A stretch of DNA of 42,284 bases, taken from NCBI GenBank assembly GCA_017465545.1, contig JAFTVY010000058.1:1-42284 (forward strand), in the 5' to 3' direction. Origin of the DNA: Ruminiclostridium sp. (GTDB taxonomy: Bacteria > Bacillota > Clostridia > Oscillospirales > Ruminococcaceae). Below the pieces are notes generated by a model. That model saw only the letters and a list, made by a program, of their open reading frames with translations. It had not been told where the DNA came from and did not search any database. Positions 1 through 42,284 of the stretch are shown here, piece after piece. Every line of letters begins with the position of its first letter. Position 1 is the first letter of the stretch. Made by a program: the position numbers and the translations under genes.

Positions 1-127
1 GAATTGCCTGAGGGGGCACCCCTTTTCTGTGTCTGCCAAGCAGATTTTTTGTCCCCTGCCGTTTCGCAATTGTCGGAATTAATCGTTTCTTATAAAAGGC
101 AGGAATTGCCTGAAGGGGGCACCCCTT
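1..127. repeat. Two copies of a GAATTGCC...CACCCCTT hairpin repeat
   Basis: Nearly identical copies lie at 1-24 and 103-127. They differ by one A in the run before the G tract. The second copy folds into a GAAGGGG/CCCCTTC hairpin, and GCAATT and GGAATT between the copies add partial inversions. No ORF covers this stretch. It may be an intergenic repeat family, or the end of an upstream transcript beyond the window. Confidence 0.6.
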
Positions 128-141
128 CGGTGGGAAATTGA

Positions 142-170
142 TTGACAAGCCTTGTTTTCTTTGATATACT
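142..170 (+). promoter_or_regulatory. Sigma-A promoter for the PrsW-family operon
   Basis: TTGACA (142-147) and TATACT (165-170) are separated by 17 bp. The -35 is a perfect consensus match and the -10 has one mismatch. The start codon is 34 nt beyond the -10, with GGAGAG ahead of it. Confidence 0.8.
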
Positions 171-203
171 AACTACATCATATTAATTTACGGAGAGATA
201 CTT

Positions 204-1097
204 ATGGGCTTTGCTTATTTTGAAATGTCGGTTGTGGCAACCATTCCGGCAATTATTCTTGCAATCTTTGTCTACATAAATGACAGAAAGGAAAAAGAAC
301 CGCTGACCTTACTTGCCTTGCTTTTTGCTGTGGGCGGAGTAGCTTACGTACCCGTTTACTTTCTTGAAAAAATAGTCTGCGGACTTATCGACAAGGCATT
401 TTCGCAGTATGCAATAGGTAGTGTCGGCGGTATTATCGGTTATACTGAGCAATGGGCGGAATACGCTCACGGTATGCTTATCGTACTGGTCGGCGTTGCC
501 CTTATAGAGGAGCTTATAAAATGGCTCGTTACCTTCCTGATAACCTTCAGGAATAAAAATTTCAATTGCCTTTATGACGGCATCGTATACTCCACCTTCG
601 TCGCACTCGGCTTTGCTATGGCTGAAAATCTTATCTATGCATGGCAGGGCGGCTGGGATCTCCTTCTTAAAAAGACTCTTACCACTCTTCCGGCTCACTT
701 ACTGTTTGCTGTCATTATGGGCTATTTTTACGCAATGTGGAAAGCCCGCAAAACTGCGGCTACAGTCGAAAAGCATTATGCAAAAAAGGGAATTATCACA
801 ATCAGAAAGCCTGTCCGCACCTGGAACTGGTTTTTAGCTATGGTGGGCATTCCCGTACTGCACCACGCTGTATATGGCTTTGCAGGTTATTTCGGCACCG
901 ATTTGTTCAACGTTATTTTCTACGTACTCAATGCGGTGATGTTTACCGCCTGCATAATTCTTGTTGTCAGACTTTCAAAGAAGGATGCAACGGGAGGCAG
1001 ATATGCGGATATGCTCCTTGATAAGAAATATCCTGAAATCAAGGACTTATACGATGACGTAGCAGAAATCGCAGAGGAGGTTCAGTCGGATGAGTAA
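204..1097 (+). CDS. PrsW-family intramembrane metalloprotease
   Basis: A 297-residue polytopic membrane protein. It carries the family motifs EExxK (E102, E103, K106), FxxxEN (F137, E141, N142) and a conserved His (H165), all in or next to hydrophobic helices. Relatives related to the CPBP/Rce1 glutamic proteases and to B. subtilis PrsW cleave membrane proteins; PrsW itself cleaves the anti-sigma factor RsiW. The start follows GGAGAG at proper spacing. The last 8 nt overlap the next gene, so the two are translationally coupled. Two ECF sigma/membrane-partner operons begin 3 kb downstream, so cleavage of such a partner is an obvious but untested idea. The substrate is unknown. Confidence 0.85.
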   Translation: MGFAYFEMSVVATIPAIILAIFVYINDRKEKEPLTLLALLFAVGGVAYVPVYFLEKIVCGLIDKAFSQYAIGSVGGIIGYTEQWAEYAHGMLIVLVGVALIEELIKWLVTFLITFRNKNFNCLYDGIVYSTFVALGFAMAENLIYAWQGGWDLLLKKTLTTLPAHLLFAVIMGYFYAMWKARKTAATVEKHYAKKGIITIRKPVRTWNWFLAMVGIPVLHHAVYGFAGYFGTDLFNVIFYVLNAVMFTACIILVVRLSKKDATGGRYADMLLDKKYPEIKDLYDDVAEIAEEVQSDE

Positions 1098-2403
1098 TGG
1101 AAAAAAGGGAATCGGCGCCCTGAATAAGATAATAATCTTTATTGCAGTCGCAGTAAACGTAGTGTTCGGAATAAAGGAAATACTCGGCATCTTCAGCAGC
1201 GATGACGATATTAAAACCGGCAACTTCTATACCGATGATTTCTATACTGACGATATTACGTCCGATAGTACTGACAACAGTCAGGATAATAACGAGAACA
1301 ATAATCAGAACACAAATCAGAACAATAATCAGAATAACGGTGTAAGCGACGATTCAGGTCTTGTACCGAAATACCGTGAGCGTTACGATCAGTTAAACGT
1401 AAGACAGAAGGAGTATTATCAGCAGATACTTTCAGGGGTAAGAAAAAACAAGCTTGAATACTATTTCGAAGGCGCATCCTTAGAAGATATATCGAGTGTA
1501 TATCAGGACGTATTCTTAAGTATGCATCCGGAGTTTTTCTGGCTTGATAACAGCTTCAGGTATCGGATTGACGCAAACGGAATAGCAGTTTCTTTAGATA
1601 CCTATAATTACTGGAAATACGTTTCAAATCCTCAGCAATACGTAGACCGACTTGACGCTCAGGTTGAAAAAATCGTCAGTCAGGCAAATAAACAGCCCAC
1701 AACGTACGATAAAGTGAAGTACGTTCACGATTATCTTGTAAAGAATATCGAATACGATCAAGACGCTCTGAAGGAGCTTGACAGCACCTTTATGTCCACG
1801 TCAACCGAGCAGACTCTTTCGATCTACGGCGCTCTTGTCAACGGCAAGACCTTGTGCGGAGGCTACTCCGAATCCTTTTACTATCTGATGAAAAAGCTCG
1901 GTATCGAGTGCTATTATATTACAGGCTATGCAGGTGAATATCACGCATGGAATTATCTGAAGCTTGACGGTGATTACTACTATATGGACGTTACCTGGGA
2001 CGATAATCCGTTAACCAATAGAAACGGTATATCCATCTATCCCGATAACGTAACGTACGACTATTTCTGCATTACAAGTAATGAAATTTCAAAAAATCAT
2101 ACCGTGGATAGCTTTATAGACGTACCCTATGCGGATTCCGTCGCTTACAACTATTTTGTAAGAGAAGGCCTGGTGTTTGATACGTATAATTATAATGAGG
2201 CGAAAAACGCTCTTTCAAAGCAGAAGAACAATAGCGCAATGTTCCTGAAATATACCAATAAAAGTGCATTTGACGCCGCCTATGACGAGCTTATCACAGA
2301 CGGAAAAATCTGGAAAATGAACGTTATAAACAAGAAGGTATTCTACCACCGCTTCGATAACGATATTTACACTATAATGATTATCCCGTCGGATTATAGT
2401 TGA
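1090..2403 (+). CDS. Membrane-anchored transglutaminase-like (papain-fold) protein
   Basis: A 437-residue protein. One N-terminal membrane segment (about residues 10-32) is followed by an Asn/Asp/Gln-rich linker (about 38-90) and an extracellular region. The transglutaminase-core triad is visible: Cys256 in a TLCGGYS context, His285 in YHAWN and Asp300 in MDVTWDD. Family members act as peptidases or crosslinking enzymes on the cell surface; the substrate here cannot be told. The ATG overlaps the end of the PrsW-family gene by 8 nt and AGGAGG lies just upstream, so they form an operon. About 100 residues follow the core without a recognisable domain. Confidence 0.85.
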   Translation: MSNGKKGIGALNKIIIFIAVAVNVVFGIKEILGIFSSDDDIKTGNFYTDDFYTDDITSDSTDNSQDNNENNNQNTNQNNNQNNGVSDDSGLVPKYRERYDQLNVRQKEYYQQILSGVRKNKLEYYFEGASLEDISSVYQDVFLSMHPEFFWLDNSFRYRIDANGIAVSLDTYNYWKYVSNPQQYVDRLDAQVEKIVSQANKQPTTYDKVKYVHDYLVKNIEYDQDALKELDSTFMSTSTEQTLSIYGALVNGKTLCGGYSESFYYLMKKLGIECYYITGYAGEYHAWNYLKLDGDYYYMDVTWDDNPLTNRNGISIYPDNVTYDYFCITSNEISKNHTVDSFIDVPYADSVAYNYFVREGLVFDTYNYNEAKNALSKQKNNSAMFLKYTNKSAFDAAYDELITDGKIWKMNVINKKVFYHRFDNDIYTIMIIPSDYS

Positions 2404-2499
2404 TTGGGGATTTTTAATTTTGATGCGATATAACAAATGCAAAGTACTTATTATATGTTTATTCTAATTGTTTTCATAGTGTAAAAGGAGAAAATGATA

Positions 2500-3147
2500 A
2501 TGGAGAGATATATCAGGGAGTATTGTGAAGGTTTTGAATTTTCACAAATAGAACAGTTTTCACAGACTATTTCGGGAATTGACATTAAGATTGATATATT
2601 TGAAGCGTGGAAAGAGATAAACGGCTTAAAACACTATCGGGAAAAAGCCTTTGTCACTCTTATAAAGGGCGATAAAACGTATGAATGTAATTTCTACGAT
2701 GAGCATAGTTACGGATGTTCATTTTTCCCTGTGACTATAGAAGGAAAAGCCTATCTGCTTTTTCGTAAAACGTTATACGGCTTTACGCTTTTAGACGCTG
2801 ATACGCTCACTGAAGCGTATAATTACATACCCGAAAACGTAAAAAAGGGAGAAGAATCCTTTATTATAACAGGAGTGAATCAGCTTGGAAGACTATTGGT
2901 GTTTGATGGTTGTTACTGGGCGGCACCTTACGAATGTTACGTGTATGATTATGAAAAAAAGATTTTTGCAAGCGTCAGTACAGTCTTTGGCATCGGCTCG
3001 CTTGAGAAAATTGAAATCAGGGATGACTTACTTTACATATCCGGATATGCATTCGTTGACGATGAAGAAAGTGAAGCTATAGAAAAAACTATTTCAGCAG
3101 AAGAGCTCAATAAGCTGATTTCAGAAAACGGAGTGGAAGAAATATAA
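2500..3147 (+). CDS. Hypothetical protein, 215 aa
   Basis: I do not recognise a family. The protein is soluble, acidic and rich in aromatic residues, with no signal peptide or membrane segment. Alternating beta-type stretches such as YECNFYDEH and LLVFDGCYW suggest a small WD/beta-propeller-like or immunity-like fold, but this is only an impression. AGGAG at 2486-2490 sits 9 nt before the ATG at 2500 and only 3 nt before the in-frame ATG at 2494, so 2500 is preferred. A strong terminator follows immediately, so this is a monocistronic or operon-ending gene. Confidence 0.65.
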   Translation: MERYIREYCEGFEFSQIEQFSQTISGIDIKIDIFEAWKEINGLKHYREKAFVTLIKGDKTYECNFYDEHSYGCSFFPVTIEGKAYLLFRKTLYGFTLLDADTLTEAYNYIPENVKKGEESFIITGVNQLGRLLVFDGCYWAAPYECYVYDYEKKIFASVSTVFGIGSLEKIEIRDDLLYISGYAFVDDEESEAIEKTISAEELNKLISENGVEEI

Positions 3148-3148
3148 C

Positions 3149-3193
3149 AAAAAGACGTTGTAAAAAACGAAAGTTTTTACAGCGTCTTTTTAG
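3149..3193 (+). terminator. Rho-independent terminator
   Basis: AAAAAGACG, TGTAAAAAC, a GAAA tetraloop, then GTTTTTACA and CGTCTTTTT form a long hairpin ending in T's. It lies 2 nt after the stop codon of the hypothetical gene. Confidence 0.85.
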
Positions 3194-3216
3194 GGATAAG
3201 AAAAAGATGCAGAAAT

Positions 3217-3378
3217 GAAATCATGCTATGCACGATGAAATCCTCACTCCGTTCGGATGAAATCTTCGGCTGAGCCTCAGATGAAATTAAATCCACCCAT
3301 CCGCCGTCGAGGCGGATTTCATCTTCGCAGGAGATTTCATCGTCGAAGACGATTTCACCTACCCGAAGGGAGGATTTA
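3217..3378. repeat. Compound palindromic repeat (GATGAAATC / GATTTCATC)
   Basis: GATGAAAT(C) occurs four times on the plus strand in the left half. Its reverse complement, GATTTCA(T)C, occurs three times in the right half. The outer arms AAATCCTC and GAGGATTT also pair. The block could fold into one large branched hairpin and looks like an intergenic REP- or MITE-like element. No coding potential is believable here. Confidence 0.7.
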
Positions 3379-3382
3379 GTTG

Positions 3383-3418
3383 AAAAAAGCCCTTGTCCAA
3401 AGGACAAAGGCTTTTTTC
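3383..3418. terminator. Bidirectional hairpin at the repeat edge
   Basis: AAAAAAGCC, TTGTCC, a short loop, GGACAA and GGCTTTTTT give a stem with one mismatch, flanked by A's and T's. It can act on either strand and may belong to the palindromic element beside it. Confidence 0.6.
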
Positions 3419-3573
3419 TGTTTATGGGCTACAAAAAAGATATTTTCGGCAGTTTTGCGTATGAATTCGAACCCTAGTAAAATATAATGCTTTTCGACTA
3501 AAGGGAGAAAAGCTTCATCAGCACTTCTTCACTATTCACTATTACTTATTACCTAATCGACAAGTTTCGAAAG

Positions 3574-3620
3574 AGAAGAGTGAAAAGTGAAGAGTGAATA
3601 GTGAAGAGTGAATAGTGAAA
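3574..3620. repeat. Tandem AGTGAA(G/T)AGTGAATAGTG repeat
   Basis: Short degenerate units of about 14-15 bp built from GAAGAGTGAATAGT run in tandem. A partly inverted counterpart (CTTCACTATTCACTATT) lies at about 3524-3545. Similar satellites of TTCACTATTCACT type occur in many bacterial intergenic regions. No gene is visible between 3420 and 3620. Confidence 0.6.
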
Positions 3621-3660
3621 AAGTAAAATCGACAAGCTTCTGTCGAAACTTGTCGATTTT
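3617..3660 (-). terminator. Terminator of tRNA-Leu
   Basis: On the minus strand AAAATCGACAAG and CTTGTCGATTTT (3625-3660) form a 12-bp stem directly after the tRNA CCA, followed by ACTTTTT. Confidence 0.85.
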
Positions 3661-3747
3661 TGGTGCAGGTGACGGGACTTGAACCCACACGACCTTGCGA
3701 TCACTAGCACCTGAAGCTAGCGCGTCTGCCAATTCCGCCACACCTGC
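3661..3747 (-). tRNA. tRNA-Leu (anticodon CAG)
   Basis: An 87-nt class II tRNA with encoded CCA. The acceptor GCAGGTG pairs with CACCTGC and the discriminator is A. The D-arm is GGCGGAATTGGCAGAC-like. The anticodon stem CTAGC/GCTAG encloses loop TTCAGGT, giving anticodon CAG for CUG codons. There is a long variable arm and a standard GGGTTCAAGTCCC T-arm. It is a single gene with its own promoter and terminator. Confidence 0.97.
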
Positions 3748-3851
3748 ATATTAAATGATTTCATATTTTTACACGGGGAAACCTACCGAGGCGGACTTTG
3801 TTACAAGTTGATCCGCAGTAAATACGCTATATGCATATTTACAACGCTACT

Positions 3852-3880
3852 ATTATATCATACCACAGATGAAAAATCAA
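3852..3880 (-). promoter_or_regulatory. Promoter for tRNA-Leu
   Basis: On the minus strand TTGATT (3880-3875), 17 bp and TATAAT (3857-3852) precede the tRNA by about 100 nt. The rest of 3748-3998 holds no gene that I can support. Confidence 0.6.
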
Positions 3881-3948
3881 GTGTTTTTTAAAATTTTTTA
3901 TAACCTGTATCAATTTACAGAAAAATATGATAAAATTAAAAAAAGAAT

Positions 3949-3977
3949 GTAACGTTCTGAAAGAAATAGTAGTCTTA
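3949..3977 (+). promoter_or_regulatory. Candidate ECF-type promoter of sigma operon 1
   Basis: GTAACG (3949-3954), 17 bp and GTCTTA (3972-3977). The AAC core in the -35 is typical of ECF promoters. The same layout precedes the two other sigma genes here (5756-5784 and 28817-28845), which suggests autoregulation. Confidence 0.55.
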
Positions 3978-3998
3978 TTAAGTGAAAGGAGGGGTTCT

Positions 3999-4544
3999 AT
4001 GGAGGACAAGGATATTATACAGCTCTATTTCGAGCGTAACGAAAAGGCTATTTCCGAGACCGATAAAAAATACGGGCTTTTGTGCAGAAAAATAGCTACC
4101 AATATATTATATAACGAGCAGGACAGCGACGAATGTGTGAATTCCTCCTATTTTAAGCTATGGAACGTTATTCCTCCCCAGAATCCCACCTCTCTTTGTG
4201 CATACCTTTGCGCTATCGTAAGAAATACGGCGATGACGGTACTTAAAAAGCGTTCCTCTTCAGGCAGAAGCGAGCAGTTGTCAGAGCTTCTTGAAATCAT
4301 ACCCGATACAAAGGATACGGAAAAGGAGTATGATGAAAGGCAGACCACAAGGCTTATCAATGAGTATCTGAGAGCCACGTCAAGAAAAAATCGTGATATT
4401 TTCGTGCTGAGATATTATTGCAATATGTCGGTAGCCGATATATCACGGGCGCTTAAAATCAACGAAATTACAATCCGTACAAGGCTTAGCCGTATAAGGC
4501 AGAGCCTGAGAAAATTCCTCAGGGAGAACGGATACGATATATGA
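3999..4544 (+). CDS. ECF-type RNA polymerase sigma factor (first of three)
   Basis: A 181-residue sigma-70-family protein. The region-2 helices occupy roughly residues 10-85. Region 4, with a helix-turn-helix (NMSVADISRALKINEITIRT), lies at about 140-170. The ATG at 3999 follows AAGGAGGGG at 5-6 nt and starts MEDKDII, matching the starts of the two paralogues. A longer in-frame ATG at 3927 has no ribosome site and would place the putative promoter inside the coding sequence. The membrane-partner gene begins 15 nt after the stop, so the pair looks like a classical sigma/anti-sigma operon. Confidence 0.85.
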   Translation: MEDKDIIQLYFERNEKAISETDKKYGLLCRKIATNILYNEQDSDECVNSSYFKLWNVIPPQNPTSLCAYLCAIVRNTAMTVLKKRSSSGRSEQLSELLEIIPDTKDTEKEYDERQTTRLINEYLRATSRKNRDIFVLRYYCNMSVADISRALKINEITIRTRLSRIRQSLRKFLRENGYDI

Positions 4545-4559
4545 AAGGAGTGGAAGACT

Positions 4560-5687
4560 ATGAAAAAGTATTTCTGGGATAACGTAATAAGCGGACTTGA
4601 TACCGATATCACTGCGTCAGCTCTTGAAAAAGCAAGCAGAAATCTGACCGATAAGGGCGAAATGACCTTTATACAGCTTGATTCGAGAGAATACGAGCGG
4701 CTTTGCGACAGCAGACGTTTTTTCAGACAGCTTGTTGCCTGCCTTTTAGTGGGAATTGTTGCAGTAACAACGGTTATCCTCTGCACGAATACCATTTCGT
4801 CAAAGCCGGGTGGGAATCCCATTGTAGGCGTTCCCGAAGACTTTGATCCGTATATAGCGTTAACGATAAACGACGGGGAATGCGTAAGGTATTCGCCTAC
4901 GGAAGAGGCTACGGTAAATTTAACACTTGATTTACCTGCTGACAGCGAGAATAAAATAGTCTGTATGCTTTACCTCCTTGACGGGGACAGAGTTATTCCC
5001 GTATCCCATAACGGCAGAAAGACGAACGAGATGGGCTTTGTACCCGACAGTGTTTCCTATACAATGAAGTTTACTATAGCTTCCGATGATTATGAACCCC
5101 TGAAACAGCTTGATGAAAACAACAGAATTTGTGAAGGTCCTGAGCTGGTGATGGAATATAACTATCTGTCAGGAGCAGGTAGCGGAATAATCAGAATGCC
5201 CTTTTCGATATGGCTGGACAGCAATGACACGGCTGTTCAGAGTGACGGCAACGTCAATATGCTATATAACGGTGGGTATGAGCTTGCTATAAGCCCTGAC
5301 GCACAGTTGATACAGTTCAATATGGTAGCGGATAAGCTTCTGTCAGATAATACGTCCGTCATTGTAAGCGTATCGGCTAAGATAAACGGAGTTGCGACAA
5401 ACGCTGTCATACTGGATAAGCTGACAAATGAAAAGGGCTACAGTAGTGAGGAGGTCTCCTCTGATGATATTGTACAAAAGACCGAGGGTGGCAACAGTAC
5501 AATTACCGTGAATGCCGGTGAGCTTATGATGGCAAGGCTGACGCTTGATACTCCCGATTCGCTGAAAATACAGTCGGAAGAGCTTGAAATAGAGCTTACC
5601 TATCTATGCAGTTATTCGGATGAGATGGGTGCGGTAAACAGCCTACCCTTCATTTTCACCGATACGGTAACAGTCAAAGTAAGATAA
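4560..5687 (+). CDS. Single-pass membrane partner of sigma 1 (putative anti-sigma)
   Basis: A 375-residue protein. A cytoplasmic N-terminal part of about 55 residues starts MKKYFWDNVISGLD, and FW..V...LD is shared with the partner of sigma 2. One membrane helix (about 56-76) leads to an extracellular beta-rich region of about 300 residues. The position right after a sigma gene and this topology fit a transmembrane anti-sigma regulator, although no zinc-binding HxxxCxxC motif is visible. The extracellular domain is not recognised; it could sense an envelope signal. An AGGAG-type site precedes the ATG, and a terminator follows the stop. Confidence 0.7.
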   Translation: MKKYFWDNVISGLDTDITASALEKASRNLTDKGEMTFIQLDSREYERLCDSRRFFRQLVACLLVGIVAVTTVILCTNTISSKPGGNPIVGVPEDFDPYIALTINDGECVRYSPTEEATVNLTLDLPADSENKIVCMLYLLDGDRVIPVSHNGRKTNEMGFVPDSVSYTMKFTIASDDYEPLKQLDENNRICEGPELVMEYNYLSGAGSGIIRMPFSIWLDSNDTAVQSDGNVNMLYNGGYELAISPDAQLIQFNMVADKLLSDNTSVIVSVSAKINGVATNAVILDKLTNEKGYSSEEVSSDDIVQKTEGGNSTITVNAGELMMARLTLDTPDSLKIQSEELEIELTYLCSYSDEMGAVNSLPFIFTDTVTVKVR

Positions 5688-5692
5688 AAAAT

Positions 5693-5731
5693 AAGGGCAG
5701 GTGAATAAAAATTGACCTGCCCTTCCTTTTA
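5693..5731 (+). terminator. Terminator of sigma operon 1
   Basis: AAGGGCAGGT (5693-5702) pairs with ACCTGCCCTT (5715-5724), with further GAAT/ATT pairing inside. CCTTTTAT follows. Confidence 0.85.
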
Positions 5732-5755
5732 TGATAAAATTTCATATGTAAAAAA

Positions 5756-5784
5756 TGACACCTTTTTATAAAAATCCGGTCTTA
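5756..5784 (+). promoter_or_regulatory. Candidate ECF-type promoter of sigma operon 2
   Basis: TGACAC (5756-5761), 17 bp and GTCTTA (5779-5784). With a one-base shift, GACACC resembles the GGAACC of operon 3. The -10 GTCTTAT is identical to operons 1 and 3. The transcript leader would be very short. Confidence 0.5.
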
Positions 5785-5806
5785 TAGTGTGAAAGGGGGA
5801 GACAGT

Positions 5807-6352
5807 GTGCAGGATAAAGAAATAATAGAGCTGTATTTCAGCCGTGACGAGACCGCCATAACCGAGACGGATATTAAATATGGTAAGCTGTGCAGGAAAA
5901 TTTCCTTTGGTATATTAGGTAACAATGAGGATAGCGAGGAATGTATAAATACCTCTTATTTTAAGGTGTGGAACGCCATACCACCGGGCAGACCTGATAA
6001 TCTCTGTGGATACGTATGCAGGGTTGTGAAGAATACTGCGCTTTCTCTCTGCGAAAAGCTTCGCAGAAAAGAGGATGCCGAAATCTATACCGAGCTTGAC
6101 AGCATAGTGAATTATACCTCATCTATAGAAACAAGGGTTGAAAGCAATCGTGTTGCGGAGCTTATAAACAGCTTTCTTTCAAAGCAGTCCCAGAAGAACA
6201 GAACTATCTTTATAGCAAGATATTATTACAATATGCCCTTCAGGGAAATAGCCGAGACTATCGGAATAACGGAAAATGCGGCAAAGCTGAAGCTGTCCCG
6301 TATGAGAAAAAAGCTTTCTGATTATCTTATCAGAAACGGTGTTGAAATATGA
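5807..6352 (+). CDS. ECF-type RNA polymerase sigma factor (second of three)
   Basis: A 181-residue paralogue of the first sigma factor, with the same region 2 (IIELYFSRDETAITETDIKYG) and region 4 (MPFREIAETIGITENAAKLKLSRMR). The GTG start at 5807 is chosen because AAAGGGGGAG lies 5 nt upstream and the protein then begins VQDKEII, in register with the paralogues. An earlier GTG at 5789 overlaps that ribosome site. The stop lies 13 nt before the start of its membrane partner. Having two such operons in tandem suggests duplication followed by divergence of the sensor. Confidence 0.85.
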   Translation: MQDKEIIELYFSRDETAITETDIKYGKLCRKISFGILGNNEDSEECINTSYFKVWNAIPPGRPDNLCGYVCRVVKNTALSLCEKLRRKEDAEIYTELDSIVNYTSSIETRVESNRVAELINSFLSKQSQKNRTIFIARYYYNMPFREIAETIGITENAAKLKLSRMRKKLSDYLIRNGVEI

Positions 6353-6365
6353 GAGGGGGATACGT

Positions 6366-8393
6366 ATGAGTAACGTACGCTTCTGGAACGAAGTGATGAA
6401 CAAGCTTGATAACAGGCTCACCGATGAAGCGGCAAGCAATCTGTATTTTTATCAGAAGTCGCAGGATGCGGAGATAAGTGAATATATATCCGACAGCTAT
6501 AACGGAATAACCGGTAAAGTCAGAAAGAGAAACGGAATGATTGGCTTTGCGGCGTGTATTGCAGTCATCGTCTGCCTTGCCGTTGTCATCGGGGTTATAT
6601 TACAGAATAACGTGGCGGTACAGCCTCTGGACAGCAATAACGAGTATTCGTATCTTTTAGAGACCGAAAAATATACCTATAAAACAAACGTGTATTTTCT
6701 TACAAGGGAGCTTGGAGAGGAGTATTTGGAGCATACCGATATTTTAGATAATCAGCTTATTTTAAATTCTGTTGAAACCTGTATCTTAGCGGCAGATTTC
6801 AAAAATGAGTATTATATATTCGGAAACGCTGAAAGGGAAGAGGAGCTGACGAAGTACTACTTTGACGATCCTATCGGCGGTAAAGACGGAATGCAGAAAA
6901 ACGGCTGGTTGATAAATTTCAGCCCCGACCTGCTGGAATTCATCTGCGAGGATAACAGACTGAAGGATTTCTGCAATTCAAGATTCGACAGAGAAGGCAT
7001 AGACAGAAAAATAGAAGAGATAACAGACGTTTATATAGTATGCATCCCAGGTATGGCGGCTCTTATACATTTTGAAGACGGGGGACAGACCTATTTTCTG
7101 CATCATACCCAGAACGCGTTTTATGACGATAACGTTCCCTTTGATATATTCAGCAGGGAAGAACTTGTAGATTATTATGCCCTGAAAGAAAGACCTGTCA
7201 CAATAAATCAGAAAGAGATTTTAAACGGCGTTGTTGTGGGTAATATGGCAGGTGCGACAGAAGTAAACGTAACGAAGCTGTTAGAGCATATTGTTGACGA
7301 AGAATTTATTGTCCGTGAGGGCAGTAAGACCTCCTATTATATGTGGGATATGAAGACGGGTAAAAAGAACCTGTATATGGTCACAGACAGCGAAGCAAAG
7401 ACTATCGAAACGTATTATGAGAGTAGCGTGAATCCTGTCAGGGATAATACCTTCTGGAACAAGGATGGATCAGAAACCCTGTTCCGTGACGGTGACGTTT
7501 TTATGAATTATAAAGCTACAGAGATACTTCTTGGACGGTATGACGTCTATTTAGACTATTCGGACGATGGATATCTTATTGAATATAATGCTACCAGCAA
7601 CTCCTTTACCTCTGATACACGTTTCATACCATTACAGAACGTGGATATTACTTTCAATGACCATAATATTATTTATGCAAACAGCGATGAGCTTTGTGTA
7701 TCTTTTTCAAGCAGAATACCATTTTCAGAGGTTTATAACGGACTTAAGATAGAGTATGAGCTTGTTATAAAGGATAACGGAAAGCCTGTCCTGATAAACG
7801 GTAAGGAAAGCTATAAATTCAGCGCTGAATTAAAGTCAGACGACGAAAATACAGAATATGAAGTATATCAGGATGAGCTTTATATAGATACTGCAGGCAT
7901 AACCTTCAACGAATACGGCTATAGTACGGAACTTATGGCGTATCTTACGTACACCGTTGACGCTTCGCAGGTTATAAGCGGTAGAATAGAAACGAATACC
8001 AGAGAAGACTATCTTCTTATAAGGAATAATCCTGATAATCTTACAGAAGAAGGGCTTATTGCCACCACTCCGGTTATTTCGAAATGCAAAAAGCAGGATA
8101 CGGGAGTATGGGAATTGACGGTGGATTTCAGCCGCATCAAAAAAATAGATAAAGACACAAAGTTTGCCGTTCAGTTTATTGATGAAAAAAACAACAAACC
8201 TGTCAGAATGTCAAACAAGGTTGGTAATGACGAATATATAACAAACTTCAGCTTTGGAAAGGATGAAGAGCCTGTGGCAGATATAATTCTTTACAATGAA
8301 TATGAAGAGCCGAAGCTTCTTTTGTATATGCAGTCAGCAGACAATATAGTGTCTAATTTTTATTATCGTGAAAATTTCATATTGACAGACTAA
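6366..8393 (+). CDS. Large single-pass membrane partner of sigma 2 (putative anti-sigma)
   Basis: A 675-residue protein. The cytoplasmic N-terminus (about 57 residues, MSNVRFWNEVMNKLDNRLTDEA) resembles the partner of sigma 1. One membrane helix lies at about 58-79, and nearly 600 extracellular residues follow. These show repeated beta-rich stretches and no recognised catalytic motif. The ATG at 6366 follows GAGAGGGGGA; the in-frame ATG at 6339, inside the sigma gene, has no such site. The large ectodomain suggests binding of a ligand or cell-wall component. The anti-sigma role is inferred from order and topology only. Confidence 0.65.
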   Translation: MSNVRFWNEVMNKLDNRLTDEAASNLYFYQKSQDAEISEYISDSYNGITGKVRKRNGMIGFAACIAVIVCLAVVIGVILQNNVAVQPLDSNNEYSYLLETEKYTYKTNVYFLTRELGEEYLEHTDILDNQLILNSVETCILAADFKNEYYIFGNAEREEELTKYYFDDPIGGKDGMQKNGWLINFSPDLLEFICEDNRLKDFCNSRFDREGIDRKIEEITDVYIVCIPGMAALIHFEDGGQTYFLHHTQNAFYDDNVPFDIFSREELVDYYALKERPVTINQKEILNGVVVGNMAGATEVNVTKLLEHIVDEEFIVREGSKTSYYMWDMKTGKKNLYMVTDSEAKTIETYYESSVNPVRDNTFWNKDGSETLFRDGDVFMNYKATEILLGRYDVYLDYSDDGYLIEYNATSNSFTSDTRFIPLQNVDITFNDHNIIYANSDELCVSFSSRIPFSEVYNGLKIEYELVIKDNGKPVLINGKESYKFSAELKSDDENTEYEVYQDELYIDTAGITFNEYGYSTELMAYLTYTVDASQVISGRIETNTREDYLLIRNNPDNLTEEGLIATTPVISKCKKQDTGVWELTVDFSRIKKIDKDTKFAVQFIDEKNNKPVRMSNKVGNDEYITNFSFGKDEEPVADIILYNEYEEPKLLLYMQSADNIVSNFYYRENFILTD

Positions 8394-8419
8394 ATACCTT
8401 TTTACTCTCCCTATACAAG

Positions 8420-8449
8420 AAACCCCGTAGCAAAGGCTACGGGGTTTTG
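8420..8449. terminator. Bidirectional terminator
   Basis: AAACCCCGTAGC and GCTACGGGGTTT form a 12-bp stem between the convergent sigma-2 operon and the HD-GYP gene. T's on both strands fit termination of both. Confidence 0.85.
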
Positions 8450-8458
8450 ACTATATAT

Positions 8459-10141
8459 TTAAAGACTTTTTATAAGCTCCTCACGGCATTCAAGAAATAT
8501 CCTGCCAAGCTCAGGATCGAAATGAGTGCCTAAATCCTCTTCGATTATCGAGAAGGCTTTATCATAGCTGAAGGCGTCCTTATAGCATCTTTTGCTTACA
8601 AGAGCGTCAAATACGTCAGCAAGAGCCATAATTCTTGCTTCTACCGGTATTTCTTCGCCTGCTATACCCATAGGATAGCCCTTGCCGTTCCACTTTTCGT
8701 GGTGGTATAAGGCAACGTTTCTTGCAATTTCCACAAATTCGTCATCCTCAACGCCTTTAAGGATTGAGGTTACTATCCTTTCGCCCTCGGTGGTGTGACG
8801 CTTCATTTGTGCAAATTCATCGTCGGTAAATTTACCCGGCTTTCGCAGTATATCATCGTCTATGGCTATTTTACCGAGATCGTGCATCGGCGCCGCCTTT
8901 TCCACCTGCTTTAAGAATTTTTCGCTAAGCCCTGTATCAACTGTTTTTGTGCGGAGCTTTTCGGAAAATATCTTTACAATAGCGCTGGTACGCTTGATGT
9001 GACCGCCCGTGTTGTTGTCACGGCTTTCCACCATATCCGCCATACCAAGCACCATCATATCCTTGATATGAAGTATATCTGCGGTTTTTACCGCAACCTC
9101 TCTTTCAAGCTGAGTGTTGTAGTTTTCTATGCCGTTATAATACTTCTGCTCTATAGTCTTGTCGGCAAATTCTATTATGTATCCCGTCTGCTTTTTTCTG
9201 TGCATCATAGGATGAATATCGGTCTTATAATATCTGTCGTTTATCTGGATGGTCTCTTCCTCACATATCTTCCATCCGGTATCAAGAAAATGCCTTATTG
9301 CCTTTTTGTAAAGAGGGGAGTCTTCGGGCGTAATTTCGCTGTCGATTACCCATTTCTTTATTTCAGGGAAATGCTCCGCCATAAAGCTGTTATAGCTTAT
9401 AAGCCTGTTGTTCCTGCCGATTACGATATAGCCGTATTCGGCTCTGTTTTCGGCAAAGGAGGCAATGCTTGCGGTAATATCATAGGTACTGATTTCTTCA
9501 AAGAAGCGAAGCAGAACTATCATTATCACAAGATAGCCTATTGATAAAAGTGCAATGTGAACGTCTATTATCTGCTCCATAATGTAGGCTATCATAAGAA
9601 CAAGACCTGCGGCACCCGTACCGACAACAGTCCTTATAGGTACCTTTTTGCGGTTTATGATTCCGTATATTACAAAGCCGATAAGAAACAGCGCATACGT
9701 TGTCATCATTGCAGGGTAGAGTATATGCAGCGGACCGTATTCCTTTATCAGATAGCTGTAATTATCCTCTCTTACAAGCTCCATACTTTTGTAGTAAAGC
9801 GTGCCGTGGTCTGAATTCAGCACAAGCGCTAAAATAAAGGTGGAGTAAAGTCCGAGTATAAGCTTTGCAATGCCGGGAAATTTCAGATTGCAGATTTTGA
9901 ACAGCACGATAAACAGCAGTAAGGGCGCATAGCAACAGCCTGCATAAATAAATCTGTTTGCCCATACGGCAGTTTCAAGAGTACGGGCGGTAGCCATCAT
10001 AAATCTGCCCAGACAGTTAAGGGCAACACAGCTACCAAGAAGCAGAACGAGAGTATCCACTTTTTTGTATTTAATCAGCATGAGTCCCATCATACCGAGT
10101 GATACAACAAGGGTTATGCCGTCAATTATCGTATATAACAT
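8459..10141 (-). CDS. Membrane sensor with HD-GYP c-di-GMP phosphodiesterase domain
   Basis: A 560-residue protein. About seven N-terminal membrane helices (1-215) resemble the 7TM module found at the front of histidine kinases. A PAS-like segment lies at about 225-335 and an HD-GYP domain at about 365-555. Metal and catalytic residues are visible: H381, H420-D421, H480-H481 and D509, plus the GYP triplet at 488-490 in HHEKWNGKGYP. Known HD-GYP enzymes hydrolyse c-di-GMP to pGpG or GMP. It is transcribed alone from its own promoter. A diguanylate-cyclase gene at 25120 suggests a working c-di-GMP system, although the two are unlinked. Confidence 0.9.
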   Translation of the reverse strand: MLYTIIDGITLVVSLGMMGLMLIKYKKVDTLVLLLGSCVALNCLGRFMMATARTLETAVWANRFIYAGCCYAPLLLFIVLFKICNLKFPGIAKLILGLYSTFILALVLNSDHGTLYYKSMELVREDNYSYLIKEYGPLHILYPAMMTTYALFLIGFVIYGIINRKKVPIRTVVGTGAAGLVLMIAYIMEQIIDVHIALLSIGYLVIMIVLLRFFEEISTYDITASIASFAENRAEYGYIVIGRNNRLISYNSFMAEHFPEIKKWVIDSEITPEDSPLYKKAIRHFLDTGWKICEEETIQINDRYYKTDIHPMMHRKKQTGYIIEFADKTIEQKYYNGIENYNTQLEREVAVKTADILHIKDMMVLGMADMVESRDNNTGGHIKRTSAIVKIFSEKLRTKTVDTGLSEKFLKQVEKAAPMHDLGKIAIDDDILRKPGKFTDDEFAQMKRHTTEGERIVTSILKGVEDDEFVEIARNVALYHHEKWNGKGYPMGIAGEEIPVEARIMALADVFDALVSKRCYKDAFSYDKAFSIIEEDLGTHFDPELGRIFLECREELIKSL

Positions 10142-10169
10142 ATAAGCCTCCGCTTTAATTGATATCTAT

Positions 10170-10198
10170 ATTATATAACAAAAAGTATTTCAATGCAA
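10170..10198 (-). promoter_or_regulatory. Promoter of the HD-GYP gene
   Basis: On the minus strand TTGCAT (10198-10193), 17 bp and TATAAT (10175-10170). The start codon is about 29 nt beyond the -10, with CGGAGG ahead of it. Confidence 0.65.
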
Positions 10199-10461
10199 GA
10201 AAACTACGGATATTTTACGAAAAAAATACGAGCGGTCTGTGACCGCTCGTTACGTATAATATATGTTATGGGAACTTGTTCCCATAAAGCAACCGATAGG
10301 TTGCAGGTGCGAAGCGCAAACATATATAACAAGGTTCACTCAGCCGTCGAAATCTTTGATTTCGGGAACGGCGTGTGGTTCTTAATGCGCCGAAGGAGCA
10401 TCAAGGTTCACTCAGCCGTCGAAATCTTTGATTTCGGGAACGGCGTGTGGTTCTTATAATA
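10199..10461. repeat. Hairpin-rich intergenic block with two 55-bp direct repeats
   Basis: Identical 55-bp copies lie at 10330-10384 and 10402-10456. Each holds GCCGTCGAAATC/GATTTCGGGAACGGC as an imperfect hairpin. Before them stand several short hairpins: CGAGCGGTC/GACCGCTCG, GGGAAC/GTTCCC, GCAACC/GGTTGC and GCG/CGC. The block sits between the HD-GYP promoter and the purL stop and may terminate purL. The ORF across it is not credible because it is built from the repeats. Confidence 0.75.
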
Positions 10462-13400
10462 TTATTTGAAGTAATCAACGCCGCCCTTGAACAGAAGCTG
10501 TTCCTTGTTGCCATCTACGTTTACGCAGGTGTTTTCGCTGATACGTTCTGTATGTCCCATCTTACCGAGTACACGTCCGTCGGGAGAAATGATACCTTCG
10601 ATTGCGCACATTGAGCTATTGGGGTTGAAGGCAAGATCCATTGTGGGATTGCCCTGTAAGTCAACGTACTGTGTAGCAACCTGACCGTTTGCGATAAGCT
10701 CGTTTATAACCTCTTCACTTGCAACAAATCTGCCTTCGCCGTGGGAGATAGGAATATTGTGTACCTCACCAACCTTGCAGTGCATAAGCCAGGGTGACTT
10801 GTTTGTGCATATCTTTGTAAGAGCAAGCTGTGACTGGTGACGTCCGATTGTGTTGTAGGTAAGTGTAGGAGATTCGCTTGTCAGAGGAACGATCTTTCCG
10901 AAGGGTACAAGACCAAGCTTGATAAGTGCCTGGAAGCCGTTGCAGATACCGATCATAAGACCGTCTCTTGTGTAGAGCATCTCTTCAACCTCTTCCTTGA
11001 TCTTAGGATTGCGGAAGAATGCATTGATGAACTTTGCAGAACCCTCAGGCTCGTCACCGCCGGAGAATCCACCGGGAACGGCAATCATCTGGCTTTCCTT
11101 GATACGTGCAACGAATTCGTTTACGCTGTCCTCCATATTCTGTGCCGTAAGGTTTCTGATAACGAATATTTCAGCCTCACCGCCGTAACGGTTGAATGCC
11201 GCTGCCATATCGTATTCGCAGTTTGTACCGGGGAATACGGGGATAAGAACTCTGGGCTTTGCAATGCCTCTTGCAGGCTTGTTAACCAGCAGGTCGCAAC
11301 CCTTGTCATAAGCCGCAGACTTAGGAGCGGGCATCTCGGGTACGGAATTCTTGAAGATAGGCTCTAATACTGCGTCATACTTCTTTTCATATTCTGCAAT
11401 ATCGATAACCACGTCGCCGCAGGTAATCTTGTATTCGTCTGTTGTTTCACCGATGAGCTTTGCGCCTTCGATTTCAGACTTTGCTTCGATGATGAATGCA
11501 CCGTAGCAAAGATCAAATAATTCGCTGTCTGTGAGGTTATTAAGCTTTGCACCGATTCTGTTACCGAGGGACATCTTGAAGATACCTTCAGCAACACCGC
11601 CGCCTGCAAGTGACCATACGGATAAAGCCTTGCCTTCTGCGATAGCCTTTTCAACTATGCCGAATACCTTCTTTACGCTATCGAACTTAGGCATCTGGTT
11701 TTCGTCATATTCGGGAGCAATATAGTAAATGCTGTTAAAGGGAAGCTTGAATTCAGCAGAGATGATCTTGTCAGCCTTTGCTGTGGAAACTGCAAAGGAA
11801 ACAAGGGTAGGAGGTACGTCGATATCCTCGAAGGTACCTGACATTGAGTCCTTACCACCGATAGAGCCGCAGGAGAGTGCGAGCTGTGCCTTGTATGCGC
11901 CGAGTAATGCCGCAAAAGGCTTGCCCCATCTTTCTGCCTTGCCCTGTGTACGCTCAAAGTATTCCTGGAAGGTGAGCCAGCACTTATCACTGCTACCGCC
12001 TGCCGCAACTACCTTTGCGATACTTTCAACAACTGCAAGAGCTGAAGAATGGTAGGGTGACTGCTTACTTACAAAGGGATTGAAGCCCCATGCCATGATA
12101 GAAGCCGTCTTTGTCTTGTTGCCGATTACGGGAATCTTTGCCGCCATAGCCTGAACAGGAGTCTGCTGTGTCTTACCTGAATAGGGAAGAAGAACTGTAC
12201 CTGCACCGATGGTGGAGTCAAAGCGCTGAACGAGAGCTCTCTGTGAGCAGATGTTGAGGTCTGTTACAAGCTCTTCCCAGTCCTTTGCTGTGTTCTTTCT
12301 GCCTGTGGAGTAGGATACCGTGGGGTTGCCTACGTATATATCCGTGTGCTTTTCTGCACCGTTTGAATTTAAGAATTCTCTTGCGATGTTGCAGATAGTC
12401 TTGCCGTTCCAGTTCATCTTAAGTCTGGGTTCAGCAGTAACTACCGCTACGGGAGTAGCTTCAAGGTTTTCCTTGCCTGCAAGAGCGATGAACTTTTCAA
12501 CGTCGTTCTTGTCAACAACTACCGCCATTCTTTCCTGGGATTCGGAAATAGCAAGCTCTGTACCGTCAAGACCGTCATACTTCTTGGGAACTGCATTGAG
12601 GTCGATTTCAAGACCGTCTGCAAGCTCACCGATAGCAACGGATACACCGCCTGCACCGAAGTCGTTACAACGCTTTATAAGCTGTGTAGCGTTCTTATCT
12701 CTGAATAATCTCTGGAGCTTTCTTTCTTCGGGAGCGTTACCCTTCTGAACTTCTGCACCGCAGCTTTCAAGAGATTCTACACTGTGTGACTTTGAGGAGC
12801 CAGTAGCACCGCCGCAACCGTCACGGCCTGTTCTGCCGCCGAGGAGGATGATGATATCTCCGGGAGCAGGACGTTCACGCTTTACGTTTTCAGCAGGAGC
12901 GGCACCGACTACGGCACCGATTTCCATACGCTTTGCCATATAGCCCTTGTCATAGATTTCAGCAACGTGACCTGTAGCAAGACCGATCTGGTTACCGTAA
13001 GAGGAGTAACCTGCCGCCGCTGTTGTCGTAATCTTTCTGGGAGGTAACTTACCTTCGATTGTTTCGTTTACGGGGAGCAGGGGATCGGAAGCACCTGTCA
13101 CACGCATAGCCTGATATACGTAGGAACGGCCTGAAAGGGGATCACGGATAGCACCGCCAAGGCAGGTAGCCGCACCACCGAAGGGCTCGATTTCCGTAGG
13201 ATGGTTATGAGTTTCGTTCTTGAACATGAGGAGCCATTCTTCGTCCTTGCCGTCAACGTCAACCGTAATCTTTACGGAGCAGGCGTTGATTTCTTCACTT
13301 TCGTCAAGGTCGGGAAGAAGGTTGTCTGCCTTCAGCTTTCTTACAGCCGCTGTAGCAATATCCATAAGGCAGATGGGCTTTGCACCTCTGCCGAGCTCTT

Positions 13401-14166
13401 CCTTGTGGAGCTTGTATTCCTTATAGGTATCTGCAATATAGGGAGCGTCGATAACTGCATTGTCAATGATAGTACCGAAGGTGGTGTGACGGCAATGGTC
13501 AGACCAGTAGGTATCAAGCATACGGATTTCTGTAAGAGTAGGATCTCTCTGTTCTGTGATGAAATAATCCTGACAGCACTTGATGTCGCCGCTATCCATA
13601 GCAAGACCATACTTCTTGATGAATTCGTCAAGCTGTGCCTGATCGTACTTTATAAACCCGTCGAGGGTAGCAACTTCGCTGGGGATATCATACTTTACTT
13701 CAAGAGTTTCATACTGCTCGAAGCCACATTCTCTTGCTTCTACCGCATTTATAAGGAAGTGCTTTATCTTTGCGAAATCCTCGTCTGTAATCTTACCCTT
13801 CAGGATATAGAGCTTTGCATACTTTACTGTGGGGCGGTCACCCTGGCAGAGCATCTGGATGCACTGTGCGGCGGAGTCCGCTCTCTGGTCGAACTGACCG
13901 GGTAAGAATTCTGTTGCGAACATTCTTTCGTTCTCACCGATTTCGGGGAGAGTGTAGTAAACATCGTCAACGGGAGGCTCTGAGAATACTGTGGGAGTTG
14001 CCTTTTCAAAGTTTTCCTTTGTGATTCCTTCAGCGTCGTAGCGGTTTACGATACGTACGTCTTCGATTCCTTCAATCTGAAGGGCGGTCTGAAGGTCGGA
14101 AAGAACTGCCTTGCCGTCAACGGCAAACTGAGGCTTCTTTTCCACGTAAATGCGATAAACTGACAT
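10462..14166 (-). CDS. purL: Phosphoribosylformylglycinamidine synthase, single-chain
   Basis: A 1234-residue enzyme that converts FGAR, glutamine and ATP to FGAM in step 4 of purine synthesis. It has a PurS-like N-terminus (1-~150), then two AIRS-type synthetase halves (for example FKNETHNHPTEIEPFGGAAT and the DFGAGGVSVAIGEL region). The C-terminal class I glutamine amidotransferase starts at about 975 and has nucleophile Cys1075 (GICNGFQ) and His1205/Glu1207 (GHTER). The length matches the single-chain clostridial/proteobacterial form rather than split PurLQS. It stands alone, outside a pur operon. Its promoter lies at the end of mtaB, and I see no purine riboswitch in the short leader. Confidence 0.97.
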   Translation of the reverse strand: MSVYRIYVEKKPQFAVDGKAVLSDLQTALQIEGIEDVRIVNRYDAEGITKENFEKATPTVFSEPPVDDVYYTLPEIGENERMFATEFLPGQFDQRADSAAQCIQMLCQGDRPTVKYAKLYILKGKITDEDFAKIKHFLINAVEARECGFEQYETLEVKYDIPSEVATLDGFIKYDQAQLDEFIKKYGLAMDSGDIKCCQDYFITEQRDPTLTEIRMLDTYWSDHCRHTTFGTIIDNAVIDAPYIADTYKEYKLHKEELGRGAKPICLMDIATAAVRKLKADNLLPDLDESEEINACSVKITVDVDGKDEEWLLMFKNETHNHPTEIEPFGGAATCLGGAIRDPLSGRSYVYQAMRVTGASDPLLPVNETIEGKLPPRKITTTAAAGYSSYGNQIGLATGHVAEIYDKGYMAKRMEIGAVVGAAPAENVKRERPAPGDIIILLGGRTGRDGCGGATGSSKSHSVESLESCGAEVQKGNAPEERKLQRLFRDKNATQLIKRCNDFGAGGVSVAIGELADGLEIDLNAVPKKYDGLDGTELAISESQERMAVVVDKNDVEKFIALAGKENLEATPVAVVTAEPRLKMNWNGKTICNIAREFLNSNGAEKHTDIYVGNPTVSYSTGRKNTAKDWEELVTDLNICSQRALVQRFDSTIGAGTVLLPYSGKTQQTPVQAMAAKIPVIGNKTKTASIMAWGFNPFVSKQSPYHSSALAVVESIAKVVAAGGSSDKCWLTFQEYFERTQGKAERWGKPFAALLGAYKAQLALSCGSIGGKDSMSGTFEDIDVPPTLVSFAVSTAKADKIISAEFKLPFNSIYYIAPEYDENQMPKFDSVKKVFGIVEKAIAEGKALSVWSLAGGGVAEGIFKMSLGNRIGAKLNNLTDSELFDLCYGAFIIEAKSEIEGAKLIGETTDEYKITCGDVVIDIAEYEKKYDAVLEPIFKNSVPEMPAPKSAAYDKGCDLLVNKPARGIAKPRVLIPVFPGTNCEYDMAAAFNRYGGEAEIFVIRNLTAQNMEDSVNEFVARIKESQMIAVPGGFSGGDEPEGSAKFINAFFRNPKIKEEVEEMLYTRDGLMIGICNGFQALIKLGLVPFGKIVPLTSESPTLTYNTIGRHQSQLALTKICTNKSPWLMHCKVGEVHNIPISHGEGRFVASEEVINELIANGQVATQYVDLQGNPTMDLAFNPNSSMCAIEGIISPDGRVLGKMGHTERISENTCVNVDGNKEQLLFKGGVDYFK

Positions 14167-14252
14167 AACTTTTTACCTTTCCTTTTATGCTTAAAAATTT
14201 ATTAAACTGTCGTTACGGTCATACTATAAAAAATAAAGCATAACCACATTAC

Positions 14253-14281
14253 ATTATACAACATTCCTTTGAGAATTACAA
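14253..14281 (-). promoter_or_regulatory. purL promoter overlapping the mtaB stop codon
   Basis: On the minus strand TTGTAA (14281-14276), 17 bp and TATAAT (14258-14253). The -35 hexamer includes the mtaB stop codon. The leader to the purL ATG is about 80 nt and holds AAAGGAAAGG. Confidence 0.65.
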
Positions 14282-15577
14282 GACTTTTTCCTCTTCACCG
14301 ATGCAAAATTCGTTTTTTTGTGCAGATGTTACTTTTATTGTTAAAATATCGTGCTTTTTTGCGTCACAATTATAGATTCTGACGGGAACGTATTCGGGTG
14401 TAAGTCCGTTTGCGTAGCTCTCGCTTTCCCTTTTCTGGATAAGGACAGGTCTTGTCCTGCCGACAGTAGCGGCAAAATACTCCGTTTTCATCCTTGCGGC
14501 AAGCTCCGACATCCTTTTGTATCTTGTGGCGGCAGTTTCAGGCGGTACAAAATCGCTTCTCTGTGCCGCCGCTGTACCGCTTCTTACAGAATAGGTGAAT
14601 ACGTGCATGGCGGCAAAGCCGACCTTTTCACAGAAGGCAAGAGACTCCTCGAATTCGTTGTCCGTTTCTCCCGCAAAGCCTACCATTATATCCGTTGTCA
14701 CTGAACAGCCGGGAAAATACCTGCGGAGATTTTCTACTATTATATAATATTCGTCAGCCGTATAGTGACGGTTCATCCTCTTTAAGGTAGCATCACAGCC
14801 TGACTGCAATGCAAGATGAAAATGAGGACAGAGCTTCGGCTCTTCGCTGAGCCTCTTTATATCCTCTTCGGTTATAAGTTCAGGCTCTAAGGAGGAAAGT
14901 CTTACCCTTTCAACACCCTCTACACCGCACACGGCATGAACGGCGTCGGCAAGCCTTAATCCTGTATCCGAGCCGTACAGAGACAGATTTATCCCCACAA
15001 GCACCATTTCCTTATGCCCACAGCCTACCTGAAATTTTGTCTCTTTTATAACATCCTCAATTGCCCTTGAACGCACCTTTCCCCTTGCATAGGGAATTAT
15101 GCAGTATGCACAATACCTGTCACAGCCATCCTCTATTTTAATAAAGGCTCTTGTCTTGCCCATATCCGACAGCGACATATCGTTGAAGCACAGCTTGTCG
15201 GTAAGCTCGCTTATATCCGAATACAAATCTTTTTGTGAGCTTTGCACATAATTATATATAATTTCAGGCAAACTATCCTTGTTTTCCGTGCCGATGATTA
15301 TATCAGCACCCGACTTTTCATCATCAGACTTAAAGGCCTGCGTAAAGCATCCGCAAAGGGCGATTATGCAGGCAGGATTACCGTTTTTCAGCTTTCTTAT
15401 CAGCTGGCAGGCTTTTTTGTCGCTCTGCTCCGTCACCGAGCAGGAGTTTATTATCACAATATCGGCACTTTTCGGATCATCCGCCTTTGTAAAGCCTTTT
15501 TTTATCATACCCTCCGATATTACGGCACTCTCATATTGATTGACCTTACAGCCGAAGGTCTGTACAGCATATTCCAT
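14276..15577 (-). CDS. mtaB: tRNA t6A37 methylthiotransferase MtaB
   Basis: A 433-residue radical-SAM methylthiotransferase that turns t6A37 into ms2t6A in ANN-decoding tRNAs. The N-terminal UPF0004 domain begins with the MtaB-type TFGCKVNQYES, and its cluster cysteines are C10, C46 and C75 or C77. The radical-SAM motif CDRYCAYC supplies C152, C156 and C159. A TRAM-like C-terminal domain starts near residue 370. It uses two 4Fe-4S clusters and SAM. The gene is transcribed from its own promoter and is followed on the same strand by purL. Confidence 0.95.
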   Translation of the reverse strand: MEYAVQTFGCKVNQYESAVISEGMIKKGFTKADDPKSADIVIINSCSVTEQSDKKACQLIRKLKNGNPACIIALCGCFTQAFKSDDEKSGADIIIGTENKDSLPEIIYNYVQSSQKDLYSDISELTDKLCFNDMSLSDMGKTRAFIKIEDGCDRYCAYCIIPYARGKVRSRAIEDVIKETKFQVGCGHKEMVLVGINLSLYGSDTGLRLADAVHAVCGVEGVERVRLSSLEPELITEEDIKRLSEEPKLCPHFHLALQSGCDATLKRMNRHYTADEYYIIVENLRRYFPGCSVTTDIMVGFAGETDNEFEESLAFCEKVGFAAMHVFTYSVRSGTAAAQRSDFVPPETAATRYKRMSELAARMKTEYFAATVGRTRPVLIQKRESESYANGLTPEYVPVRIYNCDAKKHDILTIKVTSAQKNEFCIGEEEKVL

Positions 15578-15633
15578 AAATTTCTCTCTTTGTTTTTGTT
15601 TAGTTTCACCAAAAGAAATTGGTCTTTAGTTCA

Positions 15634-15662
15634 ATTATACTTTAAAATTACGAATTTTGCAA
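15634..15662 (-). promoter_or_regulatory. mtaB promoter
   Basis: On the minus strand TTGCAA (15662-15657), 17 bp and TATAAT (15639-15634), about 57 nt before the mtaB ATG. Confidence 0.65.
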
Positions 15663-15689
15663 GTATGTTAAAAAAATTAAAAAATTCGC

Positions 15690-15718
15690 TTGACTTTAGC
15701 TAAAAATACTGATATTAT
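15690..15718 (+). promoter_or_regulatory. Promoter of the HPr-like pair
   Basis: TTGACT (15690-15695), 17 bp and TATTAT (15713-15718). The surrounding bases (CGCTTGACT...GCT..AAATA) resemble the glnA promoter at 17390-17418. The leader contains three tandem AACAAAAG units (about 15780-15806). Confidence 0.65.
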
Positions 15719-15839
15719 TAGCTTACGGAAAGGGAAACGCAGAGCCCCGACCTTATATATAAAGAAATAGAATAAAAAACAGAACAAAAGAACAAAAGAA
15801 CAAAAGAAAATCTCACAGACGGAAAAGGAGAGATGCAGG

Positions 15840-16070
15840 ATGACACAGATGAATATAAAGCTCACAGCGATAAACGACGTTAAGGAATTTGTTGACATCG
15901 CAAGCAGATGCAACTACGAGGTTGACATTACGGTTGGCAAGTACGTAGTAGATGCCAAGTCCATTATGGGACTCTTCAGTCTTGATTTATCCAAGGAACT
16001 CACTCTCACAGCTCACACAGACGATGCAAGCGGACTTGAAAAGAGCATCGGAAAGTTTATCGTAAAGTAA
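15840..16070 (+). CDS. HPr-like protein lacking the phosphocarrier His (copy 1)
   Basis: A 76-residue protein of the HPr fold. The regulatory-serine segment is clear (AKSIMGLFSLDLSKEL, Ser41, equivalent to HPr Ser46). The N-terminal GxHARPA loop with catalytic His15 is replaced by INDVKEF. It therefore cannot be a normal PTS phosphocarrier. The nearest known analogue is Bacillus Crh, which also lost His15 but works with CcpA when phosphorylated on Ser46. GGAGAG precedes the ATG. A second copy follows 112 nt later. Confidence 0.8.
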   Translation: MTQMNIKLTAINDVKEFVDIASRCNYEVDITVGKYVVDAKSIMGLFSLDLSKELTLTAHTDDASGLEKSIGKFIVK

Positions 16071-16182
16071 GACAAAGAATCGGAAGAACAAAAGAAAAGA
16101 AAACGGAAAAGTAATAAGAAAATCGTAAAGCAGTCACGTCTGCGGTGCTGCTTCACCCGTAAGGGTAGAAAGGGACTATATT

Positions 16183-16413
16183 ATGAAAACAGCATTAATC
16201 AGAATCAACACAATCAATGACGTAAAGGATTTCGTTACAATCGTTACAAAGTGCAGCTATGACGTGGACATCGTAAGCGGCAGATATGCAATCGACGCCA
16301 AGTCCATTATGGGTATCTTCAGCCTTGACTTATCCAAGGAATTAGAGCTTCGTGTACACTCCGACAACTGCGACGAGCTCATGGAAGAGCTTGACAGCTA
16401 CATTGTAAAGTAA
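16183..16413 (+). CDS. HPr-like protein lacking the phosphocarrier His (copy 2)
   Basis: A 76-residue paralogue of the preceding gene with the same length and register. The Ser41 segment (AKSIMGIFSLDLSKELE) is intact and the His15 loop reads INDVKDF. The ribosome site is GAAAGGG before the ATG. Both genes probably share a transcript ended by the hairpin at 16458. The two proteins differ mainly in the first strand and last helix, so they may bind different partners. A Crh-like regulatory role is inference; whether HPr kinase acts on them is unknown. Confidence 0.8.
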   Translation: MKTALIRINTINDVKDFVTIVTKCSYDVDIVSGRYAIDAKSIMGIFSLDLSKELELRVHSDNCDELMEELDSYIVK

Positions 16414-16457
16414 ACTGACAAAAGCCTATATCAAATCCCAAAAATGCAATATATAAG

Positions 16458-16495
16458 AAAATCTCCTATGGAAGAAATTCCACAGGAGATTTTTG
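16458..16495. terminator. Bidirectional terminator
   Basis: AAAATCTCCT and TGGAA pair with TTCCA and AGGAGATTTT, with one internal mismatch. It lies between the convergent HPr-like and DUF4234 genes. Confidence 0.85.
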
Positions 16496-16509
16496 ATTTT
16501 ACCGTTTTA

Positions 16510-17244
16510 TCAGAAGCCCTTCTGATTGTAGTCTTCGCATATAAGGTTCATACCCTTTAATAATTTGTGCATGTAAATAAAGGGACCGATAATGATGAGG
16601 GTGCCGAGTACGTCCCATAACCAGAAATCAGCGGCACTTATAGTGTAGTTTATACCTCTTCTTGTAAGCTCTGCGCCCAGTCTGTTGGACATTCTGTGAT
16701 ACCATACGGGTACTGCTATACCAAGAGTAAGCCAGGAGAATATAAATGCGAGCAGAAGGAAGGGCATTGTTCTTTTGCCGTCATATCTTGATGCCACGAA
16801 ATTAAGATCGTCGGGAATGTTGCAGAATACCACGATTCCATAAATTCCGAAGGTGATAAGTGACAGGAATATGTACTTTACAAGACTTCTGTTGGTTTTC
16901 AGGGTGGTGCGGTTGTACATCATAGGCTGATTGTACTGCATCGGCTGGTTGTACTGTGGCTGACCGTTGTACTGGTTGTACTGAGGCTGACCATTATACT
17001 GAGGCTGACCGTTGTACTGGTTGTACTGAGGCTGACCATTGTACTGAGGCTGACCATTGTACTGAGGCTGACCATTGTACTGGGGCTGACCATTGTACTG
17101 AGGCTGACCATTGTACTGAGGCTGACCATTATACTGAGGCTGACCATTGTACTGATTGTACTGTGCCTGCTGGGTTAAATCCTCTGTGGGATTTCCCTGC
17201 TGGGTTGCAGTAGAAAATTCTGTTTTGTTCTCAAAATTGTCCAT
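16510..17244 (-). CDS. DUF4234-type membrane protein with a YNGQPQ repeat tail
   Basis: A 244-residue protein. The N-terminal ~112 residues are low-complexity and hydrophilic, with about ten YNGQPQ hexapeptides and YNQ variants. The rest matches DUF4234 membrane proteins: helices near 120-140, 155-180 and 210-230, with the conserved FLSLITFGIYGIVVF start and a WYHRMSNRL loop. The function of the family is unknown. The repeat tail resembles those of other Gram-positive small membrane proteins and may be disordered or bind partners. A second, tail-less DUF4234 gene is at 24602. Confidence 0.8.
   Translation of the reverse strand: MDNFENKTEFSTATQQGNPTEDLTQQAQYNQYNGQPQYNGQPQYNGQPQYNGQPQYNGQPQYNGQPQYNGQPQYNQYNGQPQYNGQPQYNQYNGQPQYNQPMQYNQPMMYNRTTLKTNRSLVKYIFLSLITFGIYGIVVFCNIPDDLNFVASRYDGKRTMPFLLLAFIFSWLTLGIAVPVWYHRMSNRLGAELTRRGINYTISAADFWLWDVLGTLIIIGPFIYMHKLLKGMNLICEDYNQKGF
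16926..17163 (-). repeat. 18-bp coding tandem repeat
   Basis: About ten near-identical 18-bp units (plus strand TGACCATTGTACTGAGGC) encode the YNGQPQ repeats. They are interrupted three times by shorter YNQ units. The high DNA identity suggests recent slippage and a variable copy number. Confidence 0.9.
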
Positions 17245-17267
17245 AGTATTTCTCCGATAAATTTATT

Positions 17268-17283
17268 CAGACTGTATAGTCTG
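17268..17283. promoter_or_regulatory. Perfect palindrome at the DUF4234 start site
   Basis: CAGACT-GTAT-AGTCTG is a 6+6 palindrome just downstream of the -10 at 17289-17294, at about the predicted transcription start. It could be an operator or a 5' mRNA hairpin. Confidence 0.5.
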
Positions 17284-17288
17284 GAATT

Positions 17289-17317
17289 ATTTTACCATAA
17301 TAACAGTTCAAAATCAA
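17289..17317 (-). promoter_or_regulatory. Promoter of the repeat-tail DUF4234 gene
   Basis: On the minus strand TTGATT (17317-17312), 17 bp and TAAAAT (17294-17289). Confidence 0.65.
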
Positions 17318-17389
17318 CAGTTTTACGGCAATTTAAAGCATTTAACTGAAAAATCAGAAATAAATATGTTGAAATTAAACAAAAAACGC

Positions 17390-17418
17390 TTGACTGTAGG
17401 CTGTAAATATGATAAAAT
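17390..17418 (+). promoter_or_regulatory. glnA promoter
   Basis: TTGACT (17390-17395), 17 bp and TAAAAT (17413-17418). About 80 nt of leader follow. I see no TnrA/GlnR-type TGTNAN7TNACA box. Confidence 0.7.
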
Positions 17419-17503
17419 TTTTATGTAGATTTTTCTGTCACAGTCAGGACAGAAGAGTGAAAAAGTACTTTACGACTGTAAAAAACGAAAGGAAATCAAG
17501 AAA

Positions 17504-18934
17504 ATGTTCAAGTCTTTTGAAGAAGCAAAAAAGTATTGCACCGAAAACGGTGTAAAAATGATCGACTTCAAGATGGTTGATATTGACGGCCGCTGGCGTC
17601 ATATCGCTATCCCCGAAAGCCGTTTCGTTCCCGACCTTATGGAGTCAGGTATCGGCTTTGACGGCTCAAACTACGGCTTTGCGGCAGTAGAAAAGAGCGA
17701 CATGATATTTATCCCCGACCTTTCAAGTGCGGCACTCGATCCCTTTGCAGAGGTTACAACTCTCTCTATGATCGGTGACGTTTACGTTATCGCAAGTCCC
17801 AACTACCGTTTCAATCAGGACCCCAGAAACGTATCAAAGCACGCCGTTGAATATTTAAAGTCCACAGGCATTGCTGATGAAATGATTATCGGCCCTGAAT
17901 TTGAATTCCATCTTTTTGACAACGTTTCCTATAGTGTAAAGCCTGAGGATATGTCCTTCAGCGTAGATACAAGACAGGCAAGCTGGAACTCCGCTTATAC
18001 CGATTCCAACAACAAGGGTTATATCACACCCGGTCACAGAGGCTATCACGCTGACCTTCCCAACGATATCACCTATGATTTAAGAAGCCGTATCTGCCTT
18101 ATGCTCGAAGAAAGAGGCATCAAGGTCAAGTACCACCACCACGAGGTAGGCGGCTCCGGTCAGGTTGAAATCGAGGTAGAGCTGGGCGAGCTTACAAAGA
18201 TGGCTGACAACACAATGACCATCAAGTATATGGTTAAGAACGCCGCTTTACAGGACGGCAGAACCGCAACCTTCATGCCTAAGCCTATTTATAGTGAAGC
18301 AGGTAACGGAATGCACGTTCATATGCTTTTATTCAAGGACGGCAAGCCTGTATTCTACGATCCTGACGGCTACAGCGAATTATCCGAAACAGCTCTTTAC
18401 TTTATTGGTGGTCTGTTAAAGCACGCACGTTCACTCTGCGGCTTTACAAACCCCTCCACAAACTCCTACAAGAGACTTGTACCCGGCTTTGAAGCACCCG
18501 TTACCATCGGCTATGCTACCTCAAACAGAAGTGCGGTTATCCGTATCCCTGCTTATGCAAAGGCTCCCGACAAGCGTCGTTTCGAGCTTCGTAGCCCTGA
18601 CGCTACCTGCAACCCCTACTACGCTTATGCGGCTATCCTTATGGCAGGTATCGACGGCGTAAAGAATAAGATCGATCCTTCAAAGTGCGGCTGGGGTCCC
18701 TTCGACTTCAATCTCTACACCCTTTCCGATGAAGAAAAGGCTAAGATCCAGTCCCTCCCCAGAACTTTAGAAGAAGCTCTCGACGCTCTTGAAGCAGACC
18801 ACGATTACCTCACAGAAGGCGGAGTATTCCCCGAAAGACTTATCGAAATCTGGCTTAAGAAAAAGCGTGCAGAAGCAGCGGCAATCAACAAGATTCCTCA
18901 TCCTGCAGAATTCGCAAACTATTACGATCTTTAA
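17504..18934 (+). CDS. glnA: Type I glutamine synthetase
   Basis: A 476-residue GS that joins ammonia to glutamate with ATP. The N-terminal beta-grasp domain has GIGFDGSNYGFAAVEKSDM. The catalytic barrel shows EFEFHLFD, HHHEVGGSGQVEIEV and NGMHVHMLLFKDG, the ATP/glutamate segment SNRSAVIRIP, and FELRSPDATCNPYYAYAAILMAG. A Tyr sits in NLYTLS, where enterobacterial enzymes are adenylylated, but the flanking residues differ from the standard NLYDLPPEE. Control by adenylylation is therefore doubtful. The gene is monocistronic with a clear promoter and terminator, and no regulator gene is adjacent. Confidence 0.95.
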   Translation: MFKSFEEAKKYCTENGVKMIDFKMVDIDGRWRHIAIPESRFVPDLMESGIGFDGSNYGFAAVEKSDMIFIPDLSSAALDPFAEVTTLSMIGDVYVIASPNYRFNQDPRNVSKHAVEYLKSTGIADEMIIGPEFEFHLFDNVSYSVKPEDMSFSVDTRQASWNSAYTDSNNKGYITPGHRGYHADLPNDITYDLRSRICLMLEERGIKVKYHHHEVGGSGQVEIEVELGELTKMADNTMTIKYMVKNAALQDGRTATFMPKPIYSEAGNGMHVHMLLFKDGKPVFYDPDGYSELSETALYFIGGLLKHARSLCGFTNPSTNSYKRLVPGFEAPVTIGYATSNRSAVIRIPAYAKAPDKRRFELRSPDATCNPYYAYAAILMAGIDGVKNKIDPSKCGWGPFDFNLYTLSDEEKAKIQSLPRTLEEALDALEADHDYLTEGGVFPERLIEIWLKKKRAEAAAINKIPHPAEFANYYDL

Positions 18935-18944
18935 TAAAAACAGT

Positions 18945-18975
18945 AATCGCAGAGCCTTTGGCTCTGCGATTTATT
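18945..18975. terminator. Bidirectional terminator
   Basis: AATCGCAGAGCC pairs with GGCTCTGCGATT, followed by TATTTTAAT. It lies between glnA and the convergent kinase gene. Confidence 0.85.
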
Positions 18976-19965
18976 TTAATCCTTATTGAATATCAGAGTA
19001 AACCTTACTCCCTTATCAGTATTCTCCGCCTTTATGACTCCGTCGTGGGCGGAGATTATTTTCTTTGCAAGGGCAAGCCCTATGCCGTAGCCCTGATGAT
19101 TAACGTTGTCGGATTTATAAAATCTTTCAAAGATGTGCGGAAAATCCTTTTCCGCTATTTTATTATTCCCGCCCTCTATAGCTATAGTGACAAAGAGCGG
19201 ATTTTCTGTGGCGGTTATTTCTATTGTGCTATCCGTCTTGCTATGCTCTATGCTGTTTTTGACTATGTTCTTTATCGCTTCACAGCACCAGTTGAAATCG
19301 GCAGAGAGCTTCACTTCTCCCGTATCTGTTTCAATATGTGTTCCTTTAAGCTCTGCCATTATCATAAGCGGCTCGGTGGCACTTTCTATAAGCTCCTTGC
19401 AGAAAAAATCTTCTTTTTTCATTGCTATAGCTTCCGCCTCAAAGGAGGAGAGCTTTAAAAGAGTATCGATAAGCCATTCGGTTTTCCCTGTGAGCAGAGA
19501 CAAATCTCTTATATATCTTTTTTTATCCTCGTCGGAAAGCTCCTTTGTCCGTAGCATTGTCAGTATTATTGACATCGAGGTAAGAGGAGTGCGGAGCTGA
19601 TGAGAAATATCCGCAAGACTGTCCTGCAGGAAGGATTTTTCTTTAGCAAGTTCTCTGTTCTGCTCTCTTATCCTGGTAGTCATTTTATTTATCTCGGTTT
19701 TTAAAAGACTTATGTCTCCCTCCTCGTAGCTGTCAAAGCTGATACTGTCATCCCCGTCAAGGATTCTGTCTATATCGTCGCAGAGTCTATCGAGCTTGTT
19801 ATATTCATTATACTGCGAAAAAAGAAAAGCTCCCATAATAACAAGACAGCACAAAAGCATAACCGAGGCGGCAAGGGGAGAAATAAAAAGCAGAATTACA
19901 ACGCCTGCTGTAGTGACGGAAATTCCGATTACCGTCGGCACGAAAACCGCTTTATTTTTAAGCAT
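18976..19965 (-). CDS. Two-component sensor histidine kinase
   Basis: About 329 residues. Two closely spaced N-terminal membrane helices leave almost no extracellular loop. They are followed by a short HAMP-like linker, the H-box DISHQLRTPLTSM (phospho-acceptor His about 122) and a HATPase_c domain (GYGIGLALAKKII). The tiny loop fits intramembrane-sensing kinases that get their signal from a partner ABC transporter. The reading frame is open to a TTG at 19992. The ATG at 19965 is preferred because GGGAG lies 9 nt upstream. The start sits very close to the response-regulator stop, so the two are translationally coupled. Confidence 0.88.
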   Translation of the reverse strand: MLKNKAVFVPTVIGISVTTAGVVILLFISPLAASVMLLCCLVIMGAFLFSQYNEYNKLDRLCDDIDRILDGDDSISFDSYEEGDISLLKTEINKMTTRIREQNRELAKEKSFLQDSLADISHQLRTPLTSMSIILTMLRTKELSDEDKKRYIRDLSLLTGKTEWLIDTLLKLSSFEAEAIAMKKEDFFCKELIESATEPLMIMAELKGTHIETDTGEVKLSADFNWCCEAIKNIVKNSIEHSKTDSTIEITATENPLFVTIAIEGGNNKIAEKDFPHIFERFYKSDNVNHQGYGIGLALAKKIISAHDGVIKAENTDKGVRFTLIFNKD

Positions 19966-20641
19966 CCTCATCATCTCCCATTCTGTAGCCAAGACCTCTC
20001 ACAGTCCTTATTATATGTGGCTCCTTCATATCGTCGCCAATTTTTTCTCTGACTCTTTTTATATATACCGTGAGAGTGTTGTCGGAGATGAATTCTCCAC
20101 CCGTTGTCCACAATTCGTCTATGAGCTGCTCTCTTGAAAAGAGCTTGCCTTTGTTTGATATGAATATAAGAAGCAATCTGTATTCAAGGGCAGAAAGATA
20201 TATCTCTCTGCCACCCTTTGTAACGATACCCTTGGTGGTATCCACAGCTATATCGCTATGGTGCAAAAGCCTTGCACCGCCATTTTTCCGCCTTGTTACC
20301 GTTCTTATTCTTGCCACAAGCTCAGCCGGGGAGAAGGGCTTTTTTATATAATCGTCAGCGCCCAGCTCAAGACCTGCGATAACGCTTTTTTCGTCACCTG
20401 AGGCGGTGAGGAATATAACAGGTACGTCAGAATATCTTCTCACGTCCGAGCAGATAGAAAAGCCGTTGCCGTCGGGCAGGGATATATCCAGCAGAATACA
20501 GTCGGGACTGCATTCCCTTATAAGCCTTGTGCCGTCCTTCTGTCCTACAGCTGCGTAGACTGTATACCCTTCCGCTATGAGAAAATCGGAAAGGCTGTTC
20601 ATTATCGCTTTGTCATCTTCGATTATAACTATTTTCTGCAT
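19958..20641 (-). CDS. OmpR-family response regulator
   Basis: A 227-residue regulator. The receiver domain has the acidic pair E8-D9-D10, phospho-acceptor D52 (LLDISLPDGNG) and the Lys of YIKKPF. A winged-helix output domain follows (LSALEYRLLLIF...TLTVYIKRVREKIG...VRGLGYRMG). It is the first gene of a kinase operon and is divergent from an ABC ATPase/permease pair. The ABC promoter carries GTGAC/GTCAC half sites that are good candidates for its binding site. The ATG follows AGAGGAAGTGAT. Confidence 0.93.
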   Translation of the reverse strand: MQKIVIIEDDKAIMNSLSDFLIAEGYTVYAAVGQKDGTRLIRECSPDCILLDISLPDGNGFSICSDVRRYSDVPVIFLTASGDEKSVIAGLELGADDYIKKPFSPAELVARIRTVTRRKNGGARLLHHSDIAVDTTKGIVTKGGREIYLSALEYRLLLIFISNKGKLFSREQLIDELWTTGGEFISDNTLTVYIKRVREKIGDDMKEPHIIRTVRGLGYRMGDDEDA

Positions 20642-20663
20642 ACTATCACTTCCTCTTTTCTAA

Positions 20664-20692
20664 AATATAGCACATTAAATCCGCAAGGTCAA
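20664..20692 (-). promoter_or_regulatory. Promoter of the two-component operon
   Basis: On the minus strand TTGACC (20692-20687), 17 bp and TATATT (20669-20664), just before the response-regulator gene. Confidence 0.65.
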
Positions 20693-20706
20693 GAAAATTT
20701 GCGTTT

Positions 20707-20760
20707 GTGACAGAAGAGTCACTAAAAAGTCACCACAAAGTAAGATTTTTATGCTACAAT
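20707..20760 (+). promoter_or_regulatory. Regulated ABC promoter with GTGAC-N6-GTCAC operator
   Basis: The inverted repeat GTGAC (20707-20711), 6 nt, GTCAC (20718-20722) is followed by a third GTCAC at 20729-20733. The last site overlaps the weak -35 position of an extended -10 (TGC-TACAAT, 20752-20760). This layout is typical of activation by an OmpR-family regulator, presumably the divergent one. Confidence 0.6.
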
Positions 20761-20791
20761 ATAATCAGTAAAATAAAAGGAGGAAAAGCAT

Positions 20792-21472
20792 ATGGAAATT
20801 CTGAAGGTGGAAGGCATTACAAAAATCTTTGGTAAGGATGAGAACGTTGTTACCGCTCTCGATGACGTTTCCTTCACAGTCACAAAGGGACAGATGGTAG
20901 CGATAACAGGCACCAGCGGTGCGGGAAAATCCACCCTTCTTCATATTATAGGCGGCGTTGAAAAGCCGACCAAGGGCAAGGTGTTTTTAGGCGGCGAGGA
21001 CGTGTTTTCCAAAAACGATAAGAATCTGGCGGTTTTCAGACGCCGTCAGGTAGGACTTGTGTATCAGTTCTATAACCTTATACCAATGCTCACCGCAGAG
21101 GAAAATATCATTCTGCCAAGTCAGATGGACGGCAGAAGACCTGACGAGGAAAGACTGAAGAAACTTGCAGAAATGATGGGAATCAGCGACAGACTCAGTC
21201 ATTTACCCTCCCAGCTTTCAGGCGGACAGCAACAGAGAGTTTCCGTCTGCCGTGCCCTTTATTCCTCTCCTATGCTTTTACTTGCCGACGAGCCTACGGG
21301 AAATCTTGACTCCAAAAACAGCCGTGAAATAATAGCCCTTATCAGAAAAACGAATAAGGAGCTTAAACAGACTGTCATATTAGTTACCCACGATGAGGAC
21401 ATAGCCTTGCAATGTGACAGAGTTATAAAAATGGAGGATGGCAGAATTATACGGGATGAGGTGATAAAATGA
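20792..21472 (+). CDS. ABC transporter ATPase (MacB/LolD/BceA type)
   Basis: A 226-residue ATPase with Walker A GTSGAGKST, Q-loop QFYNLIP, signature LSGGQQQR, Walker B LLLADEPTGNLD and a switch His in VTHDED. It powers the FtsX-type permease that overlaps it by 4 nt (ATGA). With the divergent two-component genes, this is a Bce-like detoxification or envelope-stress module. The usual ligands of such modules are antimicrobial peptides or cell-wall intermediates; the ligand here cannot be read from sequence. Confidence 0.93.
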   Translation: MEILKVEGITKIFGKDENVVTALDDVSFTVTKGQMVAITGTSGAGKSTLLHIIGGVEKPTKGKVFLGGEDVFSKNDKNLAVFRRRQVGLVYQFYNLIPMLTAEENIILPSQMDGRRPDEERLKKLAEMMGISDRLSHLPSQLSGGQQQRVSVCRALYSSPMLLLADEPTGNLDSKNSREIIALIRKTNKELKQTVILVTHDEDIALQCDRVIKMEDGRIIRDEVIK

Positions 21473-23736
21473 GCTTTTCATCAAAAATGGCGCTGAAATA
21501 TATAAAGACTCAGAAAAAGCACAATATCTTTATTATTCTCAGCATAGCGTCCGCTCTTATGCTTGTGACCTTTATATTCACTCTTTTTTCATCCTTTTAT
21601 TCCACAATGCTTTATAACGAGCGGCAGAAATTCGGATATCACGGAATGGTACATCAAATAACCCTTTCCGATTACGAAAAGCTGACAAAGTCCGAAATGA
21701 TAACAAAGAGCGAATTTGATTCATACGGACCTGCCGACACGTCGGGCGTAGCATACGTGAATTTCAGAAACGATATTTACGATCCCGAAACCTTTATAAG
21801 AGAATTTGCAGAAGATAACTTTGAGGATAAGGAGTATTCCTTGTCGTTTCACGAAGAGCTTTTAGAGTACGAGATCATAGGTATACACGCCAAGGCTTCA
21901 CTTGCAAAGAAGCTGGTTCTGATACTTGCGATAGTGCTTTTTATACTTTTCTGTGCCAGGTTCGTAATAGATACCGCCTTTGAAATTTCCTCCAGAGATA
22001 AAGAGGTTCAGTTCGGAATACTTGCCTCTCTCGGTGCGTCAAAAAATCAGATAGCCGCTATAATTATGTGGCAGGGCGCATTTCTTTCGGTTATAGGCAT
22101 TCCGCTGGGACTTGCTCTTGGTACGGCGGCGGGCGGTCTCGTATTTTCCTTTGCGGATTCTACAAGCGTAATCTCCTATTTTACACAGTCGGATAGATAC
22201 TGCGAAGGAATATTCTCGGTAAGCGTACCGTATCTTATTGTCGCCGCCATTATCGGCTTTTTATGGGTAATACTTTCCGCCTACGGCACAGGCAGAAGAT
22301 ATTCGGCAAAATCTCCCATAGAATCTATAATGCAGAACAATAAAAAGATTATAAAGCCGAAAAAATCCCGTCCGTCAAAAAAGGCTTCGGGAAAGGTAAG
22401 CGGACTTGCGCTCAAAAATATCCGCAGAGATAAAAAGAGCTTTTTTGTGACCTCTCTCGCTCTGATAATTTCCTATACTCTGATTTCGTTGTTTTCGGTG
22501 TTTTTCGGCATCTGGATTGAAGAACACAGATTGTCGATGAGTCATAATATGCTGTCGGAGAATATAGCGGATGATTACCGCATTTATCATTATTCTGATG
22601 ACAATCCCGACAACGATGTCGAGGAAATGGAAGAGGCATACCGTATTCTTGAAAACTGTCCTGCACACCTCTATGTCAGTAGCGTTCAGCGTTGTAACGT
22701 GATAGTTACAAAAGATTCGTACACACTTCGGGAAACACTGCCGTTTAGTAAGGAGTATCTTGAGTTCAATGAGAAAGTGGGCTGGGGCACTACCATGAGG
22801 TTTTATTTTCTGAACAGGCAGTTTTATGATGATATTTTCGCCGAAAGGTCAGGAATAAGCTATGACGAGCTTGTAGAAAAAAACGGGTTTGTTGTATGTG
22901 GGACCGAAGATGTCTTAGAAACGTATGCAAACGACGAAAAGGTGAAGTTTGAAGGAAGTCCGTTGGTGACGGGTGGGGATAGCCTTTCACTTAATCTGTA
23001 TGATATTAGCGGGAAAATAGTTTCCACGAACACTGAAGTAAATCTGCTTGCCTCTATAAGAGGTGTCGGAAAATTCACCACTCTTTCAAAATCAATATCG
23101 CTTATTGGTGCAGAGGACTGTCTGAAAAATCTTAACGGCGGCGTTATTGCAGACAGTGATGGAGTTACGGAATTCATGATAGGTCTGCCGAGAGATAATA
23201 GCGTTAGCCTCTGGCGAGTGGACAAGGCCTTTAGAGACTATCTGAAGGATTATCCACAGTTTGAGATACCGCAGCTTCAGGATGGTGACACCGAACAGAT
23301 AATAAAGACAGAGCAACAGTTTGAACCCGTTCTGACGCTTATCGGAGTTGTGATTGCAATAATAACCGTCATTGCATTTGTTAATTTTATCAATATAATT
23401 TCCACAGGAATAATGAACAGAAGAAAGGAAATCGCCTCTCTGACCTCTATAGGTATGACCAGATGGCAGCTTTTCAGAATGCTTCTTACCGAGTCTGTGG
23501 GATATACCGTAACGGCAGGGATTATTGCGCTTGGGATAGCTGTTGCGGCAACCTTCTTTATGAATTCCTATGCAATCAGAATGAATTTTGATTCCTTGTA
23601 CTTTTACAGCTACGCCGTAGTGCCACCCCTACTGTCAGCTCTTGGCGGCTTTGTAATTTCAGCGGTGACTATCCTTGTTTCTCTTAAAATATTCGACAGG
23701 GTATCCGTTGCCGAGGAAATGAAAACTATAGAATAA
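21469..23736 (+). CDS. FtsX-family ABC permease
   Basis: A 755-residue protein with about eight membrane helices: near 18-45, 153-175, 198-230, 262-282, 325-350, 620-650, 672-698 and 712-740. A large extracellular domain of about 260 residues lies between helices 5 and 6. The two FtsX cores carry the usual LASLGASKNQI and LTSIGMTRWQL motifs. This is close to BceB/VraG permeases, which have ten helices and one large loop. It starts inside the ATPase stop codon. A small ectodomain segment between helices 1 and 2 is also present. Confidence 0.9.
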   Translation: MSFSSKMALKYIKTQKKHNIFIILSIASALMLVTFIFTLFSSFYSTMLYNERQKFGYHGMVHQITLSDYEKLTKSEMITKSEFDSYGPADTSGVAYVNFRNDIYDPETFIREFAEDNFEDKEYSLSFHEELLEYEIIGIHAKASLAKKLVLILAIVLFILFCARFVIDTAFEISSRDKEVQFGILASLGASKNQIAAIIMWQGAFLSVIGIPLGLALGTAAGGLVFSFADSTSVISYFTQSDRYCEGIFSVSVPYLIVAAIIGFLWVILSAYGTGRRYSAKSPIESIMQNNKKIIKPKKSRPSKKASGKVSGLALKNIRRDKKSFFVTSLALIISYTLISLFSVFFGIWIEEHRLSMSHNMLSENIADDYRIYHYSDDNPDNDVEEMEEAYRILENCPAHLYVSSVQRCNVIVTKDSYTLRETLPFSKEYLEFNEKVGWGTTMRFYFLNRQFYDDIFAERSGISYDELVEKNGFVVCGTEDVLETYANDEKVKFEGSPLVTGGDSLSLNLYDISGKIVSTNTEVNLLASIRGVGKFTTLSKSISLIGAEDCLKNLNGGVIADSDGVTEFMIGLPRDNSVSLWRVDKAFRDYLKDYPQFEIPQLQDGDTEQIIKTEQQFEPVLTLIGVVIAIITVIAFVNFINIISTGIMNRRKEIASLTSIGMTRWQLFRMLLTESVGYTVTAGIIALGIAVAATFFMNSYAIRMNFDSLYFYSYAVVPPLLSALGGFVISAVTILVSLKIFDRVSVAEEMKTIE

Positions 23737-23798
23737 AAAGGACTTACCGTGGAATTTTAAGTATATCATATTACATCCGTAAAAAAGGAGGAATAAAT

Positions 23799-24497
23799 AT
23801 GATATACGTAATGAGCGATCTTCACGGAGAATACGAAAAGTACGTAAAAATGCTGGAGCTTATAGAGTTTTCTGACGAAGACGAGCTTTTTGTTCTCGGT
23901 GACACGGCAGACAGGGGAGAACGCCCCGTTGATATCCTGCTTGATATGATGGAAAGACCTAACGTCTGCCATCTGATGGGAAACCACGATCTGATGGCGC
24001 TGGATATCCTGAAGGTGCTTTCTGCCGAAATCACCGAGGAAAATTACGATACCCTTTCCCGTAAGGATTTTTCGGAAGAAATGAGAGAGTGGCTGGCAAT
24101 GGGAGGAGAGCCTACCTTAAAGCAGTTTGTTTCTCTTACGAAGGAACAGCGGGCTGACGTTCTGGATTATATCTCGGATTTTTCCCTGTACGAAGCGATA
24201 GACGTGGAGGACAAAACCTATATAATGACTCACGCAGGGCTCGGAGACTTCAGAAAGGATAAGAAGCTGTCTCAGTACACGGCAAAACAGCTTCTTATGT
24301 ACAGAACCGATCCGAATCAGGAATATTACGACGATAAGAGCATATATATCGTATCAGGACACACCCCCGTATACTTTTACACCTGCAAGAACGATATTAT
24401 AAGATGCGGCAATAATATAATGATAGATTGCGGTGCGGCATTTGATGGCAGACTTGGTTGTCTTTGTCTTGATACCATGGAGGAATTCTACGTATGA
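23799..24497 (+). CDS. PP1-like metallophosphoesterase (Ser/Thr protein phosphatase family)
   Basis: A 232-residue calcineurin-fold phosphatase. The metal motifs are in order: D7-x-H9 (SDLHGEYEK), G-D35-x-x-D-R-G (GDTADRG), G-N62-H63-D (GNHDLM), then MTHAG and VSGHTPV histidines. Bacterial relatives include PrpA/PrpB-type phosphatases. The substrate is unknown. AAAGGAGG precedes the ATG. The gap to the permease gene is 62 nt without a clear terminator, so partial cotranscription is possible. Confidence 0.9.
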   Translation: MIYVMSDLHGEYEKYVKMLELIEFSDEDELFVLGDTADRGERPVDILLDMMERPNVCHLMGNHDLMALDILKVLSAEITEENYDTLSRKDFSEEMREWLAMGGEPTLKQFVSLTKEQRADVLDYISDFSLYEAIDVEDKTYIMTHAGLGDFRKDKKLSQYTAKQLLMYRTDPNQEYYDDKSIYIVSGHTPVYFYTCKNDIIRCGNNIMIDCGAAFDGRLGCLCLDTMEEFYV

Positions 24498-24539
24498 ATA
24501 TTTTTTTTGTGGAAAAATGTACAAAATTATAATAAACTC

Positions 24540-24568
24540 TTGACAAAATATACCGAATGGTGTAAAAT
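24540..24568 (+). promoter_or_regulatory. Promoter of the small DUF4234 gene
   Basis: TTGACA (24540-24545), 17 bp and TAAAAT (24563-24568). The -35 is perfect. Confidence 0.75.
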
Positions 24569-24601
24569 AAATACGAAATATATTTTTGGAGGTTTGCTAT
24601 T

Positions 24602-24967
24602 ATGCAGAATATGCCCAACAACTCAGCTCCCGTACAGGGCGGCTACCATGTAGATGTTATCAAGCTCCTCATTTTATGTGTTGTAACTTGTGGTATCTAT
24701 ATGTATTACTGGATTTACAAGGTAACAGAATTCACAAACCAGGACGGCGGCGAATACCGTAATCCTACAAATAAGCTTCTTTTATGCTTATTCGTACCCT
24801 TCTACTACCTCTACTGGATCTACGTAACTTGCAAGAAGATCGAAGCAATGTCCAACCAGAGAGGCGTTCCCGGTAACGACGTTACTGTTCTCGCTATCGT
24901 TCTTTATCTTGTTATTTCACTTGGTGTTCCCGCAGTTATGCAGAGCGCAATCAACAAGATTTGCTAA
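24602..24967 (+). CDS. Small DUF4234 membrane protein
   Basis: A 121-residue protein with three or four membrane helices (about 18-40, 57-78, 96-116). The DUF4234 opening reads DVIKLLILCVVTCGIYMYYWIYKVTEFTN. It is a compact relative of the repeat-tailed protein at 16510-17244 but lacks the tail. Function is unknown. It has its own strong promoter, a GGAGG ribosome site and a terminator. Many bacteria encode several copies of this family. Confidence 0.85.
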   Translation: MQNMPNNSAPVQGGYHVDVIKLLILCVVTCGIYMYYWIYKVTEFTNQDGGEYRNPTNKLLLCLFVPFYYLYWIYVTCKKIEAMSNQRGVPGNDVTVLAIVLYLVISLGVPAVMQSAINKIC

Positions 24968-24985
24968 TCCGGATTTGAACTACAT

Positions 24986-25018
24986 AAAACGCCGTAGCGA
25001 AAGCTACGGCGTTTTTTT
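24986..25018 (+). terminator. Strong terminator
   Basis: AAAACGCCGTAGC, GAAA and GCTACGGCGTTTTTTT. Confidence 0.92.
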
Positions 25019-25049
25019 GCTAAAAAAACACCAAAAATTGCTTAACCTC

Positions 25050-25078
25050 TTGAAAAGTTTTTAAAAATATGCTACAAT
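25050..25078 (+). promoter_or_regulatory. Promoter of the LacI-sensor/GGDEF gene
   Basis: TTGAAA (25050-25055), 17 bp and TACAAT (25073-25078), about 40 nt before the ATG. Confidence 0.7.
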
Positions 25079-25119
25079 TAGCATATATATTACATTTGGC
25101 ATAAAAAAGGGGGCTTCTT

Positions 25120-27402
25120 ATGAAAAACATAGCAATGTTTGTCGGATTTCTTGATAACGAGTTTTCTATGGACATTATGGACGGCGCAAAAATTGCCGCA
25201 AGAGAGCTTGATGTCAATCTGTTTCTGATACCTGCAAGACTTGTAATAAACAACTATTCCGAAGAGGAGCTCAATTTATTCACCTATCAGTATAACACAA
25301 TGTTCTCATACGTGGATAAGGGGAACTTTGACGGCGTTATAATGGAGACGGGCGTCATATGTAACGGTATGTCGGACGAAGCTGTAAAGCAGATGTTCGA
25401 TTCCTTTGGTGTGCCTGTTGTCAGTATCGCCCGCAAGATAGAGGGCTACCCCAATATCCGCTTCAACTGTAACGGTCTCAGAGACGAGATAGAGCATCTT
25501 ATCGAGCATCACGGATGCAGAAGGATAGGCTTTATAGGCGGTCCGAAGAATAACGGCGAGGCGATAGAACGCTTTCAGCTTTATAAGCAGACTCTTTCGG
25601 ATAACGGTATACCCTTTGACGAAAATCTCTGTGGCTACGGAAATTTCTCCGAGTTCTGCGAGGAAGAGGTTTTAAGAGTTCTGGAGCAGAACAAGGGTAA
25701 TATAGACGCCTTATGCTTTGCCAATGACCGGATGGTAATAGGCGGCTATTGGGCAATGGAAAAGCTGGGGCTCGTACCCGGCAGGGACATAATGGTGACA
25801 GGCTTTGACAATGCTCCCTCCGCCTGCGCAATGAATCCACCTCTTACTACAGTCCATTCCAATATACCAAGACTCGGTAAATATGCACTGAAGCAATGCC
25901 TGTCAATGATTGACGGGGAAGAGGGAAGAGATGTATTTGTTGATACCTCCACCATTATCAGAAGCTCCTGCGGTTGCCCCTCAAGAACAACTATTATCAA
26001 CAACAGAATAACGGAAGCAGGCTCTATGGAAAAAATCTCGGTAGAAAATCTTTGCAGCGAGATACGTTCCTTCCTCTTCGATTCATTAAGTCTCAGCGAT
26101 GAATATAAATTTATCGTTAATGAAATAGTAGATTCGATATACGATTTACTAAACGATATATCCCACCCTTATTTTGATGCAAATATGCATACAAGAGAGA
26201 TAGGCGGTATTATATCAAGACTTGATTATGAGGTTATATCCTACGGCGAGATTTCCTTTGTGCTAAGCCTTGTAAGAAAGAAGGGCATTCTTGAAGCCTA
26301 CGACAAATTTGCCGCAGTTGATTTCTTCTTTGATCTGCTTGACAATATCGCAGAACGTGAAGTAAACAGCGTATATTCCCTTCGCATGGATTACCGTGAT
26401 ACTTCACAGATAACCAGTTCAATCATATATGACGTTCTTGCAAATATAAATAACGAGGCTACAAGCTACCATTTTATCATTTCCAACGTACGCCGCCACA
26501 AGACAGACAGCGGATACCTCTTTATTCACGATATACCCACAGTCAGCTACAGCAGGGAGGACTGGAAGCGTCCCCACAAGGAAAGACTTGCCTGCTATCA
26601 CGATGGCGAGGTGGAAGAGGTTGTTCCCTATGAGTATCAGGAATGCGATTCTTCTTCAATGTTCAGATGCGAAAAGATTACAGGCAGACCTCACGTTTTC
26701 GTGGTCAATCCTCTTTTTTACAACGAAGAGCATTACGGCGTGCTTCTTGTGGAAAAGGACGATATGGATAACGCTTATTTTGAATGGATGGTATTCAAGC
26801 AGATATGCTATGCCCTCAAGATGAAACGCCTTATGGAACAGCAGACGTCGGTACAGGCACAGCTTTCGAAGAATATGGAGCTTATCGAGTCCTACAATAT
26901 TATGCTTAAAGAGAAGAGCATAAAGGATGAGCTTACAGGTATATATAACCGCCGTGGCTTTATCGAGATGGTGACAGAACAGCTGACGTCTCCGGAAAAC
27001 CTCGGCAAGCGTGCCGTAGTCGTATTTGCGGATATGAATTATCTTAAGGTGGTAAACGACCGCTTCGGACACGATGAGGGCGACTTTGCGATAAAAGGAA
27101 TCGCCACAATGCTGCAAAGCTGCTTCAGATCAAGTGATATAGTAGCCCGCTTCGGTGGTGACGAATTCGCCGCCTTCGGCTTTGTAAGAGGCGAGAATTT
27201 CGAATCTATCCTTCGCGCAAGAATGAAGGAGATACAGACTGAATTCAACGTAAACAGCAACAAGCCCTTCCTTGTAACCGCAAGTATCGGTGTTTACGAA
27301 TTCAGATGCGACGAAACCACAAACCTCACCGAATGTATGAATAAGGCGGACGCCCGTCTGTACGAGGATAAAAAGAACAAGCCTGCTACTGTTTTACGAT
27401 AA
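25120..27402 (+). CDS. Cytosolic diguanylate cyclase with LacI-type ligand-binding domain
   Basis: A 760-residue protein without signal peptide or membrane helix. Residues 1-~290 form a LacI/GalR-like periplasmic-binding-protein fold (KNIAMFVGFLDNEFSMDIMDGAKIA at the start and MVTGFDNAPSACAMNPPLTTV later), but without the DNA-binding headpiece. A long middle region (about 300-580, partly GAF-like) and a coiled coil (about 575-605) lead to a GGDEF domain. It has an intact GGDEF (679-683) and an upstream I-site RxxD (R670, D673). It should make c-di-GMP in response to a cytosolic sugar or similar small ligand, with product inhibition. The ligand is unknown. Confidence 0.9.
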   Translation: MKNIAMFVGFLDNEFSMDIMDGAKIAARELDVNLFLIPARLVINNYSEEELNLFTYQYNTMFSYVDKGNFDGVIMETGVICNGMSDEAVKQMFDSFGVPVVSIARKIEGYPNIRFNCNGLRDEIEHLIEHHGCRRIGFIGGPKNNGEAIERFQLYKQTLSDNGIPFDENLCGYGNFSEFCEEEVLRVLEQNKGNIDALCFANDRMVIGGYWAMEKLGLVPGRDIMVTGFDNAPSACAMNPPLTTVHSNIPRLGKYALKQCLSMIDGEEGRDVFVDTSTIIRSSCGCPSRTTIINNRITEAGSMEKISVENLCSEIRSFLFDSLSLSDEYKFIVNEIVDSIYDLLNDISHPYFDANMHTREIGGIISRLDYEVISYGEISFVLSLVRKKGILEAYDKFAAVDFFFDLLDNIAEREVNSVYSLRMDYRDTSQITSSIIYDVLANINNEATSYHFIISNVRRHKTDSGYLFIHDIPTVSYSREDWKRPHKERLACYHDGEVEEVVPYEYQECDSSSMFRCEKITGRPHVFVVNPLFYNEEHYGVLLVEKDDMDNAYFEWMVFKQICYALKMKRLMEQQTSVQAQLSKNMELIESYNIMLKEKSIKDELTGIYNRRGFIEMVTEQLTSPENLGKRAVVVFADMNYLKVVNDRFGHDEGDFAIKGIATMLQSCFRSSDIVARFGGDEFAAFGFVRGENFESILRARMKEIQTEFNVNSNKPFLVTASIGVYEFRCDETTNLTECMNKADARLYEDKKNKPATVLR

Positions 27403-27407
27403 CAAAT

Positions 27408-27447
27408 CAAGCCTCACTGTGAAATGAATCACAGCGAGGCTTGTTTA
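27408..27447. terminator. Bidirectional terminator
   Basis: CAAGCCTC and CTGTGA pair with TCACAG and GAGGCTTG, with one mismatch, between the convergent GGDEF and SstT-type genes. Confidence 0.85.
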
Positions 27448-27475
27448 TATACTCATATATTTACTTTGCCTGAGC

Positions 27476-28699
27476 TTATTTTTTAGCTTTCTTTTCAGCC
27501 TTTGCACGCTGGGCAAATTCTGCCGTTGCACAGAAGATAACGTCGCCCGAAGAATTTATTGCAGTTTCAAGAGAGTCCTGAACTACCGCAATGATAAAGC
27601 CTACGCCGACAACCTGCATAGCCACGTCTCCGCCAACGCCGAGAAGTGAGCATGCCATAGGGATAAGAAGGAGCGAACCACCGGCAACGCCCGAAGCACC
27701 GCAAGCTCCTAATGTTGCAAGGAAGCTGAGCAGTATTGCAATAATGATATTGACCTCAATTCCCTGGGAGAAGGCGGCAGAAAGCGACATAACCGTAATC
27801 GTGATAGCCGCACCATCCATATTGATGGTAGCGCCTAAAGGAATTGCTACGGAATAGTATTCCTTGTCAAGTCCGAGCTTTTCGCAAAGCTTCATATTTA
27901 CGGGGATGTTAGCCGCAGAGCTTCTTGTAAAGAAGGCTGTAAGTCCTGATTCCTTAAAGCACTGGAATACAAGGGGATAGGGGTTTTTCTTAAGGGCAAT
28001 AGCAACGATAAGGGGATCGATTACGAGTGCTACCGTCAGCATACAGCCTACAAGCACCAGTAAGAGCTTGCCGTAATCGGTAAAGATATTGAGACCGTAT
28101 TCCTTTACAGAGCCGTAAACAAGTCCCATAATGCCGAAGGGAGCAAGCTGGATTATCCAGGCTACCGCCTTTGAAACTGCGTTTGAAAAGTCATTCAACA
28201 TTTCCTTTGTTCTTTCGCCTGCCACCATTCTGAGGGCAAGACCGATGATAACGGACCAGGTGAGAATGCCGACGTAGTTACCCTGCATAATTGCGGTTAC
28301 GGGATTCATCACCATATTTGATAAGAGTCCCTTGAATACTTCGCCAAGATCTGTAGGCGCAGAGCCTGACGCCGCCTCGCCTAAGGGTATCGTAACCTTA
28401 AAGGCGTAGCTGAAGATTACTGCCGCTACAGCCGCTAAGAAGGTACTGAGCAGATAGAAGAATATAATCATTCTGAAACGACTTCCGATGCCTTTTCCTG
28501 CGCTGGCAAGGGATGCAATTACCAGCACCAGTACAAGTACGGGTGCTATCGCTTTAAGCAGACCTACGAATATATCGCCAAGTATAGTAATAAAGGATGC
28601 GCCCGGTACCCATAGACCGAGACAGATGCCTATTACAAGACCGATGGCAATTCGCAGGATGAGGGGGGATTTTGTGTAGAGAGCTAAAACCTTTTTCAT
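27476..28699 (-). CDS. sstT: Serine/threonine:Na+ symporter, SstT type
   Basis: A 407-residue dicarboxylate/amino acid:cation symporter family protein with about eight helices and two re-entrant loops. The family's serine-rich loop appears as FFTRSSAANIPVN, and the NMDGAAITITV stretch matches the NMDG motif of glutamate-transporter homologues. Overall similarity and length (SstT about 410) favour the serine/threonine carrier over GltP/DctA forms. It is monocistronic, with its own promoter. No metabolic neighbour helps to define the substrate. Confidence 0.9.
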   Translation of the reverse strand: MKKVLALYTKSPLILRIAIGLVIGICLGLWVPGASFITILGDIFVGLLKAIAPVLVLVLVIASLASAGKGIGSRFRMIIFFYLLSTFLAAVAAVIFSYAFKVTIPLGEAASGSAPTDLGEVFKGLLSNMVMNPVTAIMQGNYVGILTWSVIIGLALRMVAGERTKEMLNDFSNAVSKAVAWIIQLAPFGIMGLVYGSVKEYGLNIFTDYGKLLLVLVGCMLTVALVIDPLIVAIALKKNPYPLVFQCFKESGLTAFFTRSSAANIPVNMKLCEKLGLDKEYYSVAIPLGATINMDGAAITITVMSLSAAFSQGIEVNIIIAILLSFLATLGACGASGVAGGSLLLIPMACSLLGVGGDVAMQVVGVGFIIAVVQDSLETAINSSGDVIFCATAEFAQRAKAEKKAKK

Positions 28700-28740
28700 G
28701 ATTCCTCCTGTGGCTTGTATGCCTTTTTATTAATGCTTCT

Positions 28741-28769
28741 ATTATACTATATATTAAAAGAAAAAGCAA
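28741..28769 (-). promoter_or_regulatory. Promoter of the SstT-type gene
   Basis: On the minus strand TTGCTT (28769-28764), 17 bp and TATAAT (28746-28741). Confidence 0.65.
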
Positions 28770-28816
28770 ACGATTTATTCTTATAACAAAAAAATTCCTG
28801 TAATATTATATTTTCG

Positions 28817-28845
28817 GGAACCTTTCCGACCTTTCAGAGGTCTTA
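28817..28845 (+). promoter_or_regulatory. Candidate ECF-type promoter of sigma operon 3
   Basis: GGAACC (28817-28822), 17 bp and GTCTTA (28840-28845). GGAAC is the textbook ECF -35. The -10 and spacing match sigma operons 1 and 2. Confidence 0.65.
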
Positions 28846-28893
28846 TATTACGAAAAGAAAATTTTCTTTCAACGTAACAAGGTGGTGATAAAG

Positions 28894-29448
28894 CTGAAAA
28901 AAGAAGATAACGAAATAATTGATATGCTTTTTTCACGGGATGAGCAGGCGCTTTCCTGCATAGAGGAAAAATACGGAGCTCTTTGCAGAAAGCTTGCCTA
29001 CGGCATAATCGGTGATTACTACTATTCGTCAGAATGTGTGAATACCTCATTCTATAAGCTGTGGCAGTCTGTACCGCCGGCACGCCCTCAGTCGCTGAAG
29101 GCATATCTGTGTAAGATCGTCCGTAGCGTTGCTTTTTCCATGCGGAAGAAAAACTCTCTGACACAAACGTATCTTACTGAGTTATCCGAGCTTCTGCCCG
29201 ATGATAACGGCGTTGACGATCAGCTTGATGGTGCGGTATTTACAGATACGCTGAATGGCTTTCTTGCAGGTCAGAAGGATTTGAACCGCAGAGTTTTCAT
29301 ACTGAGGTATTACTATAATCTTTCTATAGACGAAATAGCGAAAGCGACCGGACAGAAGAATGCCACCGTGAAAACCAAGCTTTTCAGAATGAGGGAGGAG
29401 CTGAAGAAAATCCTCATAAGAAAAGGCTTTAATATTCAGAAAGGATGA
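28894..29448 (+). CDS. ECF-type RNA polymerase sigma factor (third of three)
   Basis: About 184 residues, paralogous to the sigma factors at 3999 and 5807. Region 2 is NEIIDMLFSRDEQALSCIEEKYG and region 4 is LSIDEIAKATGQKNATVKTKLFRMR. The start is not obvious. A near-perfect ribosome site (AAGGTGGTGAT, 28879-28889) covers the only upstream GTG codons (28882, 28885) and points to the CTG at 28894. This gives LKKEDNEII, in register with the paralogues. The first ATG (28924) would cut off conserved residues. The stop overlaps the next ORF, in which the start at 29454 is preferred. Confidence 0.82.
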   Translation: MKKEDNEIIDMLFSRDEQALSCIEEKYGALCRKLAYGIIGDYYYSSECVNTSFYKLWQSVPPARPQSLKAYLCKIVRSVAFSMRKKNSLTQTYLTELSELLPDDNGVDDQLDGAVFTDTLNGFLAGQKDLNRRVFILRYYYNLSIDEIAKATGQKNATVKTKLFRMREELKKILIRKGFNIQKG

Positions 29449-29453
29449 AATTT

Positions 29454-30758
29454 ATGAATATTGAAAAAATCAAGACCGCAGTTGATAACATAAATGAAGA
29501 GTATCTGCTGGATGCGGCAGAATACATCTCAGGAAAGGACTCGGATATGAAAAACAAAAAAGCAGTTAACGCAAATGAAATGACCATTATCAAAGGCGGA
29601 AAGCAGAGTAAGAGCAAGCTTGCAAAATGGCTTCCCGTTGCCGCAGTATTCTCCTTTGCCGTTGTCGGTGTTGCTCTTGTCGGCGTTTTATCAGGCGGAC
29701 ATATTTCTTCTTCACCTCTTGCCTCCGGTGGCACGGACACAGAAACCAGCGAAGGCATCCAGATAAGCACGGATGAAAGCTCCGACGGTACAGGCGTTGA
29801 GGATATTTTATCAAGCATGGAAGAAAAGACAGATGAAGGGCTTCTCTGGGAAAAGGCTACCAACGAAACAACAGCTTCAGGTAATGTACACTATAAAGGA
29901 ACTTATAGTATAGCAGGAGAGGTAGATCCTGGTGATTCATCATATAAGTACGTTGAGTACAAGGGTGGTAAGATAACGATAGACGCAGATATTTTTGCAT
30001 CTTTCGGCGAGATTACTCCCGACAAGGCGTCGGTAGGCTACTACGTAACCATTAACGGCGTAGTGCAGGAGCTTTACGTCGGTGACGAAAGCATAGGCAC
30101 AACCTATATTCACCGTAACAACAAGGAAGAAATCGAAAGCGACAATGCAAAGGGTAATTTCAGCATAAGCTTTACTCCCACCATTGCACAGTCAGATAAG
30201 GATATGAAGGAGTTTAATCTCTGCCTTGTTTCGATAAAAAGTCCTGATTACAGAGTTTCTCCCTACTTCGCGTCCTGCGGTCTGAATCACGTCAATCACG
30301 CTGTGGAGTTATGGAACTTACGTACAAATGACGTCGCAATAGAAAACTTTGCGGATGACACTAAGCTTGAAGCTGTAAATTACGAAAAGACTGTTATCGA
30401 AGCTTCTGAAATAAATCCAGGCCTTGAGCTCTATGATGCCAAGGGTGGACAGGACAAAATAAAGTGCATCGGTAATTCTGTAAGCGTAAAGACCGTATTC
30501 AGTGCAGGAGAATATATCGGCGACAAATATCGTATGGTTTACCTTGTCAACGGCGCTCCTGTAACTCTTTCCGATGGCAGAGATTATTTAGAAATAGACG
30601 TAGAGCCCCTCATACAGTATAGTTTTGATGCAGTTACTATTAATGGCGTACAGCCATATGACACAATAGAGGTCATAGGTTTTGTCTGTGGTGGTGCAGA
30701 CGTTACGGATATGTACTCAAGCACCTTTATGCATAAGATCATTGTTCCCGAGGATTAA
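29454..30758 (+). CDS. Single-pass membrane partner of sigma 3 (putative anti-sigma)
   Basis: A 434-residue protein. The cytoplasmic N-terminus (about 58 residues) is followed by one membrane helix (59-79), a Ser/Thr/Asp-rich linker (about 85-130) and an extracellular beta-rich region. The ATG at 29454 is preferred over the one at 29445 because AAAGG lies at correct spacing only for the former. Its N-terminus is less similar to the two other partners, but the gene order and topology are the same. A membrane anti-sigma role is inferred; the ectodomain is unrecognised. Confidence 0.68.
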   Translation: MNIEKIKTAVDNINEEYLLDAAEYISGKDSDMKNKKAVNANEMTIIKGGKQSKSKLAKWLPVAAVFSFAVVGVALVGVLSGGHISSSPLASGGTDTETSEGIQISTDESSDGTGVEDILSSMEEKTDEGLLWEKATNETTASGNVHYKGTYSIAGEVDPGDSSYKYVEYKGGKITIDADIFASFGEITPDKASVGYYVTINGVVQELYVGDESIGTTYIHRNNKEEIESDNAKGNFSISFTPTIAQSDKDMKEFNLCLVSIKSPDYRVSPYFASCGLNHVNHAVELWNLRTNDVAIENFADDTKLEAVNYEKTVIEASEINPGLELYDAKGGQDKIKCIGNSVSVKTVFSAGEYIGDKYRMVYLVNGAPVTLSDGRDYLEIDVEPLIQYSFDAVTINGVQPYDTIEVIGFVCGGADVTDMYSSTFMHKIIVPED

Positions 30759-30786
30759 GCAAGAACCGGACAGTAAACTGATATAA

Positions 30787-30818
30787 GGGAGAGCCTTGCG
30801 GCTCTCCCGCTTTTTTTA
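30787..30818 (+). terminator. Terminator of sigma operon 3
   Basis: GGGAGAGCC, TTGC, GGCTCTCCC, then GC and seven T's. It separates the sigma operon from the RNA array. Confidence 0.92.
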
Positions 30819-30837
30819 TTTTCGCAGCTTTTTTTCC

Positions 30838-30866
30838 GTGAAAAAATATTTCCTGTGATGTAAAAT
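30838..30866 (+). promoter_or_regulatory. Candidate promoter of the RNA array
   Basis: GTGAAA (30838-30843, four of six matches), 17 bp and TAAAAT (30861-30866). Transcription would start near 30873, about five nt before the first RNA unit. No other terminator or promoter of equal quality is seen before the DUF2828 gene. Confidence 0.5.
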
Positions 30867-30877
30867 AAGAACATCGA

Positions 30878-30954
30878 AAGACACGTACAGCAAACTTTCC
30901 TACCAACAACGCATGAGACTGAAAATCTCTGAGCGATATTTAAACGTGTCTTGT
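30878..30954 (+). ncRNA. tRNA-mimic array, unit 1 (Phe-like anticodon arm)
   Basis: The closing stem AAGACACGT (30878-30886) pairs over 9 bp with ACGTGTCTT (30944-30952), and GT follows. ACAGCAA begins at once (30887). The cargo carries GAGA-CTGAAAA-TCTC (30915-30929), a 7-nt loop identical to a tRNA-Phe anticodon loop with GAA at 30921-30923. An outer CGC/GCG extends that arm. There is no D- or T-arm and no CCA, so it cannot be a tRNA. Confidence 0.72.
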
Positions 30955-30955
30955 A

Positions 30956-30999
30956 AGGGTGCATACAGCAAAATCTATATGTTATGATCAGCACCCTGT
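30956..30999 (+). ncRNA. tRNA-mimic array, unit 2 (minimal)
   Basis: AGGGTGC (30956-30962) pairs with GCACCCT (30991-30997), then GT. ACAGCAA starts at 30965, 9 nt after the first stem base. The cargo is only about 20 nt, A/T-rich and without a clear arm. This is the shortest unit and may represent the bare scaffold. Confidence 0.6.
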
Positions 31000-31009
31000 T
31001 ATTATTGCA

Positions 31010-31116
31010 AAGATGCCGCCAGCAGTCATAGAAGTACATGATTCGCTTGAAAAAAGCACTTACCCTGACGTAAGCTATAACGGGTGAAAATCCCGTATCA
31101 TGAAACGGCATCTTGT
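31010..31116 (+). ncRNA. tRNA-mimic array, unit 3 (cloverleaf-like cargo)
   Basis: AAGATGCCG (31010-31018) pairs with CGGCATCTT (31106-31114), then GT. The motif variant CCAGCAG lies at 31019-31025. The cargo folds as CATGAT/ATCATG (31037-31042, 31097-31102) enclosing three hairpins: GCTT/AAGC (31045-31057), CTTAC/GTAAG (31059-31074) and ACGGG/CCCGT (31080-31096). The last has loop TGAAAAT, reminiscent of a Phe anticodon arm with one base lost. The whole looks like a cloverleaf inside the scaffold. Confidence 0.65.
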
Positions 31117-31130
31117 ATTTTTTTCAGCCA

Positions 31131-31210
31131 AAGATGCAAGCAGCAAAAAAGTCACTGGATTAACATATCGGCGGGCTCATACCCCGAAATGAAAGACAAT
31201 GGCATCTTGT
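31131..31210 (+). ncRNA. tRNA-mimic array, unit 4 (Met-like anticodon arm)
   Basis: AAGATGC (31131-31137) pairs with GCATCTT (31202-31208), then GT. The motif variant GCAGCAA starts at 31140, 9 nt after the first stem base. The cargo has CGGG-CTCATAC-CCCG (31172-31186), close to the initiator/elongator Met anticodon arm, with CAT at 31178-31180. GTC/GAC may pair around it. The stem shares AAGATGC with unit 3, so the two could swap partners. Confidence 0.68.
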
Positions 31211-31279
31211 GTGTCGGTAGCTCAGCGGCAGAGTGGGGACGAAATCCCCGTGAGGTGAGTTCGACTCTCACCCGACACA
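31211..31279 (+). ncRNA. tRNA-mimic array, unit 5: complete cloverleaf with a 5-nt anticodon loop
   Basis: The acceptor GTGTCGG/CCGACAC (7 bp; an eighth T-A pair is possible) is followed by TA. The D-arm is GCTC-AGCGGCA-GAGT, the anticodon-position arm GGGGA-CGAAA-TCCCC, the variable loop has 5 nt, and the T-arm is GTGAG-TTCGACT-CTCAC. The 3' end is AGGC, not CCA. The anticodon loop has 5 nt instead of 7, so normal decoding is excluded. Unit 5 lacks the CAGCA scaffold motif. It could be a degenerate tRNA or a purpose-made mimic. Confidence 0.7.
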
Positions 31280-31284
31280 GGCAA

Positions 31285-31380
31285 AAGGCACTTACAGCAA
31301 TTATTATAGCTTTGTGGTTAAAGAGAAGGGACAAAGTCCCTTCCTCGTGAGTTCGAATCTCACCTATTAAAGTGCCTTGT
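31285..31380 (+). ncRNA. tRNA-mimic array, unit 6 (D/anticodon/T-arm mimic in the scaffold)
   Basis: AAGGCACTT (31285-31293) pairs over 9 bp with AAGTGCCTT (31370-31378), then GT. ACAGCAA follows at 31294. The cargo has a D-like CTTT/AAAG, a long GAAGGGA/TCCCTTC arm with loop CAAAG (31325-31343), and the T-arm GTGAG-TTCGAAT-CTCAC (31347-31363). The T-stem is identical to that of unit 5. It ends 7 nt before the ribosome site of the DUF2828 gene. Confidence 0.7.
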
Positions 31381-31401
31381 GAATACGAAAGGAGAAAAAG
31401 T

Positions 31402-32895
31402 ATGTTAAACTACTTAAAAAACGAAGCGAATAAAACCTATACCGAAAACGGTGCGGTAGCCTACAGCTCAACACAGTCCAACTGTCTTGATCTGTTTGCG
31501 TCTATAGGCGCTATGCGTAATGCAAGCGACAAGGATATTATATCTGCCTTTGTAAAGGCTTATACCGAAAACAGAAGGCTTGCCCTTAAGACTCTCTTCT
31601 ATGCAAGAGACGTCCGTGGTGGTCTCGGTGAGCGCAGAGTCTTCCGTACTATCCTCAGATGGCTTGCGGATAACGATGAGCTTGCTATTGTAAGAAATAT
31701 CGAAAATATCGCCGAGTACGGCAGATTTGACGACGTACTGTCTCTTTTCGGCACCCGTGCCGAAAAGGTGATGCTGGGATACATAAGAGTAGCGCTCAAC
31801 AGGGATATTGAGGCTATGAAGAGAGGCACAGAGGTGTCTCTTCTCGGCAAGTGGCTTCCTTCTGTAAATGCTTCCTCCTCTGATACGAGAAGAAAAGCGA
31901 AGATTATTGCAAAAAAACTCGGTATGAAGGATGAGCAGTACAGACGTCTGTTGTCCGAGCTTCGTCGCAGAATAAGAATAATTGAAAATAACCTTCGTGA
32001 AAGGGACTACACCTTTGACTATTCCGCTCAGCCCTCAAAGGCTATGCTGAAATACCATAAGGCGTTTGTCCGCAATGACAGGGAACGCTATACCCAGTTC
32101 CTTTCGAGAGTGGAAAATGGTGAAGCAAAGCTCAATGCCGATACCCTTATGCCCTACGAGCTTGTACATCCCTACATAAATGGTTACTGGTCGGGCGACT
32201 GCTTTATGAGAAGCATTTCCGAAGAGGAAAAGCGTGTGCTTAATGCCACCTGGGGTTCTCTTCCCGTATACGATACGGATGAGGACGTGCTTCCCGTAAT
32301 AGATACCTCCGGCTCAATGTACTGGGCGGTGTGTCCCTCTCCCGCTTCCGTAGCGCTGTCCCTTGGACTGTACTTTGCGGAGCACAACAAGGGTGCTTTC
32401 AGAAATCACTTCATAGAGTTTTCAGGTGAGCCTCAGCTCATTGAAATAAAGGGCGACACCTTTGCCGACAGACTCAGATACGTGGCGACCTTCAACGAGA
32501 TTGCCGACACCAATCTCGAAGCGGTGTTCTCGCTCATCCTTGATACAGCTGTCAAGAACGGACTGAAGCAGGATAGTCTGCCAAAAAAACTTCTCATCGT
32601 TTCCGATATGGAATTCAATTCCTGCGTAAGTGGTGCGGATGAGAGCGTTTTCGAGAATGCGAAAAGACGCTTTGCAGAAAAGGGCTACATACTTCCCGAA
32701 GTTATATTCTGGAACGTAGCCTGCAGAAATCTCCACCAGCCCGTTACAAAAAACGAACTGGGCGTGTGCCTTGTTTCAGGCTGTACTCCGAGATTATTTT
32801 CGGCGGTAGTCGATAATAAGCTCTCCGAGCTTACTCCCTACAAGGTGATGCTGGAGATTCTCGGCAGCGAGCGTTATGATGCCGTTGTCGCATAA
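31402..32895 (+). CDS. DUF2828 / TROVE-like protein with C-terminal vWA domain
   Basis: A 497-residue protein. Residues 1-~280 form an alpha-helical region with the hallmark YARDVRGGLGER (about 68-78), as in DUF2828 and the TROVE domain of Ro60. The C-terminal vWA domain has a complete MIDAS: D301-T-S303-G-S305, T370 and D402 (VSDMEF). Ro60/Rsr binds Y RNAs and misfolded RNAs through TROVE. By analogy this protein may bind the tRNA-like units encoded directly upstream; that link is inference. ATG 31402 follows AAAGGAG; an earlier in-frame ATG (31372) lies inside unit 6. A terminator follows. Confidence 0.85.
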   Translation: MLNYLKNEANKTYTENGAVAYSSTQSNCLDLFASIGAMRNASDKDIISAFVKAYTENRRLALKTLFYARDVRGGLGERRVFRTILRWLADNDELAIVRNIENIAEYGRFDDVLSLFGTRAEKVMLGYIRVALNRDIEAMKRGTEVSLLGKWLPSVNASSSDTRRKAKIIAKKLGMKDEQYRRLLSELRRRIRIIENNLRERDYTFDYSAQPSKAMLKYHKAFVRNDRERYTQFLSRVENGEAKLNADTLMPYELVHPYINGYWSGDCFMRSISEEEKRVLNATWGSLPVYDTDEDVLPVIDTSGSMYWAVCPSPASVALSLGLYFAEHNKGAFRNHFIEFSGEPQLIEIKGDTFADRLRYVATFNEIADTNLEAVFSLILDTAVKNGLKQDSLPKKLLIVSDMEFNSCVSGADESVFENAKRRFAEKGYILPEVIFWNVACRNLHQPVTKNELGVCLVSGCTPRLFSAVVDNKLSELTPYKVMLEILGSERYDAVVA

Positions 32896-32899
32896 AATT

Positions 32900-32937
32900 A
32901 AGGGAATGTAAAAACCTCGTTTTTACATTCCCTTTTA
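32900..32937. terminator. Bidirectional terminator
   Basis: AAGGGAATGTAAAAA and TTTTTACATTCCCTT form a 15-bp stem between the convergent DUF2828 and WYL genes. Confidence 0.92.
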
Positions 32938-32939
32938 TG

Positions 32940-33848
32940 CTATAGGTTGAATTCTGCCTGCCTTTTCAGCCTTTCTATAATAAGCTCCCTGAAGTGCTGT
33001 GGCTCTGTTACCTCTACAAGAGGTCCGAAGCTCAGTATTCTTATAACAAGCTCCGTTTCATCATCTTTGTCATAGACGATATGTACCATATAGTTCATAT
33101 CGTCGATTTTTTCTGCCCGCTTTTCAAAGTGTGCAAAATGCAGAAGACATCTTTCAAGAGCGTTTCTCCTATCGGTGATTCGCAGAGTGACCATCCTGCT
33201 TTTGCTCTCTTCTTTTTTGGAAAATGAAAAATCCTTCTCCTTACTTTCCTTACAGCTGATTATTCTTGCAAGATTTATAGTATCGTAATTGCCCTTGCCG
33301 ATACCTATAAGTCGCATTTTATCATCCTTTTCGGAATATTCCAGCCTTTCAGGTAGTATAGTGACGGATATTTCGTCACCCTTTCTGTTAAGCATTCTTA
33401 TATCAAGGGGAGTTTTGCTTTTCACGGCGGAAAGAATAGTCCTGAAGCGCTCTATATAGCCTTCATCGGTAAAATCATCCCCGTCTGAATATCTGTCGTA
33501 TATAACGTAATCATCCGGTGTGAATAAAGGCTCCGTATCAGGAAAAAGATTATCATAATCTCCGAAAAGCCTTATCCTCGGATCCATAAAAACCGCCTTC
33601 AGCCAGCTTTTTTCTATATTTGTAAGCGGCATTGTGGGACTGTGCTTTATAGGGGTAGTCATATTGCTTTTCATAAGCTGCCATTTCTCGCTTTTTAAGG
33701 AGGGCAGAACTGTCAGCATACTTTCGCCAAAGGCTTTTTCGCTGACTATCTCGGATAATCTATTTTCATTTTTTTCACCATTTATAAGCTCTCTTATTAT
33801 CTTTGCAACGGCGTTATAATAGGCGGAATATAATTCACTGAATATCAT
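32940..33848 (-). CDS. WYL-domain protein (second of pair)
   Basis: A 302-residue protein. The N-terminal ~100 residues are helical and may hold a divergent winged helix. The WYL-type beta domain (about 125-200: PLDIRMLNRKGDEISVTILPERLEYSEKDDKMRLIGIG) is followed by a WCX-like C-terminal domain (about 215-300). WYL domains sense nucleic acid or nucleotide ligands in regulators such as PafBC and DriD. The ATG at 33848 overlaps the upstream gene's stop as TGATG, so the two WYL proteins are coupled and may form a heterodimer. Confidence 0.82.
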   Translation of the reverse strand: MIFSELYSAYYNAVAKIIRELINGEKNENRLSEIVSEKAFGESMLTVLPSLKSEKWQLMKSNMTTPIKHSPTMPLTNIEKSWLKAVFMDPRIRLFGDYDNLFPDTEPLFTPDDYVIYDRYSDGDDFTDEGYIERFRTILSAVKSKTPLDIRMLNRKGDEISVTILPERLEYSEKDDKMRLIGIGKGNYDTINLARIISCKESKEKDFSFSKKEESKSRMVTLRITDRRNALERCLLHFAHFEKRAEKIDDMNYMVHIVYDKDDETELVIRILSFGPLVEVTEPQHFRELIIERLKRQAEFNL

Positions 33849-35098
33849 CACTCTGCCTCCTCTATGCCGTAAAGTCCGCACATTCTCTTTATATCGTCCT
33901 TAAAACGCTGCTGTGTCTCCTGAGATTCAAAATGTATATCCTTTATCCTGCAGATAAAGGTTCTTATCCAGGGGATAAGCTCGTTTTCATCATAAACTTC
34001 AGCAGAAAAGCGGTAGGTGTTTTCATCTATTTTTTCGACCTTGCCCGTTCTCTTTTCTCTTTCGAGCCTTCGTATTATATGCTTTTCGTCCTCTCCTACG
34101 TGAACGGTAAATTCAATATGATGGGTTTCTTCGTTGCTCAGAGTAGTTTTACCTGCATTTACACCCCACATATTTTCCTGCATTCTCTTAAGCTCGTTTC
34201 TTAATTCGTCATAGCGGGGAGTGGGATTTTCTATCCTTATATCCGACAGATAGTCTATGCGGTAGGATCTTATAGAATTCCATTCCATATGGTAGCATAA
34301 AAGATGTTGTCTGCCGTTTTGTGCGCTTATGAATATCTTTAAGGGGATTACTCTTATAGTTATCGGAGTATCATTCCTACGACTTAAATTCGTCATAGTA
34401 ATGACCGATTTCTGCCTGATAGCCATAAACAGCTTTGCTAAAACGTCGCTGTCTATTGCGCTTGTTATGTAATGATGCTTGAAGCTGAAAATATCGTTTT
34501 CTTTTTCCGTCTTGTCAAGGAGAAAGGAGCCGATAACTCCGCAGGGCGCAGTTTCGGAAAAGAAATTAAGAATATCCGTAATATCAGAAAGCTCCTCGTC
34601 ATAAGCTCTGCTATAAAGCATTTTTTTGCCCTGCTTTTCGGCGGTGATAATGCCAAGCTCCGTGTACTCCTTCAGTTTTTTTCTGACTGTGGATTCGTCA
34701 AATACCATATGCTGTGAAAATCCGGAAAGGTATATATCTATCTGCTCTAAAATTTCGGGTAGTGAAAGATGAATATCAGGTGAATGAAGAATATCAAAAA
34801 GTATGAAATGAAGAGTAATATCCTTATCGGTAAAGCTCTTTGCTTTAAGCGTTCTGAAAAAGGGATTATGCTCTATCCTGCGACTGTCTATCGAGATAAA
34901 GACGTTTTTTCCCTCGCTTGTACGGTCAAAGCGCATATGACTCTGAAGCCAGCTTTCTATTCTGCGCCTTTCGTCATCATAGGAACGGGCGCTCTTTTTG
35001 TTATATTCACTTCTGTTTTTAAAGCCGTAGATATAGAATTCTCTCATATAGCTACGCACCTTTTCATAGTTCTTGATAAGCTCGCTGAACTCAGACAT
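33848..35098 (-). CDS. WYL-domain transcriptional regulator (first of pair)
   Basis: A 416-residue protein. A winged-helix DNA-binding part (about 95-170, with DESTVRKKLKEYTELGIITAEKQGKKMLYS) precedes a WYL domain (about 220-315, SVITMTNLSRRNDTPITIRVIPLKIFISAQNGRQHLLCYH) and a WCX C-terminus. An extra helical stretch occupies residues 1-90. It lies 66 nt after the ADP-ribosylglycohydrolase gene with no terminator between, and overlaps the second WYL gene. It probably controls this operon or the convergent RNA-array/DUF2828 unit; which one is not shown by sequence. Confidence 0.87.
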   Translation of the reverse strand: MSEFSELIKNYEKVRSYMREFYIYGFKNRSEYNKKSARSYDDERRRIESWLQSHMRFDRTSEGKNVFISIDSRRIEHNPFFRTLKAKSFTDKDITLHFILFDILHSPDIHLSLPEILEQIDIYLSGFSQHMVFDESTVRKKLKEYTELGIITAEKQGKKMLYSRAYDEELSDITDILNFFSETAPCGVIGSFLLDKTEKENDIFSFKHHYITSAIDSDVLAKLFMAIRQKSVITMTNLSRRNDTPITIRVIPLKIFISAQNGRQHLLCYHMEWNSIRSYRIDYLSDIRIENPTPRYDELRNELKRMQENMWGVNAGKTTLSNEETHHIEFTVHVGEDEKHIIRRLEREKRTGKVEKIDENTYRFSAEVYDENELIPWIRTFICRIKDIHFESQETQQRFKDDIKRMCGLYGIEEAE

Positions 35099-35163
35099 AT
35101 TTTCACCTCCCGTATTATCAGAAACATATCAGCAGGGTTTTACCTCTTGCCATAAAATTTATT

Positions 35164-35973
35164 TTAATCAGTTATGTATTTTTCGCAGAATTCTCTTGCC
35201 GTCTTTTTTAAGGAACTGTCCAGACGGCTTTCACAAAAGCGGCGTATATGATCGGGTATCTCCTTATAGAAAGCTTCCGCAATACCTCCTGCAATACAAG
35301 CCTCGGTATCTGCGTCGCCTCCGAGGGATACGGCATTTCTTACTGCGCTTTCATAATCAGTAGATTCAAGAAAGGCAATTATTGCAGATGGCACGCTATA
35401 GGATGTGCGGCTGTCAAATATATGCTTTTCTCTTATCTGTGAAAGCGGTATTGATAAATCATATCCGTGATTCTTTTCAATGTACTCCTTTATTTCTTCT
35501 TTGCTTTTTCCTTTTCTTGCAAGAAAAACCGCCATAGCTACAGCACCTGCGCCGTTTATGGCTTCCTTGTGTTTATGAGTGGGCATACAGCTTGCCTTCA
35601 CCTGCAATAGCACCTGCTCTTCTGTGCTATAGGCATAGCCTATAGGGATAACTCGCATTGCACCGCCGTTACCGTAGCTTTTAATATTTCCCAAATCGTG
35701 ATTCCTTGCCCATTTTGAAAACATATTTCCGAAGCCTGCGCCGGGAAAGCAGGAATAATAGTGCCTGTACATAGCGGCATATTCCTTTGCTCTTTTTCTT
35801 AAACCAAGCTTTTTTATATCATCAGGAAAATTCAGAATAGCCTTGCATACTGCAATTGTCAGAACGCTGTCATCGGTAAAGTGACTTTCTTTATTCAGCG
35901 GAAAATCATAGTCCTTTGTACAATGTACCTCGTAATATGAGCCTATAATATCTCCGTAAATAGCTCCCAGCAT
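35164..35973 (-). CDS. ADP-ribosylglycohydrolase (DraG/ARH family)
   Basis: A 269-residue all-alpha dinuclear-Mg enzyme that removes ADP-ribose from proteins, nucleic acids or small molecules. Metal ligands are visible at T33-D34-D35 (HFTDDSVLT) and D220, D222 and T223 (GGDADTEACIAGGIAEAF). The GDIIGS start and GGAMRVIPIG are family hallmarks. ATG 35973 is chosen because AGAGGTGAT precedes it and the promoter at 35993-36021 would lie inside a longer version. It is the first gene of a three-gene operon with two WYL regulators. The target is unknown; a link to ADP-ribosylated RNA or tRNA is speculation. Confidence 0.9.
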   Translation of the reverse strand: MLGAIYGDIIGSYYEVHCTKDYDFPLNKESHFTDDSVLTIAVCKAILNFPDDIKKLGLRKRAKEYAAMYRHYYSCFPGAGFGNMFSKWARNHDLGNIKSYGNGGAMRVIPIGYAYSTEEQVLLQVKASCMPTHKHKEAINGAGAVAMAVFLARKGKSKEEIKEYIEKNHGYDLSIPLSQIREKHIFDSRTSYSVPSAIIAFLESTDYESAVRNAVSLGGDADTEACIAGGIAEAFYKEIPDHIRRFCESRLDSSLKKTAREFCEKYITD

Positions 35974-35992
35974 AGAATCACCTCTTATAACC

Positions 35993-36021
35993 ATTTTACC
36001 ACCTTACGTCCGATTAGTCAA
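35993..36021 (-). promoter_or_regulatory. Promoter of the ADP-ribosylglycohydrolase/WYL operon
   Basis: On the minus strand TTGACT (36021-36016), 17 bp and TAAAAT (35998-35993). The -35 lies inside direct repeat copy 1 (36012-36037). Confidence 0.75.
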
Positions 36022-36037
36022 TACAGCAAAACCGCAG
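36012..36037. repeat. 26-bp direct repeat, copy 1
   Basis: It runs from GATTAGTCAA to CAAAACCGCAG and is identical to 37530-37555. On the minus strand it gives the last part of a terminator stem, then TGCTGTATTGACTAATC, which holds the -35 of the downstream promoter. The hairpin at 36031-36060 (ACCGCAG/CTGCGGT with TAAC/GTTA inside) ends the 36113 gene. Confidence 0.9.
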
Positions 36038-36112
36038 GATAACGTCTGTTACTCTGCGGTTTTTATATATTTTCGGACGTGGTGAAATGAATAGCACTTT
36101 TTCAGAGTACTT

Positions 36113-36694
36113 TTATTCAATCTCTATCTTACGGAGTTCAAGGTAGAGATATTTCGGCAGGTCCCATTCGTCACAGCTACTGCGGATTCTGCAGATGTAC
36201 ACATTGTCGGGATCGTCCATACAAAATGAGTTGATCTGAATCAGCATCCAGTGATAATCGTCAGGCCATCCGAAAGGAAGTACACCTCGGTCAGTGTCAA
36301 TTTTGTCGTAGCTTAACCATCCGTTGAAATCCTCGCTGAGATCGAATTCTTTGTCCTTGAATTTCTTCAGGAAGGTTTCGTCAAAGGTAACCTCTTCACC
36401 TGAAAAATACGCTCTTAACATACCCGGCGTTGCATTGAAGATCTTTTCTTTATCCTCATCGTAAGCATACTCTTCGAAAACTTCCATCCAGTCTTCTTCA
36501 AACCCTACCACGTTCCCGTTGCCGTCAAACAGTCCGTTATCGGTGTATGAGAACTCTTTCAGTGTGGTGCGCATAGCTTTCTTTGCTGCTTCAAAATCCT
36601 CGAATACTCTGGCGGTTCTTTCGGGTGTGCCTTCATCGGGATCCGTAGCATTCTTTACGTTGTTTTCTGTGATTAATACGTAACAAGATTTCAT
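36113..36694 (-). CDS. Hypothetical protein, 193 aa (cassette gene B)
   Basis: I recognise no family. The protein is soluble and strongly acidic (many D/E, for example GFEEDWMEVFEEYAYDEDKEK). Aromatic residues cluster near the end (FGWPDDYHWMLIQINSF), and the C-terminal half looks beta-rich. ATG 36694 is preferred because GAAAGG lies 9 nt upstream, whereas the ATG at 36703 directly abuts it. It lies between the two 26-bp repeats and downstream of the other cassette gene. Its small, acidic nature would fit an immunity or antitoxin-like protein, but nothing proves it. Confidence 0.65.
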   Translation of the reverse strand: MKSCYVLITENNVKNATDPDEGTPERTARVFEDFEAAKKAMRTTLKEFSYTDNGLFDGNGNVVGFEEDWMEVFEEYAYDEDKEKIFNATPGMLRAYFSGEEVTFDETFLKKFKDKEFDLSEDFNGWLSYDKIDTDRGVLPFGWPDDYHWMLIQINSFCMDDPDNVYICRIRSSCDEWDLPKYLYLELRKIEIE

Positions 36695-36764
36695 GTTTTT
36701 CATCCTTTCGTTGGTTTATGCTTTTATTATACTATCAGCAATGTACCGTAAATGGTGCATTTAA

Positions 36765-37463
36765 TTATTTTTTTCTTTTCTTTGCGATTTTAATCCATGC
36801 AGGTCCTTCCCAGTCGATAGGGGTTATATTCTTTTCTCTCAGTTTTATTGCGATTTGCTCCTGAAAGTAGTTATAAACATCGTACTTCTTCCATTTGCTC
36901 CATAGCATCGATTGGTTTTTATTATATGGTTGAGGCTCGTGGTTTTTTGTGTACAGCATTATCCCAAGCTCTGTTGACGCCGCTTCCATAATGTAGCTAT
37001 CAACAGGCACGTGCAGAAAAGGGATGATTGCCTTCATATCCTTTTCCCATTTTCCCATAATAATCATATATTTAAGCGTCATATTGAGCCATTTCTGTGC
37101 CAGCCCATACGTTTCCAGAGGTATATTCCTGAAAACAGAGTTGTTTGAAAATTTTAAAATTCCCTCGCAAGTTTCTTTGTGCCAGATATCGAAATTATCC
37201 TTGTCGGTATCAGTTTTACTTAGGAGCTCTTTAATTCGTTTATCAATATATTTTTCAACAGCTTCACGCCATTTCTGTTTGTCCGAATTTTGAGCAATAC
37301 CTCTCAATAGGCGGCAGAAATCTCTGTAGGCTCTGTGCACACATATTCTAATCTCACATTCATCTGCACCAAAGTACCAGCGGCGATATTCGTCGAGGCT
37401 TTTAAACGCTTTTTTCCCGTTATAGGAAACTGTGTAAAAATCCTCGATATAATTTTCCACCAT
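36765..37463 (-). CDS. Hypothetical protein, 232 aa (cassette gene A)
   Basis: I recognise no family. The protein is basic and mainly alpha-helical, with many Lys, Trp and Tyr residues and a KKRKK C-terminus. Segments such as RICVHRAYRDFCRLLRGIAQ and YGLAQKWLNMTLKYMII look like packed amphipathic helices. ATG 37463 has GAGGAG 9 nt upstream; the longer frame to 37502 has no ribosome site. Its promoter uses the -35 inside repeat copy 2. With the next gene it forms a two-gene cassette between direct repeats. Confidence 0.68.
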   Translation of the reverse strand: MVENYIEDFYTVSYNGKKAFKSLDEYRRWYFGADECEIRICVHRAYRDFCRLLRGIAQNSDKQKWREAVEKYIDKRIKELLSKTDTDKDNFDIWHKETCEGILKFSNNSVFRNIPLETYGLAQKWLNMTLKYMIIMGKWEKDMKAIIPFLHVPVDSYIMEAASTELGIMLYTKNHEPQPYNKNQSMLWSKWKKYDVYNYFQEQIAIKLREKNITPIDWEGPAWIKIAKKRKK

Positions 37464-37510
37464 AACAACACTCCTCGGAATATTTTGGTATATAATTACC
37501 ATTTATAGTT

Positions 37511-37539
37511 ATTATATCACCTACAAACAGATTAGTCAA
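37511..37539 (-). promoter_or_regulatory. Promoter of the two-gene cassette
   Basis: On the minus strand TTGACT (37539-37534), 17 bp and TATAAT (37516-37511). The -35 belongs to repeat copy 2. Confidence 0.75.
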
Positions 37540-37555
37540 TACAGCAAAACCGCAG
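37530..37555. repeat. 26-bp direct repeat, copy 2
   Basis: A perfect copy of 36012-36037 in the same orientation, 1518 bp away. It overlaps the terminator of the ABC permease gene and the -35 of the cassette promoter. Confidence 0.9.
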
Positions 37556-37576
37556 AGCCTTGATATGCTCTGCGGT
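37549..37576 (-). terminator. Terminator of the second ABC operon
   Basis: On the minus strand ACCGCAGAGC, an 8-nt loop and GCTCTGCGGT, then TTTGC. It ends the permease gene and runs into repeat copy 2. Confidence 0.75.
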
Positions 37577-37581
37577 AAATT

Positions 37582-40086
37582 TTATATAGTCCCTTTTTCC
37601 TGCTTATTTACCCATAACGCCGCTATTACAGACGCCACAAGTACGATAGCAATTATAACGCCTATTATAAGAATCGGATAGCAGATTGCATTTGTCAAAG
37701 GAAAATACTTCATATATCCTTCGCTTTCTACTAAAAAGGCAAGCACGGTAAGAACTGCGTAATAAAATACTGCGCCGCTTATTATACCTGCAAAAGCCTT
37801 TCTTAAGGAGGACAGAATTACAAGACGGGTGAGCTGTTTTTTATCAGCACCGATAAATTTCAGAATAAGATAGTCCTGAATTTTTCCTCTTGCTTCACAG
37901 TTTATGCATACGTATGAAAAGAACGCTACCACCACAGTATAAATTATGCTCAAAGCAAGGTAGGGAGCTCTTTGCTTTTCTGCTTCCTTCTTTAACAGCA
38001 TAGGCTCTATGCCGTGATTATAAAGATGGAGCTTTCCGCTTTTTGCAAGACCTGCTATATACTCGTCAGTCCGTATAGCGTCATTTTCGCTGATAAGCTG
38101 ACTGTTGTCAAAAAGCACGTAGTCATATCTGAACTTATCACTGACGCTCAGCAGATATTTGTCCGATACTATTATCCCTTTGCTTCTCGTTGATACAATC
38201 TCGGCTATTTCAAGGCTATCGCTGTCATTTTTTATACTTACACTATCGGTAACGGTAATATCTGCAGTAACGATTTCGGGTATATATTTTGAAATCTCCC
38301 CATCCGATTTGTTTATAGCGGCAGGATAGAATAAAAAGTACAGCTTTATATTATCCTTTACCTTATACGTACCGTTTACGGATATGACCGCCTTTCCGCT
38401 GTCATATTCCTCCTTGGTAAAGTCGACCTTGCCTATCAGCATTTCAAGATACTCGTAGGGTATAGCCGTTACTCCCTGCTTATACATAGATATACTGTCG
38501 CCGAGTCCCGCATCCGAAAAGGCTTGTCGCAGTCCCTCAGGCTCCTTTGGTATCAGAAGGGCGGGTTTACCCTTGTTATACTCGGGGATAGTACCCTTTG
38601 CGTCGATATAAGGGTGCAGACTGTAGGTCATCGCCCGTAGCTTTTCTGTTACGGGATAATTTTCTGCGATACCGTCAATCTCCGCTTCTGACAGTCCGCA
38701 TAACGGCAGATGAAAGTTCATCATAGAATTTTCCATAGTGCCGCCCGGCACCCTTACAAGATAATCATAGGAATATCTTTTTGCATTTTCTATGTTATCT
38801 GCGTGTATCATAGAGATGAAATCTCCCCACAGACATCCGCCTGAAAAGATTACCACCAGCACCGCAGTAACTACCGAAAAGGCAATTTTGGAAGTACCCG
38901 AATTTCTGTCAACCGTCTTTATCCATAATCTGTTTACAGAGCTGTATTCCTTTTTCTTCTTTCTTATTCGTCTTTTTCTTGACACTATAAGAAAATAAAT
39001 CATATAGAAGATAAGAAGTATAATAAAGCCGAGTGCGGATATTCCGAAAATAAGTCCCGTCGGTATCCTGTATACAGCCCCCAGCGTTTCAAGACTTCCT
39101 GCAAAGCCGCTGACTATTATACATCCTGATAAGATACTTAAAAGCGACGAGAAAAGGGATATGAAAAGAGCCTCGTAGAAGAAAATCAGAAATACCTGCG
39201 CCCTTGTACCGCCGATTGTACTTATAAGACGTAGATTGCTCTTCTGTCCCGATGACAGAATTCTGACCGCTGTATATACTCCCGCTATCGCCATCAGTAT
39301 TATAAATGCCGGCACTATGTATTTTACCGTTATATCCACAAGTATAAATTCGTTGGTGCTTATATATTGTGCACTGTTCGGCATAAACTGTTCGTTGTTT
39401 ATTACAAATGACTTTTCATCTAAGTAAAGCACCGGCCTATCGTCGTTTTCGTAACTGTACATAACGCCTGTGATCACGTTTACGGCAATATAATTTTCAG
39501 TTCTGCCGCATATTATCGAGGGTATCTTTACACAGTAGTCTTCAGCGTTGCCTTCCTTTATTACTACCTGCTTGTCCGTTTCGTTGTATCGTTTTAAGAA
39601 ATCGGAGGTAAGTCCCGTGACAAGATACTCCTTTTCGGCTTCCTTGCCGTTTTCTATAACGGTAAGCGTAACCTTTTCTCCCACCTCGGTTTTATAGGTC
39701 AGCAGAAGGCTATCACTCATAGCTATCTCATTTTCCTTTTCGGGCATTCTACCACGGAGGATCATTATACCCATTGACGAGAGAGCCTTATCATCCATAT
39801 ATCCGATATGGTTTCCGTATTTGTCCGAGCCGACGATATACTGTCTGCCTGCATAATACTTTTCAAGCATTTCGTCAGTCACAAGAGCATCGTTTACGTC
39901 GCAATCTATAGTTAAAAAGGGCATTATCCCCTGCCTTGCGGTGAAAAATCTGCTGTAGTGATTTGCGTCAACGAATATCTGGGTAAAAAGTACCGATGAA
40001 ATCATCAGCGCCAGAGCAATTATGATAAGCAGAAATTTTATAAAGTGACGGCGCACGTAGTTTAATGCGATGAGCAGAATTTTCAT
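37582..40086 (-). CDS. FtsX-family ABC permease, second system
   Basis: An 834-residue protein. An N-terminal helix (about 15-35) is followed by an extracellular domain to about 255, three helices (about 258-375), a linker and a helix at about 400-425. A second ectodomain extends to about 735, followed by three C-terminal helices to about 825. This MacB-like duplicated FtsX layout differs from the Bce-like permease at 21469. ISTIGGTRAQVFLIF and LKFIGADKKQLTRLV are the coupling motifs. It overlaps the ATPase stop by 4 nt (ATGA). Substrate unknown; no dedicated regulator is adjacent. Confidence 0.87.
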   Translation of the reverse strand: MKILLIALNYVRRHFIKFLLIIIALALMISSVLFTQIFVDANHYSRFFTARQGIMPFLTIDCDVNDALVTDEMLEKYYAGRQYIVGSDKYGNHIGYMDDKALSSMGIMILRGRMPEKENEIAMSDSLLLTYKTEVGEKVTLTVIENGKEAEKEYLVTGLTSDFLKRYNETDKQVVIKEGNAEDYCVKIPSIICGRTENYIAVNVITGVMYSYENDDRPVLYLDEKSFVINNEQFMPNSAQYISTNEFILVDITVKYIVPAFIILMAIAGVYTAVRILSSGQKSNLRLISTIGGTRAQVFLIFFYEALFISLFSSLLSILSGCIIVSGFAGSLETLGAVYRIPTGLIFGISALGFIILLIFYMIYFLIVSRKRRIRKKKKEYSSVNRLWIKTVDRNSGTSKIAFSVVTAVLVVIFSGGCLWGDFISMIHADNIENAKRYSYDYLVRVPGGTMENSMMNFHLPLCGLSEAEIDGIAENYPVTEKLRAMTYSLHPYIDAKGTIPEYNKGKPALLIPKEPEGLRQAFSDAGLGDSISMYKQGVTAIPYEYLEMLIGKVDFTKEEYDSGKAVISVNGTYKVKDNIKLYFLFYPAAINKSDGEISKYIPEIVTADITVTDSVSIKNDSDSLEIAEIVSTRSKGIIVSDKYLLSVSDKFRYDYVLFDNSQLISENDAIRTDEYIAGLAKSGKLHLYNHGIEPMLLKKEAEKQRAPYLALSIIYTVVVAFFSYVCINCEARGKIQDYLILKFIGADKKQLTRLVILSSLRKAFAGIISGAVFYYAVLTVLAFLVESEGYMKYFPLTNAICYPILIIGVIIAIVLVASVIAALWVNKQEKGTI

Positions 40087-40757
40087 TTTGTTACCTCTCC
40101 GTCATATATTTCTATCGTTCTGAAAAGCTTTTCCGAAATGCCTTTGTCGTGAGTTACGATTATCAGAGTCTTGTTCTCTGCTTCGCAAAGCTCCTTTAAA
40201 AGCGTGATTACCTCTTCGCCCGATTTCGAATCAAGATTTCCCGTCGGCTCATCGCAGAGTATTACAGAAGGATTTGTGATAAGCGCTCTTGCTATAGCAA
40301 CCCTTTGCTTCTGACCGCCTGACAGTTCTTCCGGCAGATGGCTTAATCTGTCCTTTATCATAAGTCTTTCGCAAAGCTCGTCAAAACGCTTTTTATCCAC
40401 CTTTTTATTATCCAGTAAAAGCGGAAGCGTAATATTCTGCCTTGCCGTCATCTCAGGTATCAGAGAATAATCCTGAAATACAAAGCCGATATTTCTTCTT
40501 CTGAATTTAGCAAGAGCGCTTTCCGAAAGGGTAGTAATATCTGTAGCTCTGTCACCGTCGCTGAATATTACTTTACCCTCGCTATGCTTTATAATTCCGC
40601 CGATAAGGGATAATAACGTAGTCTTGCCTGAACCTGACGGGCCCATTATTGCAAGCTGTTCGCCTTCTTCTATGGTGATGTTGCAGTTTTTCAGGGCGTA
40701 GATTGTATCTTCACCCGTCTTGTAGGTTTTTGTCAGATTTTCTGTGGTTATTTTCAT
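40083..40757 (-). CDS. ABC transporter ATPase, second system
   Basis: A 224-residue LolD/MacB-type ATPase with Walker A GPSGSGKTT, Q-loop FQDYSLIPE, signature LSGGQKQR, Walker B VILCDEPTGNLD and switch His in VTHDKG. ATG 40757 follows AAGGGGTG; the longer frame to 40817 would include the promoter. It is the first gene of a two-gene exporter operon that runs away from the MBL-fold gene. Confidence 0.92.
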   Translation of the reverse strand: MKITTENLTKTYKTGEDTIYALKNCNITIEEGEQLAIMGPSGSGKTTLLSLIGGIIKHSEGKVIFSDGDRATDITTLSESALAKFRRRNIGFVFQDYSLIPEMTARQNITLPLLLDNKKVDKKRFDELCERLMIKDRLSHLPEELSGGQKQRVAIARALITNPSVILCDEPTGNLDSKSGEEVITLLKELCEAENKTLIIVTHDKGISEKLFRTIEIYDGEVTK

Positions 40758-40788
40758 ATAGCGCACCCCTTTTTTATTTGTTATAAAA

Positions 40789-40817
40789 ATTGTAGCACAG
40801 TAAAAATTGCAGTTCAA
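40789..40817 (-). promoter_or_regulatory. Promoter of the second ABC operon
   Basis: On the minus strand TTGAAC (40817-40812), 17 bp and TACAAT (40794-40789). Confidence 0.7.
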
Positions 40818-40853
40818 TTAAGGAATTATTAAGATTTTATGAATTTCGGTTCA

Positions 40854-40882
40854 TTGACAAAAAATCCTTATAGTGCTATACT
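40854..40882 (+). promoter_or_regulatory. Promoter of the MBL/NifX-like operon
   Basis: TTGACA (40854-40859), 17 bp and TATACT (40877-40882), divergent from the ABC promoter. Confidence 0.8.
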
Positions 40883-40910
40883 AAAGTTATAAAACAAGAA
40901 GGATGATTAT

Positions 40911-41687
40911 ATGAAAATAACCTGCCTTACAGAGAACACCTCTGTAAATGATGATATAAAAGCCGAACACGGACTATCTCTTTATATCGAAACGAAGGAG
41001 CATAAAATACTGTTCGATACGGGACAGACGGAGCTTTTTTCCGAGAATGCCGATAAACTCGGCGTAGCTCTTGACACCGTGGATATTGCGGTGCTGTCTC
41101 ACGGACATTACGATCACGGCGGCGGACTTGCAAGATTTTTGCAGCTTAATGAAACAGCGCCCGTATATATTAATAAAAACGCCTTTGGCGACTATTATAA
41201 CGGCACGGAAAAATATATCGGTCTTGATAAAAGGCTTAAAGAAAGTGACAGAATAATTCTGACGGATAATGAATATAAAATAGCCGATGGACTTACTCTC
41301 TTTACCTGCAACGATAGGGAAAAGAGCTTTGATTCAGGCTCCTTCGGACTTAATAAAAACGTCGACGGAGAATTTATTCCCGATGATTTTCTGCACGAGC
41401 ATTATCTGCTTATAGAGGAAGAGGGAAAACGTATCTTAATCAGCGGATGCTCCCATAAGGGCGTACTTAATATAGCCCAGTGGTTTAAGCCCGATTTTCT
41501 TATCGGTGGCTTTCATTTTTCAAAATTACCTCTTGACGATACGCTTAAAGGCTATGCCATATTTCTTGACAGTCTTGGTACAGAGTTTTTCACCTGCCAT
41601 TGTACAGGCGAAGAGCAGTATCAGTTTATGAAAAAGTATATGAAAAAGCTGTCCTACCTTTCAGCAGGACAGACAGTAAATTTATAA
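40911..41687 (+). CDS. MBL-fold metallohydrolase
   Basis: A 258-residue metallo-beta-lactamase-fold protein. The zinc-binding HxHxDH is intact (H64, H66, D68, H69 in LSHGHYDHGGG), with further ligands likely in SGCSHKG and FHCTGEE-like segments (CHCTGEEQ). Similar proteins are often annotated as 7,8-dihydropterin-6-methyl-4-(beta-D-ribofuranosyl)aminobenzene 5'-phosphate synthase-like. The reaction here is not known. A NifX-like gene follows 13 nt later; the two families often occur together, which suggests a metal- or redox-linked role. Confidence 0.88.
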   Translation: MKITCLTENTSVNDDIKAEHGLSLYIETKEHKILFDTGQTELFSENADKLGVALDTVDIAVLSHGHYDHGGGLARFLQLNETAPVYINKNAFGDYYNGTEKYIGLDKRLKESDRIILTDNEYKIADGLTLFTCNDREKSFDSGSFGLNKNVDGEFIPDDFLHEHYLLIEEEGKRILISGCSHKGVLNIAQWFKPDFLIGGFHFSKLPLDDTLKGYAIFLDSLGTEFFTCHCTGEEQYQFMKKYMKKLSYLSAGQTVNL

Positions 41688-41700
41688 AGGAGCTTTTATT

Positions 41701-42090
41701 ATGAAAATTGCAGTAACCTATGATAACGGAATGGTATTCCAGCACTTCGGTCATACCGAACAGTTTAAAATCTACGAAACGGAGAACGGCAAAATAATCT
41801 CTTCTGAAGTAGCAGACACAAACGGAAGCGGTCACGGAGCATTGGCAGGCTTTTTATCGGTCCTTGGCGTAAAGGTGCTTATCTGTGGTGGCATCGGCGG
41901 TGGCGCCCAGACGGCACTCAAAGGCGCAGGTATAGAAGTCTACGGAGGCGTTACGGGACTTTGCGACCTTGCGGTACAGGATTATCTTAACGGTACGTTA
42001 TTATTCAATCCCGACGTAAAGTGCAGTCATCACGGTGAGGGACACGGAGAAGGACATGATTGCGGCAGTCATAACTGCGGCGAGCATTAA
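41701..42090 (+). CDS. NifX/NifB-C-like iron-molybdenum cofactor-binding family protein
   Basis: A 129-residue protein of the dinitrogenase FeMo-cofactor biosynthesis fold (KIAVTYDNGMVFQHFGHTEQFKIYE at the start and CGGIGGGAQTALKGAGIEVYGG in the middle). A His/Cys-rich tail (about 108-129, CSHHGEGHGEGHDCGSHNCGEH) probably binds metal. No nitrogenase gene is seen, so nitrogen fixation is not implied; such proteins are common in anaerobes as metal-cluster carriers. AAAGGAG precedes the ATG, and the gene is operonic with the MBL-fold gene. Confidence 0.9.
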   Translation: MKIAVTYDNGMVFQHFGHTEQFKIYETENGKIISSEVADTNGSGHGALAGFLSVLGVKVLICGGIGGGAQTALKGAGIEVYGGVTGLCDLAVQDYLNGTLLFNPDVKCSHHGEGHGEGHDCGSHNCGEH

Positions 42091-42209
42091 GGAAAACAAG
42101 CGGAAAAGTAAAGCTTTTCCTCTTCAGACTGAAGACAAACTCACGCACCGCAAAAATGCGTGAAATTTTGTACTTATCTTGCGAGCATATAAAAACGTTG
42201 ATACAAAAG

Positions 42210-42247
42210 TTTAGGGAAGCCGAAAACGGCTTCCCTAAAGCATTTTT
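42210..42247. terminator. Terminator near the right edge
   Basis: TTTAGGGAAGCCG and CGGCTTCCCTAAA form a 13-bp stem followed by GCATTTTTGC. It may end the MBL/NifX-like operon or a gene beyond the edge. The stretch 42091-42209 shows small hairpins (GGAAAAG/CTTTTCC, CGCA/TGCG) but no gene. Confidence 0.75.
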
Positions 42248-42284
42248 GCTTACTTCGTCACCTGACGCCTACCGTACCATCGTA

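What the first reader, a model, noticed from the sequence alone, without database searches (positions are those of the whole stretch)
30838..32895. Array of tRNA-mimic RNAs feeding into a DUF2828/TROVE-vWA gene
About 500 nt between a promoter and a TROVE-like gene hold at least six consecutive structured units, most with tRNA-like parts. Ro60-type TROVE proteins bind Y RNAs, and bacterial Y RNAs include tRNA-like modules, so an array of diverse tRNA mimics beside a DUF2828-vWA gene suggests a multi-RNA ribonucleoprotein. I know of no description of such an array. The units may be cut from the mRNA leader, or may control the gene in cis.
Basis: partly seen in the sequence, partly recalled or inferred. 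Interest (0 to 1): 0.93.

Follow-up and report, generated by a model that had tools for sequence, protein, structure and literature searches.

The report
tRNA-mimic RNA array with Ro-like gene
Gut bacteria and many large phages carry sets of small, probably non-coding RNAs that copy pieces of tRNAs, built on one shared RNA handle and kept near a Ro60-like protein gene, which points to an undescribed RNA-protein system for coping with tRNA damage.

Summary
Between a promoter (30821-30866) and a DUF2828-DUF7788 (Ro-like, vWA) gene (31402-32895) lie six structured RNA units (30877-31379). Five share a handle: a 7-9 bp stem (AAGRYRY-like) whose 5' arm is followed by ACAGCAA or close to it. The other (31210-31280) is a free-standing tRNA mimic. 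In relatives, interiors carry T-arms and native anticodon loops far above shuffles. In 2.9 million viral contigs the handle pattern gave 105 stretches, a compensated stem 16, mismatched arms 0, a scrambled ACAGCA 0. The handle follows DUF2828: a covariance model rang in 27 of 39 DUF2828-positive and 2 of 357 negative family genomes; of 105 phage stretches found by RNA pattern alone, 57 hold DUF2828, all 57 on the same strand. In bacteria, RtcB ligase and two WYL regulators are frequent neighbours; in the window's genome the only two copies of a 21-bp promoter element sit before the array and before a distant rtcB. The 105 phage stretches hold no RtcB. Best reading: a Y-RNA-like RNP family handling tRNA damage, its mimics acting as baits or adaptors. 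No expression or binding data; decoy function is inference. I found no description, but key papers were not held.

The parts
30787..30817 (+). terminator-like hairpin and T-run of the upstream gene
   Evidence: read directly from the sequence: GGGAGAGCC TTGC GGCTCTCCC GCTTTTTTT; not scanned by a tool
30821..30841 (+). conserved promoter element TTCGCAGCTTTTTTTCCGTGA
   Evidence: perfect match, none in 100 shuffles of the window; 41 copies (<=3 mismatches) in 35 of 89 loci, all + strand, 0.013 expected at uniform base composition; 2 copies in the 2.6-Mb genome (0 and 1 mismatch), the other before rtcB; backward control pattern 1 match
30861..30866 (+). -10-like hexamer TAAAAT, 19 nt after the element
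   Evidence: 32 of 41 element copies have their best -10-like hexamer at exactly 19 nt
30877..30953 (+). unit 1: handle stem, ACAGCAA, hairpin with loop CTGAAAA (GAA anticodon)
   Evidence: R1 32.2 bits; fold z -2.07; loop listed
30955..30998 (+). unit 2: short unit, stem AGGGTGC/GCACCCT and ACAGCAA (3' end CCTG, not CTTG)
   Evidence: R1 27.6 bits; fold z -2.44
31009..31115 (+). unit 3: handle stem, CCAGCAG, several hairpins including a TGAAAAT T-loop-like arm
   Evidence: scan; fold z -3.68; not found by R1
31130..31209 (+). unit 4: handle stem, GCAGCAA, hairpin with loop CTCATAC (CAU anticodon)
   Evidence: R1 24.9 bits; fold z -2.09; loop listed
31210..31280 (+). unit 5: free-standing tRNA mimic with full cloverleaf, loop ACGAAAT (C33), no encoded CCA, no handle
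   Evidence: ARAGORN; Rfam tRNA 40.5 bits; fold z -2.81
31284..31379 (+). unit 6: handle stem, ACAGCAA, near-complete tRNA-like interior with T-loop TTCGAAT
   Evidence: R1 38.5 bits; Rfam tRNA 22.8 bits; fold z -4.90
31388..31394 (+). ribosome-binding site AAAGGAG right after unit 6
   Evidence: sequence
31402..32895 (+). DUF2828-DUF7788 (Ro-like, vWA with D-S-S of DTSGS) gene, 497 aa
   Evidence: Pfam; 39 of 396 family genomes; vWA region matches a TROVE/Ro60 profile, hhalign 93.2%, E 3e-7
32940..33881 (-). WCX/WYL-type regulator
   Evidence: Pfam WCX; 50% identical to WYL2 of the L045 operon
33848..35098 (-). WYL-domain regulator
   Evidence: Pfam WYL; 56% identical to WYL1 of the L045 operon

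Best explanation
The array is a set of small RNAs made as one transcript with their protein. Each handled unit has a constant part, the basal stem plus ACAGCAA, which I propose the DUF2828-vWA protein binds as Ro60 binds the basal stem of Y RNAs. Each has a variable part; many of these imitate tRNA features: anticodon stem-loops with native loops, T-arms, or almost whole tRNAs. In bacteria the RNPs belong to an RNA-repair regulon with the RtcB ligase, probably switched on by the two WYL regulators; in phages they sit near tRNA clusters, mostly without RtcB close by. Most likely role: handling of tRNA damage, with the mimics as baits or competitors for tRNA-cutting enzymes (anticodon nucleases) and/or as adaptors that bring tRNA-specific enzymes or broken tRNAs to the Ro-like protein and RtcB. 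Shown here: conserved handle, covariation, tRNA mimicry, linkage to DUF2828, association with RtcB and WYL in bacteria, and a shared promoter element. Inferred: transcription, processing into units, protein binding, WYL control, decoy or adaptor function.
For: Units: 225 in 71 of 89 loci, 69 of 76 cellular, vs 5 in coding control and 1 in shuffles. Pairing test without pairing-based choice: 136 of 196 units have all four variable pairs vs a permuted mean of 51, max 64. Independent viral scans: matched 105, compensated 16, mismatched 0, scrambled loop 0. Covariance model: 27 of 39 gene+ vs 2 of 357 gene- genomes, 16 of 28 without the training genomes I could identify. Reverse linkage: 57 of 105 RNA-only stretches hold DUF2828, 57 of 57 on the same strand, 69 of 105 have three or more tRNA genes; of 37 records behind 38 of the first 80 stretches that lack it, 15 have DUF2828 elsewhere. 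Mimicry: T-arm 41 of 225 vs 0.3; canonical anticodon hairpin 73 vs 13.9; loop identical to an anticodon loop of the window's genome 17 vs 0.56; interiors <=45 nt, too short to hold a tRNA: phage 20 of 126 vs 0.28 (Lys-UUU most often), cellular 6 of 91 vs 0.1. RNA repair: RtcB homolog in 50 of 89 loci; RtcB in 29 of 39 gene+ vs 75 of 357 gene- family genomes (Fisher); shared element before rtcB in the window genome.
Against: No expression, processing or binding data. By strict criteria 122 of 225 units show neither a T-arm, nor a T-loop-like arm, nor a canonical anticodon hairpin. 18 of 89 loci have no unit by the scan (one of them has only 82 bases upstream). 12 of 39 gene+ genomes have no model hit and 10 of 39 no RtcB. 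None of the 105 phage stretches holds RtcB and none of the 13 viral loci has an RtcB or WYL match; Listeria phage A511 is an exception. 22 of the 37 further records have no DUF2828, among them records of 175 to 278 kb. The promoter element is not found in 54 of 89 loci, for example the Ruminococcus flavefaciens group. The native loops were defined from one genome's tRNAs, not from each host. In Salmonella the related YrlA RNA was not cut by the nuclease that goes with operon activation (PMC7790460, passage). The array also fits a leader that controls the mRNA.
Confidence: 0.6

Rival explanations
1. Tether or adaptor rather than decoy: as with YrlA and PNPase, the tRNA-like heads recruit tRNA-processing, modifying or degrading enzymes to a Ro-like protein and change their substrate choice.
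For: Same architecture as YrlA, basal stem for the Ro protein and tRNA-like head (PMC8394870 passage); some units have a T-arm but no anticodon arm.
Against: The heads vary widely inside one array, and a set of short units presents only an anticodon stem-loop with a native loop, which a single tethered enzyme does not need.
Confidence: 0.3
2. Cis-acting leader: the protein binds its own leader units and represses or stabilises the operon mRNA; the units are titration sites, not free RNAs.
For: The promoter element has a single match in the window, before the array, and the last unit ends 14-55 nt before the start of the gene match in 45 of 71 loci.
Against: Where rtcB comes first the array lies upstream of rtcB instead. 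In phages units lie after the gene (Staphylococcus L187, Mycobacterium L185 and L193) or among tRNA genes up to about 3 kb away (L179, L191). No T-box or other Rfam cis-regulatory family matches credibly in the window.
Confidence: 0.15
3. Damage sensor: cutting of the mimics by a tRNase yields ends or fragments that activate the WYL regulators, so the array is the trigger of the regulon.
For: WYL matches sit in the held flank (WYL1 in 42 and WYL2 in 40 of 89 loci), and copies of the promoter element also precede WYL1 in L045 and L034. The Salmonella rtc operon is regulated by damaged tRNAs (PMC7790460, title, abstract start and passages).
Against: What the WYL proteins sense is unknown; the 13 viral loci have no WYL match.
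Confidence: 0.12
4. Decayed tRNA genes, remains of a phage tRNA cluster, without function of their own.
For: DUF2828 genes of several phages lie in or beside tRNA clusters.
Against: The handle stem covaries across units and loci and is not part of any tRNA; unit order is kept between the window and L032.
Confidence: 0.02

Closest known systems
Bacterial Ro60 (Rsr) with Y RNA (YrlA) in the rsr-yrlBA-rtcBA RNA repair operon
   Same: A Ro-like vWA protein, small RNAs with a basal stem and a tRNA-like head, and the RtcB ligase in one operon or regulon linked to tRNA damage (known system taken from PMC7790460 and PMC8394870 passages).
   Different: The protein is DUF2828-DUF7788, not TROVE by Pfam. 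The handle matches no Rfam Y RNA family in the window. One to nine different units per locus. Some heads are anticodon stem-loops with native loops, while YrlA mimics the D, T and acceptor arms. WYL regulators lie nearby; RtcA and RtcR were not searched for.
Phage tRNA clusters that counter anticodon nucleases
   Same: Phage DUF2828 genes and handle RNAs often sit in or near such clusters.
   Different: The units are not tRNAs: they end in CTTG rather than CCA, share a handle and often hold only a short hairpin. The published proposal (PMC10264068, abstract start and passages) concerns real tRNAs with anticodon-loop changes.
'Novel tRNA-like molecule' of Burroughs and Aravind 2016 (recalled; paper not held)
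   Same: A tRNA-like RNA proposed as a partner of an RNA-repair scaffold, as I recall the abstract.
   Different: As I recall it was tied to Band-7 proteins; I could not check whether DUF2828 or arrays were discussed. A band-7-like gene does lie near DUF2828 in phage Enceladus.
CRISPR arrays (an analogy, not a family claim)
   Same: A constant part repeated with variable payloads in a tandem array, apparently read from one promoter.
   Different: The constant part is a covarying stem that closes each unit, and payloads are structured RNAs that often mimic tRNA parts. Cas genes were not searched for.

Membership tests
Bacterial Y RNA (YrlA / Y_RNA) | match to the Rfam covariance models | tested here: not met
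   no YrlA or Y_RNA match on the window at gathering score or at E <= 10 on 30830-31420; other loci not searched with Rfam
Bacterial Y RNA (YrlA / Y_RNA) | closed basal stem bound by the Ro protein | tested here: inconclusive
   a covarying basal stem exists; binding not testable with these tools
Bacterial Y RNA (YrlA / Y_RNA) | tRNA-like head | tested here: met
   T-arm in 41 of 225 units vs 0.3 shuffled; canonical anticodon hairpin in 73 vs 13.9; 122 of 225 show neither by strict rules
TROVE/Ro60 (PF05731) | match to the TROVE profile | tested here: not met
   PF05731 not matched by the window protein and not among the 25 families shown (of 28) for 36 DUF2828 proteins at E <= 10; own genome 0 TROVE
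TROVE/Ro60 (PF05731) | C-terminal vWA domain of the Ro60 kind | tested here: met
   hhalign of 36 DUF2828 vs 4 TROVE proteins: 93.2%, E 3e-7, 194 columns, mainly vWA (with 2 TROVE proteins 17.7%, E 0.0014); one member hits vWA_Ro60 at E 0.016
TROVE/Ro60 (PF05731) | HEAT-repeat ring fold of the N-terminal part | not testable with these tools
RtcB RNA repair operon | RtcB ligase in the same operon or regulon | tested here: met
   bacteria: 50 of 89 loci carry an RtcB homolog in the held flank; in the window genome rtcB is on another contig with the same promoter element. Phages: 0 of 105 pattern stretches
RtcB RNA repair operon | RtcA and RtcR partners | not tested
   no search for RtcA or RtcR was made
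functional tRNA genes | canonical anticodon loop with U33 and an encoded CCA, as in this genome | tested here: not met
   U5 has C33 (loop ACGAAAT) and no encoded CCA, unlike 29 of the 30 tRNAs that ARAGORN read from the same genome, which have the CCA

The most novel reading that the evidence does not exclude
A genome-encoded library of anticodon decoys: arrays of RNAs with one Ro-like-protein handle that display the anticodon loops of many host tRNAs (Phe, Asp, Met, Ser, Arg, Lys, Glu and others in cells; Lys-UUU, Ser and Asp in phages), soaking up or baiting anticodon nucleases while RtcB, where present, reseals what is cut; used by bacteria as self-protection and by large phages as counter-defence. 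Payloads would turn over by exchange like CRISPR spacers.
Probability: 0.4. Interest if true: 0.97.

Novelty: new variant of a known kind. Interest (0 to 1): 0.92.

Why it matters
It gives a candidate RNA partner to DUF2828, a protein family with matches in 681 of 50,697 phage records and no stated function in the papers that my searches listed. It extends the Ro60-Y RNA idea to a second protein family with its own, recognisable RNA handle, and to arrays with many different heads. It offers a testable role for non-tRNA RNAs inside phage tRNA clusters and links them to tRNA-targeting immunity. The handle pattern is simple enough to search for in any genome or small-RNA dataset.

Tried and rejected
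Rejected: functional tRNA genes (U5 lacks U33 and an encoded CCA; most units are not closed as tRNAs); chance folding (fold z-scores alone are modest, -2.1 to -4.9, so I relied on covariation and linkage); T-box or other known leader (no credible Rfam hit in the window); a partnership with TROVE (0 of 37 handle-RNA phage records have TROVE; the records whose stretch holds DUF2828 were not tested). The 2 model hits in gene-negative genomes: G146's looks like an ABC-transporter coding region, judged by eye; G383's is a single hit that reads ACAGCGG rather than ACAGCA(A/G), judged by eye. In gene-positive genomes one weak hit lies away from the gene (G237 contig C24), and those of G298 contig C12 lie on another contig.

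Led nowhere or weakened: the single pattern AAGRYRCNNACAGCAR is too loose (146 of 396 genomes). The first anticodon count took T-loops for anticodon loops and was redone with T-loops masked. The first unit scan read 18 loci on the wrong strand and was redone. T-arm counts in phages were inflated by units that enclose real tRNA genes (27 of 213; 0 of 126 when limited to interiors <=45 nt), so I make no claim of T-arms in phage units. The PDB profile search found only a ribosomal-protein match at E 0.58. A viral scan for TROVE relatives found none.

Rows dropped: 3 duplicate loci of 92. A1 used 36 sequences; L090 was left out after its translation showed stops, L086 and L087 by choice, and other loci were not entered. 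A2 used 41 of 55 short units. The units of A2 were picked with pairing required, so one search is partly circular; searches are not. The scan reached 3300 nt upstream in 9 loci and 1500 nt elsewhere. One search examined the 80 listed of 105 viral stretches; all 105. The record-wide searches cover only the stretches without DUF2828 among the first 80. Removing the training genomes covers those named by G handles; some genome contigs training rows may be the same genomes under other names. The neighbour survey pooled queries from L045, L036 and the window.
Full report
WHAT IS IN THE WINDOW. After a terminator-like hairpin (30787-30817) the + strand has a 21-base element TTCGCAGCTTTTTTTCCGTGA (30821-30841), 19 nt later TAAAAT (30861-30866), then six structured units up to 31379, a ribosome-binding site AAAGGAG (31388-31394) and the start codon at 31402. 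The gene encodes 497 aa with Pfam DUF2828 and DUF7788. Two WYL-type regulator genes follow on the other strand, 56% and 50% identical to those of the L045 operon. Five units are closed by a stem whose 5' arm is AAGRYRY-like and is followed by CAGCA(A/G); the 3' arm ends CTTG in four of them and CCTG in unit 2. Unit 5 is a free-standing tRNA-like RNA. ARAGORN calls it tRNA-Phe. Rfam's tRNA model scores units 5 and 6 at 40.5 and 22.8 bits, with no Y RNA match. Unit 5 has C33 and no CCA, whereas 29 of the 30 tRNAs that ARAGORN read from the same genome end in an encoded CCA.

RELATIVES. DUF2828 relatives occur in 39 of 396 genomes of the family, in 49 loci of a scan of genome contigs and in 13 viral loci: 92 loci, 89 distinct. 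A scan for CAGCA(A/G) with a stem of at least 6 bp and a score threshold finds 225 units in 71 of 89 loci (69 of 76 cellular), against 5 in 124,435 bases of coding sequence and 1 in dinucleotide shuffles of the 140,678 upstream bases. A locus has up to nine. The consensus is AAGRYRYNN-ACAGCAA-(interior of 19 to over 100 nt)-RYRYCTTG.

THE STEM IS REAL. Taking 196 units by their 5' motif and the last [CT]TTG before the next unit, without using pairing, all four variable pairs form in 136; permuting 3' arms gives a mean of 51 (max 64 of 2000), and permuting within loci 77 (max 96). On 41 short units 5 of 7 pairs change on both sides (partly circular). An independent test on viral contigs: AAAGRCACNNACAGCAR..GTGYCTTG 105 stretches; compensated arms TGC/GCA 16; mismatched arms CAC/GCA 0; matched arms with ACAGCA changed to AACGCA 0. 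Both the stem pairing and the ACAGCA letters are therefore constrained.

THE HANDLE FOLLOWS DUF2828. A covariance model (R1) hits 29 of 396 family genomes at E <= 0.001; 27 are among the 39 with DUF2828, 2 among the 357 without, and both of those look false by eye. Leaving out the genomes that supplied training rows and that I could identify gives 16 of 28 against 2 of 357 (Fisher 5e-19). In reverse, of 105 viral stretches found by RNA pattern alone, 57 encode DUF2828, 57 of 57 on the same strand; 80 have a tRNA gene and 69 three or more (the first 80 alone: 42, 61, 51). Of the 37 records behind the first 80's stretches without it, 15 have DUF2828 elsewhere, 22 do not (some fragments, some over 170 kb), and none has TROVE. 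In 93 pattern stretches (the first 80 and 13) 213 units lie on the strand of the pattern hit and 6 on the other; about one per stretch is there by selection.

PHAGES. By tblastn DUF2828 is found in 681 of 50,697 phage records, named 'Ro-like RNA binding protein' or 'RNA-binding protein' in some. I fetched 14 phage regions and two plasmid regions (L178, L186). R1 hits at E <= 0.005 occur in phages of Bacillus (L179, L191), Enterococcus (L180, L190), Listeria (L182), Staphylococcus (L187), Campylobacter (L192) and Mycobacterium (L185, L193), and in the unnamed L181; weaker ones (E 0.09-0.8) in Klebsiella L188 and Escherichia L183; none in Vibrio L184 or Aeromonas L189 at the limits used. Of the 13 viral loci, five have an R1 hit at E <= 0.002 (L081, L082, L083, L088, L092). 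In the Staphylococcus and Mycobacterium phages the units follow the gene; in Bacillus phage FADO three stand among tRNA genes. Listeria phage A511 has tRNAs, DUF2828 and an RtcB within 9.5 kb, but no RtcB was found in the 105 pattern stretches.

tRNA MIMICRY. Among 225 interiors, 41 hold a T-arm with loop TTCRANY (0.3 expected from shuffles), 8 a TGARANY arm (0.3), 73 a hairpin with canonical anticodon loop (13.9), 103 any of these (14.4). 17 have a loop identical to an anticodon loop of a tRNA read from the window's genome (0.56 expected; Ser-UGA, Lys-UUU, Arg-UCU, Glu-UUC, Met-CAU, Leu-UAA, Thr-GGU). Limiting to distinct interiors of 15 to 45 nt, which cannot contain a tRNA gene, 6 of 91 cellular (0.1 expected, max 1) and 20 of 126 phage interiors (0.28 expected, max 2; 11 Lys-UUU) carry such loops. 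The loop set is that of one gut bacterium, not of each phage's host. 24 of 47 loci with anticodon hairpins show two or more different loops. Between the window and L032 (81% identical protein) unit order is kept while the loops of units 5 and 6 differ. On the other side, 122 of 225 interiors show none of these features by the strict rules.

RNA-REPAIR CONTEXT. In 50 of 89 loci an RtcB homolog lies in the held flank, WYL1 in 42 and WYL2 in 40; flanks of the first 30 loci are at most 1.5 kb, and none of the 13 viral loci has any of the three. Gene orders include WYL-WYL-array-DUF2828-rtcB (L036) and WYL-WYL-array-rtcB-DUF2828 (L045). By one RtcB query, 29 of 39 DUF2828-positive and 75 of 357 negative family genomes have RtcB (Fisher 4e-11). 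In the window's genome rtcB is on another contig; the promoter element occurs exactly twice in 2.6 Mb at up to 3 mismatches, before the array and before rtcB, each with TAAAAT 19 nt on; the backward control pattern has one match. Over all loci the element has 41 copies in 35 of 89 loci, all on the + strand (0.013 expected at uniform composition), 32 with the best -10-like hexamer at 19 nt. In 23 other DUF2828-positive genomes 14 have the element, 17 places in all. That the WYL proteins bind it is inference. In 54 of 89 loci it was not found.

PROTEIN. Profile comparison of DUF2828 (36 sequences) with four TROVE proteins gives 93.2% and E 3e-7 over 194 columns, mainly the vWA domain (with two TROVE proteins 17.7%, E 0.0014). 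No TROVE match by Pfam is listed, no credible PDB relative by sequence. So 'Ro-like' holds for the vWA half; the N-terminal half is untested.

MECHANISM. Shown: constant handle, variable heads with tRNA mimicry, linkage to DUF2828, association with RtcB and WYL in bacteria, shared promoter element. Inferred: one transcript cut into units, protein binding to the handle, and action on tRNA damage. Native anticodon loops on short hairpins point to enzymes that read anticodon loops; metal-independent RNases leave the ends that RtcB joins (PMC7824862 passage; that many anticodon nucleases are of this kind is general knowledge). Hughes et al. raised the idea that the YrlA tRNA-like domain competes with an anticodon nuclease, and saw no YrlA fragments (PMC7790460, passages). 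Phage tRNAs have been proposed to counter anticodon nucleases (PMC10264068, passages). Overexpression of the Ro-like gp53 of phage LeBron is toxic to mycobacteria (PMC13148394, passages); that gp53 is a DUF2828 protein I infer from other L-cluster phages (L185, L193), and the passages I saw name no RNA partner.

NOVELTY. The search listings for DUF2828, DUF7788, Ro-like RNA binding, and tRNA-like with RtcB, TROVE, YrlA or decoy (titles and abstract starts) show no description of the array or the handle. Burroughs and Aravind 2016, Sim 2020 and Chen 2014 could not be read, so an earlier mention is possible. It works like Ro60-Y RNA; by the tests made it is not a member of TROVE or of the Rfam Y RNA families.

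I added the 25 viral stretches not examined before, the absence of RtcB in phage stretches, the backward control, and the 22 records without DUF2828.

Noticed in passing
window 3311-3382 (-): Gut-1 RNA (RF01706), 51.5 bits, near a tRNA-Leu at 3664-3747.
   Followed up: no
L036:501-2306; window 35164-35994: ADP-ribosylglycohydrolase genes near the WYL pair; in L036 fused to SseB and Macro domains, perhaps part of a wider damage-response island. It was found in only 2 of 89 loci.
   Followed up: partly
L070:3062-4306: The RtcB next to the array in the Ruminococcus flavefaciens group is divergent (about 120-135 bits to the L045 type), so two RtcB types pair with this system.
   Followed up: partly
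L185:2194-3072: Mycobacterium phage Enceladus has a band-7-like gene close to DUF2828; Band-7 proteins are, as I recall, tied to a tRNA-like RNA in the literature.
   Followed up: no
L183:5539-8620: Escherichia phage EC6's record leaves about 3 kb after DUF2828 without annotated genes; ARAGORN finds 18 tRNA genes there, with ACAGCAA motifs between some of them.
   Followed up: partly
L125 and L029 (G298 contigs C12 and C425): One array seems split by a contig end: units near the end of C12, next to an RtcB match, and near an end of C425.
   Followed up: partly
L047:6577-6597: A further copy of the promoter element lies about 110 nt downstream of DUF2828: another possible regulon member; the gene after it was not identified.
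   Followed up: no
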